From the IMG/VR virus record IMGVR_UViG_3300017786_000040, positions 1 to 39,006 of that record: 39,006 bases of DNA; one strand, 5' to 3'. The notes beneath the pieces were generated by a model. That model made no database searches, was not told the origin of the DNA, and saw nothing but the letters and a program-made list of their open reading frames with translations. The position numbers were made by a program, and so were the translations under genes. Numbering within the stretch: position 1 is the first letter of the stretch; each line of letters begins with the position of its first letter. This document shows, in pieces, positions 1-39,006 of this stretch. The stretch comes from a virus.

Positions 1-713
1 ACTCTTTGGTAAGACTCCCCGACGTTTACAGCGAAAACAGCTGCTTTGCTTCCAGAGCTGTGCGGGCTTGATGAGCTTACGCTTTCTGAAAAATTATCTA
101 GGCCGCCTGCAGGTGCTGACCAGGCCAAGGTTCCCGATCCATCACTCGCAGTTAGTACCTCTCCAGTGCTTGGCGTAGCCCTCGGCAACGCATAAAACAA
201 ATTATTGTTATGGTCGGTGACTCTGACCCTTGCGTCTGCGTGTCGAATTCCTAAGTTAATGTGTGCTGAAGATCCATTCCCATAGTTGAATAGTTTGACT
301 GGGTGGTCACCTGCGTGCTCATTAAATATGAACTTAAATTCACCCGATTTTTGTAAAAAAGCAGATTTTGTACTGCTAGTTTCAAGTTTTACAGCAGTCT
401 CAGTCGCGCCTCCATTGACCCAAAGCCGGACGTTGCCGTTGCTTACAGGTCCGCCGTAGAAATAATATCCTTCATATCCCGTTTCGTTGTTATCGCTATC
501 AATCTTGAAGACCATTTGGTCGTCAGTAGTTAATATCTCGTTACTCGAAAAACTAATGTCCCCAGTGCCACCAATCTCGTGGCCGCCTGCAGTGCTGCCG
601 TCATGCAATCGCAGCTTATTATTTGTTGTGTCTGCGGTAACCTCACCAACCGCGCCAGTGAAAGCGTTGTTTTGGGTTGCCGTACCACGGCGGAGCTGAA
701 TTTGAGTAGCCAT
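1..713 (-). CDS. Tail fibre-like protein, Mtd-type N-terminus (partial, runs off the left edge)
   Basis: An open frame runs from an ATG at 713 to the window start without a stop, so 237 residues are visible and the C-terminus is missing. The first ~45 residues (MATQIQLRRGTA, then GAVGEVTADTTNNKLRLHDG) have the short beta-rich pattern at the N-terminus of major-tropism-determinant-like and other phage fibre proteins. The rest is Gly/Ser/Asn-rich beta-type sequence with no enzyme motif. It is the last visible gene of the late tail block, 9 bases after the previous stop. Inferred role: virion fibre or adhesin subunit. The receptor-binding end, if any, lies outside the window. Confidence 0.7.
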   Translation of the reverse strand, partial: MATQIQLRRGTATQNNAFTGAVGEVTADTTNNKLRLHDGSTAGGHEIGGTGDISFSSNEILTTDDQMVFKIDSDNNETGYEGYYFYGGPVSNGNVRLWVNGGATETAVKLETSSTKSAFLQKSGEFKFIFNEHAGDHPVKLFNYGNGSSAHINLGIRHADARVRVTDHNNNLFYALPRATPSTGEVLTASDGSGTLAWSAPAGGLDNFSESVSSSSPHSSGSKAAVFAVNVGESYQR

Positions 714-722
714 GGTTTGAAC

Positions 723-947
723 CTAGAAAACGTTTCCGTAGTCGTGGGAAGTAGTCACAGCGGTTGCAACTGAGCCGTAATCAGCATCAGTTGTTCCACC
801 GCCGCCCTGTATCTGGACAACAGTGCCGTCATCTTTTTTAGTGAAGACAACACCCGTATCCGTGCGAATCAATAGCTCAGCAGTTGTGCTGAAATCACTT
901 GCCGATGGGTCGCTTGTGCCCCTTTTATGACGAATGACGTTAGCCAT
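723..947 (-). CDS. Short fibre-like protein with Mtd-type N-terminal fold
   Basis: A 74-residue protein starting MANVIRHKRGTS. Its TAELLIRTDTGVVFTKKDDG segment resembles the small beta module that opens the neighbouring fibre protein, so it may consist of that module alone plus a short tail. It contains a GGGG run and ends DYGNVF, close to the Asp-Gly-Gly-x-Phe endings of the next two upstream proteins. It lies 3 bases after the preceding stop. A virion tail role is inferred from position and composition. No catalytic residues are visible. Confidence 0.6.
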   Translation of the reverse strand: MANVIRHKRGTSDPSASDFSTTAELLIRTDTGVVFTKKDDGTVVQIQGGGGTTDADYGSVATAVTTSHDYGNVF

Positions 948-950
948 GCG

Positions 951-1715
951 TCAAAAAGTTCCACCATCGATCGTTGAACTTGGTGACAGATAATCCGTAC
1001 CAGCAACAGCGGCGCTAAACGCACTTGAGCCGTTGCCTTTGACCAAGCCGGTCAATGTTGTCGCGCCAGTGCCGCCATTAGCAACTGCAATCGTTGTGGC
1101 GTTCCAGGTGCCAGAAGTCAGCGTGCCAACAGAAGTAAGACTGGAAGCAGTGACACCAGAACCAAGAGTGCTACCGCTAAGAACGCTAGTGCCATTGATC
1201 TTGAAAGCTTTGCCGCTTGCTAAATCAAAACTTTCACTGCTAGTCCAGCAATCAGTGCTGTCAATCCAATTAATCGTCTTGTCTGTAGCGCCTTTTAAGG
1301 TGATGCCGCCACCGTCAGCGGTTACATCGGTGGGCGTTGAAACCGTCCCAAGTTCAAGGTTTTTGTCCTTTACGGTGACCGTTGTGCTCTCAACGGTTGT
1401 GGTTGTTCCACTGACTACAAGATTGCCGCCAACCGTGACGTTGCCGGTAGTCGCAAACGTTGCAATTGTTGCGCCACTAAAGTCAACCGTTCCGGTAAAA
1501 GTTTTATTGCCGCTGACGGTTTGAGCTGTCGTTAACGTCGAGTAATAGCCGTCGCCACCGATTGCTTCAATTGAGGTTGCTGATCCACCTGCACCGCCTG
1601 TGCCTGTTCCGTACCAGAGGGTATTAGAGCCTTCTGAGTACGCAATTTCAGCATTGGCCAGAGACGTTGGGGCGGAACTGCCGGTTGACCTTTTGATCCG
1701 AATCGTGTTGGCCAT
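951..1715 (-). CDS. Tail fibre-like protein with beta-helical repeats
   Basis: 254 residues, starting MANTIRIKRST with the same short beta module as its neighbours. The middle is Thr/Val/Gly-rich (GNVTVGGNLVVSGTTTTVES), a repeat style known from phage fibres and cyanophage structural proteins. Near the C-terminus VANGGTGATTLTGLVKGNG is a common fibre motif. The protein ends TIDGGTF. It probably trimerises like other beta-helical fibres (family knowledge, not shown here). It sits 3 bases from each neighbour in the late operon. Confidence 0.7.
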   Translation of the reverse strand: MANTIRIKRSTGSSAPTSLANAEIAYSEGSNTLWYGTGTGGAGGSATSIEAIGGDGYYSTLTTAQTVSGNKTFTGTVDFSGATIATFATTGNVTVGGNLVVSGTTTTVESTTVTVKDKNLELGTVSTPTDVTADGGGITLKGATDKTINWIDSTDCWTSSESFDLASGKAFKINGTSVLSGSTLGSGVTASSLTSVGTLTSGTWNATTIAVANGGTGATTLTGLVKGNGSSAFSAAVAGTDYLSPSSTIDGGTF

Positions 1716-1718
1716 GGC

Positions 1719-1991
1719 TCAAAAGTTGCCCCCGTCAGTGAGTGTGTCAGTCGTCCAGGTTGTATCAGCCCGGAACGTGTTGGCAGAAGCGTTGTAATAA
1801 ATAACGCTCCCATCCACTTTAGACGACGAATCAAGGACAAGCCCGGCATCGCCCGTGTCACCTTTAGGCCCTTGAGGGCCAGCAGTTGTAGCTGTGACAG
1901 TCGTTGTGACAGGTGTTTGAACAACGGTCGTCCCATCAGGTGTAGTGACGAGAACCTTGTTCTCAGCCGTTGTGACGTTGACCGTGGTCAT
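1719..1991 (-). CDS. Collagen-like short tail protein
   Basis: 90 residues. The N-terminal half is Thr/Val-rich. A short collagen-type stretch follows (GPQGPKGDTGDAG, Gly at every third residue), then a small C-terminal module ending LTDGGNF. Collagen repeats in phage tails normally form trimeric stalks. The ATG overlaps the stop of the preceding gene as ATGA, which supports this start. The ending resembles that of the gene at 951-1715, so the two may share an assembly or contact element. Function is inferred from composition and place. Confidence 0.65.
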   Translation of the reverse strand: MTTVNVTTAENKVLVTTPDGTTVVQTPVTTTVTATTAGPQGPKGDTGDAGLVLDSSSKVDGSVIYYNASANTFRADTTWTTDTLTDGGNF

Positions 1992-2329
1992 GGTGACGTG
2001 TACCCCTGAGAGACAAAAATGACGCCTTCCAAGTAATAGTCCCTGTTGCCGCTGCCGTTTTCAAGCATTACGTCATACCGCAGTTCATCGGGAAATGTTG
2101 CGGTCTGCGCGTCAGTAAGGCTGATAGTGACCTGCCCATTGGAGCGGTTGGTGTACGCAACAGCAAAATCCGCGTACTTGGTTGACCGCGCCTTGTCCCA
2201 AGCCTGCGCGTAAGCAGTAAAGCCCGTTAAGTCAATTACCGCATTACTGCTGTCCTTGAACTGCAGCAGCAGGGAATAGTCAGCCCTCCGCTGAAGCGTG
2301 AAATTGTGCGTTCCAGGCTGAACAGACAT
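1988..2329 (-). CDS. Small beta-sandwich tail protein (BppU-N-like pattern)
   Basis: 113 residues from the ATG at 2329, two bases after the upstream stop. A GTG five codons earlier would extend it and overlap the previous gene. The pattern TLQRRADYSLLLQF, then VIDLTGFTAYAQ, then GQVTISLTDAQT and LRYDVML resembles the small immunoglobulin-like modules of baseplate and fibre-attachment proteins such as the BppU N-terminal domain. It has no membrane segment. The likely role is a connector between tail tip and fibres. The family match is from memory and moderate. Confidence 0.6.
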   Translation of the reverse strand: MSVQPGTHNFTLQRRADYSLLLQFKDSSNAVIDLTGFTAYAQAWDKARSTKYADFAVAYTNRSNGQVTISLTDAQTATFPDELRYDVMLENGSGNRDYYLEGVIFVSQGYTSP

Positions 2330-2331
2330 GA

Positions 2332-3321
2332 CTACACCGTCCACACCTCAAGTGTACTGAAGACCACCTCTGAGGCTGGGAAGCCATTGGTAAATGTTGT
2401 TCCAAACAGATTGCTTGCCTGACCTAGGTTTTTATAACCAAAACCGTGGCCATGTGTCTTCCGGCTTTCGGCTATGGATTCTTGGAAACCATGAAATTGA
2501 ATGTCGGTGTCCTCAGTAAGAACAATTTGCGTCTTCAGTGTTACTTGACGCATCTCTGTGCCGTCAAAGTATTGTATAGCCGAGGGTTTACCGATATAAG
2601 TATTATTGTTCATGTTCCATACCCCAATAACGTAACGGTGGACCGCATAAGCAGTAAATTCACCGCAAAGGTAATGGGTGCCTTTTCTTAGTCTTACAAC
2701 CGTGCAATCAGTTGCCGTGCCAGGGCCTTCTGCATTCTTATTGCGATTCGCAGCAACACTGGTGCCGAAACCAGGAGATGACTGGCTGTTCAAAGAAACT
2801 TGATTTCCTGTGTCAATCTCCAGCCAATTCAACCTTCTAGGCAACGCTGCATCGCTGAATCTACTAATTTGGCTTCCGTTTTCATCAAGCAATCCTTGAT
2901 TATTGTCCCCGGTGTTGTCACTTTCCTCTAAGTGATAAGCAAGCGCATGAAAGCGGTACGGTGATGCCTTGTCAAAGCTCAACGTCCCTGCTTGGTTGAT
3001 AAGCAAAGATTTCTTTTCGTCTGCGTTTACGAATGACCCAGAAGCGGGCAAGGCGTCAACGATGCTCCCTTGGTGCCGAACTTCACCGTTTTGCAGTTTA
3101 TAGACACTGGCGTAGTTGCCAGACCCCCCTGTAGTGCTGTCCTTTATTTTGAACGTGTTGTCAGTTGTGTCGAAATAGTGCCCATAGTCTGAGCCTTCTA
3201 AGGCCGCAGGAGGGCTTGAGCCGCTGTTGTTCGTGAATAGAGCATCGAGGCCGTCATTCAAGTCTGCTCTGAACTCAGGAAAAGAGACGTTCCCTACTGT
3301 CTTCCCGTTTGGCTGGCTCAT
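2332..3321 (-). CDS. Putative tail fibre or tip-associated structural protein
   Basis: 329 residues directly after the tip protein J, with an ATGA start/stop overlap. The N-terminal ~45 residues (NVSFPEFRADLNDGLDALF) are helical and followed by a Gly/Ser/Thr-rich segment. The rest is mixed beta sequence with many aromatic and His residues near the end (RKTHGHGFGYKNLG). I do not recognise a named family. Overlap with J argues for a virion protein bound at the tip. A receptor-contact role is possible but not shown. Confidence 0.6.
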   Translation of the reverse strand: MSQPNGKTVGNVSFPEFRADLNDGLDALFTNNSGSSPPAALEGSDYGHYFDTTDNTFKIKDSTTGGSGNYASVYKLQNGEVRHQGSIVDALPASGSFVNADEKKSLLINQAGTLSFDKASPYRFHALAYHLEESDNTGDNNQGLLDENGSQISRFSDAALPRRLNWLEIDTGNQVSLNSQSSPGFGTSVAANRNKNAEGPGTATDCTVVRLRKGTHYLCGEFTAYAVHRYVIGVWNMNNNTYIGKPSAIQYFDGTEMRQVTLKTQIVLTEDTDIQFHGFQESIAESRKTHGHGFGYKNLGQASNLFGTTFTNGFPASEVVFSTLEVWTV

Positions 3322-6300
3322 TGCGGCGTCCTGCCTTTTCCAAATCCATTTGCAGTGTAGCTGAAGTTCAATGCAGGGAATGTCGGGTTTCCATCTCCGT
3401 CAACTCCAAGGCTGGTAACGGTAAATCCCGTGGCGCTGACCGATTGAAGGCGAACAGTTGTGTTTGCTGGAAGGGTGTCTGTAACTGTAAAGGTAACAGC
3501 AGGGCTGCCAAAAAATCTATTAGCAAAAGCAACTGCGACGTTCGCGGTGCCGGTGCCGGTTTCTGTTCTTTGCGGAAAGCCTGTTTCCAACTTTAACTGG
3601 GGCACGCTAAGCGTGCTGTCTGCGTCTTCAGTAATAAGCTCGACCTTTGTTTGAACCGCCGTGCAAGCATTGATTGATCGACTAAATTCAACCCATTCGC
3701 CAAAGTCATAGTCATCATTTTGAATGCTTGTTGGCGTGCTCTTTGAAGTTCTTATGTAGTTACGACACGATGTTCTATCAGTAATGTCAGCACCAACAAA
3801 AAGCCCAAGTCGGTCATCAAACACGCCAGATGCGTTGTCAAAAAACCCACTGCGCTTGCCAGCACTAGTTTGCAATTTGTTCCTAACAACAAGATCAAAT
3901 TCTTTGCTAGTGCTAAACCCAAGGCCAGCACCATCTAAATGGTCGTTAGATGCATTAGGGCCAACACCGTTCAAACCAAATCCTTTCAAAACATATTCGC
4001 CTTTGCCGTCGTAATTGTAATAATTACCTTCTGCAAAGCCCATGTCCACGTACAATTCAGCTGCAAGCATGAGCCTTGCAGAGGCATGAGTTGTATAGTT
4101 AACCTCTGCATATCTAAAAGCATCTGATTCCGAATCTGAATATCTTTTTTTAGGGGCTGGTGGATCTATGGTATACGTGTCTAAAAACAAGTTTTCTGGA
4201 TAACCTAAATTGAATGGCGGAGACGAACCAATCACCGCAGATTCCTCTAAATGAGCATGGCTGTCTGTTTGCACTTGTATTTCAGAGCTGCTAACCAGCA
4301 CAGACGCCGCTAAGTCAGAGCGCAAGGCAGGCAAATTATCAAGCTTTTCTGCCTCTGCTTTCACAAAATACGTGCCAGGGCAGAGAGGGATGACAACCGA
4401 ATTCTGACTGCTTGGAAGAGGCTCAAAAATTGGATTGCTATTTTCCCAATTAGGGTCGTCTTCGGCGGAAAAATAATCCGCAAGAACATAACCAAGCAAA
4501 AGATATGGTGAACGTAAATCGTAGTGAATTAAAATTTTTCCTCCATTAACGACAGAGGGGTCGGTGAGAGCAGGCCAATGCAAAATACCGTGAAAATCGG
4601 ATAGCCTCTCGAAGGAAAGAGATTGAATGTTTTGCGGAAGTTTTCTCGAAGACCCTACCACTTCATACGTAATCGTAGCTTCAGGGCCTCTAATTAATCC
4701 TTTAATCGGAGTAACACGTATTTCATACAACCCTCTTTTTGCGTCTGGAATGTCGATTAAATTACTTTGGGTCGAAAGCGTAGTAAAGTTTTCGTCTTCG
4801 TGCCGATAGCTGACCTCGTAACTAATTGCCTGCCGCACGCTTTGCCAAGCAACTGAAATTTTGACAGAGCGGCGACCGTTTAAGTCAGAGACAACTTCCT
4901 TGACTTTCTCTCCGGTTTCAATGGCAACTGGCAGAACTCTTAAATTCTGCACCGCTCCAGGTGGCTCGTTCAAATTAGTAACATCAAACCTTTCCAGTGG
5001 CTCATCTGATTCGATGTTTGCATACTTGGATCGGTTGTAAGAAAGAGCTTTTACGTTATACAAAATTCCATCTTCTTCTTCTACGCTAATAACTCGCCAA
5101 GTTGCAGCTTTAACGTCTGATCCAGTTCTAGTGTTGTCAACATATAATGCTTGATTGCCCTCGTTATAGAAAACGTAGCCAGCAGCAACATATTCAGTCC
5201 CGCTTAATCCTGTAGACTCAAGCAGCCAAACACTATTGACGACTGGTTGAATAGTGTACGCCTGCTCAACAGTCAGCTGGTCATTTATAAGGTACTTACT
5301 TGGCGAATCACTGACGTATAGGCTATCTACGTACAAACCTCCGGCAATAACCGCCCGAGATTCAGTGCTGCCATCGGACAACACGACATGCAAGAGCGAA
5401 CCGCTGCCATAGGCTAGTTCGGCAGAAATAGTATCTACCGTAAAGGTATTGCCATTTACCGCCTTAATTCGACCAGAAAAACGCTCCCCGGCTACGACTT
5501 GATCTGAAATTAAAATTACGTCGCCGGGACGCACTACAATTCCAGCCTCGATGGAACAAGTGAAGCCAACGACATCGCGCTCAAACTTTTCTGTATGCAA
5601 GATCCACCGCCCCAGTCGCGCCGCCTGACCACGGCCTGTGCAGCCAAACGCCTCGACATCCTTACGCACTACGCCATACTTTGAAATTCCTTCTTGGTCC
5701 TCAATGTATTCATACCGTACATCTTGTGATGGAATGTCTAAATACGAAACCCCGACAACTGTCGATCTCTGTTTTAAGCTGCTGCCGGTGTAATTAAAAT
5801 CCCCAACTATGTTTGCCTGGTTGAACAAAAACACAGGATCAGACGGGCGGTCCTGAGAGATAGCAAGACTGCCTGCGCTCCAGTAACCCTGGCAGCGCAT
5901 AACTGAAAGCAAGTCATTGATTGTCTTAAAAGCATCCTTAGGACTCTGAATAGTCGCATTGCAGAGAAATCTTGGCTCAAGACCATTGAAGCCATCTGGG
6001 ACAAGCTCGTTATTGTATTTTGATGCTGCAAAGAAATCGAACTTGCTTAAGCGAGAAGCATTTCCAGTAAAATTAGCCTTCTCTTGCGGGGTAAGAATGT
6101 GATCCCCAAATCCATACCTTGTATTGGTTAGCAGATCCCACAGAATCCAGGCTGGATCGGCACACCATGTAGAAGCAGAAAACGTGCCATCCCAAAAGAA
6201 ATTTTCCGGGTAAATTACGCGGCCAGTGCCTTGATCAACAGTGGCACCGTTGGGAATGCGAACCTTAACGCCCTTAACATGATACTTTCTTCTTGGAATA

Positions 6301-7520
6301 CTTGAAAATTGCTCTGAATCTAACCTAGCTGCAATAATTGCAGAGTTAGGGTATCGAGTTCCTGCAGTTTTTATCTGAGTAAGGCTCCCCCAAAAGCTCG
6401 CGTTTTGCAGCTCCGGTGTGTTCGGGTTTTCGTCTTTTGTTGTTCGCAGCACCGAAACTTCAACAGTATCGTCAGGGTTAGGACGATCCAACTCAAGTTC
6501 AATATCTCTTTGATAAAGATCGCCAGAACGTCCTTTAATCGTATCGTCAGCTACTTCAACTCTTGAACCGCTGCCGTATTGCACAAAAAATTTATGCCTC
6601 ACGCTTGTGCCGCTGACATCACCATTCTTTTTGTTTTGTATTTGCAAAGCCGGAACATTAATCGTCACCCTGACGCGATCCACCTCAGGGTCTGTTATTG
6701 CTCTAACAGTATGAACATTCTTCTTTAGTTCCGTCCCAACGCCTACTTCTTCCTGGCTACCGATTGACAAAGGGATGCGAGTTTGCACTTGCGTGCCGTT
6801 TCTTATATGAATTTCTGCATCTCTAAAGTTGCCTAGCCCCCTCGTGCCATCTGCATTTTCTGATTGCAATTTAGTGTCATCAAAAAAGATTGAAGCTCCT
6901 CTGTTAACAAGCCCTTCAATTTCTCCTTCTGAGATCAAGTCATAGACATACGCATATTGCCTTGAAACCGTGTTATCCCTTGTGACCTTAGACTCACGGC
7001 CACCACCACCACCACCACCGCCTTTACCGCCACCGCCGCCTCCACCGCCTGAGCCAGCAACTCTTAGACCTAAGCCTGCATTGTGAACGCGAACATTGTT
7101 AGCAATAAAAGTGTGACTACCCTCAACTGTTAAGTTGTAAACAGTGCTTTCACCCAGCGGCTTTTTGCTAACAATCGGGCGCAAGTGATTGCAAACATCC
7201 ACCAAACAGTCGTCTGGGCCAAGCGTTCCAATCTCAACAAACGCATTAAATTGGTTTAGGACCCAATGGTTTGGAGTTGCATCGACATGTTCTCCGCCCC
7301 AAAGGCTGTACCGGATTATTTCCTCCTGCTCGTGTCTGTGGACTTTAAGAACCTTGCATTCAGAAATTTCACCTTTATCGTTGAAACTTAAAACTTTCGC
7401 TCCCTCTCTTATTTCATCAATCCTAATTTGGCCATTAGGGACAGAGACTAAAGTAGAGCCGACGAAGCAGCCGCCTCCACCACCACCGCCTGAACCAATA
7501 ACTGTGTTGTTATCGCTCAT
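3318..7520 (-). CDS. J: Tail tip attachment protein J with inserted Hint domain
   Basis: 1400 residues. After [10 protein letters not shown] and seven glycines comes a Hint domain (residues 18-147), then a linker with two runs of eight glycines split by Lys166. The J body starts near residue 176 (VSRQYAYVYDLISEGEIEGL), the usual opening of lambda-type J/tip proteins in the central tail tip. Residues ~890-1000 look like a fibronectin-III module (PPGAVQNLRVLP, then VSYRHEDE). The C-terminal ~350 residues are beta-rich and probably host-facing. Start and end overlap neighbours by ATGA. Known J proteins carry the glycine linker but not, in my experience, this insertion. Whether the Hint domain cuts or splices the chain is open. 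Confidence 0.9.
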   Translation of the reverse strand: MSDNNTVIGSGGGGGGGCFVGSTLVSVPNGQIRIDEIREGAKVLSFNDKGEISECKVLKVHRHEQEEIIRYSLWGGEHVDATPNHWVLNQFNAFVEIGTLGPDDCLVDVCNHLRPIVSKKPLGESTVYNLTVEGSHTFIANNVRVHNAGLGLRVAGSGGGGGGGGKGGGGGGGGRESKVTRDNTVSRQYAYVYDLISEGEIEGLVNRGASIFFDDTKLQSENADGTRGLGNFRDAEIHIRNGTQVQTRIPLSIGSQEEVGVGTELKKNVHTVRAITDPEVDRVRVTINVPALQIQNKKNGDVSGTSVRHKFFVQYGSGSRVEVADDTIKGRSGDLYQRDIELELDRPNPDDTVEVSVLRTTKDENPNTPELQNASFWGSLTQIKTAGTRYPNSAIIAARLDSEQFSSIPRRKYHVKGVKVRIPNGATVDQGTGRVIYPENFFWDGTFSASTWCADPAWILWDLLTNTRYGFGDHILTPQEKANFTGNASRLSKFDFFAASKYNNELVPDGFNGLEPRFLCNATIQSPKDAFKTINDLLSVMRCQGYWSAGSLAISQDRPSDPVFLFNQANIVGDFNYTGSSLKQRSTVVGVSYLDIPSQDVRYEYIEDQEGISKYGVVRKDVEAFGCTGRGQAARLGRWILHTEKFERDVVGFTCSIEAGIVVRPGDVILISDQVVAGERFSGRIKAVNGNTFTVDTISAELAYGSGSLLHVVLSDGSTESRAVIAGGLYVDSLYVSDSPSKYLINDQLTVEQAYTIQPVVNSVWLLESTGLSGTEYVAAGYVFYNEGNQALYVDNTRTGSDVKAATWRVISVEEEDGILYNVKALSYNRSKYANIESDEPLERFDVTNLNEPPGAVQNLRVLPVAIETGEKVKEVVSDLNGRRSVKISVAWQSVRQAISYEVSYRHEDENFTTLSTQSNLIDIPDAKRGLYEIRVTPIKGLIRGPEATITYEVVGSSRKLPQNIQSLSFERLSDFHGILHWPALTDPSVVNGGKILIHYDLRSPYLLLGYVLADYFSAEDDPNWENSNPIFEPLPSSQNSVVIPLCPGTYFVKAEAEKLDNLPALRSDLAASVLVSSSEIQVQTDSHAHLEESAVIGSSPPFNLGYPENLFLDTYTIDPPAPKKRYSDSESDAFRYAEVNYTTHASARLMLAAELYVDMGFAEGNYYNYDGKGEYVLKGFGLNGVGPNASNDHLDGAGLGFSTSKEFDLVVRNKLQTSAGKRSGFFDNASGVFDDRLGLFVGADITDRTSCRNYIRTSKSTPTSIQNDDYDFGEWVEFSRSINACTAVQTKVELITEDADSTLSVPQLKLETGFPQRTETGTGTANVAVAFANRFFGSPAVTFTVTDTLPANTTVRLQSVSATGFTVTSLGVDGDGNPTFPALNFSYTANGFGKGRTPQ
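7080..7469 (-). other. Hint / bacterial intein-like domain inside J (residues 18-147)
   Basis: 130 residues, too short to hold a homing endonuclease. Block A: Cys18 followed by FVGSTLVSVPNG. Block B: TPNH at 82-85 with the Thr-x-x-His pair needed for N-S acyl shift. C-terminal block: HTFIANNVRVHN at 136-147 with penultimate His146 and terminal Asn147. The next residue is Ala148, not Cys, Ser or Thr, so standard splicing chemistry is not expected. That combination resembles A-type bacterial intein-like (BIL) domains, known to cleave or splice without a C-flanking nucleophile. Glycine tracts flank it at residues 11-17 and 158-174. Confidence 0.85.
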
Positions 7521-8233
7521 AGCTCAGTCCCCGCAACGTCAAAGACTATAACCTCTCCTCGCAAACTTCCTGGTGGCACTGACGGCGTAATCTTCTTGTT
7601 TACAACATCAACACCAGAGCTAATTGCGATGCTCCCAACTAATGTTTTGCCGTAAACGATTGGCACAGGAACTCCTGCACGCGCAACATTTTGAACCCCG
7701 GAAAAATTGAAACTATTCCTTGGGTCGCGAGGATCATCGCTCGAAGATTGATTTAAGCCTGGAAGCTGTGGAGTGGGGGTTAAGAGCGTTGAAACTCCTG
7801 ATAACACAAGCCCCGCGCCCAAAGTTAAAAGTGCAATTGAGCCCGAAGCTGTGGCTGCACCAAAGATCCCTGCCTTAGCCGCAAAAGCACCTGCGAACAT
7901 TGTAGAAGAACCAAAACTTACAGCAGATAGAGCAATCAAAGCCACCCCAGCAATAATCTGACCAACCCCAAAACCTGATCCTCCTCCCGCACCTGTAACG
8001 ACAGGAACAATTTTTATATCGCTGTTGCCAACAGGAAAATGTAACTCGTTTTCAGCAAAACTTGTTTCACCGCAAAAGACTTGATAACTGTGTTGCCTGA
8101 TGTGTGCTTCTAGCCTGGGAAAATTGACGAGCAGCATCCTGACTGCTTCCGCGATGCACGATACATCTGCCGTTACAGAACTACGGCCTGCAAATTCAGC
8201 CAACGGCCCATACAGCTTAATCTTGCGAAGCAT
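7517..8233 (-). CDS. Tail assembly protein I-like
   Basis: 238 residues from the ATG at 8233; a GTG at 8272 would lengthen it into the upstream gene. The N-terminal ~75 residues ([17 protein letters not shown]) have the ubiquitin-like look of lambda gpI. A Gly/Ala-rich hydrophobic middle follows ([20 protein letters not shown] and an [12 protein letters not shown] stretch), typical for this family. The C-terminal part ([20 protein letters not shown]) is also usual. In lambda the protein is needed for tip assembly and does not stay in the virion. Position between K-like and J genes fits exactly. Confidence 0.85.
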
Positions 8234-8924
8234 GACGCAGCCGCCTACCTGTGCAGGATTGTAGCCAGCCACCGTAAAGATCTCTACTGCTTAGCCGCCT
8301 GCCGAGATGATGCAAAACCATTCCATCGCCAATGTAAACAGCGCAGTGATTGAGGCCGCTTGTCCCGATCTGCATCAACAAAGCGTCCCCACGCCTTAAG
8401 GTCTCATCGTCTTTCAAGCGCCGAAACCCAGTGGCGGCCCACGAACAATCGAATAAAGGCTGTGTATTAAAAGCCTGGAGTGTGGCTGGGCGCTCCCAAT
8501 CACGAAGCTGTATACCCTCTAAGGCGTACCAGTCGCGCACCAAGGTCCAGCAGTCGTGAACGCCCCAGGTCCATTTCCTGCCGACCAGAGGCGCCTTGTA
8601 CCCGCAAGGGGTGTATTCAGCCCAGTCGCCCGTGCTTGGGTTGTATATGTACCAGGGCAAGCCGTGCTGCTCTGCCATAGCCTTATCGGCATCACTTGGC
8701 GCCGGGGGCGTTACAGGGTGGCTATGAAAGATTGCTGTGATCTGACCAGCGTCAGCGGCCTCTGCGTAGTCCTTGGGGTCAAGAACGAAATCATCCTGCG
8801 GAAACTCAGCAACATTGGCGCAGGGCCAATAAACCTCTTTGCCGCTGGCGACAAGGACAAGTCCAACACACTCATTAGGAGCTTGCTCTTCAGCATGTTG
8901 CTTGGCTGCAGAACGCCAACTCAT
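8217..8924 (-). CDS. Tail assembly protein K-like: JAMM peptidase plus NlpC/P60
   Basis: 235 residues from the ATG at 8924, which overlaps the preceding stop as ATGA. The N-terminal JAB1/MPN domain keeps the full metal motif: Glu18, HSH at 67-69, then Ser77 and Asp80 with the exact seven-residue spacing. The C-terminal NlpC/P60 domain has Cys125 (VHDCW), His193 ([10 protein letters not shown]) and a further His pair at 205-206. In the lambda gpK family this protein is required for tail-tip assembly and may act on host peptidoglycan. Both active sites look intact. It lies between L- and I-like genes as in lambda. Confidence 0.9.
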
Positions 8925-9721
8925 GCGTATTGCGATCCAATAGAAGGGAAGCCTCCAAAGGGTAAATCGCTCTCGCCAAAACGGCACTTGCAACTTTCAA
9001 GCTTTTTACCGCAAACGTCTTGAACCTCATCCACAACAGGTTCATTGTTGATGTTAAAAAACTTAAAACTAACGCCGTCCACGACTTTCCCAAGATCTTG
9101 ACCTGGCCTGTACCCGCACTCCGCAGATTTGTAGACCCATTGGCACATGTTGAGGCAGGATCTTTTCGGCGCTCTAACGCCTGCCATATCAAAGGCGCTT
9201 GCGAGTTCAAACTGAATTATCTCTCGCGTTTCGGAGGACTTGCGATCTACAAAGTAGATCTCCTCAGGAAAAGTTGCTGTTGGATCAGCTGTTGCATTGA
9301 CTCCGCCTTCAAAATTTTCCCCGTCTAAAAATTTTGCAAGCGTTCTGATTCGTGTGAATTTTGCGCCTTCGAGACCAGCAGGCAACGTCGCGATTAAACC
9401 TGAAATAACATTGAAAAGATTGCTGACGGTGATCGTGGGCCTTGGCAAAGACCCTGAACCGTCAAAAGCAAAGCCCTCTGCCTGGATCGGCAGAGGAATG
9501 TAATTTTGTCCAGCAAAAACGATCGGAACCCCTGTGCCCTCTTGCGTTCCAGGGTGGAAATAGTATTTAATGTCTGCGCCATGCTGAGCGGCGTTTAGCT
9601 CAAGCTGATATAGCTCAATAATCGCAGACGGCGCAGGTTTCTGCAGCTCTCCAAAGATAGCTTCAAGGTTGTCACCTTGGACATAACCAGGAGAGTGATA
9701 GCCGCTGAGCGCGTATCGCAT
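8921..9721 (-). CDS. Minor tail protein L-like (Fe-S cluster)
   Basis: 266 residues. The C-terminal third has Cys at 189, 193, 202, 237, 244 and 246. In lambda gpL four C-terminal cysteines hold an iron-sulphur cluster, and the FELASAFD and [13 protein letters not shown] pattern here fits that family. The N-terminal two thirds are the beta-rich tip-ring domain ([14 protein letters not shown]). The ATG follows the previous stop directly and the stop overlaps the K-like gene. Role: ring protein of the tail tip. Confidence 0.88.
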
Positions 9722-9723
9722 GA

Positions 9724-10146
9724 TCAGTCTATTCGAGCCTCAATCAAAGCAAAGCTCAACACAATTGCCTCTGAATGTGCGCTGCTAGTTATGTTGGTAA
9801 CAGTAATACTTGCCGAGGCGCTAGCACACACGGCGTTGAACACATAATTACCTATCCCTGTCGCTTTGTGATTGATGACTAAAACATCGTGTTCGGCGAT
9901 AGTAGAATTTGTAAGGGCAAAAGAAACGCTAGTATTGGCTGCCAATGCTGCGTTGTTCATAGTAATTCTGCCGCATTTCTTGTCCAGGCTTACAGCGGTC
10001 GCCTTACTTGTAGCTTGAGTGACATCACCACCTTCTCCGCTGGCGGTATAACCAGCTTTGCCGTCGTTCAAGTTGGTGAAGTTGGCATCCATCTCAGTGT
10101 GGGTGAGCGGACTACCTTTGCCGGAGCGAGTGACGATCGTGGCCAT
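9724..10146 (-). CDS. Small tail protein, fibre-type N-terminus
   Basis: 140 residues. The opening GSPLTHTEMDANFTNLNDGK is a motif at the N-terminus of many phage fibre and tail accessory proteins. The rest is a Ser/Thr/Ala-rich beta segment ending IVLSFALIEARID. It lies between M-like and L-like genes, an extra position compared with lambda, so it is probably a decoration or attachment protein of the tip. No enzyme motif. Start ATG at 10146, 3 bases after the upstream stop. Confidence 0.6.
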   Translation of the reverse strand: MATIVTRSGKGSPLTHTEMDANFTNLNDGKAGYTASGEGGDVTQATSKATAVSLDKKCGRITMNNAALAANTSVSFALTNSTIAEHDVLVINHKATGIGNYVFNAVCASASASITVTNITSSAHSEAIVLSFALIEARID

Positions 10147-10149
10147 GGC

Positions 10150-10488
10150 TTACTCGAAAACTTGGCGGAATGATGTCTGGATTGTAGCTCGGTTCAGGTA
10201 AGGGATCGACTTGCTCCACTGCTCACAGACAAACTTAGAGCTGCTGGCTTCACCTGGTGGCGTGAAATCAAAGCTTGCGCTGTCTGCAGCTCTTGCGTCT
10301 AAAAACGTCTCAATAACATCTGACTCGGCCTCTGAAACATTAAAAGTTAGGCTGTATGACTTTGGGTTTTGATTTAAGCCAAAACTTAAACGCTTCTCAT
10401 AGCCATCACCAAAACGCACCGTGCGAATTGCTGGTGCGCTTGTTTTCTGAATGCCGTAAGCAGGCGTGATTGAGGGAAAGGTTGCCAT
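10150..10488 (-). CDS. Minor tail protein M-like
   Basis: 112 residues, close to the usual length of lambda gpM relatives. Diagnostic segments are PAIRTVRFGDGYEKRLSFG near the N-terminus and FDFTPPGEASSSKFVCEQW near the C-terminus. gpM forms the ring between tail tube and tip. The ATG shares one base with the tape-measure stop (TAATG), so translation is probably coupled. Order after the tape measure matches lambda. Confidence 0.9.
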   Translation of the reverse strand: MATFPSITPAYGIQKTSAPAIRTVRFGDGYEKRLSFGLNQNPKSYSLTFNVSEAESDVIETFLDARAADSASFDFTPPGEASSSKFVCEQWSKSIPYLNRATIQTSFRQVFE

Positions 10489-13400
10489 TATGCGAGTAAT
10501 CCTCCAGGGCGTTTTTGTTTGATCAGCTCAGCTTGTACAGCAGCGCCGAGCATCTTGCCGAGTTGTCCTGCCTGATCAGAGTCGCCCTCAACACTAGAGC
10601 CAGAAGCATCGACGTTCACAGTTACGTTAGCGCTGCCCATTGCATTGTTCGGAACAATGTTGCCTTGAGCGCCTGGAACGAACAGCTCAGGCCCACGCTC
10701 CCCGACTAAATAAGGCCGGTTGCCAGAAACTGAGCCGCCCAATGCTCTTTGACCAAATATTGGAAGAGGGACAGGGGTGTTTGCTCCAACGCCTGAATAA
10801 CCTTTAATCTGACTCAAGCTATCCGTGTTAATTGCGTCGCCGCCACCTCCCATTCCGGCGAACATGCGAGCAATGCCGATCGCGATGTACTGGGCGATCA
10901 TTTGCTTAGCTGCTTGCATCAGCATGTCTGCAATGCTTCTTAGGAAGTCAGCAAAGGCTTGCTCTGCTGTTTTGGTTCCTTCGACGACAGCTACGAGACT
11001 GTCAAACAAAGAGTCTGTTAGTGGTGTCGTTATTGCAAGCGCATCATTAAAACGAGCTTGAGCAAGCGCTGCTTCATCTATACCTGGCTGTAATCTTTGG
11101 TACGTGTCACGAAGATTTTCTAAATCTTCTAGCTGGTACCCTAAATTGGTTTGGAAATCACGCGAAGCTCCGTCTTCTTGAGCTTTAATTTGACGTTGTT
11201 GAAGTTTTGCAATTTGCTCGTTGAAGGATTCTGATTTAGCTGCTCTATCTGCAAGTTGGTCTGCCTCAAGTTTAGAGCTGCCAGAAAAGAACCCAAGGCC
11301 CGCTCCAGCGAAACTCATCATGTACTCAGGGTCTGTCGCTCTCTTCTGCCGTTCCGCGCTTATTTCAGCTTCTAAGGTGCGTATAGCCCTTGTGTCTTTA
11401 ATAGCTTGTTCCCTGTCTAAACGCTCAGCGTGAGCTGCTTTTGCTTGTGCCCTTTGAAGGAGCTGCTTATCTCCTAACAAATCTCTCTCTTCTTTTTGCT
11501 TTATTAACATTTCTTTTTTCAACTCACCTTCTCTAACGTCCACACGTTCTTGCTTTTGCTTTAATTTAAGTACACTTGTTTCTACTCTTTGTATCTCTAC
11601 TAGAGCCTTAAATTGTGCGTCAAAAGTATGTACTGTTCCTCTGCCTAAAATATCTATTTGCGTCATAACGTTCAATCTTTGACTATACGCGGTATCTGCT
11701 TGGATGGCTTGTGTTTCTGTTTCTTTTGTTATCTGTCGTTCTGCTTTTAATACCGAGTTAGCCGCGTTTGCGCGAGCAAGACCTAGCTTTACTTCTGCTT
11801 TTGTTTTTTTGTCTTGCAAGACCTGATTCCTTGCGAAAGCTCCCGGTTCGTCAATTTTGTCAAAATTTGCGTTTATTTCGTCTTTAATTGTATCTAATTC
11901 ATTTTGAGCTTTTTTTACGTTTATTGACCCTTGATCAGCGGCTAAAACGTCTCTGCGCTCTGTTAATTGACGCTGTGCCAAAGATACTTCTCTTTCTCCT
12001 ATATCTTTAATAGCGGCAAGCCTTTTCCTTGACAGTTCCAGTAGCAACCTTTCCGCTTCTGTTTCGCCTTCTACATTTAGTAATTTTTCTCGCTGCACAA
12101 GCAGTTGAGCCTTGAGTGCTTGCAACCTTTCTTTATCCTGTTTGCTTAATGTAGCTCCTCGCTCTATCGCTAATTTTTGCACTGTTTCAAGTGCGCTAAT
12201 ACTAGATTTCGTTATAAATATATCTCCTAGAGCTTTTTGTTCCCCCGTTGGTGCTGCTTTGGGTTGAGTCCCTGTAACGGCGTCAGCTAACCCTTTTACA
12301 AGCGGCGTAATAAAAGACTGCAGACCCATGCCTAGTCTTTCTAGTGCGTTATCAAACTCTCTAGCAGATTTAGCTAGTTCTTTAAGTTGCTGTACTCTTT
12401 TATTTCCAAGAGTCTCTTGTGCTCTAAGTTGTACGGCAGCTGCAGCCTGATTTGTAAACCCTTCGCCAGCTAAAAATGTAGCTCGACCGCCTATAGTGGT
12501 ATTAGTTTCGCCTAATTTTTTAAGAACTACATCTAGATTAGAGGCTACATCATCAAAAGCTTTTGCAGTATCTAAAGCAGCAGATCCTAATTTATCTAAT
12601 TGCTGGCCTATAGCGCTGCCAAGAATTTGGCCGCCAAAGCCAAATGCACTACCTGCTAAACCGCCTGCAATTGAGCCTGGACCACCGCCAAACAACAGCG
12701 GGAAGCCAATACCAAGCGCAGCGCTTTGAGCACTTTTATCGAGTTTTTTTTGATCTTCAGCGACCTTACGATTGGCTTTTTTGCGAGCTTCCGTGCGATT
12801 TCTAAGACGCCTGTCAAAGTCTTTTCCATATTTTTTATCTTGCTTAATAATATCATCAAAAACTTCCTCATTAAGTTCTTTTTGAGACTTAAACTTTTTA
12901 AGGCGCGAATTAAGCTCCGCTGTTTCTAGCTTTTTATTAAATCCTAACTCAAGCTGGTTAATTTCTTCAGCAAAACTTTTGCGTTTTTGGGCCGCTTTAG
13001 TGACAAGAGCCTCAACCCCTCTTGCGGCTGCAGTAGCCGCTGCTATTTCTTGATTAAAATTCGGGGGCAAAGCAGCTCCCGAAACTTGAGGAGAAGGGCC
13101 GATCGGGGAAGAATACTGGCCAAGCCCTTTTCGCCTTTGTCGCGTCACACGAAGCGGTTCCGTGCGTAATGGTCTGCCAGAAAGCTGATCAGCTCTTTGA
13201 CTAAAAGCGGCAAAACCTGAGCCAGAATTAGTCAACTGACTTTGAATCCGACTTCTTGCATTTAACTCTCTGTTTAACTCTCTTTCTGCTCTTGCCGCCT
13301 GCAAAATAGCTAACTTGTAGCTTCTAGTCCCTCGAACAGCTGCATTTAAGTTTAAATTCGCCGCCCCAAGCGACTGGCTTAAATCATTAAAGCTGCCAGT

Positions 13401-13532
13401 AGCCTTACTGGTAGCACGCAGTAAAGTATTTATATTGTCAATATTTTGCTCTGTAGTTTTTAGTTTTTGATTAAAAGTATTAAGAGCTGCAGCTTTTACT
13501 GCGACTGCAATATCTACGTTGTAATTAGCCAC
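10488..13532 (-). CDS. Tape measure protein
   Basis: 1014 residues, the longest tail gene after J. It is mostly charged coiled coil (about 170-270 and 440-870), with a Gly-rich hydrophobic block near 270-310 (LLFGGGPGSIAGGLAGSAFG), a second hydrophobic block near 915-935, and a C-terminal stretch containing ALGGSVSGNRPYLVGERGPE, a recurrent C-terminal motif of tape-measure proteins. It sets tail length and is ejected with the DNA. The start is GTG, 30 bases after the end of the chaperone extension; no ATG fits. No peptidoglycan-hydrolase motif was seen. Confidence 0.93.
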   Translation of the reverse strand: MANYNVDIAVAVKAAALNTFNQKLKTTEQNIDNINTLLRATSKATGSFNDLSQSLGAANLNLNAAVRGTRSYKLAILQAARAERELNRELNARSRIQSQLTNSGSGFAAFSQRADQLSGRPLRTEPLRVTRQRRKGLGQYSSPIGPSPQVSGAALPPNFNQEIAAATAAARGVEALVTKAAQKRKSFAEEINQLELGFNKKLETAELNSRLKKFKSQKELNEEVFDDIIKQDKKYGKDFDRRLRNRTEARKKANRKVAEDQKKLDKSAQSAALGIGFPLLFGGGPGSIAGGLAGSAFGFGGQILGSAIGQQLDKLGSAALDTAKAFDDVASNLDVVLKKLGETNTTIGGRATFLAGEGFTNQAAAAVQLRAQETLGNKRVQQLKELAKSAREFDNALERLGMGLQSFITPLVKGLADAVTGTQPKAAPTGEQKALGDIFITKSSISALETVQKLAIERGATLSKQDKERLQALKAQLLVQREKLLNVEGETEAERLLLELSRKRLAAIKDIGEREVSLAQRQLTERRDVLAADQGSINVKKAQNELDTIKDEINANFDKIDEPGAFARNQVLQDKKTKAEVKLGLARANAANSVLKAERQITKETETQAIQADTAYSQRLNVMTQIDILGRGTVHTFDAQFKALVEIQRVETSVLKLKQKQERVDVREGELKKEMLIKQKEERDLLGDKQLLQRAQAKAAHAERLDREQAIKDTRAIRTLEAEISAERQKRATDPEYMMSFAGAGLGFFSGSSKLEADQLADRAAKSESFNEQIAKLQQRQIKAQEDGASRDFQTNLGYQLEDLENLRDTYQRLQPGIDEAALAQARFNDALAITTPLTDSLFDSLVAVVEGTKTAEQAFADFLRSIADMLMQAAKQMIAQYIAIGIARMFAGMGGGGDAINTDSLSQIKGYSGVGANTPVPLPIFGQRALGGSVSGNRPYLVGERGPELFVPGAQGNIVPNNAMGSANVTVNVDASGSSVEGDSDQAGQLGKMLGAAVQAELIKQKRPGGLLA

Positions 13533-13562
13533 AGCGAAACACGTAGAGCCTTGCGCTCCAGT

Positions 13563-13757
13563 CTACCGCTCACCCATCGTTCGCGCCCCTTTGCCTGCCT
13601 TAGCGTTCTGGATCGCTTTCTCCTGCTGCTCGTTATGCAGCTCGAAGTAAGCAGCCCAGCCGACCAGCTCTTCTTGCGTCAAATCACGCGAAAGCTGAGC
13701 AACCGTCATGCCCAGCTCCTTTGCCAAGAAGAAAATAAAATACCAGTCGTTACTTGC
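13563..13757 (-). CDS. Tail chaperone T-like extension reached by frameshift
   Basis: The frame open from 13805 to the TAG at 13563-13565 encodes a 64-residue segment beginning ASNDWYFIFFLAKELG, then TQEELVGWAAYFEL. This is the sequence style of gpT-type extensions of tail assembly chaperones. It is +1 (equivalently -2) relative to the upstream G-like gene and overlaps its end. The best slip point is the AAAA run at 13758-13761 (CTC AAA AGC), where tRNA-Lys could re-pair one base forward, giving a 179-residue fusion. An alternative is independent start at the ATG at 13709, preceded by AAAGGAG, but that would lose the conserved NDWYFIFFLAKELG part. Confidence 0.65.
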   Translation of the reverse strand, partial: ASNDWYFIFFLAKELGMTVAQLSRDLTQEELVGWAAYFELHNEQQEKAIQNAKAGKGARTMGER

Positions 13758-14103
13758 TTTTGAGGTCTGCTTTCGCTTCCTCCACTTTGTGCTCCGTTCC
13801 AGAGTTCAGCATGGCAAGCTGAATTTCTTGGAGGACAGAAGCAGCTACAGCGTTTCTAAGTGCGGCCCGCTCACCATCTTGGAAGAGGCGTTTGCCATCC
13901 TCATCCAATGCTTTTTCGACCATCAGACCTAAAGCAAAGTCGTTGCTTTCAGCAGCATCAACTTTTTTTTGAATCGACTCGCGCTCATCAATAGTAAGCG
14001 GATGCCAAAACACCTCAAGCACCACCTCGTCGCCTTCTTTTACCTCGTACTTGTAAAGCTGGCTAACGCCAAACTTGTTCCGAAGCAGTTCGGTGGCCCG
14101 CAT
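13750..14103 (-). CDS. Tail assembly chaperone, G-like
   Basis: 117 residues, acidic and helical, with FWHPLTIDERESIQKKVDAA and a C-terminal charged tail. Size, composition and location immediately before the tape measure fit lambda gpG/HK97 gp14-type chaperones, which bind the tape measure during tube assembly. In this family a fraction of ribosomes shift frame near the end to make a G-T fusion, and the open T-like frame here supports that. The start is the ATG at 14103, 26 bases after the tail terminator gene. Confidence 0.75.
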   Translation of the reverse strand: MRATELLRNKFGVSQLYKYEVKEGDEVVLEVFWHPLTIDERESIQKKVDAAESNDFALGLMVEKALDEDGKRLFQDGERAALRNAVAASVLQEIQLAMLNSGTEHKVEEAKADLKSK

Positions 14104-14129
14104 AAATCAATGCCGTTTCGATCAATATA

Positions 14130-14558
14130 CTACACGACTGCAGTAAATTGACAAGAAATAAGGCCCAAAAAGTGCGCTCGGTCTTCCAGCTCAACAGGGC
14201 TTGGGCCAGTAACGTCCATAACCCTTGGAGAAACGCTAAACGTATCTGTATAGTCAGTGGCATTTACTGAGGTCAAACCATCAATAACAGATTCGCTAAT
14301 CGCAGACAGCGCCGACGTTCCACCTGATTTTGGGACGTAAACGCTGCACTGGATCACGCCGCTGTAATAGTCAGACGCAGCGCCTTGATTTTGCAACGTT
14401 GAACGGTTGAAGTTGACGCTCATAACAACGTATTTTTTAGTCTTACCAGGCGTCGTGAAACGAACGTTGTCATAAACCATTAGAACAGTTTTGTCCGCCG
14501 CTGCAACCGCGTCAGTTACAGCCTTTTCAAAAGCAGCGCGAGCATTTACAAGAGTCAT
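14130..14558 (-). CDS. Tail terminator-like protein (gpU/DUF4128 type)
   Basis: 142 residues. It opens MTLVNARAAFEKAV and has NVRFTTPGKTKKYVVMSVNF, the helix-then-strand plan of DUF4128/lambda gpU tail terminators. These form the hexameric ring that caps the tail tube and joins it to the head. It sits after the HK97-gp10-like gene (3 bases) and before the chaperones, the expected position. In lambda the tube gene V would follow, but here it is absent from this spot. Confidence 0.72.
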   Translation of the reverse strand: MTLVNARAAFEKAVTDAVAAADKTVLMVYDNVRFTTPGKTKKYVVMSVNFNRSTLQNQGAASDYYSGVIQCSVYVPKSGGTSALSAISESVIDGLTSVNATDYTDTFSVSPRVMDVTGPSPVELEDRAHFLGLISCQFTAVV

Positions 14559-14561
14559 AAC

Positions 14562-15035
14562 TTAACCACCAAGTTGTTCATAGCCGACAGGTGCGACCAT
14601 GCGCTGACCAGTTTGAGCAAAAATCCTGCCTGCTCTTTTTTCTTGGAATGTGCTGTTTACCAAGTCTCGCATTTCCCCTTGCACAAACTGCGGAATATTC
14701 GACTTGGGAGAAGCAAATGCTTGCAAGGCATATACAGCAGTGTTTCCTACATAAACACTCGGTTGCTTTTTGTAGTTAAACTCAGGGATTGGATGACGCG
14801 GCTTAATTGTGCCTTGATTTGAACCTTGTTTGTATGTTGACCAAGGCTCAGTTTTTTTATCTTTTGCTTGTGGCCTTTGAGTAGACGCCTTCCAGCTAGA
14901 CGCAAAAAATCCTGTGTCTACAGGGCTTGTGGTAGAAGACAAACCTTCAACAGTGAGGCCAATCAAAGCATTAAAATCTCTGTTGAGTTGCTGCTCAAGG
15001 TCAGTCACAATTTGTCCGATGCCGCGCTTTGCCAT
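14562..15035 (-). CDS. HK97-gp10-like neck/tail completion protein
   Basis: 157 residues. Features typical of the HK97 gp10/lambda gpZ type are the SPVDTGFFASSWKAS segment (the Pro-Val-Asp-Thr-Gly signature) and TAVYALQAFASPKS. Such proteins act at the head-tail junction. Its ATG overlaps the preceding stop (TGATG). Neighbours are a head-closure-like gene upstream and the tail terminator downstream, matching connector gene order. Confidence 0.78.
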   Translation of the reverse strand: MAKRGIGQIVTDLEQQLNRDFNALIGLTVEGLSSTTSPVDTGFFASSWKASTQRPQAKDKKTEPWSTYKQGSNQGTIKPRHPIPEFNYKKQPSVYVGNTAVYALQAFASPKSNIPQFVQGEMRDLVNSTFQEKRAGRIFAQTGQRMVAPVGYEQLGG

Positions 15036-15421
15036 CAGAATCGCACCCTTACGATATAAAGATACTCTTGGCCGCCACGGTAAGTTTCGATGTTTGTTAT
15101 TTGAGCCGCTTCACCTGAACCAGCAAATTTCAAAACAATCTCATCTTGCATAGTGGGTTGATTGCCGCCAATCTGCTCAGGTGCAATATAAACGCGAGCC
15201 TGCCGCGTCTCTAATCCTTCATCTTCTTCAGACCGAATAAATTCGACTGGGCATTTCAAGCCAAAATAAGGACGGTCAAACGTTGCAAACGAACCTTTGG
15301 CAACGTCGTACTTTCCGTCAAACTTTCGCGTGTAATCAACAGTCGTGTCCAAGCTATCGCCAAGATCCTTGACGATTGACTTGGCTGCAGCTCGAAAAGC
15401 TTTGTCTAGCGCTCCAGGCAT
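15035..15421 (-). CDS. Head closure (stopper)-like protein
   Basis: 128 residues, beta-rich (VDYTRKFDGKYDV, RPYFGLKCPVEFIRSEEDEG, ending YLYIVRVRF). Location between the adaptor-like and gp10-like genes is that of head-closure proteins (SPP1 gp16/lambda FII position), which plug the connector after packaging. The fold assignment rests mainly on gene order and size. One base separates it from the upstream stop. Confidence 0.6.
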   Translation of the reverse strand: MPGALDKAFRAAAKSIVKDLGDSLDTTVDYTRKFDGKYDVAKGSFATFDRPYFGLKCPVEFIRSEEDEGLETRQARVYIAPEQIGGNQPTMQDEIVLKFAGSGEAAQITNIETYRGGQEYLYIVRVRF

Positions 15422-15422
15422 A

Positions 15423-15953
15423 TCAACCCCTCACGGTACGGATTTGGTAGCTGCCGCTCCCGCCAGCGCAATAAGCGCCAAGGTAAGACTGGAGCCAAGG
15501 GTAAACATCAAAGACATTATTGACGGTTCCCGTAGCCTGGCTAGCAGTGTTGTACTCCACTTCCATCTCGCCGAGCTTGACGGATTTGTATAGCCCCGTA
15601 TCGCCGGTAGACCCTGTAATTGACTCCGTGTCATTAGCTAATGCGTTAGCTAACTCGTATGTAGCGTATTTAATCTCGTTTGGGATGACAGTGCAAACTA
15701 ACTCCACTCGATCAACGTGGTAATTGTTGCGCGGCCAATTCAACGCTTGTGATGTGTCACAGCGATCGCCGTAAAACTGCAACGTGTCGATCCAGCGGGT
15801 GGCTGAGATCAATGCACGGTTTTTGTTGTCGTCGGTCTTGTTGTCCCAGTTGGTGCTGCTTGGGACGGTTTCAAAATACGTGTTGGCTTCAGCCAGGGTC
15901 ACGTAGCTGTTGGCTGACGCGCTGCTGAGAGTGGCGTTGATCGTGGCAGCCAT
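15423..15953 (-). CDS. Head-tail adaptor-like protein
   Basis: 176 residues. The opening SYVTLAEANTYFETVPSS, then RALISATRWID and QALNWPRNNYHVD, match the phage family often labelled DnaT-like single-stranded-DNA-binding. Its constant position just after the capsid gene suggests an adaptor that binds the portal rather than a replication protein. The ATG at 15953 lies just beyond the capsid terminator, so expression needs read-through or its own promoter. The label is by pattern from memory. Confidence 0.7.
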   Translation of the reverse strand: MAATINATLSSASANSYVTLAEANTYFETVPSSTNWDNKTDDNKNRALISATRWIDTLQFYGDRCDTSQALNWPRNNYHVDRVELVCTVIPNEIKYATYELANALANDTESITGSTGDTGLYKSVKLGEMEVEYNTASQATGTVNNVFDVYPWLQSYLGAYCAGGSGSYQIRTVRG

Positions 15954-15957
15954 AGCT

Positions 15958-15992
15958 GAAAAAAGAAGGTGGCCCCACCTAATGGTAGGGCC
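15958..15992 (-). terminator. Rho-independent terminator after the capsid gene
   Basis: On the minus strand GGCCCTACC pairs with GGTGGGGCC (nine pairs, one G-T wobble) around loop ATTA. After ACC comes TTCTTTTTT at 15967-15958. It lies between the capsid stop (16009) and the adaptor start (15953). This probably keeps capsid mRNA in excess over the downstream connector genes. Confidence 0.8.
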
Positions 15993-16008
15993 TTTACTCT
16001 GATCAAGA

Positions 16009-17088
16009 TCAGATGGTGCTGGTATCCAGCGGGCTGTTGACGGTGACCTGAACCAGAGGGATCAGATCGATGTCGTAGGTAGCAGACCACTTGTTAGCAG
16101 TTGCCAGGTTGGCGTTGGTGGGGTTGTCACCAGCGTCAGCCCACTTGGTGCCCATCACGTGATAAGCAGAGTGGTAGTCAACCGACAGGACGTCCTGCTT
16201 CGAGAGCACGTTGCGGTCCGCTTCGATGCGAAGCTCTTGCTGTTGACCTTCCAGGATGGTGCCTGATTTGGTCAGATAGCAGTAGAACTCACGCTGGTGG
16301 CCGCCAGTGCCAGGAGCCACAGTGTTAACTGCAGGATCCATGATCACGTTCATACCGGCGAATTCGCCAATAGAACGGGCACCAACGCCAACACCGCCGC
16401 CGCCCCAGGTCACGGCACCGCCAGTAGACAGCGCAGAGGTGGAGAAGGTCAGCAGGCCAACCTGATACAGGTAGTAGCCAACAGAAGGGTGGACAACGAG
16501 GGTGTCCAGCTCATCACCACGCTCACCGAGCTTGGAACGGGCTTCTGCCACTGTTGCAGCAGTCAGGAAGTTAGCTTCAGCAGCGCCAGAAGCAGCTGCT
16601 TTGCCTTTATCCATGGCATTGCCAGAAAGAGCAGTGCCAAACAGACCAGCAAGGTGAGAGAACAGACGAGCGCTGTTCAGCTTGTTGATTGCATCTGCAA
16701 GCTGGTTGCGGATGTGAAGCATTGGATCTTCACCAGCAGCCAGAACTGCCATGTCATCTACCGCATACGCAAATGCGCGGTGGCAGATTGTGGCGATCTG
16801 AGTGCCAGTACCGATCTTTTGAGGGGTCAGGTAGCCAGCACCGCTGGTTCCCCATGTCGCTGTACCGTCCAGAATCTCTTCTGTTGGTGCGATTGGGTTG
16901 AACTCAGGGACTTGAATGCGTGTACCGCCTTCGCGTGAATCGAGAAGAGCGTTACGGACAACAGCGCCAGACTTGATAAACAAGCTGCGCTCTTTGATGG
17001 CCTCAGACACATAAGTGCTGAGATTATTCCTCTTTACGATGTCCGCAAGAAGGACACCGCCGGAATAATTCTGAAATGGAGCTGCCAT
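16009..17088 (-). CDS. Major capsid protein
   Basis: 359 residues, starting MAAPFQNYSGGVLLADIVK and continuing with TRIQVPEFNPIAP, IATICHRAFAYAVDDM and DTLVVHPSVGYYLYQ. This arrangement fits the HK97-fold coat family annotated as Gp13-like major capsid proteins. It lies directly after the scaffold gene and ahead of the connector genes. The leader between scaffold stop and this ATG (62 bases) holds two hairpins, and no Shine-Dalgarno sequence is apparent. A strong terminator follows. Role: shell of the head. Confidence 0.9.
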   Translation of the reverse strand: MAAPFQNYSGGVLLADIVKRNNLSTYVSEAIKERSLFIKSGAVVRNALLDSREGGTRIQVPEFNPIAPTEEILDGTATWGTSGAGYLTPQKIGTGTQIATICHRAFAYAVDDMAVLAAGEDPMLHIRNQLADAINKLNSARLFSHLAGLFGTALSGNAMDKGKAAASGAAEANFLTAATVAEARSKLGERGDELDTLVVHPSVGYYLYQVGLLTFSTSALSTGGAVTWGGGGVGVGARSIGEFAGMNVIMDPAVNTVAPGTGGHQREFYCYLTKSGTILEGQQQELRIEADRNVLSKQDVLSVDYHSAYHVMGTKWADAGDNPTNANLATANKWSATYDIDLIPLVQVTVNSPLDTSTI

Positions 17089-17117
17089 TTCTTATTCGGG
17101 AGTAAGGTTTGCGGTTC

Positions 17118-17151
17118 ACAAGTCACGGACTTGTAGGTGTCCCACGGGGAC
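17118..17151 (-). promoter_or_regulatory. Two adjacent hairpins in the capsid mRNA leader
   Basis: Seven-base arms ACAAGTC (17118-17124) and GACTTGT (17128-17134), then five-base arms GTCCC (17139-17143) and GGGAC (17147-17151). Both enclose the same three-base loop (ACG; CGT in the mRNA). They fill much of the 62-base gap before the capsid ATG. They could stabilise the mRNA, mark a processing site or control initiation. They lack a T-run, so they are not a terminator. Confidence 0.6.
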
Positions 17152-17858
17152 TACTTACCTGCCTCTCTCCTGAGCACGGCTGCAAGATCGGGGTCGGAAG
17201 CATCCAAGGCCATTTGCCTTGTTAAGTTAATACTACCTTCTAACCAAGGATTAGCGATGCCTGCAGCGCTAGCTGTTGATGTATTTGGCTTTGCACCCAT
17301 CCCAGCTTGAGTGCTTGGTTTGAAGTGGTGTTCGTAAGAAGAACCAGGGTTTTTAAGCTTGGCAAGATAGACATTGATGTCTTGCTCAATGCCGCCATCT
17401 AAGACTTTGACGGTGCCATCGTCAGACTTCTTAAGACTGCCTTGAATCAATTGCAGCATTTGGTCTGAATTGATCGCTCCAGCCTGATTGATTGCTGAAA
17501 GTGCAGCGTTTTTCATTGCTGCTGTTTCGTTAGAAACCTGCAAATTTTGCAGTTGCTGCTCTAACTCAGCAATGCGCTTGTCTTTTTCAATGCCAGATTT
17601 GTTGGCTTCTTCCCAAAGAGGTTGCCACTGGCCTTGCTCTTCAAGGTTTTGACGGCGCTGATCGTCTTGTTTCTTGTAAACGTCGTCAAGCTTGCCTTTG
17701 ATGCCTTGAAACTTTTCCTCGGCCTCAGCAGCACGCTTTTGCAACGCTTGAATTTGCTGCTCGTAAGCAGATGTGTCGGCGCTGGCGGTAGTTTCAGTCT
17801 CAGCCACGGGCTGTTCAGAGGACGCCACGGGCGTCTCCTGGATGACTTGTTCTTCCAT
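17151..17858 (-). CDS. Capsid scaffolding protein
   Basis: 235 residues, acidic, Gln/Glu/Lys-rich, with a long coiled coil at about 30-115 (YEQQIQALQKRAAEAEEKFQ, then RIAELEQQLQNLQ) and a less charged C-terminal part ending DLAAVLRREAGK. Composition, helical content and place between portal and major capsid are those of phage scaffolds that direct shell assembly and then leave. No protease domain is attached and no separate prohead protease gene was seen nearby. Confidence 0.85.
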   Translation of the reverse strand: MEEQVIQETPVASSEQPVAETETTASADTSAYEQQIQALQKRAAEAEEKFQGIKGKLDDVYKKQDDQRRQNLEEQGQWQPLWEEANKSGIEKDKRIAELEQQLQNLQVSNETAAMKNAALSAINQAGAINSDQMLQLIQGSLKKSDDGTVKVLDGGIEQDINVYLAKLKNPGSSYEHHFKPSTQAGMGAKPNTSTASAAGIANPWLEGSINLTRQMALDASDPDLAAVLRREAGK

Positions 17859-17860
17859 TG

Positions 17861-17980
17861 CTATTTTTTAGTGGACTCGTCTACTTTACTAGGCTTTACT
17901 TTTTTAGTCGTCTTTTTGGGCTCAGGCATTGGACACTCCTGATTCTTAGGAGGATTAATTTCTTCAAAACGCATTCCCAT
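17861..17980 (-). CDS. Lysine-rich 39-residue peptide before scaffold
   Basis: Short frame from the ATG at 17980 to the TAG at 17861-17863, ending two bases before the scaffold ATG. It begins MGMRFEEINPPKNQECPMPE and the second half is Lys-rich (KKTTKKVKPSKVDESTKK). An internal ATG at 17929 (22 residues) has a clear AGGAG six bases upstream and may be the main start. It fills the portal-scaffold gap exactly. Function unknown; a small virion or assembly accessory peptide is a guess. Confidence 0.5.
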   Translation of the reverse strand: MGMRFEEINPPKNQECPMPEPKKTTKKVKPSKVDESTKK

Positions 17981-17994
17981 GGGAATAAAAGCCG

Positions 17995-19446
17995 TTACTG
18001 CTCTACTGTACCGCTTTGCGACGTTTCTGCCGAGTTAGGCAAAATCTCGCCCTGCACAAGCATGTCGCGGAACTCTTCGCGGTCAATAATCTTGTCCTCA
18101 AACAGCTGACCCATCGCTGCAATGTCTTGTCCGATCAGGCGTTGGAGATCAAAGTCACGGTTAATCTTGACCTTTGGTGCTTCAATGTTTAAGTAACTAG
18201 CTGCAAGGTCATAAGCTTTTTGCAAGCCAGATTCCAAGTCCATTGAAACCATCGCCAGCATTGAATTAGTGTCAATGCGGTCTAAGCGTCGAGCGTCTGC
18301 TGACTCAGCTACGAATTTTTGCTGGCTGAGCGTACTAATGCCCAAGCTAGCCATCTGTTGCTGAAGCTCGTTAATCTCTGCTGATTGCGCTTCAAAAGCG
18401 CTAGATGCCGGTTCCACGTAATAGACCTTGTTTCCCGGCTGTGTCGCCATCGCATAGTTGACACTGATCGCCATATCCTTAGTCTGGTCGTCCCATCCCT
18501 CTAGAACAAGCATTGGCTGGCTGGCGATGTGCAGACTATGGATCAAGTCAGCTTGGCGTTGATAATGAGCCAAGTTCAAATGTGCAATGTCCAGCAATGG
18601 TGGCCTGCTAGTCAGCACATCAGTCTTGTTGGAATAGATCGTGACCAGTGGGATCTGCCCTAACGAGAAATCGCCCGAATCAACCAGCTCGTACTCTTCT
18701 GTAGCGTCGGACTGATCGAAGGAAGCGGGGTATGGAAATGGCCCTTGCATCTCTTTTTTCTGCTCCTCTTGCCTAAATACCCGATAACGGCCTGGCTCAA
18801 TAACACGGATTTGGTCATAGCATTTTTCTCCAAAGTCACCGTCTGCAACGACAGCTTTTTCGCCAATACGAACTTGAGTCAGATTGCCGTAATTGGACTC
18901 ACGATCCAAACGCCAGCCATAGACATTGGTTGGATCGACTTCTATCCAGTAAGGACGGCGGTTTTGAGCACGCTCTTCAGCCAAGCTACGGGCTGCAGAT
19001 GGTGCAGGGAAATCAACCAACGTATGGCAGTGGCCATAGGTCAAAGCACAACCTAAAAGCCTGCGGGCAAACTCTTCAATGTCCGATCCACAACCATCAA
19101 CATCCTTATTGAAGACGTCTGTCCAATAGGGGTCGCCTTCGATGCTGATCGGTTTACGCAGAATTAAGCCAGTTGCTGCTCGGATCAGGCGCTGTGTGTA
19201 AGGCGTAAATACAGAGCGGTTTACGCGGGCTAAATACGCTGTGTAATCCTCGCGTGGTTCGAGAGGCAGGAAAGTTTCGCTGTTGGTGCGTAAATAATCA
19301 GTCCCTGAAGTGACAGCTTTCATAATCTCCCAGCCCTTCATCTGGTCGATTACGGCCCGTGTCCTGACAAACGGACTGTCAACACTTCCCATATAGGAAG
19401 AGCTGACAAGATGCGTTCTAACAAGACCAGGGACGGAGTAAGTCAT
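17995..19446 (-). CDS. Portal protein (DUF4055 family)
   Basis: 483 residues, a usual portal length. Motifs fitting DUF4055 portals include RAVIDQMKGWEIMKAVTSGT, TPYTQRLIRAATGLILRKP, LDIAHLNLAHYQRQADL and the late ESADARRLDRIDTNSML segment. The portal forms the dodecameric DNA gate of the head and docks the terminase. It lies upstream of scaffold and capsid as expected, but is separated from the terminase by tube and small basic genes. Confidence 0.88.
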   Translation of the reverse strand: MTYSVPGLVRTHLVSSSYMGSVDSPFVRTRAVIDQMKGWEIMKAVTSGTDYLRTNSETFLPLEPREDYTAYLARVNRSVFTPYTQRLIRAATGLILRKPISIEGDPYWTDVFNKDVDGCGSDIEEFARRLLGCALTYGHCHTLVDFPAPSAARSLAEERAQNRRPYWIEVDPTNVYGWRLDRESNYGNLTQVRIGEKAVVADGDFGEKCYDQIRVIEPGRYRVFRQEEQKKEMQGPFPYPASFDQSDATEEYELVDSGDFSLGQIPLVTIYSNKTDVLTSRPPLLDIAHLNLAHYQRQADLIHSLHIASQPMLVLEGWDDQTKDMAISVNYAMATQPGNKVYYVEPASSAFEAQSAEINELQQQMASLGISTLSQQKFVAESADARRLDRIDTNSMLAMVSMDLESGLQKAYDLAASYLNIEAPKVKINRDFDLQRLIGQDIAAMGQLFEDKIIDREEFRDMLVQGEILPNSAETSQSGTVEQ

Positions 19447-19466
19447 GACACTTCAGAGTTGAGTTA

Positions 19467-19727
19467 CTAACAGCCCCATCGACGACGAGCGGCTTTACCC
19501 CGTTCACCAGTCCAGTTACGACTTCGAGCGCAGAAAGAACGCTTACGGGCAGCTTCTTCCTTTGTTTTTGGCTTTCCTGTAACCGGTGCTTTTAGGTTGG
19601 AACCTGTTTTTCGGTTGTACTTAGCCCGACCTTTAGCGGTCAGGCCAGCACCTTTACTGGCAGGCAGTTTTTCGCCACGTCCAACACTAAGGCTGGGGCC
19701 ACGTTTACGCTTTTTGCGCTCTGCCAT
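19467..19727 (-). CDS. Small basic protein with SFCAR motif
   Basis: 86 residues, about one third Lys/Arg. GLTAKGRAKYNRKTGSNLKA followed by RKRSFCARSRNWTG matches a small family (I recall DUF6321-type) common in marine phages next to terminase or portal genes. No enzyme motif. High positive charge and a terminal Cys suggest nucleic-acid contact or a minor virion component, but neither has been shown to my knowledge. First of four small basic genes in the terminase-portal interval. Confidence 0.65.
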   Translation of the reverse strand: MAERKKRKRGPSLSVGRGEKLPASKGAGLTAKGRAKYNRKTGSNLKAPVTGKPKTKEEAARKRSFCARSRNWTGERGKAARRRWGC

Positions 19728-19737
19728 AACCTTAAAG

Positions 19738-20154
19738 TCAGATGCCGCTTGTGATGCCGCCGGATGTGATGAAATTGCAAGTAACTACTTGCAAATCACC
19801 AGTCGTGGCTGCTACATCCATACTGGTAATAATGCCATTGAAAACAATACTTTTGTTTCCAGTGGTATTAGTGAAAAGCTCGAACTTTGCGTTTGCTGGG
19901 TCTTGAGCTACAAGCGCTTCGTCAATTACATCAGCAGCAGCATCTGTAGCGCTGTCGTCGTAAACCAGCTCAATAGTTCCTGAGCCTGAAATCATGCTGC
20001 CAACATACGAGCGAGCTGTTTCGCCGTGACGAGTGCAGTCCAAGGTGTCCTTGGTAATGTTCAACGTCCAACTGCGCGTTCCAGCGACAGCTTGTAGGGT
20101 CCCGCCGTCCTTTTCAAAGGAAACGGATCCCTCTTCACCGCGTACAAAAGCCAT
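19738..20154 (-). CDS. Major tail tube protein (probable)
   Basis: 138 residues, the size of short tail-tube subunits. It has the beta-strand plan of the family: MAFVRGEEGSVSFEKDGG, SWTLNITKDTLDCTRHGETA, VGSMISGSGTIELVYDD, and a Thr/Gly-rich end. Tube proteins of lambda gpV type polymerise around the tape measure. No other candidate exists in the usual slot between the tail terminator and the chaperones. Its location between terminase and portal is therefore unusual. A head decoration protein is the alternative reading. Confidence 0.65.
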   Translation of the reverse strand: MAFVRGEEGSVSFEKDGGTLQAVAGTRSWTLNITKDTLDCTRHGETARSYVGSMISGSGTIELVYDDSATDAAADVIDEALVAQDPANAKFELFTNTTGNKSIVFNGIITSMDVAATTGDLQVVTCNFITSGGITSGI

Positions 20155-20214
20155 GAGTAGACATAGGAAGGGTCTATAGCCAACAGTCTAACCGTTCGCA
20201 TTGCAAAGACCATC

Positions 20215-20508
20215 TCAAGACTTCTTTTTCTTGGCCTTGCGCCGCTTATGCTGATAAGAAATTTTCTTTGAACCAGTCTTTTCTCTCTTAAATCGAGCTT
20301 TTTCGGCTGGTGTCATCTCTTTTGTTGTTTTAGGCGTCTTGTCTGACACCCGCCTTGATGGACGACACGCTGGATAATCACGATCTTCGCCTTTAGAACG
20401 GCCGCAAGGTTTTCCGGTCTTTACATCGACCCATTTCTCGTCAAACCATCGGCCAAGGCCACCACGGCCTTTCCTACTTGGTTTTTTTGGCTTTTTTCGT
20501 TCCGCCAC
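20215..20508 (-). CDS. DUF5872-like basic protein
   Basis: 97 residues from a GTG at 20508. The core GRGGLGRWFDEKWVDVKTGK, then PCGRSKGEDRDYPACRPSRR, matches my memory of DUF5872, a domain frequent in marine phages and some protists and bacteria. The C-terminus is a Lys/Arg tail (YQHKRRKAKKKKS). Paired Cys residues sit in PCGRS and PACRPS. Role unknown; a packaged or DNA-binding protein is plausible given charge and place. It overlaps the preceding gene by 35 bases. Confidence 0.7.
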   Translation of the reverse strand: MAERKKPKKPSRKGRGGLGRWFDEKWVDVKTGKPCGRSKGEDRDYPACRPSRRVSDKTPKTTKEMTPAEKARFKREKTGSKKISYQHKRRKAKKKKS

Positions 20509-20662
20509 TGGTTACCTTGCGATAAGTTCCGCCGCGCTTTTTATATTCACGCACCAACCACGCATTTGCATATGCGCTTGGGTAAACGTCGAATTTACGC
20601 TTGGCGGCGGCTTTGACGCGGGCGTAAAGAGCCTTATTGGTTGGCTCGTTTCTAACAGCCAT
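20474..20662 (-). CDS. Small basic protein (AYANAWLVREYKKRGG family)
   Basis: 62 residues, with AKRKFDVYPSAYANAWLVRE followed by YKKRGGTYRKVTSGG and a Lys tail. This short family occurs beside DUF5872-like proteins in marine phages and large DNA viruses (recollection). The ATG at 20662 overlaps the end of the 35-residue peptide gene by 11 bases, so the three genes are tightly packed. Function unknown. Confidence 0.65.
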   Translation of the reverse strand: MAVRNEPTNKALYARVKAAAKRKFDVYPSAYANAWLVREYKKRGGTYRKVTSGGTKKAKKTK

Positions 20663-20759
20663 GGCCGTGACGCATCTTCTTAGAGCCTTTCTTTACTGCT
20701 TTCTTTTTCTTGGGTGGACGGCCCTTTTGTGTGCCGTAAGTTCCCGGTCCCTTAGGCAT
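20652..20759 (-). CDS. 35-residue basic peptide (GTYG/GRPPKKKK type)
   Basis: Short frame from the ATG at 20759 to the TAG at 20652-20654. It begins MPKGPGTYGTQKGRPPKKKK and ends RHGHGC. The GTYG plus GRPPKKKK signature recurs in very small marine-phage proteins often found with DUF5872-like genes (recollection). It starts 36 bases after the terminase stop and overlaps the next gene. Nearly half the residues are Lys, Arg or Gly. Function unknown. Confidence 0.65.
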   Translation of the reverse strand: MPKGPGTYGTQKGRPPKKKKAVKKGSKKMRHGHGC

Positions 20760-20795
20760 GACGCAAAATGCGACAACAACAGCATTCTAAACCAG

Positions 20796-22049
20796 TTAGT
20801 ACAGCCTGTAACTGGTAGTGCCAAGCGTTTCTGGTTTGGCCAAATTGAACTGCTGTAAACACAAATACCCAAACGCATCAAACGCATGGTCCACTCCCAA
20901 GTTTTTATTGGGCAGTCCAGTGCCTGGCGCGTAAGTCAATGTCCGCAATGACTTGATTAACTGCTTGCAACGTGGATGGATCAGCACTCTCCTCGTGCCA
21001 GTCGCATCTAGTAACCCCGTATTAACAGCTGTGATCTTGTCTCGGATCTTCCATGGCGATCGCGGTGATTGCACCGTAAAACCACTCTTTCGCAAAATTG
21101 CATGGTCAGTAACCCCAACACCACTAGTCTTTCGAGCGCTCCCCGTAGGGTCAGGGCACGCAATTACCCTGCGCTCCACGCCATAGCGACGGGTAACCTC
21201 CTCGGAAAAATCCCAAGTGGTAGCCCCGCCTGTAAGCATGATCTCGTCGAAGACATACAGGTTGGTGCCGTCTTTGACCGCCACAATGCCGCTCATTGGA
21301 TCAACGTTGAAATCCACCCCCAGCAGCAATGGCTGAATTGATATGTCCCTTGAATCCGTCGATATGTTCTCGTCCGAAAAGCTAATAGCGACCAAGCCGC
21401 TTAGGTTCTCGAAGCTAGCCTCAAATTCTTGGCGGAATGTGCGCTGGTCTAGTTGGGCACGGGCTGCCTCAACCTCAGTTTTGCTGACGTTACCCCCGTC
21501 AATCGTTGTAAAACTCCAGCGCTGCCACAATGCCGTTGGATCTTCTTCGACATAACACCACAAGTCATAAAACCAGCTAGCTGTACCGTCAGGTGTCGAA
21601 ATAAATAACGCCCAGCCTTCTTTATCCGCTAAAGCAGGTCGAATTACTTCGAACCAAACCTCAGAATCCATAAAAGCGGCTTCGTCAAGGACTACACCGC
21701 TCAAACTGCGGCCACGTAGCGCCATTGCGTTCTCAGTTCCCTTCAATTCAATGGTGGAACCGTTGATTAGTTCGATGCGAAGGTCAGTTTCGTTTTTAGA
21801 GTGGATCCAAACCTTCGGAACAAGCTTTTTTAAGACGCGCCAAGCGATGTCCTTGGCCATTCGGTACGTCGGAGCGCAGTAAAAAAAGGTCTCGCCTGGA
21901 CGATCGATCGCTCCACGCAGCAATTCAACGCAAGCAAGGTAGGACTTGCCGAAACGGCGACCTGCGACAAGGACTCGGAAACGTTTATCGCAAGAAAATA
22001 CTTCGCCTTGCGCCCAGCGAAGTTCTATTGGTGCGGATTTTTGGCTCAT
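20796..22049 (-). CDS. terL: Terminase large subunit
   Basis: 417 residues from the ATG at 22049 (a GTG at 22058 adds three). ATPase domain: Walker A GRRFGKS at 30-36, Walker B GVVLDEAAF with Asp122-Glu123, then LFISTPDG coupling motif. RNase-H-like nuclease domain: Asp246 (LLGVDFNVDP), Asp300 (ACPDPTGS) and the Asp387/Asp391 pair (VDHAFDAFG). All metal-binding acids appear present. It pumps DNA into the prohead and cuts concatemers, docked on the portal. The divergent gene next door is the likely small subunit. Confidence 0.95.
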   Translation of the reverse strand: MSQKSAPIELRWAQGEVFSCDKRFRVLVAGRRFGKSYLACVELLRGAIDRPGETFFYCAPTYRMAKDIAWRVLKKLVPKVWIHSKNETDLRIELINGSTIELKGTENAMALRGRSLSGVVLDEAAFMDSEVWFEVIRPALADKEGWALFISTPDGTASWFYDLWCYVEEDPTALWQRWSFTTIDGGNVSKTEVEAARAQLDQRTFRQEFEASFENLSGLVAISFSDENISTDSRDISIQPLLLGVDFNVDPMSGIVAVKDGTNLYVFDEIMLTGGATTWDFSEEVTRRYGVERRVIACPDPTGSARKTSGVGVTDHAILRKSGFTVQSPRSPWKIRDKITAVNTGLLDATGTRRVLIHPRCKQLIKSLRTLTYAPGTGLPNKNLGVDHAFDAFGYLCLQQFNLAKPETLGTTSYRLY

Positions 22050-22518
22050 GCCTATCACAATACAGAGGTTTTCAACCCCTACCCCCGTGCAAATAGGGTC
22101 TGTGGGCGGTTATTATCGAAAAAACGGTCGAACATACGTGGACAACGACAAGCGCACCACGCAAGCCAAAGAAGACAGGGTGAGAAGGTTGTATCGGAGG
22201 CAGTTGGATGGGTTGTCGGCTAGAGCGCTGGTTTATGACCATGCGGAAAAGGAGCAGGTTTCGATTGAAACGGCTTGGCGCGATTGGCGAGCAGTAAAGC
22301 TGATTGTTGATGAGGATTGGCAATCTGATCGCGAAAATATGCTGGCAAGACTGCAACACATGCGTACCAAGCTGTTCCATCAAGCTCTGAAGAAAGGTCA
22401 GTTGCAAACTGCTAGCCAGGTTTTGGACTCCATTGGACGGGTCATTGGCGAGTCCACCGAAGTGGTCAATATCCAAGCGCCTGATCTGACCATCAAAATT
22501 GAAGATAAAGCCGGTTAG
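22048..22518 (+). CDS. Probable terminase small subunit (HTH protein)
   Basis: 156 residues from the ATG at 22048; a GTG at 22102 is an alternative nearer the first conserved part (YYRKNGRTYVDNDKR). A helix-turn-helix-like segment (LSARALVYDHAEKEQVSIET, then AWRDWRAVK) is followed by amphipathic helices (ARLQHMRTKLFHQALKKGQL, then QTASQVLDSIGRV). DNA-binding N-terminus plus helical oligomerisation region is the plan of small terminases, and it abuts terL divergently. It shares a layout with the gene at 25,534. Divergent orientation is unusual for TerS/TerL. Confidence 0.6.
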   Translation: MPITIQRFSTPTPVQIGSVGGYYRKNGRTYVDNDKRTTQAKEDRVRRLYRRQLDGLSARALVYDHAEKEQVSIETAWRDWRAVKLIVDEDWQSDRENMLARLQHMRTKLFHQALKKGQLQTASQVLDSIGRVIGESTEVVNIQAPDLTIKIEDKAG

Positions 22519-22542
22519 TACAAACGTATCTTTCTGACCCCT

Positions 22543-22571
22543 GCCCCCGGCCTGACAGCTAGGGGCTTTCT
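22543..22571 (+). terminator. Possible terminator after the small terminase
   Basis: GCCCC (22543-22547) can pair with GGGGC (22562-22566), followed by TTTCTT. The loop of 14 bases is long, so this is a weak Rho-independent terminator candidate. It starts 24 bases after the stop of the probable terS gene. Confidence 0.4.
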
Positions 22572-22668
22572 TAGCACACGAGTGCTAGTTGGCGGATATA
22601 TGTTTAAGTAGTGGGGGCGCCGTAACATTTTATACCTATTTGCAACACTGCCCCCTTATTGAGAAAAC

Positions 22669-22756
22669 AGTACATCCGTACTACATGTATCAAATGTTCA
22701 GAAGGTTCTGAACTGGTAGTACATCCGCACTACATGTATCAAATGTTCAGAAGGTT
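22669..22756. repeat. Two 39-base direct repeats, one mismatch
   Basis: Copies at 22669-22707 and 22718-22756 (49-base period) differ only at the tenth to twelfth base region (AGTACATCCGTACT versus AGTACATCCGCACT). Each includes the self-complementary TACATGTA, and the first has perfect arms AGTAC/GTACT around ATCC. After the first copy GTTCAG and CTGAAC form an additional inverted pair (22695-22712). The layout fits multiple binding sites for one protein, such as small terminase or a repressor. Confidence 0.85.
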
Positions 22757-22987
22757 GCGAGTCAAAACCAAACCTTAAGAAAACCAAAAGCCTGTCGTTT
22801 TCCCCTTCTAAAGTGCTAGAGGAGAGACTAGAATCTATTCAAGTCGAACCCTGACAGCAAACCTCAGCAAGCAGCGAGCAAGCCGGGTCCATCCCGTCCC
22901 ACCGCTCCACAGCACAGCACCGTCTCAGCGGTTGGAAGGTCACTGTCAGGCAAGACACAACGACACCATCTCACAGTCCCTCTCACC

Positions 22988-23176
22988 ATGTTCAAACCAT
23001 CATTAGCCGTGCTGCTCGGGATAGCTGCGGGCTTCTCACTGGGAGCACCTATGACTGCTCTATCCAATGAAGCAGTGATCAACTCCTGCCTGTCTAGAAC
23101 TCACACACATCAGATTGTGAGCTTCCGTGGGTTCTTCGGAACCACTGTGGGCTGTGTTGATCGTCGCTACCTCTGA
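22988..23176 (+). CDS. Small exported protein
   Basis: 62 residues. The N-terminus (FKPSLAVLLGIAAGFSLGAP) has a signal-peptide or single membrane-helix look. The remainder holds NSCLSRTHTHQIVSFRGFFG followed by TTVGCVDRRYL, with two Cys that could form a disulphide outside the cytoplasm. I recall similar short proteins in marine Synechococcus, so it may be host-derived. It leads the early-type plus-strand cluster. Function unknown; a cell-envelope role such as superinfection exclusion is only a guess. Confidence 0.6.
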   Translation: MFKPSLAVLLGIAAGFSLGAPMTALSNEAVINSCLSRTHTHQIVSFRGFFGTTVGCVDRRYL

Positions 23177-23182
23177 AGCTCC

Positions 23183-23383
23183 ATGGTCACCCGTTCCCCA
23201 TACGACATGTTCACAGCTTCCAGCGTGGAGACTCCGACCCGTTCGATCCGTCTGACCACTGCCGACATTAACCAGTTGCTAGCAGCACTGGACAATGTGA
23301 CCGAACCAGCAGACGGATGGTCCTCCCATGATTACTTGAGAACCAGACTTTCAGATCTTGCCATCTGGATGTCGATTGAATGA
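23183..23383 (+). CDS. Small hypothetical protein
   Basis: 66 residues, 6 bases after the previous stop. SIRLTTADINQLLAALDNVT then GWSSHDYLRTRLSDLAIWMS suggests two helices. An in-frame ATG at residue 9 is an alternative start. No recognised domain. Same-strand packing with neighbours supports it being a real early gene. Confidence 0.5.
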   Translation: MVTRSPYDMFTASSVETPTRSIRLTTADINQLLAALDNVTEPADGWSSHDYLRTRLSDLAIWMSIE

Positions 23384-23393
23384 TCCTTTCTCT

Positions 23394-23410
23394 CTGGGCT
23401 TCTTGCCCAG
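23394..23410 (+). promoter_or_regulatory. Leader hairpin before the 23,457 gene
   Basis: CTGGGC (23394-23399) and GCCCAG (23405-23410) pair perfectly around TTCTT. It follows the stop of the previous gene and precedes an A/C-rich leader (CCCCAAACGTTCCAAAG) without Shine-Dalgarno. No T-run follows, so it is a weak pause or processing hairpin rather than a clear terminator. Confidence 0.4.
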
Positions 23411-23456
23411 TCAGAAGGGCTCACTGCCTTTCAATCCCCAAACGTTCCAAAGCACC

Positions 23457-23951
23457 ATGACCACAGCAAACCAGATCGACTGGTTCGTGACAGCCGGGAG
23501 CTTCCGAGCTGCTTTTGAGTTACGTACCAGAGAGCCCGATAGTTCGGGCAATGCTTCAGAATTCTATGCTTTGACTGCTGAGGCTAGGCAGACCGTAGAT
23601 GATCTCACGTCATTCATCCATGAACTGCATGATGACGAATGGCCGAATGATTGGCGTTATGCGGCGATCGTTGACATCCTCGATCAAATCATTGAGATCA
23701 GCGAGTACAACAACGAGCCCGAATGGTCTGAGGTTTCCTGGCAGATTGCCGAATCACTGACGAGTATCTACGCATCAGAGCTTGCTACGTGGTTTGCAGA
23801 TAACTCAAGCCGTGCCAGTTATCACGACGAGGCACATCAGGAAGGTCTGATCTCAGAGTCGGCAAGCCTGATCGATCGAATGCAAGCGTCCCAGCGTTAC
23901 TGCATCCGAGGCATGGCTGATCGTATTTTGTCCCGTCTTGAGCTGGTCTAA
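23457..23951 (+). CDS. Acidic helical protein, possible antirestriction-type accessory
   Basis: 164 residues from the ATG at 23457 (an upstream frame extension lacks support). Strongly acidic (DDLTSFIHELHDDEWPNDWR, ELATWFADNSSRASYHDEAH). The pattern recalls a family of uncharacterised proteins from phages and plasmids in which a W-x-x-D/N helix is followed by R-x-x-Y-x-D-E-A and a final helical hairpin; these are often carried near ArdA-like genes. That recollection is unverified. The stop overlaps the next ATG (TAATG). A DNA-mimic or anti-defence role is possible but unproven. Confidence 0.6.
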   Translation: MTTANQIDWFVTAGSFRAAFELRTREPDSSGNASEFYALTAEARQTVDDLTSFIHELHDDEWPNDWRYAAIVDILDQIIEISEYNNEPEWSEVSWQIAESLTSIYASELATWFADNSSRASYHDEAHQEGLISESASLIDRMQASQRYCIRGMADRILSRLELV

Positions 23952-24235
23952 TGACTATCACAACAAACAATCAACCCCGCGACCTGCGGGGTCTCTGGGA
24001 CTTCTCAGAAGCAGATCAGAGCACCATCCGAGAAGAATTCGACTGGATGGAAGACCTTGAAGGAGACTGCTCCTTCTTTAAGTACAAAGGGAACATCTAC
24101 AACCTGGCAGACTTCATGCACAGTGGATCACCTGAAGGCTGGGACGGTAACGCTCCAAACTCCTATTTTTCGGGAGTGCTGGTGAAACTTTCTAGCGACT
24201 GTGAGAAAGTCACCTGCGGATGGTGGAGCGTATGA
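23951..24235 (+). CDS. Small acidic hypothetical protein
   Basis: 94 residues, acidic, with DLRGLWDFSEADQSTIREEF, DWMEDLEGDCSFFKYKG and GYF-like aromatic residues near PNSYFSGVLVKLSSDCE. Coupled to both neighbours: its ATG overlaps the previous stop (TAATG) and its stop overlaps the next ATG (ATGA). No named family recognised. Part of the same accessory module as its neighbours. Confidence 0.6.
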   Translation: MTITTNNQPRDLRGLWDFSEADQSTIREEFDWMEDLEGDCSFFKYKGNIYNLADFMHSGSPEGWDGNAPNSYFSGVLVKLSSDCEKVTCGWWSV

Positions 24236-24477
24236 AATTCCAAGAAGTCAGTCTGCCGTCCAGCTGGGCATCAGCCCTAATCAATGATGACTGGACAGGC
24301 TATAAAGACGACGAAATTCGCATCATTAAAGAACTGCTGCGGTTTTCTGGTCTGCAATCTTATTTCTGTGTTGACGTTGCAGATGATTCTACGTTCCAGC
24401 AAGTGCCGTCTTACTGGGGACCATCTTATGAGTTGCTTGCTGGCAATTACTCAACGTTTACGTTTCAACTTCGCTGA
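24232..24477 (+). CDS. Small hypothetical protein (DUF6926-like pattern)
   Basis: 81 residues from the ATG at 24232, which overlaps the previous stop as ATGA. LPSSWASALINDDWTGYKDD followed by EIRIIKELLRF resembles short plasmid and phage accessory proteins in which a Leu-Pro-x-W-x-x-x-L-I-N-x-D motif precedes an acidic turn (DUF6926-like, from memory). The remainder is acidic and aromatic. Function unknown; co-occurs with the other small acidic genes. Confidence 0.55.
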   Translation: MKFQEVSLPSSWASALINDDWTGYKDDEIRIIKELLRFSGLQSYFCVDVADDSTFQQVPSYWGPSYELLAGNYSTFTFQLR

Positions 24478-24512
24478 TTCTCTCTCACCCGTTCCAACAA
24501 ACCCAAACCATC

Positions 24513-24731
24513 ATGACTGGATCCCAATTGACTGAAATGTTGGATCGTATGGAAAGCGGCATGGCCGGTTCCTTCTATACACGTCTCGCGCAGGCATTGA
24601 GAGTTGCAGACCCGAGCAATCGCAGCAGATTGCTGGCTGCTTTCCCTGAGATCACCCAGAATTACGGCCCCAATTCCATTAACGCCATCAAAGATACAGC
24701 CTGGGCGCACGCTCGGGCTCTGATGAATTGA
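24513..24731 (+). CDS. Small helical hypothetical protein
   Basis: 72 residues. GSFYTRLAQALRVADPSNRS then RLLAAFPEI is a motif I recall from short phage and plasmid proteins that sit beside DUF6926-like genes. The leader holds CCGTTCCAACAA just before the ATG, also found ahead of the gene at 25,102. A strong terminator follows 8 bases after the stop, so this is the last gene of the unit. Function unknown. Confidence 0.6.
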   Translation: MTGSQLTEMLDRMESGMAGSFYTRLAQALRVADPSNRSRLLAAFPEITQNYGPNSINAIKDTAWAHARALMN

Positions 24732-24738
24732 CCTTACG

Positions 24739-24763
24739 GCTCCCAGAGATGGGAGCTTTTTTT
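24739..24763 (+). terminator. Strong Rho-independent terminator
   Basis: Perfect seven-base stem GCTCCCA/TGGGAGC around GAGA, followed by seven T. It ends the 22,988-24,731 plus-strand unit. On the minus strand no T-run follows, so it acts for plus-strand transcripts only. Confidence 0.92.
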
Positions 24764-24767
24764 ATGG

Positions 24768-24989
24768 TCAATCAATCGTGAACGGCACAAGGTGATGCCC
24801 GTGCAGTTTCGCCCTGACAACCTTCTCACGTAGCCACGTTAGGCGTCCGGCATTCTTGCGACCTTCTGAGTCCTGAGCGTACCACCGCAGCGCTTCCAGC
24901 AGCAGCTGCAACTCGTCAGGATTCAGAGGTTCGTAGTGTTCGTAGCTTTGGGGTCTCTCCATTACGGCGACCTTTGGAATGAGTGGCAT
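24768..24989 (-). CDS. Small helical protein, divergent from the 25-kb operon
   Basis: 73 residues from the ATG at 24989 (an ATG at 24962 would give 64). LNPDELQLLLEALRWYAQDS then RLTWLREKVVRAKLHGHHLV suggests two amphipathic helices. It faces away from the ribbon-helix-helix gene at 25,102 across the palindromic promoter, the usual arrangement for a regulator pair, although no DNA-binding motif is evident. Function unknown. Confidence 0.5.
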   Translation of the reverse strand: MPLIPKVAVMERPQSYEHYEPLNPDELQLLLEALRWYAQDSEGRKNAGRLTWLREKVVRAKLHGHHLVPFTID

Positions 24990-25000
24990 TTTAGCCCGTG

Positions 25001-25030
25001 TTGACGCTTCCCTAATATACACTGTATATT
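25001..25030 (+). promoter_or_regulatory. Sigma-70-like promoter overlapped by a palindromic operator
   Basis: TTGACG at 25001-25006 and TATATT at 25025-25030 with an 18-base spacer. AATATACA (25014-25021) and TGTATATT (25023-25030) form a perfect 17-base palindrome around one C, covering the -10 box. By symmetry the minus strand also has TATATT. A repressor bound here would block the promoter for the 25,102 gene and could also affect the divergent gene at 24,989. A second palindrome, GAGAATTCTC, lies at 25051-25060. Confidence 0.7.
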
Positions 25031-25101
25031 GTAGAGAAGAACGGAGCAGTGAGAATTCTCGCTGAGAATCCGTTCCAACAACCCCCAAACCCCATCAGCT
25101 T

Positions 25102-25491
25102 ATGTCTGATCTCAAAACACTCACCATCAAGGTCTCAGCAGCCGACCATAAAAGGCTGAAAGCTATCGCAGCTAGCGAAGGTCGTCGCCTTGATGACCTT
25201 TCACAGATCATCTACGCATATGGCCTTGACCTGTTCTACTGCGAAAACTCTGTTTCGATTAAGAAAGAACCGCACGAATACACAGAAAAAGAAAACCTAC
25301 AGCTAGCCAAAAACAAAGAGCTTGAAGCCTCTGAAGGCTGGATTGCCCTTAACTACGAGCAACGTAAAGAGCGCGGCTATGAGCACGTCGACAAGTTCAT
25401 CAGAAACCACGACCGAGACGATTCCGGTCGACCCGTGGATCGCTTGATTGAACCCATCGCTAAACGTATCAAAGCTTTCGCTATTGATTGA
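25102..25491 (+). CDS. Ribbon-helix-helix-like regulator
   Basis: 129 residues. The N-terminal ~45 (LKTLTIKVSAADHKRLKAIA, then LDDLSQIIYAYGLDLF) show a short strand then two helices, the plan of Arc/CopG DNA-binding domains. The C-terminal part is charged and helical without a recognised domain. It is first in an operon whose promoter carries a perfect palindrome, so autoregulation is a reasonable inference since such proteins bind inverted repeats as dimers. The ATG lacks a Shine-Dalgarno sequence; an A/C-rich leader precedes it. Confidence 0.6.
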   Translation: MSDLKTLTIKVSAADHKRLKAIAASEGRRLDDLSQIIYAYGLDLFYCENSVSIKKEPHEYTEKENLQLAKNKELEASEGWIALNYEQRKERGYEHVDKFIRNHDRDDSGRPVDRLIEPIAKRIKAFAID

Positions 25492-25533
25492 TCATGCCAT
25501 CTCATTTTGTCCGACTTTCCAGAAATTCCAGAA

Positions 25534-25890
25534 ATGGCAACCCAATCTGAAATTCAGCATCGCCTCAGTTACGCACGCGCAATGATTGAGCGCGGCGTAC
25601 CTGATGCCTCACTAGCAACACTCCTCAGTGCTCGTTACTTCGTTTCACGCTCCACAGCATACGAAGACATGAAAACGGCCCACAACGACATCATGTTGTC
25701 TGACGATGGGCCAGCTACCGAGGACACAGAGCCTGGTGATCCCGTCGCTGCTCTAGCCATGCTTCAGCACAGGCTAGAGATCTCTATCGCTACTGGCGAT
25801 GACAAGCAGACGTGCCAACTCATCAAAGCCATGGACACCGTCAAGAAATGGCGAGGCTACAACACACAACCTGTCTCCCCCTTCGCATGA
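25534..25890 (+). CDS. HTH protein resembling the small terminase
   Basis: 118 residues from the ATG at 25534; a TTG at 25507 adds nine. RAMIERGVPDASLATLLSAR then YFVSRSTAYEDMKTAH looks like a helix-turn-helix, followed by LAMLQHRLEISIATGDDKQT and CQLIKAMDTV. The second half aligns by eye with the C-terminal helices of the probable terS at 22,048 (LARLQH, then QTASQ). It may be a paralogue acting as a regulator, or the true small terminase. Its stop overlaps the next ATG. Confidence 0.55.
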   Translation: MATQSEIQHRLSYARAMIERGVPDASLATLLSARYFVSRSTAYEDMKTAHNDIMLSDDGPATEDTEPGDPVAALAMLQHRLEISIATGDDKQTCQLIKAMDTVKKWRGYNTQPVSPFA

Positions 25891-26156
25891 CTGAGATCAT
25901 CCAACTAATCTCCATCACTAAAACCAGCTCCGACACTTATGACGTCGTGGCTGTTATTGATGACATCGTTCCAACAAGCATGGGCATCTACAACCCTGCT
26001 CACTTAGCAGAACCTCCTGAGTGGGGTCCTGCAGAATGCTGTGCCGTGCTGGAAATCCCTGGAGATGACTGCCCACATCCTCCACTGGGCGCTCCAGTGC
26101 AACACCTCATCACTTATCTCGAAAACTCCAACCTCTCCTGGACTCCCCAATCATGA
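25887..26156 (+). CDS. Small hypothetical protein
   Basis: 89 residues from the ATG at 25887, overlapping the previous stop as ATGA. Beta-type opening (IIQLISITKTSSDTYDVVAV) then Pro- and Cys-rich middle (WGPAECCAVLEIPGDDCPHP). No recognised family. Both ends are coupled to neighbours by four-base overlaps, which supports the frame and start. Confidence 0.55.
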   Translation: MTEIIQLISITKTSSDTYDVVAVIDDIVPTSMGIYNPAHLAEPPEWGPAECCAVLEIPGDDCPHPPLGAPVQHLITYLENSNLSWTPQS

Positions 26157-26482
26157 GACTTCACTGGAATCCTATTAAGCAAATTTTTCAAACTACACCT
26201 GTTAAGCCCTGTCGTCCCAAACGAGGACGAGGCAAGGGCTATACAGCAGAGAAAAATCTTGACTACAAAGGCAAACGCTCACAACTCAATATCCGTATTG
26301 ATGAAGCGCAAGTACACGCTTTGCGCTCAGCCTGTGCAAATTCCTCATTGTCACTCAATGACTACATGAGCAAAGTTATTGAAGCTCACCTGCAAGCCAT
26401 AACTCCTAAGCCTCTTGAGGCTTACGACTATTCCGATCCAGATCTCACTACCTATCTTGAAGGCTTGAATCATGCTCTCTGA
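26153..26482 (+). CDS. Ribbon-helix-helix-like protein with basic N-terminus
   Basis: 109 residues. After a basic stretch (PCRPKRGRGKGYTAEK) comes RSQLNIRIDEAQVHALRSAC then SLSLNDYMSKVIEAHL, matching the strand-helix-helix plan of Arc/CopG proteins. The C-terminus is acidic. Coupled by ATGA to the gene before it and overlapping the next by 11 bases. Probably a DNA-binding regulator of early genes; the target is unknown. Confidence 0.55.
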   Translation: MRLHWNPIKQIFQTTPVKPCRPKRGRGKGYTAEKNLDYKGKRSQLNIRIDEAQVHALRSACANSSLSLNDYMSKVIEAHLQAITPKPLEAYDYSDPDLTTYLEGLNHAL

Positions 26483-26741
26483 ATACGCAAAGATCCACAT
26501 CGCTCTCGGCATCCTCAAAGGTGTCGCAGAACGCGAAGGTAAACGACACCTCATGGATCAACACACAACCTTCTCCATGCTCAATCTCCTGGAGAGCGAA
26601 ATCATTCCTTCCCTGGAAACTGAGCTGGATTACGACCCAACACCGCAATATCTATGGGATGACCATGGCGGTGAACCTCCTATGACCCTGGCTGAGATGC
26701 ACTCTCAGGCGCACCAACAACACATTGAGGCGCACTCATGA
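26472..26741 (+). CDS. Small hypothetical protein
   Basis: 89 residues. KIHIALGILKGVAEREGKRH opens a helical region; the C-terminal third is His- and acid-rich (WDDHGGEPPMTLAEMHSQAH). No metal site or family can be named with confidence. It overlaps the gene before by 11 bases and the gene after by four (ATGA). Confidence 0.5.
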   Translation: MLSEYAKIHIALGILKGVAEREGKRHLMDQHTTFSMLNLLESEIIPSLETELDYDPTPQYLWDDHGGEPPMTLAEMHSQAHQQHIEAHS

Positions 26742-27019
26742 GTAGGTCTTCAAAATCGTCCTTTAACTGGGAAAACCTTTGGGCTGCTGCCTCTCAAGTT
26801 GCTGCCGCCGAAACAGTCGAAAAATCGACATCCATAGTCAATGATTACGCCAAAAACGCAGAGGACTGGAGGCTTGAGCAATATTTGCTAGGGCTGTTTG
26901 CAGCCGTAGTGTTTAACTTTGGCGGCTACGAAACCGCTGACCCTCAAACACAAAAGAAGTGCAGAAAAGCCTTTAACTCAGCACTTGCAACTCATTGCGT
27001 AAACCAATCAAACCTTTAA
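26738..27019 (+). CDS. Small helical hypothetical protein
   Basis: 93 residues, helical, with LWAAASQVAAAETVEKSTSI, then EQYLLGLFAAVVFNFGG, a hydrophobic stretch probably too short and polar-flanked for a membrane segment. Last gene of the 25-27 kb operon. Its stop overlaps the convergent minus-strand gene by four bases and no terminator was found between them. Confidence 0.5.
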   Translation: MSRSSKSSFNWENLWAAASQVAAAETVEKSTSIVNDYAKNAEDWRLEQYLLGLFAAVVFNFGGYETADPQTQKKCRKAFNSALATHCVNQSNL

Positions 27020-27201
27020 ACCCAAGGCCAACACATCTCTACGTCTTCGCGCCAGCCATCAACGGGCATCACACGCTGAGACATATACACCCTGAACAGG
27101 CGTTTCATCTCCTCTGGTGACACGCCTGCTTCGCTTGCAGCAACACACATGTTGTATCGCACTCGATATACGTCATCTAAAACCTCCTCAAGTGGCTTCA
27201 C
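27016..27201 (-). CDS. Small protein after the nuclease gene
   Basis: 61 residues from a GTG at 27201 that follows the nuclease stop directly. EVLDDVYRVRYNMCVAASEA then VSPEEMKRLFRVYMSQRVMP is helical. No recognised family. Direct adjacency suggests coupled translation with the nuclease. An internal ATG at residue 18 is a less likely start. Confidence 0.45.
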   Translation of the reverse strand: MKPLEEVLDDVYRVRYNMCVAASEAGVSPEEMKRLFRVYMSQRVMPVDGWREDVEMCWPWV

Positions 27202-28035
27202 TCAACCACTCCACTCACTAATCGCTCCAATCGATACCATCGCCTGATATCGATCATTACGCTCCTGCCAGCGGCATTCACATCCACGCATCTCCAGTTC
27301 GCTCAGCATCCTTAACTGGACATTGCCGTCTGGCTTCGCAATCACAATCGCTCCAGCAGCAACCCTGATCCCAGACATCTCTTGTAATGCCAAGCTATAA
27401 GCGCCCAGCTGGTCCTGGTGATCCACCAGCCATGGCTCAGGTTTGTCTGCTTCCCTACTGGTTGTCTTGAAGTCCAACAAAGTAAGACCGAGCGGTGTAT
27501 CGATTAAAGCGTCTGCCGTTCCAGCAAAGCCGCTTGAGTGATTGACGCTGAACTCGCTGGCATGGACAGCCGTTACAGATCCGCTGCCAATCCAATCGCA
27601 TAAGCCTCTGGCGTGCTTACGGGCTGCCCAAGATACCTCCGGCGCTCCCTCCAACGACTTCTTAAGTGCCCAGGCGGTGATGGCTTTTGGAGGACGTGCC
27701 AAACCATCATCCCAAACCTTCCACGCTCCCTTCTTGTTGGCACTTTGACGTGCCAGCTTGGCTGCGGTCTTGAGTACATACTCACAGTGCTCATGAACAA
27801 GGGTTCCTCTGTCACATGCAATCTGACGCTCCGACTCACTGCCAGGTTTCTTAGCCCAACGTTCCAAAGCATCCTTCTGGGACTGAGGAGCAGTGTGTTT
27901 CAAAATATGAGTGACAGAGTAATAAACCTGCCCCTTTTCGTCCCGGTAGACCCTGAAAGGGCCTGAGTTGTCCTGCTCTAAACGCCATTTGCGTAAAGAC
28001 GCAAGCTTGTCCTGCGGATCAGCTGTAATCGTCAT
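27202..28035 (-). CDS. RecB-like PD-(D/E)XK exonuclease
   Basis: 277 residues. RGTLVHEH gives the N-terminal His (81), HASEFSVNHSSGFAGTADAL gives Glu161 and Asp175, LTLLDFKTTSR gives Asp188 and Lys190, and QLGAY gives the C-terminal Gln209-x-x-x-Tyr213. This is the full active-site set of RecB/Cas4/MGME1-type nucleases. In phages such enzymes trim DNA ends for recombination and replication. It lies in the minus-strand replication block with ParB-like and probable SSB genes. No single-strand annealing protein was recognised nearby. Confidence 0.82.
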   Translation of the reverse strand: MTITADPQDKLASLRKWRLEQDNSGPFRVYRDEKGQVYYSVTHILKHTAPQSQKDALERWAKKPGSESERQIACDRGTLVHEHCEYVLKTAAKLARQSANKKGAWKVWDDGLARPPKAITAWALKKSLEGAPEVSWAARKHARGLCDWIGSGSVTAVHASEFSVNHSSGFAGTADALIDTPLGLTLLDFKTTSREADKPEPWLVDHQDQLGAYSLALQEMSGIRVAAGAIVIAKPDGNVQLRMLSELEMRGCECRWQERNDRYQAMVSIGAISEWSG

Positions 28036-28079
28036 AAATGGCGCTAGACGCTCCTTCCCAAGACTAATTTACCTGCAAA

Positions 28080-29129
28080 TCAAGTTTTAGCAATACCGCG
28101 CTCATCAATTTGCCTTAACTGCAAAATTCGCAACGTCTCGTTGGCATATTTCTGGATGCGTTCAGATTCATGTATCACGGCTTCCAGCGTTTCCTTAATC
28201 CCTGGTCGATTCTCACGTTGCAGCGCTGCCTCAACCATCGCCACGTCAGTTTCAAGCAATGCTCCAGCCTTGACCCTGTGGTTTTTGCTAGCTGCTCGCA
28301 TTGACTTCTCAATCTCCAGCTTGAACTTTGCAAGCTGTTCAGCCATGCGAACGCGACTGCGACTGCTAGCAACTTCTCTCTTGTAGAGCTGCTGTGCCTC
28401 ATCGTTTAGTACTCCATTCCAGCCTTTGAGACGGGGATGATCAGCCCGCTGAATAGGTGCTGAACTTTCCGCACTTGGGACACTCGGTGTTGGGGTGGGT
28501 TCCGGAGCACTGGGGGTCGATGTTGGCTGGCCTTGCTGCACAGCCTCAGGGCGCTCTTTTTTGAACCATTCGCGAACAGTGCTATAGCCACGGCCAAGCT
28601 CTACAGCGATCTCCTTTTTGCCTTTCCCGGCATCGAGCATTGCCCAAGCGCGTGCAACCTCCTCAGGCGTTGCTGGCGGCAGCTTTGTCTTGCCATCTTT
28701 ACCTGTTGTGGCTTTTGGCTTTGAAGTGCCAACCTGGCCATCTGGCCTATCTGGCACCTGATGATCTAGGTCGCGCCTAACAGTTGTTCTGGAAGCGCCC
28801 AAGGAATCAGCAATGCGCTGAGGGCTGTGGCCTTTCTCGCGCAGTTTGCTCACCAACTCTCTCCGCTGTTCAGCGTCCTGCCATGGACGACGAACGCTAT
28901 TAACAATCTGATCGATTTCCTCAGGGTTGTTGGTGTCAACATGATGGACGGGCAGCATAATTCGAGTGCCTTCAGCCTCCAGCTCTTCTCGAACCTTTAG
29001 GCGATGGCGACCGTCGATCACTTCGTTTGTTCCTGACTGCTGGATGATCGGAACAAGAATCCCGTAAGTAGGGATGGTGAGGCGCAGCAAGTCCAGCGTG
29101 GCCTCGTCATAGGCGTAAGTCATTGGCAT
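28080..29129 (-). CDS. ParB-like protein with two HTH motifs
   Basis: 349 residues. The N-terminal ParB/sulfiredoxin-type domain has IDGRHRLKVREEL with Gly40-Arg-His-Arg43, the nucleotide-binding box (CTP in chromosomal ParB). One HTH lies near 103-122 (PQRIADSLGASRTTVRRDL), another near 170-190 (KKEIAVELGRGYSTVREW). A Pro/Ser/Thr linker and a helical C-terminal domain follow. Partitioning, replication control or transcription are possible roles. The first ATG abuts a terminator T-run; ATG 29123 (two codons in) is equally possible. Confidence 0.75.
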   Translation of the reverse strand: MPMTYAYDEATLDLLRLTIPTYGILVPIIQQSGTNEVIDGRHRLKVREELEAEGTRIMLPVHHVDTNNPEEIDQIVNSVRRPWQDAEQRRELVSKLREKGHSPQRIADSLGASRTTVRRDLDHQVPDRPDGQVGTSKPKATTGKDGKTKLPPATPEEVARAWAMLDAGKGKKEIAVELGRGYSTVREWFKKERPEAVQQGQPTSTPSAPEPTPTPSVPSAESSAPIQRADHPRLKGWNGVLNDEAQQLYKREVASSRSRVRMAEQLAKFKLEIEKSMRAASKNHRVKAGALLETDVAMVEAALQRENRPGIKETLEAVIHESERIQKYANETLRILQLRQIDERGIAKT

Positions 29130-29155
29130 AAAAAACCCGCCCCTTTCGGAGCGGG
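29130..29155 (-). terminator. Rho-independent terminator abutting the ParB-like start codon
   Basis: On the minus strand CCCGCTCC pairs with GGGGCGGG (one T-G wobble) around GAAA, followed by six T that run straight into ATG at 29129. It lies between the two ParB-superfamily genes. It may serve as an attenuator, with the stem also hiding the ribosome site of the downstream gene. Confidence 0.85.
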
Positions 29156-29165
29156 GTAACTCAGA

Positions 29166-30152
29166 TCAGCGGAAACACTGTGCCGCTACTGCTGGAGCAA
29201 GTGCCTTAGCGATCTTTCCTGCCTTCGACCCAGCAGCAGGATTATGCAACGCTTGGTTCACTGCAGTTGGCAGCGACTGACGCACAGAATTCATCACACC
29301 TCGGAAACGACCTTCCTTATCCGCTTTGATCCACTTAGCAAAAGTGCCCCCCTCAGGGCGCATCTTCTCTAATTCGTTCCAAAGGCTGTTGCCTGAATCG
29401 GAATACTGAGCAGGAGTAAAAGTGTTCAACTGAAGCTCTGCAGACAACAACTTCACATAAGCAGAAAAAGCAGCCTTGAAATCAACTGTTTTATTTGCCT
29501 GCAAAATTGTGGACTCAATACTCTGGCAGCTAATCAAAGTCACACCACTGCTAGAACCAAGACGTTCGCGAATCTCAGCACGGGAAAAATCGCGAGATCC
29601 AGTGTTCGCTGAAATGATTCGATCTTGAACTTCGTCCTGACTGCGGACGAAAACTACAGAACAGCGGATTTGAAACTTTTGATAAGCATCATAACCAGCC
29701 GCTTTTAACATGATCTGCAAAGCCAACGTGCGGTGACGGCCAGAAGTAATAATCGGACCAACAACAGTGTTTGCCTTGAGGTCTTCGATGTAAGCAACCT
29801 CAATATCTTCCATTAAACGATCAGCACGACCGCCACCCGTTTTACGGATTAACCCGTAACGCCCGAAAAGAATGTCCTCTACCGCCGTTGGATCAACAGC
29901 TTGTGGCGTGACTTCATGTTCTGCGCTCTCCGCAAGCTCACCGAGCGTAAACAAGCGCAGTGCCGCTCCGCCGTCAGGTTTTTGAATCTGAAAATCTTCG
30001 CAGAGGTTTTTGCTGGGCAGAGTGTCGATTTTTCTTTTAAGCTCGCCAGCACCACCTTTGGAACGGTTCATCTGGTCTGCTGCACACTCCTGGATAGAAG
30101 CAAGTGCAGGGAAGTTGGAAGGGTCATAAGCGACCTTGGTTGAAGCATTCAT
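29166..30152 (-). CDS. Second ParB-superfamily protein
   Basis: 328 residues. Residues ~90-200 hold VEDILFGRYGLIRK, then VVGPIITSGRHRTLALQIML with Ser137-Gly-Arg-His-Arg141, the ParB/sulfiredoxin box, and ISANTGSRDFSRAEIRERLG. The C-terminal part (SAYVKLLSAELQLNTFTPAQ) is helical and unrecognised. No HTH was seen, unlike its neighbour, so it is probably a distinct family. DndB-like DGQHR proteins are an alternative relation. It shares the block with the nuclease and probable SSB; partner or regulatory roles are inference. Confidence 0.65.
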   Translation of the reverse strand: MNASTKVAYDPSNFPALASIQECAADQMNRSKGGAGELKRKIDTLPSKNLCEDFQIQKPDGGAALRLFTLGELAESAEHEVTPQAVDPTAVEDILFGRYGLIRKTGGGRADRLMEDIEVAYIEDLKANTVVGPIITSGRHRTLALQIMLKAAGYDAYQKFQIRCSVVFVRSQDEVQDRIISANTGSRDFSRAEIRERLGSSSGVTLISCQSIESTILQANKTVDFKAAFSAYVKLLSAELQLNTFTPAQYSDSGNSLWNELEKMRPEGGTFAKWIKADKEGRFRGVMNSVRQSLPTAVNQALHNPAAGSKAGKIAKALAPAVAAQCFR

Positions 30153-30157
30153 TTGAA

Positions 30158-30182
30158 CTCAGTTGAAACGAAGTGAACTGAG
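30158..30182. promoter_or_regulatory. Inverted repeat upstream of the second ParB-like gene
   Basis: Perfect seven-base arms CTCAGTT (30158-30164) and AACTGAG (30176-30182), 5-30 bases before the ATG at 30152 on the minus strand. Could be an operator or an mRNA hairpin that covers the start site. On the plus strand TTGAAA (30163) and TAAAAT (30184) form a weak promoter with a short 15-base spacer. Confidence 0.5.
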
Positions 30183-30217
30183 CTAAAATGGAAAGCGTTA
30201 GGCGATCCATCTAGCCC

Positions 30218-30256
30218 CGCATGACCTCCGGCTGGCACCGGGGGTTTTTTCATGCG
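30218..30256 (+). terminator. Nested hairpin with T-run
   Basis: Inner stem CCTCCGG/CCGGGGG (one T-G pair) around CTGGCA, followed by six T, reads as a plus-strand Rho-independent terminator. Outer arms CGCATGA (30218-30224) and TCATGCG (30250-30256) also pair, enclosing everything. No plus-strand gene lies upstream for 3 kb, so it would end a short non-coding RNA or read-through. On the minus strand it is part of the leader of the 30,152 gene. Confidence 0.7.
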
Positions 30257-30366
30257 TCCCTCCTTTATAAACCATCTTTTGCCAAAACGCAAAACATCAG
30301 CCCCTTGACGCTTCCCCCAGGCGTCGTGTGGAGCTGTTGACGTGGCAATAACGCTTTATTTGGCTA

Positions 30367-30382
30367 GGGGCCTTTCGGCCCC
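30367..30382 (-). terminator. GC-rich hairpin after the SSB-like gene
   Basis: GGGGCC/GGCCCC, six perfect G-C pairs, with loop GAAA on the minus strand (TTTC on plus). It lies 11 bases beyond the SSB-like stop. No T-run follows on the minus strand (TAGCCAAATAAAG), so termination would be partial; mRNA 3'-end protection is also possible. Confidence 0.5.
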
Positions 30383-30392
30383 GTGTTTGTGC

Positions 30393-31001
30393 TCAAGCAG
30401 GGCTGAACGGATCACCGCCAGTGATCAGCATCTTCAGGTCGAAACCTTTCTTGGTCACTGCGTTCCAAGCGGCGTCCATTGCCTCTTCGTTGTGGTCGTC
30501 CTCGTCGCGGGGGACAATCATCAACTCGTAACGAGTACGGTCAGAAACAATCTTTGTAATCTCAAAATCCCAGCTAAGGATATTTCGAGCGTACTTTTTG
30601 TTGAGACCGTACTTCAAGAATTGGTTGATCACAGACTTGTGTGAAACTTCCAATACTTGAACCTTATTGTCTGTCCAGTTGTAGACAGGCCAGGTCAGGC
30701 AACGGGCAGGCGGGCGCTTCTCAGTCAAAGACTGGTAAGCCATGCCTTGCGTGTAATTTGCGCCAAGCTCGGCGTCAATATCTTCGCTGGTTGGATTTTC
30801 CAAGAAGCGGAAAGGCTTTTTCTTGCCTTCGCCCACGGGATCGCCCCAAACCATCCAATACTCGAACGGATCAGCCTCAAGCAGAGCAAACTCAATGTTT
30901 TGCTTGTGCTCAAGCTGGCCATAGTTGAGGTAGTCGTCCTTTGAAGAACCACCACTTTCCTGTTGCTCGTACTCTTTGATGAGATCAGATGAAATTTTCA
31001 T
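30393..31001 (-). CDS. Probable single-stranded-DNA-binding protein
   Basis: 202 residues from the ATG at 31001, preceded by AGGTAAAG; an ATG at 31034 adds eleven. The core RCLTWPVYNWTDNKVQVLEV then SHKSVINQFLKY, DFEITKIVSDRTRYELMIVP has the OB-fold-like plan of phage gp32/gp2.5-type SSBs (aromatic strands, then a D-I-x-x-K segment and a Tyr-x-V/M strand). The acidic stretch DEDDHNEEAMDAAW lies late, and the end is GGDPFSPA rather than a classic DDDIPF tail. Driven by a consensus promoter, divergent from the primase-helicase. Assignment is by pattern and place. Confidence 0.55.
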   Translation of the reverse strand: MKISSDLIKEYEQQESGGSSKDDYLNYGQLEHKQNIEFALLEADPFEYWMVWGDPVGEGKKKPFRFLENPTSEDIDAELGANYTQGMAYQSLTEKRPPARCLTWPVYNWTDNKVQVLEVSHKSVINQFLKYGLNKKYARNILSWDFEITKIVSDRTRYELMIVPRDEDDHNEEAMDAAWNAVTKKGFDLKMLITGGDPFSPA

Positions 31002-31045
31002 CTTTACCTGTGTAGAAATGCACGTCACTGTCATGACGCTTCTGA

Positions 31046-31074
31046 AATATACACAAGCGTTGCCAGCCTGTCAA
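31046..31074 (-). promoter_or_regulatory. Consensus sigma-70 promoter for the SSB-like gene
   Basis: On the minus strand TTGACA at 31074-31069, a 17-base spacer and TATATT at 31051-31046. The start codon used lies 45 bases downstream of the -10 box. The -10 context TGTATATT is the same octamer as in the 25,001 promoter, so the two early promoters may share a regulator. Confidence 0.85.
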
Positions 31075-31087
31075 CCTGGGGTAAGAT
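31060..31087 (+). promoter_or_regulatory. Possible divergent promoter for primase-helicase
   Basis: TTGCCA (31060-31065) and TAAGAT (31082-31087), 16-base spacer, on the plus strand and overlapping the minus-strand promoter. The leader that follows can form a hairpin with arms TCCC/GGAG and CTCC/GGGA around 31092-31119. Both boxes deviate from consensus, so this is tentative. Confidence 0.35.
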
Positions 31088-31151
31088 GAAAATCCCCGGA
31101 GCCAAAGCAGCCTCCAGGGAAATGAACAACAATCCCCAATTCGTATAGTAC

Positions 31152-33383
31152 ATGAAACTGACAGACTTTGTCAACGCGCTCCCAAAAGGTCTGGTATATG
31201 CCCCGATCTACCGCAAGGGCGCTCCAATGGAGTCAGGCAAGGCTGCCACTGGGAAAAACCCTCTAGAGGCCAGCTTTGATCACAAGCTTGACCCCGCTGA
31301 CGTAGCCCTGGCGATCCAGAAAAACCCTGACCTTCAAGCGGTTGGCGTTTTCACTGGCATCCGTGGCAATGGCATCGTCATCCTTGATGTTGACGCTGGC
31401 TTGAACAAGCTTGAAGATAAATATGGGCCTACACTTATTGGCCCCAAAATTACATCAACTAGGCACAATGCTGCGAAGTTTTTGTTTACCGTTCCAAAAG
31501 AACTTTGGAATCAGGTAGAAGGTCGTGGCCTGGGTGATTCTGATTACGAAATCCTCTGGAACTCAAAGCGCCAAGGTGTAATTTTTGGTGCCTACCCTGG
31601 CGGTAAGCATTCAAAGCCAGGTCAATACACCTTTGAAGGCAATCTCAACGACATCCCAACTGCGCCTGACTGGTTGTTGGCTGAGATGAAGAAGCCCCCA
31701 AAGACCCTCATCACAAGGGATCCAGACTTCTCAGACCGTACTGAAGAGGAGATCTTCGAGATCATCAAAGACTGCCTCAGTGTCATTCCTAACAAAGGCA
31801 AAGGGTCTCGCGATCACTGGGTCAAGATCGGCATGGCCATCAACTCTGCACTGCCTACAGAAGCAGGCATGATGCTTTGGGTTTCCTGGTCCTCTGATGA
31901 TCCTGATTACGCCTCAGAGTGGGAAGACAGCAATCCCTGCGAAGAGACTTGGTACTCCTTCAAGAGCGGTGGCGTTGGACTCGGCACTCTCATCTGGTTG
32001 GCTGACCGGGAAGATCCAGAGAGGCATAGGTTTTCAGAAACCGTGGCCCAAATCGTAAAAGACGCAGAAGACAAGAAAGTGCAGGACTTCCGCCAGCACA
32101 CCCTTGACTTCAATGAGGTCATCAAACGCGCCAAGAAAATTCTTGATCTCGAAAACCCCGCTGAGGTCAACTACAAACTAAATAGCCTCGCCTTGCAAGC
32201 TGGCTACAGGGATCAGACGGCGCTCGAAAAGCTCATCGTTGATCAAATAGCCTTTGAAAAGAAAGTCGATACCGTCACTGTCGAAGAGCTGATGCAGATA
32301 GAAACCAAGCGCGAATACCTTATCCCTGACGTTCTTCCACACCCCTCCGTCATCCTCATTTACGGCGCTGGTGGTGACGGTAAATCCACAGCAGCATGGG
32401 CAATCGCTAAGCACATCGCCTCTGGTAAGCCTTTCCGCGTTCGCGGTGCTGACGTTCCAGTAAGCCAAGGCCCTGTCCTTCTGCTTAATGGTGACCAGCC
32501 CCTGGTTCAACTGAAGGAACAGCTCATCGAAGCTGACTTCCCTATCACAGACAAAACCTTCATCAGGACTGACTGGCAGCTTCAACGCTATGCCCAGTTC
32601 ATCCGCCTGATGGAAAGCATCAAGCCCAGCCTGGTCGTCATCGACTCCCTGATTGGCTGTTCTGGTGGACGGGGCTTTGACGAGAACAAGTCTGATTTCG
32701 CCACGCCCCTTTACTGGCTCACCAAAAACAATGGCGAGCTGTTCCCTGCCACCACAATCCTGATCATTCACCACGCCAACAAGAACGGCGGATTCCGTGG
32801 CACCTCAGCCATCCGTGATGCTGTAGACGAAACGTGGTCTCTCAAGCGCACAGACCCCCAAGACAAGGGTCCAAAGCTTCAGAGCCATGAACGCCTCATC
32901 GAAATCGAGAAAAGCCGTTCTGGACGCTCTGGGACGCATCTGGTGCTTGGCCAGAACGAAGACCTCGATTTCTACATTGCCGACTTCACGCCCGAGGTCG
33001 ATCCAGACGACACCACTCCCTCCTCAGTCCTTGGCCGTGTCCTCAGCAGGCTGCGGATTGCCTATCCAGAAACACGCACCAAAAACGATCTGGTCTGTGA
33101 CTCTCTTGTGTCAGGCACTGCTTCCGCAATCAAGAAAGCGCTCCAACGCCTGGAAGATCGGAACCTGATTGTCTCGGACGTCCCAGAAGGTTCTCGTTCC
33201 AAACATTATCTTGCTGTTCTCGCGTGTGGAGAGGGTAAGAGGGCTGTCCCCTTTGGTACGAATACCAGTGGTAGTGCGGCTTTTGGTACGGGACAAGAGG
33301 TGGGGGACATGCCCCTCTGTCCCCCTTTGATGGATGGAGCGGTTGAGATTGAACTCACCGACGAAGAACGGGGACAACTCTAA
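31152..33383 (+). CDS. Primase-helicase: prim-pol, PriCT and RepA-like ATPase
   Basis: 743 residues. N-terminal prim-pol domain: GIVILDVDAG with Asp79/Asp81 and TSTRHNAAKF with His105. Residues ~205-285 (DHWVKIGMAI, GGVGLGTLIWLA) match a PriCT-2-type primase C-terminal domain. RepA/RadA-like P-loop: Walker A GAGGDGKST (405-413), Walker B SLVVIDS with Asp498, and IIHHANK sensor near 540 followed by RGTSAIRDAVDETWSL. A winged-helix-like part near 630-690 comes last. It probably primes and unwinds phage DNA and would recruit host polymerase, since no polymerase gene is visible. The 3' end carries the heptamer repeat array. Confidence 0.9.
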   Translation: MKLTDFVNALPKGLVYAPIYRKGAPMESGKAATGKNPLEASFDHKLDPADVALAIQKNPDLQAVGVFTGIRGNGIVILDVDAGLNKLEDKYGPTLIGPKITSTRHNAAKFLFTVPKELWNQVEGRGLGDSDYEILWNSKRQGVIFGAYPGGKHSKPGQYTFEGNLNDIPTAPDWLLAEMKKPPKTLITRDPDFSDRTEEEIFEIIKDCLSVIPNKGKGSRDHWVKIGMAINSALPTEAGMMLWVSWSSDDPDYASEWEDSNPCEETWYSFKSGGVGLGTLIWLADREDPERHRFSETVAQIVKDAEDKKVQDFRQHTLDFNEVIKRAKKILDLENPAEVNYKLNSLALQAGYRDQTALEKLIVDQIAFEKKVDTVTVEELMQIETKREYLIPDVLPHPSVILIYGAGGDGKSTAAWAIAKHIASGKPFRVRGADVPVSQGPVLLLNGDQPLVQLKEQLIEADFPITDKTFIRTDWQLQRYAQFIRLMESIKPSLVVIDSLIGCSGGRGFDENKSDFATPLYWLTKNNGELFPATTILIIHHANKNGGFRGTSAIRDAVDETWSLKRTDPQDKGPKLQSHERLIEIEKSRSGRSGTHLVLGQNEDLDFYIADFTPEVDPDDTTPSSVLGRVLSRLRIAYPETRTKNDLVCDSLVSGTASAIKKALQRLEDRNLIVSDVPEGSRSKHYLAVLACGEGKRAVPFGTNTSGSAAFGTGQEVGDMPLCPPLMDGAVEIELTDEERGQL

Positions 33384-33448
33384 TTGTCCCTACCCCCTGT
33401 CCCCAAGCACATCCTTTGGTACGCCTAAGGTTTGAGCGATTGGGGACA
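33245..33448. repeat. Inverted heptamer array (GGGGACA / TGTCCCC)
   Basis: Exact copies: TGTCCCC at 33245, GGGGACA at 33303, TGTCCCC at 33318, GGGGACA at 33371, TGTCCCC at 33399, GGGGACA at 33442; near copies at 33289 and 33386. The pairs 33303/33318 and 33371/33386 are inverted with the same 8-base spacer. TTTGGTACG also occurs three times (33252, 33282, 33416). The array covers the last ~140 bases of the primase-helicase gene and ~65 bases after it. It resembles origin iterons or multiple operators. Confidence 0.85.
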
Positions 33449-33623
33449 GTTTTTACATCTATACGCGCGAGGCATGAACTGGACTGAAATCCTTAGGAAA
33501 GGCGGCGTTCCAGATGCGCCGGGCTACCAAGAGACAGTGGCCAGCTTTGTGGAGCGCCCATACAAAAAGCCCACCCGCAAGGCCAAGCCTCCCAGGAGCA
33601 AGGCCAAGAAAAAAGCTAAATGA
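33432..33623 (+). CDS. Small protein with Lys-rich tail
   Basis: 63 residues from a TTG at 33432; an ATG at 33474 gives 49. WGQFLHLYARGMNWTEILRK may be helical; the end is strongly basic (KKPTRKAKPPRSKAKKKAK). It starts inside the heptamer array just after the primase-helicase gene. The basic tail suggests DNA contact. Start choice is uncertain because neither candidate has a well-placed Shine-Dalgarno. Confidence 0.45.
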   Translation: MSDWGQFLHLYARGMNWTEILRKGGVPDAPGYQETVASFVERPYKKPTRKAKPPRSKAKKKAK

Positions 33624-33669
33624 CCTGCTACACTTTGCTCCGTCTACATTGCTACTCGATCAATTGAAC

Positions 33670-33954
33670 ATGAGAAGAGTCTCAACATTCCTGCCAGAAG
33701 ACCAAGTAAAACGCTTAGATTTTGAAGCTAAGCAAGCTGGTAAACAGCGTTCAGAGTTGATTCGCGATCGTCTGCTTGAAAAGCAAGGCAACTTTCCCGA
33801 TCCAAGCGCAATTACTACTAATGATTTTCACCAAACTGTTGCAAAAATTCGTCGCCGCCATCACTCTAGCCTTGATCGGGTACAGACTGAAGTCCTTGTC
33901 GCAGCAGTCCTTGTCGAGTTCCAAAAGCTTACCCAACGTGACCAAAAGAACTAA
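33670..33954 (+). CDS. CopG/Arc-type ribbon-helix-helix protein
   Basis: 94 residues from the ATG at 33670. MRRVSTFLPEDQVKRLDFEA then KQRSELIRDRLLEKQ is a clear strand-helix-helix domain at the N-terminus. The rest (VAKIRRRHHSSLDRVQTEVL) is helical and basic. Likely a dimeric DNA-binding regulator; the inverted heptamer pairs just upstream are possible targets (inference). The end overlaps the next gene by 17 bases. Confidence 0.65.
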   Translation: MRRVSTFLPEDQVKRLDFEAKQAGKQRSELIRDRLLEKQGNFPDPSAITTNDFHQTVAKIRRRHHSSLDRVQTEVLVAAVLVEFQKLTQRDQKN

Positions 33955-34201
33955 CTTCTACTTCGTTCACGTTGCTGAAAGCGACGACCTCATGCCTTTA
34001 GCGATTACTCGCTATACGTCGTATGACGACAACGACAAAGTTCTCAACGTAGAGCAGGTTATCTATGAAAATGACCTGTTCTACCTTGAGACAGAAGTCG
34101 CTGTTGCTCTGCAACATGGTGTTGACGTAAGTCTTATGACTTGTGAGCCTTTTTCTAATTTTCCAAGCATTGAAAAACTAATCGAGCAAGCTCATGGCTA
34201 A
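33938..34201 (+). CDS. Small acidic hypothetical protein
   Basis: 87 residues from a GTG at 33938 (no ATG fits without deep overlap). TNFYFVHVAESDDLMPLAIT followed by NVEQVIYENDLFYLETEVAV is an alternating beta-helix pattern. Acidic overall. No family recognised. It overlaps the regulator gene by 17 bases and the next by 8, pointing to coupled translation. Confidence 0.5.
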   Translation: MTKRTNFYFVHVAESDDLMPLAITRYTSYDDNDKVLNVEQVIYENDLFYLETEVAVALQHGVDVSLMTCEPFSNFPSIEKLIEQAHG

Positions 34202-34373
34202 CCTTTTTAAGATCTACAGGCAGTCCAACGCATGGGCTGTCGTTGAAGCCTCAAACCAGATAACGTTCCACCAAACCCTTCCTAGGGCGATGGATTATGC
34301 AGCAGCCCAAAACCGGAAGACAGCTGATTTTGGGGCGTCTAAACGAAGCCATCAGGATGGCAACGACTGCTGA
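34194..34373 (+). CDS. 59-residue hypothetical protein
   Basis: Short frame from ATG 34194 (overlapping the previous stop, ATGGCTAA) to TGA 34371-34373. MANLFKIYRQSNAWAVVEAS then NQITFHQTLPRAMDYAAAQN reads as a compact strand-strand-helix fold; the end is polar (SKRSHQDGNDC). The eight-base overlap with its upstream neighbour supports it. No family recognised. Confidence 0.55.
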   Translation: MANLFKIYRQSNAWAVVEASNQITFHQTLPRAMDYAAAQNRKTADFGASKRSHQDGNDC

Positions 34374-34506
34374 TCTACAGCGAGCTGCAATCTTCTTGGA
34401 AGGAGCCAAGCAAGTTAGAGCTGGCTCTAAAAGACAACGCGCTTATTCGCGCCAAGAGCAGGCAACTTCCTGGAAAAAGAAAGTTGACAGCTCCATAACA
34501 TGGTAA
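34297..34506 (+). CDS. Small basic hypothetical protein (uncertain)
   Basis: 69 residues if started at 34297, overlapping the previous gene by 77 bases; an ATG at 34357 gives 49 residues and a 17-base overlap, which fits local style better. DLQRAAIFLEGAKQVRAGSK is helical and the end is basic. Coding support is limited to helix-like composition and overlap pattern. Confidence 0.35.
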   Translation: MQQPKTGRQLILGRLNEAIRMATTADLQRAAIFLEGAKQVRAGSKRQRAYSRQEQATSWKKKVDSSITW

Positions 34507-34530
34507 CGTTGGTGTACTACAGGATCAAAC

Positions 34531-34794
34531 ATGAGTGGCACGCACGGTTATCGCGTTTACGTTCAAGTCTTACTCGAACCGTTTCGTGGCGAACTTTTCA
34601 GTAGAGAGGCCAAAGAAGCAGGCGTAAAGCCCTCCGCTTGGATGCGCCAAATAATCTACAACTACCTTCAGGAGAAGTATCCCGATGAATACCCTGAAGC
34701 AGAAATCAAAGACGCTGCCAAATGGCAGGAAGCTGTCAAAGCTCGCGTCGAAGGCCGAGCTTTACAAAAAAGACTGAGACCCAAAGCCGACTAA
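34531..34794 (+). CDS. Ribbon-helix-helix-like protein
   Basis: 87 residues. YRVYVQVLLEPFRGELFSRE then GVKPSAWMRQIIYNYLQEKY has the strand, helix, Ser-capped helix plan of Arc/MetJ-type domains. The C-terminus is charged and basic (RALQKRLRPKAD). Last plus-strand gene before the convergent minus-strand set; the two stops overlap by four bases. DNA-binding regulator is likely, target unknown. Confidence 0.55.
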   Translation: MSGTHGYRVYVQVLLEPFRGELFSREAKEAGVKPSAWMRQIIYNYLQEKYPDEYPEAEIKDAAKWQEAVKARVEGRALQKRLRPKAD

Positions 34795-35003
34795 TCGCAA
34801 ACACGCCGCACATCCAGCTCAGCCACACGTCCCACAGCCTGTTTGAGCAGCTTTGAATAATGCCAGTTCTGCCTGGTCAAAGCGCTGCATAGCTGCTGGA
34901 GCGCATGGAGGTCTTCGGTATTGCTGATGCTTCGGACCTGACGTTCCAGATTCAGCTCCTCCTCAAGGGTCTGTTTGACAACCATCCAGTCCGCCCAGGC
35001 CAT
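34791..35003 (-). CDS. Small helical hypothetical protein
   Basis: 70 residues from the ATG at 35003. ADWMVVKQTLEEELNLERQV then LHALQQLCSALTRQNWHYSK is helical and charged, probably a coiled coil. An ATG at 35072 would extend it further into the upstream gene. Overlaps the preceding gene by 41 bases. No family recognised. Confidence 0.5.
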   Translation of the reverse strand: MAWADWMVVKQTLEEELNLERQVRSISNTEDLHALQQLCSALTRQNWHYSKLLKQAVGRVAELDVRRVCD

Positions 35004-35193
35004 CAGCTTTCTCCAAAGATTGCAAGATGTTGCGCTCCTCGGAGTAAGGAGCCCTTGCACGCATGTAATCATGTACCCCCTGCATTAGCCAGTCAGGCGG
35101 CCAACAGTTGCTCCAATTCACAGGTTGAATACAACCCATGACCACAGTGGTCCAAAATGCAACCAGATATGACCAGACCCAATACAGGTTCAT
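34963..35193 (-). CDS. Small protein with N-terminal membrane segment
   Basis: 76 residues from the ATG at 35193, which overlaps the preceding stop as ATGA. LYWVWSYLVAFWTTVVMG is a probable membrane helix or anchor. The rest (NWSNCWPPDWLMQGVHDYMR, then ERNILQSLEKADGLGGLDG) is soluble. An inner ATG at 35139 would remove the helix. Function unknown; membrane location is inferred. Confidence 0.55.
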   Translation of the reverse strand: MNLYWVWSYLVAFWTTVVMGCIQPVNWSNCWPPDWLMQGVHDYMRARAPYSEERNILQSLEKADGLGGLDGCQTDP

Positions 35194-35429
35194 TGCACTG
35201 GCTCTGGGTCTGGCGGTATATCCACCTCAACCTCTTCAATCCATTGGCGTAACGCCGCGCCAGTGCTGGTGTACTTAGGCCACCTCACAGCCTTCAACAG
35301 CTCTTCCCGCGACAGACAGATGTAGCTTTTTTCTGGCTCCCAAACCAGATAGGACGGAGGGCCTTCACGCGGGTGGCGGTAACGCACGATCAAAGCGTTT
35401 GCCCTTTTGAACTCTTTTGAAACTGGCAT
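35190..35429 (-). CDS. Small hypothetical protein
   Basis: 79 residues. ANALIVRYRHPREGPPSYLV then WEPEKSYICLSREELLKAVR, ending DIPPDPEPVQ. No family recognised. It heads the small minus-strand set 35,429-34,791 whose genes overlap. The 122 bases upstream hold a perfect hairpin (CATGGT/ACCATG, 35517-35534) and no gene. Confidence 0.55.
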   Translation of the reverse strand: MPVSKEFKRANALIVRYRHPREGPPSYLVWEPEKSYICLSREELLKAVRWPKYTSTGAALRQWIEEVEVDIPPDPEPVQ

Positions 35430-35516
35430 TAGAGCGGATTTTGTGTACCGTTGGATTTCCCACTTTCATTAGCGGGTCAGTCAGGCTTGCAGGGGCGCCC
35501 GGCCTGCTAATTAGCT

Positions 35517-35534
35517 CATGGTGCGAGAACCATG
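35517..35534 (-). promoter_or_regulatory. Hairpin after the C39-like peptidase gene
   Basis: Six-base arms CATGGT (35517-35522) and ACCATG (35529-35534) around a six-base loop, 17 bases beyond the peptidase stop. No T-run follows. Could be a processing or pausing element between two gene groups. Confidence 0.35.
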
Positions 35535-35551
35535 TGCAGCGCCCCAATCAT

Positions 35552-36286
35552 TCACTCATCATCCACAAGGATGACCCAGCCACTGCCTGGGCCTTCGACC
35601 ATCCAGCGTTGATTGAAGGTGCTGCGCGGCACCCTGACGTTTTTACCGCCGTAACGGTTGGGATGCCCACCGCGTTCCATGTCTGGAGCGCCCATTGGGT
35701 CATGCATCACCCACTGTGCATCACCCTCCTGCCCACCATTTTCAAAACCCACGATTAATGACCAGTGACCGCACGTTTGCGAGCCACATTCTGGCGGCTC
35801 ACCGCGAAGCAAATTTCCGCGATGCAGCCAGCCGACCATTGTCACGCGTCCACTGGCAGCCTCGGCTTCTAGCAAAGCTGGGTCGCCATCATTGCGAAAT
35901 TCTGCGTTCAAGCCAAGCTCTCTCAGACTCCTCACGTGAGCCTTTACGTCGATCGTGTCGCCAAATCTCTTCCGCACCTCCCCGTACTCTTCGGCGCTGC
36001 CCACCTTGCCGTACATAATGGCCAGCATTGCTGCGGATGCGTCTAGACATCTTCGGTGACCATTGCGCTTAAAATTTAGTTGATGCACGTAGGGAACGAT
36101 CGCCCGCTGTGCAATGCCGCTAGCTTTCCACGCCTCAAACCACGCCGCATCCTCAGCTAACAACTCTTCAGGCATCGCATCTTCCAGCTCCTTTATTGCA
36201 GCAAGCTGATGCGGGCTGTCAGATCTGAAGAAAGAGAAAAAGGGGAGCAACGCGAGGCTCATTAGGTTCCCTAGGCGAGGACTCAT
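35552..36286 (-). CDS. C39-like cysteine peptidase
   Basis: 244 residues from the ATG at 36286, overlapping the preceding stop as ATGA. VHQLNFKRNGHRRCLDASAA places Gln69 and Cys80, TCGHWSLIVGF places His174, and VMHDPMGAPD places Asp196: the Gln/Cys, His, Asp set of C39-like papain-fold peptidases. The N-terminal ~20 residues are hydrophobic (SLALLPFFSFF), perhaps a signal or anchor. Known C39-like proteins cut peptides, and some phage ones sit in lysis or virion modules. The adjacent membrane peptide suggests action at the envelope. Confidence 0.7.
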   Translation of the reverse strand: MSPRLGNLMSLALLPFFSFFRSDSPHQLAAIKELEDAMPEELLAEDAAWFEAWKASGIAQRAIVPYVHQLNFKRNGHRRCLDASAAMLAIMYGKVGSAEEYGEVRKRFGDTIDVKAHVRSLRELGLNAEFRNDGDPALLEAEAASGRVTMVGWLHRGNLLRGEPPECGSQTCGHWSLIVGFENGGQEGDAQWVMHDPMGAPDMERGGHPNRYGGKNVRVPRSTFNQRWMVEGPGSGWVILVDDE

Positions 36287-36429
36287 TGGCTCAATGCTGC
36301 CGCGTCACAACCTCTGCCGCCATCAAGAAAACCTGCGTAATAGATCAAGCCAGCACCGGCTAGCATTGCGCCAGACATAACCGTCAGCACTCCAAGGAAG
36401 ATTGCAAAGACGACGCGCTTGCGGATCAC
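36283..36429 (-). CDS. 48-residue single-helix membrane peptide
   Basis: Short frame from GTG 36429 to TGA 36283-36285. MIRKRVVFAIFLGVLTVMSG then AMLAGAGLIYY is a basic N-terminus followed by one membrane helix; the end is polar with one Cys (LDGGRGCDAAALSQ). The start overlaps the previous stop (GTGA) and the stop overlaps the peptidase ATG (ATGA). That double coupling is strong evidence that it is translated. Pinholin, spanin-like or regulatory membrane peptide are all possible. Confidence 0.65.
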   Translation of the reverse strand: MIRKRVVFAIFLGVLTVMSGAMLAGAGLIYYAGFLDGGRGCDAAALSQ

Positions 36430-36596
36430 TTGTTAGAGGTTGACGGAAACAGATTTTTCTCTAAAAAGGCTGCTACTGAATCATCCACTGTGTTGTCAGA
36501 GCGTTTTGCGTATGCCTTGATTAGATCTACAACTAAACGTTTCAAACTCTCAGACCGCAAAAACCGAAAAAGGATTGGCTTCAGGATCAGGAACAT
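36426..36596 (-). CDS. 56-residue hydrophobic-N-terminus peptide
   Basis: Short frame from ATG 36596 to TGA 36426-36428. MFLILKPILFRFLRSESLKR then LVVDLIKAYAKRSDNTVDDS, ending LEKNLFPSTSNK. The sequence resembles a short family I recall from marine cyanophages. It forms an amphipathic, basic helix then an acidic helix. It overlaps the 48-residue gene by four bases (GTGA). Function unknown; membrane-surface association is inferred. Confidence 0.65.
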   Translation of the reverse strand: MFLILKPILFRFLRSESLKRLVVDLIKAYAKRSDNTVDDSVAAFLEKNLFPSTSNK

Positions 36597-36620
36597 TGGA
36601 ATTGTTCAACTGCTGAAATT

Positions 36621-36872
36621 CTAGTTTCTATTGCTATGGCCTTCCAGTCGTGCCACTGCTTGCTCTAAATCACTCAACCTGGCAAACACTTCCTGGTCTC
36701 GGCTCTTGATGTCAGTGTGAAGCACGTCAAGCTGCCTGCTCAAGCCATCAACAGCAGTCGTTAGACGCACCAACGAGTCCCTGCCCTGCTGGCTTTGCTG
36801 CTTCAATCCTGTGATGCCAAGTCCAGCCACGGTGATTGACGCACCAGCAGCAGCCGCCCAAACTTCAACCAT
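36621..36872 (-). CDS. Membrane-anchored coiled-coil protein
   Basis: 83 residues. VEVWAAAAGASITVAGLGIT is a membrane-type N-terminus, followed by a coiled coil (RLTTAVDGLSRQLDVLHTDI, then VFARLSDLEQAVARLEG). The plan, helix plus periplasmic or cytoplasmic coil, recalls Rz/spanin i-subunits and hemolysin-XhlA-type holin partners. First gene of the minus-strand cluster ending in the C39-like peptidase, divergent from the 36,899 gene with 26 bases between starts. Confidence 0.6.
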   Translation of the reverse strand: MVEVWAAAAGASITVAGLGITGLKQQSQQGRDSLVRLTTAVDGLSRQLDVLHTDIKSRDQEVFARLSDLEQAVARLEGHSNRN

Positions 36873-36898
36873 GCTTCGACCTCGGCATTGATTCCATC

Positions 36899-37153
36899 AT
36901 GGCAGAACCGCAAGAAAGTCAAGAAAAGGAAGGCGTTGCAATCGCTGACCTTGTGAAATGCGCTGTTTTGGTATGGAGCGCCACATTGCTAACAGTCTCT
37001 TATTTGGGTTTCTTCCCGCAGATGAAAATGGACAATACTTTTGTGGCTAGCTTGCTCACGGGGGCAATGGCCTCTTTTGGTATTGAGCGCAAGTCTGCTA
37101 ACCAGCAGAAAAAACAGCCACCTAAGATTGATTCAAAGGAGCCACCAAAATGA
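36899..37153 (+). CDS. Two-helix membrane protein, holin candidate
   Basis: 84 residues from the ATG at 36899. Acidic N-terminus (EPQESQEKEG), helix 1 near LVKCAVLVWSATLLTVSYLG, a short turn (PQMKMDN), helix 2 near TFVASLLTGAMASFGI, then a Lys-rich C-terminus (KKQPPKIDSKEPPK). Two helices with a charged tail fit class II holins, which form the inner-membrane hole at lysis. Similar proteins occur in cyanophages (recollection). The stop overlaps the next ATG (ATGA). Without an assay this remains a candidate. Confidence 0.6.
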   Translation: MAEPQESQEKEGVAIADLVKCAVLVWSATLLTVSYLGFFPQMKMDNTFVASLLTGAMASFGIERKSANQQKKQPPKIDSKEPPK

Positions 37154-37641
37154 AGCACTTCCTGCCTTTGGTTACGTTGCTGGCTTTCGCTCCAGCAGCT
37201 CATGCTGACTTAATGCAGCACAAAATCACCAGCTCAGTCAGCCTCCAGGTGGGCGGGGCCATGACTACAGCAGACAGAATTGGCTCCAGCTTTTCAATCA
37301 GCGGTTCAGGAGTTGATACGACTGACGGCACTACAGCAAATACGATTTCAGCAGGTACGATCACGTCTGGTGTTTACGCTCCAGGCACAATCGCTGCAAC
37401 GCAAGACACACCCGGCAACGCCTTCAGCTTCAGCCAGTCATACACTCAGGCCGATGCCGTCCCAACATCGGCAATAACAACAGGCGAAACCCCTAATTTT
37501 TCTAGCTTGCAAAGCACAGCTGCTGGCACGATTGGGACACTTGCAGGCACAATCACCCCAGCAGGAGCATTAACAGTTACTGGCGGTGGGGCTAACACAT
37601 TGGCGATCGGCCAGTTCGTAACTGAACTCACCATTGACTGA
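37150..37641 (+). CDS. Exported beta-rich protein A
   Basis: 163 residues with a textbook signal peptide (MKHFLPLVTLLAFAPAAHA). The mature part is Ser/Thr/Gly/Ala-rich with SSVSLQVGGAMTTADRIGSS and a final TITPAGALTVTGGGANTLAI. I recall this protein, followed by the two next genes, from T4-like marine cyanophages, where the trio is conserved but uncharacterised. Expected location is periplasm or outer surface. Its stop shares bases with the next ATG (TGATG). Confidence 0.65.
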   Translation: MKHFLPLVTLLAFAPAAHADLMQHKITSSVSLQVGGAMTTADRIGSSFSISGSGVDTTDGTTANTISAGTITSGVYAPGTIAATQDTPGNAFSFSQSYTQADAVPTSAITTGETPNFSSLQSTAAGTIGTLAGTITPAGALTVTGGGANTLAIGQFVTELTID

Positions 37642-38066
37642 TGCGTGTTCTTCTTTTGCTGCTTTGCGGGTTGGCGGGAGAGGCGTTTGCTTTTGCTAAA
37701 CCCGCGCAATCGGCTCCGGTCATCCCTAACTTTCAGACCGGAAGCATGACAAGCCACACAGAAACCACCAGTAAGGTCACTGAAACAATTGTTTCTGAGA
37801 CTTACAGCACTGGATGGGAATACTCTGTGAGCGGCACCAACATCGGCCCGGTTAACGGTGCCAGTCTCACCCCAGGCACAACAACCGTAAATGAATGGTC
37901 AGCCCTCGATGTGAACAACAAGCCAAGCTGGGAAATCATCACCCCTGGAGCGGCCATGCAGTTCGCGGAAACCTACAAAGGGCCAGGGCTTTCAAACATA
38001 ACGACTGTGCAAAAAGTGACGGAGATCAATCAGATTACGGACACTATAAGTACGTTCAGTCAATAG
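37641..38066 (+). CDS. Exported protein B
   Basis: 141 residues. Signal-type N-terminus (MRVLLLLLCGLAGEAFAFAK). The mature part is Thr/Ser-rich and beta-like: TSHTETTSKVTETIVSETYS, then GWEYSVSGTNIGPVNGASL, ending ITDTISTFSQ. Second member of the secreted trio and coupled to the first by TGATG. Unknown function; extracellular or periplasmic in the infected cell, or possibly packaged. Confidence 0.65.
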   Translation: MRVLLLLLCGLAGEAFAFAKPAQSAPVIPNFQTGSMTSHTETTSKVTETIVSETYSTGWEYSVSGTNIGPVNGASLTPGTTTVNEWSALDVNNKPSWEIITPGAAMQFAETYKGPGLSNITTVQKVTEINQITDTISTFSQ

Positions 38067-38764
38067 CACTTTCCCTTTTAGCTCTGGCCTCACCAGCTAA
38101 CGCAGAAACAATCGGTGGCGTGTCTGCTACTGCCGCTCCAAGCGCGACCAGTTCTGGGAGCGTCACAAACCAAGCAGTGATGATCGCTCCATCGCAAGCA
38201 TTCACTAATTCCTTTGGTAACGGCATTCAATGCCAAGGTCCCATCATTACGGTCACGCCTTATGTCAATAGGTCCAAGAGCTGGCAGCTTCCGTATGTGG
38301 ACTACTTTCCTGATCCCGTATACGATATTTCTGACCTTGATGAGGATGGGGTACTCGACAATCCTGGACGAGTCCTCTACACAATGCCCACCAGAACAGG
38401 TCAAAAAGACACTCACAACTGGTCAGGTGGTTTGTCGATCCAAGCAACAATCCCTCTAGATGGTGGAATGCAAGAACGTTGCAAGGCGATGGCTGATGCC
38501 AACATCAAACTGCACAAACAGATTGCAGAAACAAAGCGCCTTGAGTATGAAATCGCCAGGCTCAAGAACTGCGGAGAACTAAAACTGAAAGGCATCGAGT
38601 TTCATCCCAAGTCGCCTTACTTTGCTGTCTGCGCTGACGTGATGATCAAGCCAAAGCCAGGGCAAGTTTTGCCGCACAGACACGCTATTTCCGCGCCGCC
38701 CGTTGCGCCTGCCTCCTCTCAAACACGCTTAAAAGTGGAGCCTTTCGCCCCAGCAAAGCCTTAA
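38063..38764 (+). CDS. Exported protein C (start codon unclear)
   Basis: About 233 residues. Hydrophobic start (ALSLLALASPANA) ends at a signal-peptidase-like ANA site. Mature part: SSGSVTNQAVMIAPSQAFTN, GNGIQCQGPIITVTPY, MPTRTGQKDTHNWSGGLSIQ, and a helical RCKAMADANIKLHKQIAETK followed by HPKSPYFAVCADVMIK. These segments match my memory of the third trio member in cyanophages. No ATG, GTG or TTG lies at a suitable place; the first possible codon is ATA at 38063, which overlaps the previous stop (ATAG). The only ATG/GTG-type start upstream would overlap gene B by ~170 bases. Confidence 0.65.
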   Translation: MALSLLALASPANAETIGGVSATAAPSATSSGSVTNQAVMIAPSQAFTNSFGNGIQCQGPIITVTPYVNRSKSWQLPYVDYFPDPVYDISDLDEDGVLDNPGRVLYTMPTRTGQKDTHNWSGGLSIQATIPLDGGMQERCKAMADANIKLHKQIAETKRLEYEIARLKNCGELKLKGIEFHPKSPYFAVCADVMIKPKPGQVLPHRHAISAPPVAPASSQTRLKVEPFAPAKP

Positions 38765-39006
38765 CTTTCAGGATCGCTTTTTTAACGGCAGGCTTTACCG
38801 CCTTAAGCAGCAGCGGCGTTGCTAAACCAGCAGTCACACCAACAGCAGCGGTAACCCCCACCGTTGTGACCTGCGGCAATGATGGAATTGCTGCTATGAC
38901 TTGTTCAGGCAACTTGATCTCTTCATACAGGACGACGCATTTACCGTCTTGTATCTCGTAGCCCGCAATTCTTTTTGAACCATTTTGGACAAGCGTTCCA
39001 ACCTCC
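38685..39006 (-). CDS. Membrane-associated protein (partial, enters from the right edge)
   Basis: 106 codons plus stop are visible; the frame stays open to the window end, so the start is missing. EVGTLVQNGSKRIAGYEIQD then LYEEIKLPEQVIAAIPSLPQ precedes a hydrophobic stretch (TVGVTAAVGVTAGLATPLLL) and a Lys/Arg-rich C-terminus. It resembles a cyanophage family found beside the secreted trio (recollection). Its last 80 bases overlap the end of exported protein C on the opposite strand. Probably a membrane or virion accessory protein. Confidence 0.6.
   Translation of the reverse strand, partial: EVGTLVQNGSKRIAGYEIQDGKCVVLYEEIKLPEQVIAAIPSLPQVTTVGVTAAVGVTAGLATPLLLKAVKPAVKKAILKVKALLGRKAPLLSVFERRQAQRAARK

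Follow-up and report, generated by a model that had tools for sequence, protein, structure and literature searches.

A mirrored array of eight GGGACA boxes at the 3'-end of a primase-helicase gene as the probable replication origin of a marine siphophage

We propose that a marine siphophage, probably one of cyanobacteria, has its replication origin in an array of eight short boxes at the 3'-end of a primase-helicase gene, and that the array is bound by the C-terminal winged helix of the phage's own primase-polymerase-helicase. We regard this reading as very likely. The stretch of DNA analyzed (the window) comprises 39,006 bases and is a virus record from IMG/VR. It carries siphovirus-type genes for a terminase, portal, major head, tape measure and lambda-J-like tail fibre. 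Cyanophage S-2L is among the closest named relatives (terminase 44%, portal 38%), and the portal also matches other cyanophages.

Results

The eight GGGACA boxes lie at positions 33245-33448 and six of the eight are exact GGGGACA. The initial annotation of the sequence had reported six exact GGGGACA/TGTCCCC copies and two near copies within about 200 bases, and we located all of them. Box 1 (33245..33251, - strand), box 2 (the near copy CGGGACA; 33289..33295, + strand), box 3 (33303..33309, + strand) and box 4 (33318..33324, - strand) make up the left quartet, which is separated by a linker (33325..33369) from the right quartet of box 5 (33370..33376, + strand), box 6 (the near copy AGGGACA, TGTCCCT on the + strand; 33385..33391, - strand), box 7 (33398..33404, - strand) and box 8 (33442..33448, + strand). 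The order of the boxes (< > > < linker > < < >) is that of a quartet and its mirror image. The array begins within the primase gene and ends 65 nt past the stop codon of the gene (33383). Two of the pairs, 3/4 and 5/6, had been described as sharing an identical 8-base spacer; the spacers are equal in length (8 nt) but differ in sequence, and one arm of the 5/6 pair is a near copy. The array is flanked by an element on each side, CCCTCTCCACACGCGAG on the - strand at 33219..33235 and its inverted match CATCTATACGCGCGAGG on the + strand at 33456..33472, and the outer flanks matched each other in inverted orientation above shuffles in 40 of 40 loci.

We counted the heptamer across the window and found nine copies against 3.14 expected. 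Three copies lie outside the array, all of them single, and the density elsewhere in the window is at chance level, a count that had been suggested as a check on the array. The largest 204-nt cluster in 300 dinucleotide shuffles held two heptamers (six observed) or three hexamers (eight observed). When any heptamer was allowed in 15 shuffles, the largest clusters held at most five copies and were made of poly-A. Terminator-like matches numbered three against 0.8 expected, and one of these is the box 5/6 inverted pair itself. GC skew, which had also been put forward as possible evidence for an origin, did not provide any, as there is no switch at the array. The linker has no AT-rich unwinding element, with an AT content near 0.5 for linkers of the window's box class.

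A protein search with the 743-aa gene product yielded 80 relative loci that were kept, and about eight boxes were present in matching positions and orientation in most of those having enough sequence. Later scans covered 183 loci with a readable gene end. At least seven boxes were recovered in 168 of the 177 relatives having at least 330 nt past the stop codon, always at the 3'-end of the gene (eight boxes in 74 relatives, nine or more in 81, seven in 13, six in 7 and three in 2). Measured between the GGACA cores of full quartets in 60 non-redundant loci, the long gaps are nearly constant at about 41 nt, ranging over 38-42 nt, and the short gaps are almost always 8-9 nt; the linker, measured in the same way, is variable (17-73 nt). 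Conservation of the box spacing in relatives, on which the significance of the array had been made to depend, is therefore borne out. The array as a whole shifts relative to the stop codon, between about 280 nt upstream of it and a mostly downstream position, while the gaps stay the same. The initial annotation had argued that codon use alone is insufficient, since the array runs past the stop codon; we agree that codon use does not explain the array, because in deeper relatives it slides around the stop codon with unchanged spacing.

We also scanned DNA with the geometry of one quartet and the five-base core only, without protein information, and recovered at least 120 stretches. Among the matches listed, 98 of the 106 new loci hold a stretch of the same primase gene, and six of the eight exceptions among these listed matches are arrays cut by the record end, within about 200 nt. 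The pattern match in G012/L147 was rejected, being a TGTCC-rich repeat region instead of an array. One quartet-geometry match in L133 (G013; 675-739) is unexplained, with no primase gene detected nearby, and may be either chance or a diverged relative. The isolates S-CBS4 and ctyzp037 lack a clear array after the related gene. Many of the CTGGACA-class arrays (L036, L042, L048 and others) have an extra copy of CCTGGACAT soon after box 8, at +71 past the stop codon. S-2L (L207, MW334946.1) has eight GGCAC/GTGCC copies, in both orientations, in the 360-nt gap after its PrimPol gene (23038-23400), and the density of this 5-mer, with a genome mean of 1.5 per 400 nt, peaks in that gap. The 5-mer was picked post hoc, and the gap is a candidate origin to be taken as a lead only. 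A literature search, with subscription papers mostly outside its coverage, returned no account of the array described here.

The gene at 31152..33383 (+ strand) encodes a protein with Prim-Pol, PriCT-2 and RepA-like AAA_25 domains (Pfam PF09250, PF08707 and PF13481) and a C-terminal winged helix, and we propose this primase-helicase as the initiator. AAA_25 was the only Pfam match in the helicase region, which did not match DUF927 (found in SaPI Rep) or D5/Primase_Cterm. The winged-helix domain (residues 626-688; 33027..33215, + strand) was recognized in an AlphaFold2 model of the C-terminal fragment and with Foldseek. The fragment model (moderate confidence, mean pLDDT 75) has helices at residues 626-637, 644-648 and 657-669 and a two-strand wing; residue 661 falls within the recognition helix. 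A model of the whole protein was of too low quality to be useful (pLDDT 65). Foldseek assigned the winged helix to the MarR family, with the best matches at rmsd 1.7-1.9 over 64-65 residues (prob 1.00). A PDB sequence search gave no match for the whole protein and weak PadR/MarR matches for the C-terminal part. On the strength of the sequence and the model, we propose the winged helix as the reader of the boxes.

The boxes of one phage change jointly and are GGGGACA (GG), TGGGACA (TG; also TAGGACA, TA), CTGGACA (CT) or GTGGACA (GT). The box class is tracked by residue 661, which is K in the window (codon at 33132..33134, + strand). In a 77-protein set, residue 661 is K in 31 of 31 proteins with GG boxes, R in 25 of 25 with TG and H or Q in 21 of 21 with CT. 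The larger set of 181 loci contains 48 with K and GG, 92 with R and TG or TA, and 36 with H or Q and CT. Three loci are exceptions, L158 (K with TG) and two GT phages with R, L116 and L099; the remaining members of the GT group are L113 (G at 661) and L114 (T at 661). Judging from these three loci and from the occurrence of R with both TG and TA, position 661 is not fully decisive for the box class. Residue 661 ranked first among 727 columns in normalised association with the box class; columns 725 and 727, both of which are encoded by the array itself, were above it in raw mutual information.

Relatedness alone could give the pattern of boxes and residue 661, so we built a tree from residues 1-600 only, leaving out the winged helix. 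The box class requires seven changes on this tree. The main GG clade does not include L171, in which GG arises separately, and it contains a nested TG group with R at 661 (L059, L061, L063 and L066). The sister proteins of L171 and L179 share 85.6% identity across 606 residues but differ in both traits, with K and GG boxes in the former and R and TG boxes in the latter.

The three further repeat copies noticed at the outset are indeed present, and are copies of TTTGGTACG on the + strand, two in the left gap (33252..33260 and 33282..33290) and one in the right gap (33415..33423). The linker contains TGGAGCG, also on the + strand (33335..33341). This second motif, TGG(A/T)(A/G)CG, is located in the long gaps and the linker and on one strand only in the window array. 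With the remainder of the loci as the reference, the + strand of the pooled arrays has 116 copies where 5.9 are expected, and the - strand has 15 where 23.6 are expected. Left of the array the motif is on the bottom strand instead, even within the + strand primase gene. Compared to synonymous codon shuffles of the primase gene in 53 genes, the bottom strand has 157 copies against 25.9 expected, a significance that is overstated as the genes are related, and the coding strand has 10 against 17.5. In 200-nt bins, TGGNNCG reaches 15.1 per kb on the bottom strand immediately to the left of the array; within the array it switches to the top strand, at 13.8 per kb. To the right, copies are split about evenly between the strands over 5 kb, beyond which the bottom strand again predominates; this bias far to the right is not predicted by a simple bidirectional fork model.

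The second motif resembles the start site of the NrS-1 primase-polymerase, which initiates at TTTGGTTA and also uses GTG-type sites (PMC8718748). The window motif TTTGGTACG shares TTTGGT with TTTGGTTA, a likeness of sequence only between two prim-pol systems, and we suggest that the second motif might be a primase start signal. The template sequence that triggers priming by the PrimPol of the related phage S-2L was stated as unknown (PMC8065100). It is conceivable, although we lean against it at present, that the two motifs are a two-part code for one enzyme: a mirrored pad of eight boxes would be read through residue 661, and oriented TGGNNCG starts would be read by the prim-pol, with the start sites on the top strand within the origin and, genome-wide, mostly on the bottom one.

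A 213-aa protein (30393..31034, - strand), divergent from the primase gene and kept beside it in relatives, had no family match; our guess is that it is an ssDNA-binding protein. A 349-aa ParB-like protein (28080-29129) is adjoined by a 328-aa protein (region 28080-30152) that had no family match, appears ParB-like by eye and has L080 (39%) as its sole match in the relatives read. The ParB-like protein itself was not found in the relatives' loci read, which are flanking sequence and not always whole genomes. The two genes (28080-30152) may be a recent insert. The RHH gene is about 1.4 kb past the primase stop codon, versus 250 nt, in L005, L009, L011, L015, L016, L022, L042, L055 and L063, pointing to an extra gene of about 1.2 kb inserted just right of the array in these nine loci. 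Nearly all relatives with sufficient flanking sequence, even those in which the RHH gene was not detected, retain p87 (34531-34794), whose product looks by sequence like a second small RHH-type protein.

We evaluated other functions that the array might serve. The best of these, which we nevertheless consider improbable, is an autoregulatory operator with no origin role, through which the winged helix of the prim-pol would regulate transcription of its own operon or of adjacent downstream genes. The boxes extend from the end of the primase gene into the beginning of the genes that follow, the winged helix is MarR-like, and an initiator can serve both functions. However, eight boxes in two mirrored quartets over about 200 nt greatly exceed the need of an operator, and the array persists when the downstream gene set changes. 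Furthermore, no sigma-70-like promoter was found in 33100-33750, and the primase promoter would sit 2 kb upstream.

Less likely still, the inverted boxes could act as hairpins, folding as single-strand initiation signals like ssiA/ssiB of RSF1010, with the spacing representing loops. Boxes 3/4 and 5/6 can pair as stems of 6-7 pairs with loops of 8-9 nt, the DNA folds with z of about -4.4 on both strands, and RepB' is known to read a hairpin and its flank (PMC4434180). The low folding energy is explained by the presence of inverted boxes, and the 8-9 nt spacing recurs in the tandem boxes 2/3 and 6/7, which are unable to pair in this way. An Rfam scan of the array region matched no family.

The initial annotation had offered an operator for the RHH gene at 33670 as an alternative to an origin. 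This possibility is close to refuted, as are a centromere bound by an RHH protein (33670 or p87 at 34531) and a partition site for the ParB-like protein (28080-29129). Such proteins often bind short repeated sites and their genes are nearby. The RHH protein is not the reader, because it is identical in L005 (GGGGACA) and L043 (CTGGACA) and its homologue was undetected beside most of the deep TGGGACA arrays, in flanking sequence that did not always extend to whole genomes. The p87 protein, one residue apart between L027 (GG) and L044 (CT), was also rejected, and these comparisons of natural sequences exclude the encoded RHH proteins as the box reader. The ParB-like protein was rejected as reader of a parS site, its homologue being undetected in the relatives' loci read. 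A packaging (cos/pac) or integration site is scarcely credible even though such sites also carry repeated binding boxes, since the terminase gene (20796-22058) is 11 kb away, no integrase was found among the ORFs checked in the window, and the box sequence follows the winged helix of the primase.

Discussion

The suggestion that the repeats are an iteron origin is well supported by the conserved geometry, by joint changes of the boxes in step with the primase's recognition helix, and by known origins located directly 3' of such genes. Rep helicases of SaPI and SCCmec bind iterons just 3' of their own genes via the C-terminal domain; binding as two hexamers was proposed, and SaPI5 Rep is a primase-helicase fusion (PMC7581432). 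The array resembles those of SaPI Rep and SCCmec Cch2 in having short repeats at or after the end of the initiator gene, here overlapping its 3'-end. Unlike the SaPI/SCC proteins, which have DUF927 or D5-type helicases, the phage protein has AAA_25 with Prim-Pol and PriCT-2 fused to it, and the eight boxes, some of them within the gene, are arranged with fixed gaps as two mirrored quartets.

The pRN1 origin, a stem-loop, is directly 3' of the prim-pol gene, and its authors proposed binding by the winged helix, with the motifs then still to be identified (PMC4234260). Like the phage protein, ORF904 of pRN1 unites prim-pol, helicase and a C-terminal winged helix in a single polypeptide, and the origin (a candidate one in the phage) follows the gene on its 3' side. 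The two differ in that pRN1 has a 100-nt stem-loop, no iterons and an SF3 helicase, whereas the phage has conserved boxes, fixed gaps and AAA_25. RSF1010 provides an AEP primase, a RepA-like hexameric helicase, iterons and strand-specific initiation sites, divided among three proteins (RepA, RepB' and RepC) instead of one (PMC4234260, PMC4434180). In the description given in PMC4234260, the alpha protein of phage P4 is a primase-helicase whose winged helix binds origin repeats. The phage protein is similar in being a primase-helicase with a winged helix and repeats at the putative origin. The P4 primase is of the TOPRIM type, and the P4 repeats differ from the array in sequence and layout. By analogy, the array would work like the SaPI/SCC and pRN1 origins, differing as a family member in helicase type and layout.

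From these features we infer a course of initiation, including its direction. The winged helix of the primase-polymerase-helicase would bind the eight GGGGACA boxes at the end of its own gene, a step to which the present analysis lends indirect support, and each quartet would probably nucleate one helicase ring. The two rings, facing each other across the linker, would open the linker region. The prim-pol would then begin DNA synthesis at the exposed, oriented TTTGG(T/A)(A/G)CG-type sites, which lie on one strand in the gaps.

With the proposed origin, an uncultured marine phage group gains a predicted origin, its putative reader and a single candidate specificity residue. The many natural variants of box and residue lend themselves to studies of how initiators and their origins coevolve. 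The polar second motif may signal primase starts throughout the genome. If the two-part code were true, one protein would mark both the start of replication and each later primer site.
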